Part shown: positions 1 through 5,439 of the stretch, in pieces
Layout of the letters: every line of letters begins with the position of its first letter
How positions within the stretch are numbered: position 1 is the first letter of the stretch
DNA from: Opitutaceae bacterium
GTDB lineage: Bacteria > Verrucomicrobiota > Verrucomicrobiae > Opitutales > Opitutaceae
Length of the DNA stretch: 5,439 nt
Assembly (NCBI GenBank): GCA_031266495.1
Contig: JAISAX010000194.1
Span: 1-5,439 of the forward strand
Direction of reading: 5' to 3'
Position numbers and translations under genes: made by a program
Notes under the pieces: model-generated
Seen by the model: the letters and a program-made list of their open reading frames with translations, nothing else
What the model was told of the DNA's origin: nothing
The model's database searches: none

Positions 1-92
1 ATTATTTTAGCGTTCTTTAGCGGTCCCCCCCTTCTGTCTGGTCACTTTGTCCAGATTGAACAGATTATTTCCTTACAGTTCCTTACGCGAAG
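1..92. other. Non-coding left flank with short direct repeats
   Basis: No convincing gene lies here. The stretch is more AT-rich than the rest of the window. TTTAGCG occurs at 6-12 and again at 16-22, a 10-base period. TTCCTTAC occurs at 69-76 and 79-86, also a 10-base period. A run of seven C lies at 25-31, and a weak 5-bp dyad (TCTGG/CCAGA) lies near 37-55. A short reading frame from 47 to 262 runs through the palindrome and into the end of purB, so it is not credible as a gene. Confidence 0.5.
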
Positions 93-233
93 CCGGAGCG
101 GTGGGAGTGGCGGCATTCCTGCCGCTGCGACTAGGCGCGAAGCGCCTCGCCCCTTGCCTCTGCGCCGATCAGCCCGGCAAAGCTTTATTGTCGATCCGAT
201 CCGTCGCAGCGGCAGGAATGCCGCCGCTCCGGG
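93..233. repeat. REPIN/BIME-like nested palindromic element
   Basis: Positions 109-131 and 203-225 are perfect 23-bp reverse complements. The match continues outwards to about 93 and 233 if a 9-base insertion (TGGGAGTGG, 102-110) in the left arm is allowed. Each arm is itself a small hairpin: GCGGC/GCCGC around ATTCCT at 110-125, and the same in reverse at 209-224. The spacer holds a third hairpin, AGGCGC-GAA-GCGCCT, at 133-147. Two inverted REP-type hairpins around a spacer is the layout known for REPINs and BIMEs, which are mobilised by RAYT transposases encoded elsewhere. The element ends a few bases beyond the purB stop, so its transcript could act as a 3' stem-loop that protects or terminates the message, although no U-run follows. 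That it is a dispersed family is inference, since only one copy is visible here. Confidence 0.7.
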
Positions 234-237
234 GTCT

Positions 238-1686
238 CTATAACAACTTGCCGGGTTCGTAGCTCGTCGCGCCTTTCACCTTTTTCGCCACGGCGGCGAC
301 CGTGCGCACAAACGTGTCCACTTGCTGCGGGGCCGCGCCAACAAAACGCTTCGCATCGGCGAGGATCGCCACGAGCTTCGTCCGCGACAGGCCGAGGCGG
401 GGGTCGTCGGCAAGCAGGCCGGTCAGGTCCGCGCTGCCCCGCCCGGTGCGGATCGCCTTCGCGGCGGCGAGGGCGTGTTCCTTGATCGCGGCGTGCGCCG
501 TCTCGCGTCCGGCACCGGCCTTGACGGCCTCCATCAGGATCGTGGTCGTGGCGAGGAAGGGCAGGTGGCGTTCGTTCTCGGCGGCGATGGCGGCCTCGAA
601 CACGTCCATCCGGTCGAGCACGGTGAGGAGGGTTTCGAGCAGGCCGTCGATCGCATAAAACGCATCGGGCAGGGCCACGCGGCGCACCACCGAGCACGAT
701 ACGTCGCCTTCGTTCCACTGGTGGCCGGCGAGGGCGCCGGTCATCGTCACGTGGCCGGAGAGGATCGTCGAAAAGCCACAGATGCGTTCGCAGTTGCGCG
801 CGTTGACCTTGTGCGGCATGGCCGAGGAGCCGACCTGGCCTTTTTGAAAACCTTCCGTCAACAGCCCCTGCCCTGCCATCAGGCGCAGCGTGGTGGCGAA
901 GCTCGCCGCCGCCGCGCCCGCCTGGTGCAGCGCCGAGACGACCTCGAAATCCAGCGAGCGCGGATACACTTGCCCGACCGCATTGAGTGTTGCGCGGAAT
1001 CCGAGGTGTTTGAGGAGGCGCGCTTCGAGGCGGGCAACCTTGGCGGCGTCGCCGCCGAAAAGCGTGAGCTGGTCGAGCTGCGTGCCGACCGCGCCCTTGA
1101 GCCCGCGCACCGGGTAGCGGGCGGCGAGTTCGTCGATGCGCGTGAAGGCGGCGAGCAGTTCCTGGCCGGCCATGGCGAGGCGCTTGCCGAGCGTGGTGGG
1201 CTGGGCCGGCACGTTGTGCGTGCGGCCGGTGAGCATGAGGCCGCGGTACTGCTTCGCGCGGCGGGAGAGTTTCACGAGCGCGGCGGCCACTTTCATGCGG
1301 ACGACGCCGAGCGAGCGGGCGATTTGCAGTTGTTCGACGTTTTCCGTGAGGTCGCGCGAGGTGAGGCCGAGGTGGATTTGTTCGCGTCCGGCGAGGCCGT
1401 TGAACTCCTCGATGCGGGCCTTCACGTCGTGGAGCGTGATGCGTTCGCGGGCGTCGATGCTGGCGAGGTCGATCCGGGCCTTGACGCGTTCGTAGTCGGC
1501 GATGGCGGCGGCCGGGATGGCCAGCCCGAGGTCGCGCTGGGCCTTCATCACGGCGATCCAGTAATCGCGCTCCAGCGCGATGCGACCGGCCGGCGACCAG
1601 AGGGTCTTGACGAGCGGCGAGGCGTAGCGTTCGGCAAGGACGTTCGGAATGGTGGGGATGGTGCTGCTGCTGGTGCTGGTGGACAT
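238..1686 (-). CDS. purB: Adenylosuccinate lyase (PurB), fumarase/aspartase superfamily
   Basis: A 482-residue cytoplasmic enzyme. The family acts twice in purine synthesis: it splits SAICAR to AICAR plus fumarate, and adenylosuccinate to AMP plus fumarate; it is normally a homotetramer. Visible motifs are HDVKA (86-90), TSRDLTEN (109-116), GRTHNVPAQPTTLGKR (154-169) with the conserved THxxxAQ histidine H157, and the superfamily signature GSSAMPHKVN (286-295) on the flexible catalytic loop. The C-terminal helical region follows (about 370-470). Length fits the longer, roughly 480-residue ADSL type. The frame is open to 1758, but the extra 24 residues are only translated 7-bp repeats (ILHS-type peptide), so the ATG at 1684-1686 is chosen; the protein then begins MSTSTSSS, followed by a family-like IPNVLAERYAS. 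No Shine-Dalgarno is visible; the start follows a heptamer array by four bases. It is divergent from the DUF47 gene and appears monocistronic. Confidence 0.96.
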   Translation of the reverse strand: MSTSTSSSTIPTIPNVLAERYASPLVKTLWSPAGRIALERDYWIAVMKAQRDLGLAIPAAAIADYERVKARIDLASIDARERITLHDVKARIEEFNGLAGREQIHLGLTSRDLTENVEQLQIARSLGVVRMKVAAALVKLSRRAKQYRGLMLTGRTHNVPAQPTTLGKRLAMAGQELLAAFTRIDELAARYPVRGLKGAVGTQLDQLTLFGGDAAKVARLEARLLKHLGFRATLNAVGQVYPRSLDFEVVSALHQAGAAAASFATTLRLMAGQGLLTEGFQKGQVGSSAMPHKVNARNCERICGFSTILSGHVTMTGALAGHQWNEGDVSCSVVRRVALPDAFYAIDGLLETLLTVLDRMDVFEAAIAAENERHLPFLATTTILMEAVKAGAGRETAHAAIKEHALAAAKAIRTGRGSADLTGLLADDPRLGLSRTKLVAILADAKRFVGAAPQQVDTFVRTVAAVAKKVKGATSYEPGKLL

Positions 1687-1690
1687 GGCG

Positions 1691-1732
1691 GAAAATGAAG
1701 AATGGAGAATGCAGAATGGAGAATGCAGAATG
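1691..1732 (-). repeat. Six-unit heptamer array in the purB leader
   Basis: In the purB sense there are six consecutive 7-bp units: CATTCTG, CATTCTC, CATTCTG, CATTCTC, CATTCTT and CATTTTC. Four bases (CGCC) then precede the ATG. The third and fourth units repeat the first two exactly, so the array also reads as a 14-bp repeat. The final unit departs from the rest by ending in TTTTC, as also seen before pit and rtcB. Its position, immediately 5' of the start with no Shine-Dalgarno, suggests a role in transcription or translation initiation, which is inference. Confidence 0.85.
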
Positions 1733-1777
1733 AAAGGCGAAACCGGGCCTCCCGGCATGTTTCCTCATTCTGCATTC
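1721..1777. repeat. 13-bp inverted repeat formed by opposed heptamer arrays
   Basis: GAATGCAGAATGA at 1721-1733 is the exact reverse complement of 1765-1777. The right arm belongs to a short plus-sense heptamer array (CATTCTG, CATTCCT, CATTAGC at 1766-1786) that points towards the DUF47 gene. The left arm belongs to the purB array. Inside the loop lies a smaller hairpin, CCGGG-CCT-CCCGG (1743-1755). A further hairpin, CGGGCG-CCG-CGCCCG, lies just outside at 1786-1800. The structure sits centrally between two divergent starts and could form a cruciform or an RNA hairpin in either leader. No clear -35/-10 promoter pair was found. Confidence 0.7.
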
Positions 1778-1848
1778 CTCATTAGCGGGCGCCGCGCCCG
1801 GGATTTCGGCTTTTACAACGGCAGACCATTTGCTACCCAGCACCCCTG

Positions 1849-2487
1849 ATGTTTTCGCTCAAATCATTGTTCGGAAAAGACGAGAAGTTCTACGACCTTC
1901 TCGAAGCCAGCGCCGAGGAAGCGCTTGTCAGCACCCGACTCCTCGCCACCTACCTCAAACGCAGCGAATCGTTCACCTCGGCGGGCGACCTTGACGATTT
2001 TATCCAGAGCCGCCGCAAGGACAAACGCATCACCCAGCAGATCACCGAAGAACTCTGCAAGACGTTCGTCACCCCGATCGAACGCGAAGACATCGAGGAG
2101 CTTTCCCGCGCCCTCTACCGCATCCCCAAGATCGCCGAAAAACTCGTCGAGCGCCTCTCCATCTACCCGGGCCGTTTCCCGCGCGAGGGCTTCCAGCGCC
2201 AGACCGAGCTGCTCGGCCAGGCCGCCGAAGCCGTCGTCTTCATGGTCAAACAACTCCGCAAGGGCGCGAAGCTCGAAGGCGTGCAGGAAGCCAACGAACG
2301 CCTCCAGTACGCCGAAGGCCAGGCCGACAAGGTCATGCTCGGCCAGCTCAAGGAGCTCTACCACGGGCCCTGGGATGCGAAAGAAACCGTCATCCTCCAG
2401 GAACTCTTCGAAATGGCCGAAAAGGCCATCGACCGCTGCCGCGACGCCGGCAACGTCGTCTTCCAGATCGTCCTGAAATACTCCTGA
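1849..2487 (+). CDS. DUF47 / PhoU-like protein paired with PiT transporter
   Basis: A 212-residue, largely helical cytoplasmic protein of the DUF47 (PhoU-divergent, Pfam PhoU_div) family, normally 205-215 residues. It is usually encoded next to a PiT phosphate transporter and thought to modulate it. The N-terminus MFSLKSLFGKDEKFYDLLEASAEEA (1-25) is typical of the family and fixes the ATG at 1849. TPIEREDIEELSRAL (75-89) is the family core motif. An ExxxD motif (E156-D160, AEGQAD) resembles the metal-binding motif of PhoU proteins, and the C-terminal helix DRCRDAGNVVFQIVLK (195-210) is also typical. The stretch after residue 89 reads YRIPKI, where relatives usually have a DDI..D-type acidic motif, so one metal site may be altered. 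It lies 59 bases upstream of pit on the same strand and is probably co-transcribed. No Shine-Dalgarno precedes the start; the sense heptamers end about 60 bases upstream. Confidence 0.9.
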   Translation: MFSLKSLFGKDEKFYDLLEASAEEALVSTRLLATYLKRSESFTSAGDLDDFIQSRRKDKRITQQITEELCKTFVTPIEREDIEELSRALYRIPKIAEKLVERLSIYPGRFPREGFQRQTELLGQAAEAVVFMVKQLRKGAKLEGVQEANERLQYAEGQADKVMLGQLKELYHGPWDAKETVILQELFEMAEKAIDRCRDAGNVVFQIVLKYS

Positions 2488-2491
2488 GTTG

Positions 2492-2512
2492 CCCCTCCCC
2501 TCCCTCCTCCCC
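2492..2512 (-). other. G-quadruplex-capable tract between DUF47 gene and pit
   Basis: The plus strand reads C4-T-C4-T-C3-T-C2-T-C4, starting four bases after the DUF47 stop codon. The minus (template) strand therefore has four G-runs of three or more with loops of 1, 1 and 4 bases, meeting the standard G-quadruplex pattern. It could slow RNA polymerase between the two genes and so set their ratio; that is inference. No classical hairpin-plus-U-run terminator is present, so readthrough into pit is expected. Confidence 0.55.
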
Positions 2513-2513
2513 G

Positions 2514-2541
2514 GATTCCAAATTCTTAATTCTTAATTTTC
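2514..2541 (+). repeat. Heptamer array in the pit leader
   Basis: In register these are GATTCCA (degenerate), AATTCTT, AATTCTT and AATTTTC, followed by five bases (GACCG) and the ATG of the PiT gene. Two units are identical, and the last changes to end in TTTTC exactly as the purB array does (C to T at base 5, T to C at base 7). The tract is a sharp AT-rich island in GC-rich DNA. It may be a promoter element or a pyrimidine-rich ribosome loading site, since no Shine-Dalgarno is visible. Confidence 0.8.
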
Positions 2542-2546
2542 GACCG

Positions 2547-3617
<1,071 letters not shown>

Positions 3618-3649
3618 AAACGCACTACGCGGCGCCCTGACCGGACAGT

Positions 3650-3682
3650 CCCCTCCCCCCCCCCCTCCCTCCTCGCCCGCCC
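3650..3682 (-). other. C-rich tract with C11 run, G-quadruplex-capable on minus strand
   Basis: Starting 32 bases after the pit stop, the plus strand reads C4-T-C11-T-C3-T-C2-T-C-G-C3-G-C3. The inner part, TC3TC2TC, repeats the tract at 2501-2509. The minus strand has at least four G-runs and meets the G-quadruplex pattern. The C11 homopolymer (3655-3665) is also a likely place for length error or slippage. It may help end pit transcription before the convergent rtcB gene, but this is inference. Confidence 0.5.
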
Positions 3683-3725
3683 GGCATCCATTCGGCATGT
3701 GGCAGTCCGAAGTATGGGATGTGGA

Positions 3726-3754
3726 CTAAATCACGATCCAGACACCTGATTTAG
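3726..3754. other. 8-bp palindrome in the pit/rtcB convergent region
   Basis: CTAAATCA (3726-3733) and TGATTTAG (3747-3754) are perfect inverted copies separated by 13 bases. The stem is AT-rich and no U-run follows on either strand, so it is a weak terminator candidate. It could equally be a protein binding site. An imperfect dyad, TTCGG/CCGAA (3691-3695/3707-3711), lies just upstream. Confidence 0.35.
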
Positions 3755-3759
3755 CCGCG

Positions 3760-3778
3760 CATGGCCTGCAATGCCATG
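3760..3778 (-). terminator. Possible stem-loop directly after the rtcB stop codon
   Basis: CATGGC (3760-3765) and GCCATG (3773-3778) can pair around a 7-base loop, directly next to the rtcB stop codon (3779-3781). In the rtcB direction the following bases are GCGGCTAAATCA, with no U-run, so it is not a standard intrinsic terminator. It may act as a 3' end barrier together with the palindrome at 3726-3754. Confidence 0.3.
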
Positions 3779-5311
3779 TTACAGCTCAATCTTGATAAGG
3801 CCTTCGCGGCGCTCGCTTTTGTGCGCGGCGCGTTTTTCGCGGCGGACGCGTTGCCAGTGCGGCTCGGGGGCCTCGCCGGCCATGATGCAGCCTTGCGGCT
3901 GGATTTCGCCGACTACGGTCGCGAGGCCGAAGCGGGCGATCTGGGCCTTCACCCTGGTCGCGTCCTTGTAGCCGAGCGGGGACTCGGAAAGGTCGGGCGT
4001 GCCGTTGAACCAGCGCACGTCGATGCCCTGTGTCGCTGCGGAGAGGACTTCCTTCACGCGGGCCGGATCGAGTTCGCCATCGGCGTCTTTGTAGGGACGC
4101 AGCATGGCGGTGCGCGAGAGGTTGCGTCCGGCGCCGTGCGGACAAAACGACAGGTAGTCGGTGTTGTCCGCGCCGAGCACGAGGAGGATTTCGCGGGCCA
4201 TGTTGAGCGGGATCAGGCCGGGCAGCGGACGGCCCTGGTCGTCGCGCCATGCCGGCGTGGCGCCCTTGCCGTGCAGGAACACGTCGCCGCGTTTCCACAC
4301 GAAGTTGTGCTCGTTGCCAATCTGCACGAGCGAGCGCTGACCGATACGACCAAGGAACGCGTCATGGATCATGGCGTGGTTGGCGCGGGTCCAGCGGGCG
4401 ATGTATTGCAACGCCTCCCAATAGGCCTCGCCTTCACGCGAATCGGCGGGCAGCCAGACGGCGGCGTCGGGGATGTCTTTGGCGTTCTGGTTGCACCAGG
4501 CGCGGGCGGCTTTCTGGCCGCGCTTGTAGAGGTCCGCGCCGATGCCGCGCGAACCGTGGTGGGTCACGAGGACGTTGAACTTGCCGTCGCGGCGCGTGAT
4601 CGCCTCGGCCAGCCCGGCGTGGCCGGCGGCTTCGAGGGCGGCGCGCTGCGTATCCGTGAACTGGATATGACCGACGTAGGCGAAGTGGTTGCCGTCGCCT
4701 TGCGTGCCGAGGAAATCCTGCGCGCGGCTGCGCAGTCCGGAGAGGAACGGGTTGTCCCACACCGGCTCGTCGAGCACGGCCGAGGTGAATTGCTGGCCAC
4801 GCGGACGTCCGCCGGCGCCGAAATGTGTCACCTTCTGCAGGTGGTTCATGAGTTCCTCGACCGGATGGTTGTCGGCGAAGAAGGTGGCGAACATCGAGCA
4901 GCAGATATCGGCCGAGTGAGCGCCCGGGATGATGGCGTTTTCCACGGCAATGGCGCCGCCGACCGGGATGGTCGCGGTGCCGCCGCCGGACGGACAGGTG
5001 TCGGGCATCAGCACACCGCGCTGAATCACGGGCGTATGCAGGAGTTCCTTCATGCGCTGGCGGGCGGAGGCGACGTTGGCGGTTTCCTCGTCGGTCTCCG
5101 CTTCGACGGCTTCGGCGAGCGGGGCGGCGGAGGTGCGCGGCAGGATCAGCGGAAGCTGTTTCGGAAACTCCTGTTCGAGTTGGGCGAAGATTAATGCGCG
5201 GTCGAGGCAGGTGGCGTCGAGTTCGCGGGCGCGGCGGAGGGCGGAGCCCAGGCGCGGGCCTTCGAGCCAGCCGAGGGCGAGCAGGTCGCGGGCTTTGATT
5301 TCCATGGTCAT
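3779..5311 (-). CDS. rtcB: RtcB-family RNA 3'-phosphate/5'-OH ligase, divergent and extended
   Basis: A 510-residue cytoplasmic protein. RtcB joins RNA 2',3'-cyclic phosphate or 3'-phosphate ends to 5'-OH ends, using GTP and Mn2+ through a histidine-GMP intermediate, in tRNA splicing or RNA repair. The catalytic parts are present: D135/C138 in SADICCSM, H209 in GDGNHF, H251 in THHGSRGIG, H335 in NEHNF, and the guanylated-histidine motif PHGAGRNLSR (391-400, H392). Two canonical features are altered. The PDxHxG motif reads PDTCPSGGG (103-111) without histidine. The C-terminal KG reads PQGCIMAGE (472-480) without lysine and is followed by a basic tail of about 30 residues. An extra N-terminal region (1-95) includes ARDLLALGWLEGPRLGSALRRA, which resembles a motif in the tail of CCA-adding enzymes. 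The ATG at 5309-5311 is chosen because a heptamer leader ends five bases upstream; the ATG at 5303-5305 and a longer frame to 5368 are possible. Convergent with pit; no rtcA or prfH is visible. Confidence 0.92.
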   Translation of the reverse strand: MTMEIKARDLLALGWLEGPRLGSALRRARELDATCLDRALIFAQLEQEFPKQLPLILPRTSAAPLAEAVEAETDEETANVASARQRMKELLHTPVIQRGVLMPDTCPSGGGTATIPVGGAIAVENAIIPGAHSADICCSMFATFFADNHPVEELMNHLQKVTHFGAGGRPRGQQFTSAVLDEPVWDNPFLSGLRSRAQDFLGTQGDGNHFAYVGHIQFTDTQRAALEAAGHAGLAEAITRRDGKFNVLVTHHGSRGIGADLYKRGQKAARAWCNQNAKDIPDAAVWLPADSREGEAYWEALQYIARWTRANHAMIHDAFLGRIGQRSLVQIGNEHNFVWKRGDVFLHGKGATPAWRDDQGRPLPGLIPLNMAREILLVLGADNTDYLSFCPHGAGRNLSRTAMLRPYKDADGELDPARVKEVLSAATQGIDVRWFNGTPDLSESPLGYKDATRVKAQIARFGLATVVGEIQPQGCIMAGEAPEPHWQRVRREKRAAHKSERREGLIKIEL

Positions 5312-5316
5312 GTTGG

Positions 5317-5330
5317 GAAAAGTAAAAAGT
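5317..5330 (-). repeat. Two-unit heptamer leader before rtcB
   Basis: In the rtcB sense, ACTTTTT and ACTTTTC follow in tandem, then five bases (CCAAC) and the ATG. The unit sequence differs from those at purB and pit, but the architecture is the same: the last two units share their first bases, the final one ends in TTTTC, and the spacer is 4-5 bases. Two units alone would be weak evidence; the match to the other two leaders gives it weight. No Shine-Dalgarno is visible. Confidence 0.6.
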
Positions 5331-5376
5331 AGTGAGGTGCGATTAAAGGATCGGGAGAGATGCCGCAATATTTGTA

Positions 5377-5382
5377 GTTATA
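5377..5382 (-). promoter_or_regulatory. Weak -10-like hexamer upstream of rtcB
   Basis: TATAAC in the rtcB direction lies about 66 bases upstream of the start, inside an AT-rich patch (5366-5391). The -35 position would fall within the terminal G-run, so it cannot be judged. This is only a candidate. Confidence 0.2.
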
Positions 5383-5393
5383 CTAAATTACCT

Positions 5394-5439
<46 letters not shown>

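Follow-up and report, generated by a model that had tools for sequence, protein, structure and literature searches.

Heptamer arrays before genes in the window

We analysed a 5,439-nucleotide stretch of an Opitutaceae contig (JAISAX010000194.1), referred to here as the window, in which three unrelated genes are preceded by T-rich heptamers (Table 1). In each gene's sense the leaders read CATTCTT-CATTTTC-CGCC-ATG for purB (minus strand, ATG at 1686-1684), AATTCTT-AATTCTT-AATTTTC-GACCG-ATG for pit (2521-2549) and ACTTTTT-ACTTTTC-CCAAC-ATG for rtcB (minus strand, 5330-5309). Re-reading confirmed these letters and coordinates as given in a first-pass annotation, which took the three leaders to be one shared tandem-array architecture that suggests a conserved initiation device. 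We scored 7-bp periodicity over the 42 nt before each start (lag-7 score). The purB and pit arrays are genuine, but the rtcB leader has only two imperfect units. Tandem Repeats Finder (TRF) likewise reported the purB array (1690-1732, 6.1 units, with a higher score for a 14-bp period) and the pit array (2521-2538, 2.6 units), and no tandem array in the rtcB leader. The start of rtcB is itself ambiguous, since the protein begins M-T-M and the gene caller picked the second ATG (5305).

Table 1 Genes and leader features of the window.
Feature	Position	Strand	Evidence
purB, adenylosuccinate lyase	238..1686	-	Pfam Lyase_1 and ADSL_C
Heptamer array flush with the start of purB; read in the gene's sense, a pyrimidine-rich arm	1691..1732	-	Lag-7 score 16
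Core separating the purB arms, with a small GC-rich hairpin inside	1733..1760	-	RNA fold
Inverted partner arm of the purB array, TTCCTCATTCTGCATTCCTCATT on the plus strand	1761..1783	-	TRF; partner score 13
PhoU_div (DUF47) gene	1849..2487	+	Pfam
pit array AATTCTT AATTCTT AATTTTC, 5 nt 5' of ATG	2521..2541	+	TRF; lag-7 score 11
pit, phosphate transporter	2547..3617	+	Pfam PHO4
rtcB, RNA ligase	3779..5311	-	Pfam RtcB; start 5311 or 5305
Two T-rich heptamers before rtcB, ACTTTTT ACTTTTC, weak	5317..5330	-	Lag-7 score 7

The heptamers at 1761-1783, absent from the first-pass annotation, are an inverted counterpart to the purB array and pair with it in the predicted RNA fold (z -3.6). Neither the pit array (partner score 6.5) nor the rtcB heptamers (4.5) have such a partner, and the pit leader folds without a hairpin (z 0.4).

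Period-7 arrays at starts and stops

Frequencies were determined in 1.6 Mb of G117, the closest genome (92% identical over 3.4 kb), which is a relative and not the window's own genome. Genes came from a home-made gene caller, and 2 of 49 checked flanking genes lay on the wrong strand; these errors, at loci L114 and L143, were identified by Pfam and corrected by hand. Array frequencies at starts and stops, partner counts and pyrimidine counts come from the gene calls without strand correction, and element placement counts use corrected strands. The purB score is reached by 2 of 1146 G117 starts and the pit score by 9; the rtcB leader taken alone is weak because 37 of the 1146 score as high or higher.

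Period-7 arrays precede 20 of 1146 G117 starts, compared with 1 after shuffling, and none of 361 starts in Actinomycetota loci. TTTTC occurs at -20 to -4 in 7.1% of 1025 ATG starts, versus 1.7% after shuffling and 2.1% of 10,658 internal ATGs, with a peak at spacers of 2-5 nt (41/1025). The enrichment of arrays and of TTTTC near ATG that the first-pass annotation predicted is therefore present in this sample. Shine-Dalgarno words (GGAG, GAGG or AGGA) are barely above chance (7.6% of ATG starts versus 7.5% shuffled). Among the 31 array starts, 12 have TTTTC no more than 7 nt away, against 58 of 1115 other starts; the exact form TTTTC-N4-5-ATG is found at just 5 of the 31 array starts and 22 of all 1146. 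Start-flush arrays are pyrimidine-rich in the gene's sense in 21/22 cases in G117 and 9/11 in other Opitutaceae.

Such arrays also follow 20 of 1122 G117 stops. With gene ends bordered no less often than gene starts, a signal dedicated to starts is improbable, contrary to the first-pass proposal.

Paired elements in gaps between genes

An inverted partner arm lies upstream of 16 of the 31 array starts and 21 of 1104 control starts, and many arrays prove to be inverted pairs flanking a core of about 20-110 nt. By our criterion no partner accompanies 38 of the 83 noncoding 7- or 8-bp arrays in G117, or 32 of the 39 in loci from other Opitutaceae. The G117 sample holds 34 candidate elements, 26 of them in called gaps. 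At p<1e-4, 15 inverted repeats have lag 7, whereas no other single lag between 4 and 12 has more than 3. The 5' arm is purine-rich in all 20 lag-7 elements of the p<1e-3 set, compared with 130 of 234 other inverted repeats; outside G117 it is clearly so in 3 of 7 elements and reversed in one, so the rule is not general. Several word families occur, with mostly unrelated cores. Six further genomes, complete or large, were sampled at 120-140 kb each, and three of them (G227, G119 and G022) yielded no elements.

Codirectional gaps hold 23 of the 26 elements in called gaps, compared with 462 of 681 gaps of at least 70 nt by the caller (p=0.015, with element flanks checked by Pfam). The elements tend to fill these gaps: 12 of 23 leave 25 nt or less free, where random positions within the gap predict 0.47 (maximum 4 in 5000 draws) and random choice of gap predicts 5.9 (p=0.004). 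Of the element ends that face a stop, 19 of 23 are flush, compared with 12 of the 29 that face a start (p=0.004); in short gaps, elements are flush at starts as well as stops. Before strand correction the corresponding counts were 20/25 and 11/27, with 23 elements codirectional, 2 divergent and 1 convergent. AT content is higher in start-flush arms than in start-facing arms that lie further off (0.75 versus 0.53, p=0.002), and stop-flush arms are likewise AT-rich (0.70 versus 0.44).

The codirectional gaps with an element include those between rpoB and rpoC and between infB and rbfA. Since several arrays lie between operon genes such as these, the suggested promoter -10 role is unlikely as a general reading, and we discarded it as such.

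Turnover between genomes

The common spacing and final unit noted in the window do not extend to its closest relative. In G117, the purB array has different units and spacing and ends CATTTTTTCC directly before the ATG, and the pit array is absent. We surveyed rpoC leaders at 30 loci from 51 matching genomes, leaving out G164, which had no start. An array was present in 1 of the remaining 29, that of G117, which eliminates a conserved rpoB-rpoC element. Among 30 rbfA loci from 50 matching genomes, the leader array passes threshold in 5, with differing words. Inverted heptamers are visible by eye in the rbfA leaders of further genomes, namely G005, G034, G047 and G103.

Probable arms of an intergenic repeat class

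In the reading that we think probable, each array is either the outer arm of an intergenic repeat element or a one-armed relative of it, and these elements form a class in Opitutaceae. Given the parity between stops and starts, the inverted pairs and the flush ends, a "leader" in the window makes most sense as such an element's outer, pyrimidine-rich arm. We infer the same origin, as arms or remnants, for the pit and rtcB arrays, neither of which has a partner. A full element consists of a short core between two inverted arrays, built from units of 7 bp or sometimes 8 bp, whose words vary by locus and genome. Arrays would grow and change through 7-bp slippage and inverted copying and would persist where harm is small, mainly in operon-internal gaps. 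Start codons may tolerate them because initiation there appears to depend little on a Shine-Dalgarno motif. The last unit may be drawn to the genome's T-rich, C-ending start context; its richness in T is in keeping with starts that make little use of Shine-Dalgarno motifs. A direct role in initiation, if there is one, would be secondary.

The main competing view is a start-specific initiation device, in which a pyrimidine-rich, T-ending array loads ribosomes without a Shine-Dalgarno motif, perhaps via S1, in line with the first-pass proposal. The enrichment of arrays at starts stands, as do the TTTTC excess near ATG and at array starts, Shine-Dalgarno words at the shuffled level, and the pyrimidine-rich, AT-rich character of start-flush arms. 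Start-specificity, constant spacing and presence at orthologous starts all fail, however: arrays are equally frequent after stops, flush ends are commoner there and stop-flush arms are AT-rich too, purB spacing and last unit differ between sister genomes, the G117 pit gene lacks an array, the exact TTTTC form is rare and the rpoC array occurs in one genome. We therefore consider such a device unlikely. G117 arrays do not show the start-specific location of an S1-type site; an S1-type contribution to initiation is possible, judging from their pyrimidine content, the AT-rich start arms and the near-chance level of Shine-Dalgarno words. Chance likeness of T-rich leaders, which could account for rtcB by itself, is unlikely for purB and pit, since shuffled upstream regions reach 11 in about 0.009% of cases and never 16; as a general account it is barely credible.

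Selection for an RNA hairpin in operon mRNAs, REP/BIME-like, that protects the mRNA or loops out to keep stop and start near each other and coupled, would suit the codirectional, stop-flush placement and the strong folds of the purB leader and of the L161 (z -6.9) and L119 (z -6.3) elements. These folds are partly strong by construction because inverted repeats were what we selected. Mismatches that keep G-U pairs are no commoner than A-C mismatches (26 versus 29, counted over 23 elements that were codirectional by the caller, one of which was reassigned afterwards), so RNA pairing leaves no mark. An apparently strong arm match (0.80 versus 0.52) was biased, the arms having been chosen by their own pairing. 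In the unbiased test, the AATT family shows no better arm match within elements than between them (p=0.84), and the CAG family only a slightly better one (p=0.008). With the pit leader also lacking a hairpin, we regard this explanation as distinctly improbable. Spread of a mobile, MITE- or REPIN-like family by a transposase is more doubtful still. It would explain lineage-specific presence, two L188 elements with a 98% common core and unrelated flanks, and 41 G117 matches to one CAG element, many of them overlapping or on two strands at one place, but the cores of other elements are mostly without likeness and no consistent target duplication is visible by eye. A RAYT link is not seen: no paired lag-7 element flanks any of the six Y1 transposase (Y1_Tnp) loci in G117. 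One of these loci carries CAGAGGCCAGAG repeats 220 nt apart.

If the arrays are arms of an intergenic class, the three unusual gene leaders become pieces of a repeat family that is present across the genome and sits in gaps of core operons. This reading offers a natural test of how translation starts in bacteria once repeat DNA has replaced a leader, and of the reason for the 7-bp preference of bacterial tandem repeats. A bolder version, which we advance only tentatively and think rather unlikely, is that the paired heptamer elements of Opitutaceae evolve fast: their words would differ from genome to genome, but the period of 7, the inverted arrangement and the gap-filling placement (even at rpoB-rpoC) would be kept. 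A copying process that steps by 7 bp would make them, and their pyrimidine-rich arms would now serve as Shine-Dalgarno-free leaders of the genes that follow.

Relation to known repeats

BIMEs sit between codirectional genes. The Opitutaceae elements resemble REP, BIME and REPIN sequences in being intergenic, palindromic and placed between codirectional genes; they differ in their tandem heptamers and in lacking both a Y1 transposase link and the GTAG/CGTC-tagged short stem described for those extragenic palindromes (PMC3733652). Close in layout are the 'global regulator sites' of Geobacter metallireducens, whose classes 1-3 are described as variably spaced pairs of tandem 7-8 bp units on opposite strands; five tandem heptamers of consensus MTYCTGA make up class 3, which counts eight pairs, and IHF/HU binding is put forward there as a proposal only (PMC2700814). 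The 34 G117 candidates and the window's purB element share the two opposed arrays. Unlike the Geobacter sites as described, with a single consensus per class, they use many words per genome, fill gaps beside stops and starts and have a purine-rich 5' arm; their several word families and mostly unrelated cores yield no alignable single consensus per class.

In marine Beggiatoaceae, TAACTGA direct repeats end a few nt before starts of unrelated genes with few Shine-Dalgarno motifs, and a translational role (S1, Csp, CsrA) has been suggested; that account gives one word, 147 of 170 sets toward starts and one inverted case (PMC4679880). The heptamer arrays of Opitutaceae similarly end close before starts of unrelated genes but, relative to that description, have many words, inverted pairs and an equal presence at stops. 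The window's units (CATTCTN, AATTCTT and ACTTTTT) are not TAACTGA, and the G117 counts show no Beggiatoa-type bias of starts over stops. Long heptanucleotide simple sequence repeats have been linked to polymerase slippage, with 7-bp units preferred in many genomes (Mrazek 2007, via PMC4679880). The Opitutaceae preference for 7 bp is alike; inverted pairing is absent from the description cited. Our literature search, supplements excepted, returned no account of these repeats in Opitutaceae, which does not prove that none exists. Compared with these precedents, the many words per genome and the gap-filling placement are the less usual features.

Period-7 arrays flank starts and stops alike

The window (5439 bases) encodes purB, a PhoU_div gene, pit and rtcB, and the first-pass annotation had described 7-bp arrays directly before all but the PhoU_div gene. 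The array sequences are as described, but their strength is unequal, with lag-7 scores (7-bp periodicity in the 42 nt before the start) of 16 for purB, 11 for pit and 7 for rtcB. In the Opitutaceae genome G117, the closest available for comparison (one contig, 7,317,842 bp), these scores are reached by 2, 9 and 37 of 1146 sampled starts, respectively. Since 0.5% of shuffled upstream sequences also attain a score of 7, rtcB, whose start codon is uncertain (M-T-M), is weak evidence.

We scanned 80 stretches of G117 (1.596 Mb), in which 1193 genes were called by a simple coding model that took no account of upstream sequence, for arrays scoring at least 9 within 42 nt. As the annotation had anticipated, arrays are enriched before starts (20/1146, against 1 in the shuffled control), but they are equally frequent after stops (20/1122). 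Other lags before starts gave 0–2 arrays (lags 5, 6, 9, 10 and 11) or 11 (lag 8). Period-7 arrays occur at 16/943 starts and 21/937 stops in other Opitutaceae loci, at 1/216 and 1/206 in other Verrucomicrobiota, and at 0/361 and 0/349 in Actinomycetota loci.

Many arrays form inverted pairs, often filling gene gaps

Many arrays are paired with an inverted copy, the two being separated by a core of ~20–110 nt. When left arms of inverted repeats in the G117 sample were tested for periodicity at lags 4 to 12, lag 7 yielded 15 loci at p<1e-4 and any other lag at most 3. The 5' arm is purine-rich at 20/20 loci of the p<1e-3 set versus 130/234 other inverted repeats. Allowing period 7 or 8 widened the net to 34 candidate elements, some of which may be other kinds of repeat. 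Their words include AATTAAG, CAGAGGC, AGTTGGA/AATTTGA, GTTCAGA/GTTTGGA, AATGACG and GCTGAAA; cores are mostly dissimilar, and at L188 two CAG elements with unrelated flanks have a core in common. Seven elements in relatives use other words, such as GAGCTGG (L207, 77-nt arms) and CCAACGT (L236); only three of the seven clearly follow the purine rule. No element was found in samples of three further genomes (G227, G119 and G022).

Called gaps contain 26 of the 34 candidates, among them the rpoB–rpoC and infB–rbfA gaps, two among NADH dehydrogenase genes and three in an operon carrying microcompartment shell genes. Pfam supported 44 of 49 flanking gene products (one below cut-off). Two of the five without a match had the wrong strand and were corrected for the placement counts: L114, adjoining purB where the window has its PhoU_div gene, and L143, where a proton-antiporter gene lies on the opposite strand. 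With these strands set right, 23 gaps have codirectional and 3 divergent neighbours. At 12 of the 23 codirectional ones no more than 25 nt remain outside the element, against 0.47 expected by random position and 5.9 by random gap (p=0.004). Stop-facing ends lie within 16 nt of the gene more often (19/23) than start-facing ends (12/29; p=0.004); without the three elements that adjoin an unverified gene, the counts are 17/20 and 11/26.

Arrays differ between close relatives

Window positions 239–3620 match G117 at 92%. Both carry a purB array and an inverted partner, with units alternating GGAGAAT/GCAGAAT in the window and purely AATGAAG in G117. Their array-to-ATG spacing is unequal, so the shared spacing described earlier does not hold between these genomes. 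The pit array is absent from G117, although the genes on either side align closely; rtcB has no match there, versus two in another genome, G116. PurB relatives belong to Opitutaceae, and by eye the listed upstream stretches of more distant purB relatives contain no comparable array. Across genomes, a period-7 leader precedes rpoC in 1/29 (G117 only), with AGGGA-like words upstream in several relatives, and rbfA in 5/30, with differing words; for rbfA, lag 8 gave one leader and lags 5, 6, 9 and 10 none.

Start context and a probable origin of the arrays

Before the three window genes, the final unit had been described as always ending in TTTTC. TTTTC does lie within 7 nt of the start more often at array starts (12/31) than at others (58/1115), but it is also enriched generally, occurring at positions -20 to -4 of 7.1% of 1025 G117 ATG starts versus 1.7% of shuffled sequences, 2.1% of internal ATGs and 4.9% for the interval -45 to -28, most often at spacers 2–5. 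The TTTTC ending therefore belongs to start contexts in general, and array units have taken it on more often than other leaders. Over 576 starts, the base at -1 is C in 59%, and T frequency is highest at -7 and -8. G117 makes little use of Shine-Dalgarno sequences: in the same -20 to -4 interval, GGAG, GAGG or AGGA occurs at 7.6% of starts versus 7.5% of shuffled and 11.6% of internal ATGs, with a small excess of AGGAG or GGAGG (3.0% versus 1.7% and 2.5%). Start-flush arms are AT-rich (0.75 versus 0.53 in start-facing arms further away), but stop-flush arms are likewise (0.70 versus 0.44), so starts are not distinguished by AT content.

The best reading is that the arrays are parts of intergenic paired heptamer elements. 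Such elements would arise and change by 7-bp steps and be tolerated in intergenic DNA, and in a short gap their pyrimidine-rich arm would turn into a gene leader. Two tests spoke against selection for arm pairing in RNA: G-U mismatches (26) do not outnumber A-C mismatches (29), and in the AATT family the two arms of an element match no better than arms taken from different elements (p=0.84), in the CAG family only slightly better (p=0.008).

Related repeats include tandem 7-8mers paired on opposite strands in Geobacter metallireducens, for which IHF/HU binding was guessed (PMC2700814), and TAACTGA arrays of marine Beggiatoaceae, most ending just before starts, for which an S1, Csp or CsrA role was suggested (PMC4679880). 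The Opitutaceae arrays are a variant, inverted like the former and start-flush like the latter, using many words and not preferring starts over stops.

Other repeats

Pieces related to the palindrome near purB occur in G117 in both orientations. A phage-like G117 stretch is duplicated at L173 and L178, and the sole difference across the 800 bases compared falls in its AATTCTT array. Two of six G117 Y1 transposase loci carry a near-identical 20–22 bp inverted repeat.

Coordinates of additional repeat features
Feature	Location	Genome
REP-like large palindrome 3' of purB, GGCGGCATTCCTGCCGCTGCGAC plus inverted copy	95-232	window
46-G run at the window end, probably a sequencing/assembly artefact	5394-5439	window
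Inverted GAGCTGG-type heptamer arms around 168 nt, themselves largely heptamers	L207 9214-9535	G218
AATTCTT array before a gene, duplicated phage-like stretch	L173 ~7607-7648; L178	G117
Y1 transposase locus with inverted repeat ACCTGAATGGCGCTAAGTTA	L341 689-883	G117
Y1 transposase locus with inverted repeat ACCTGAATGGCGCTAAGTTA	L342 2670-2864	G117
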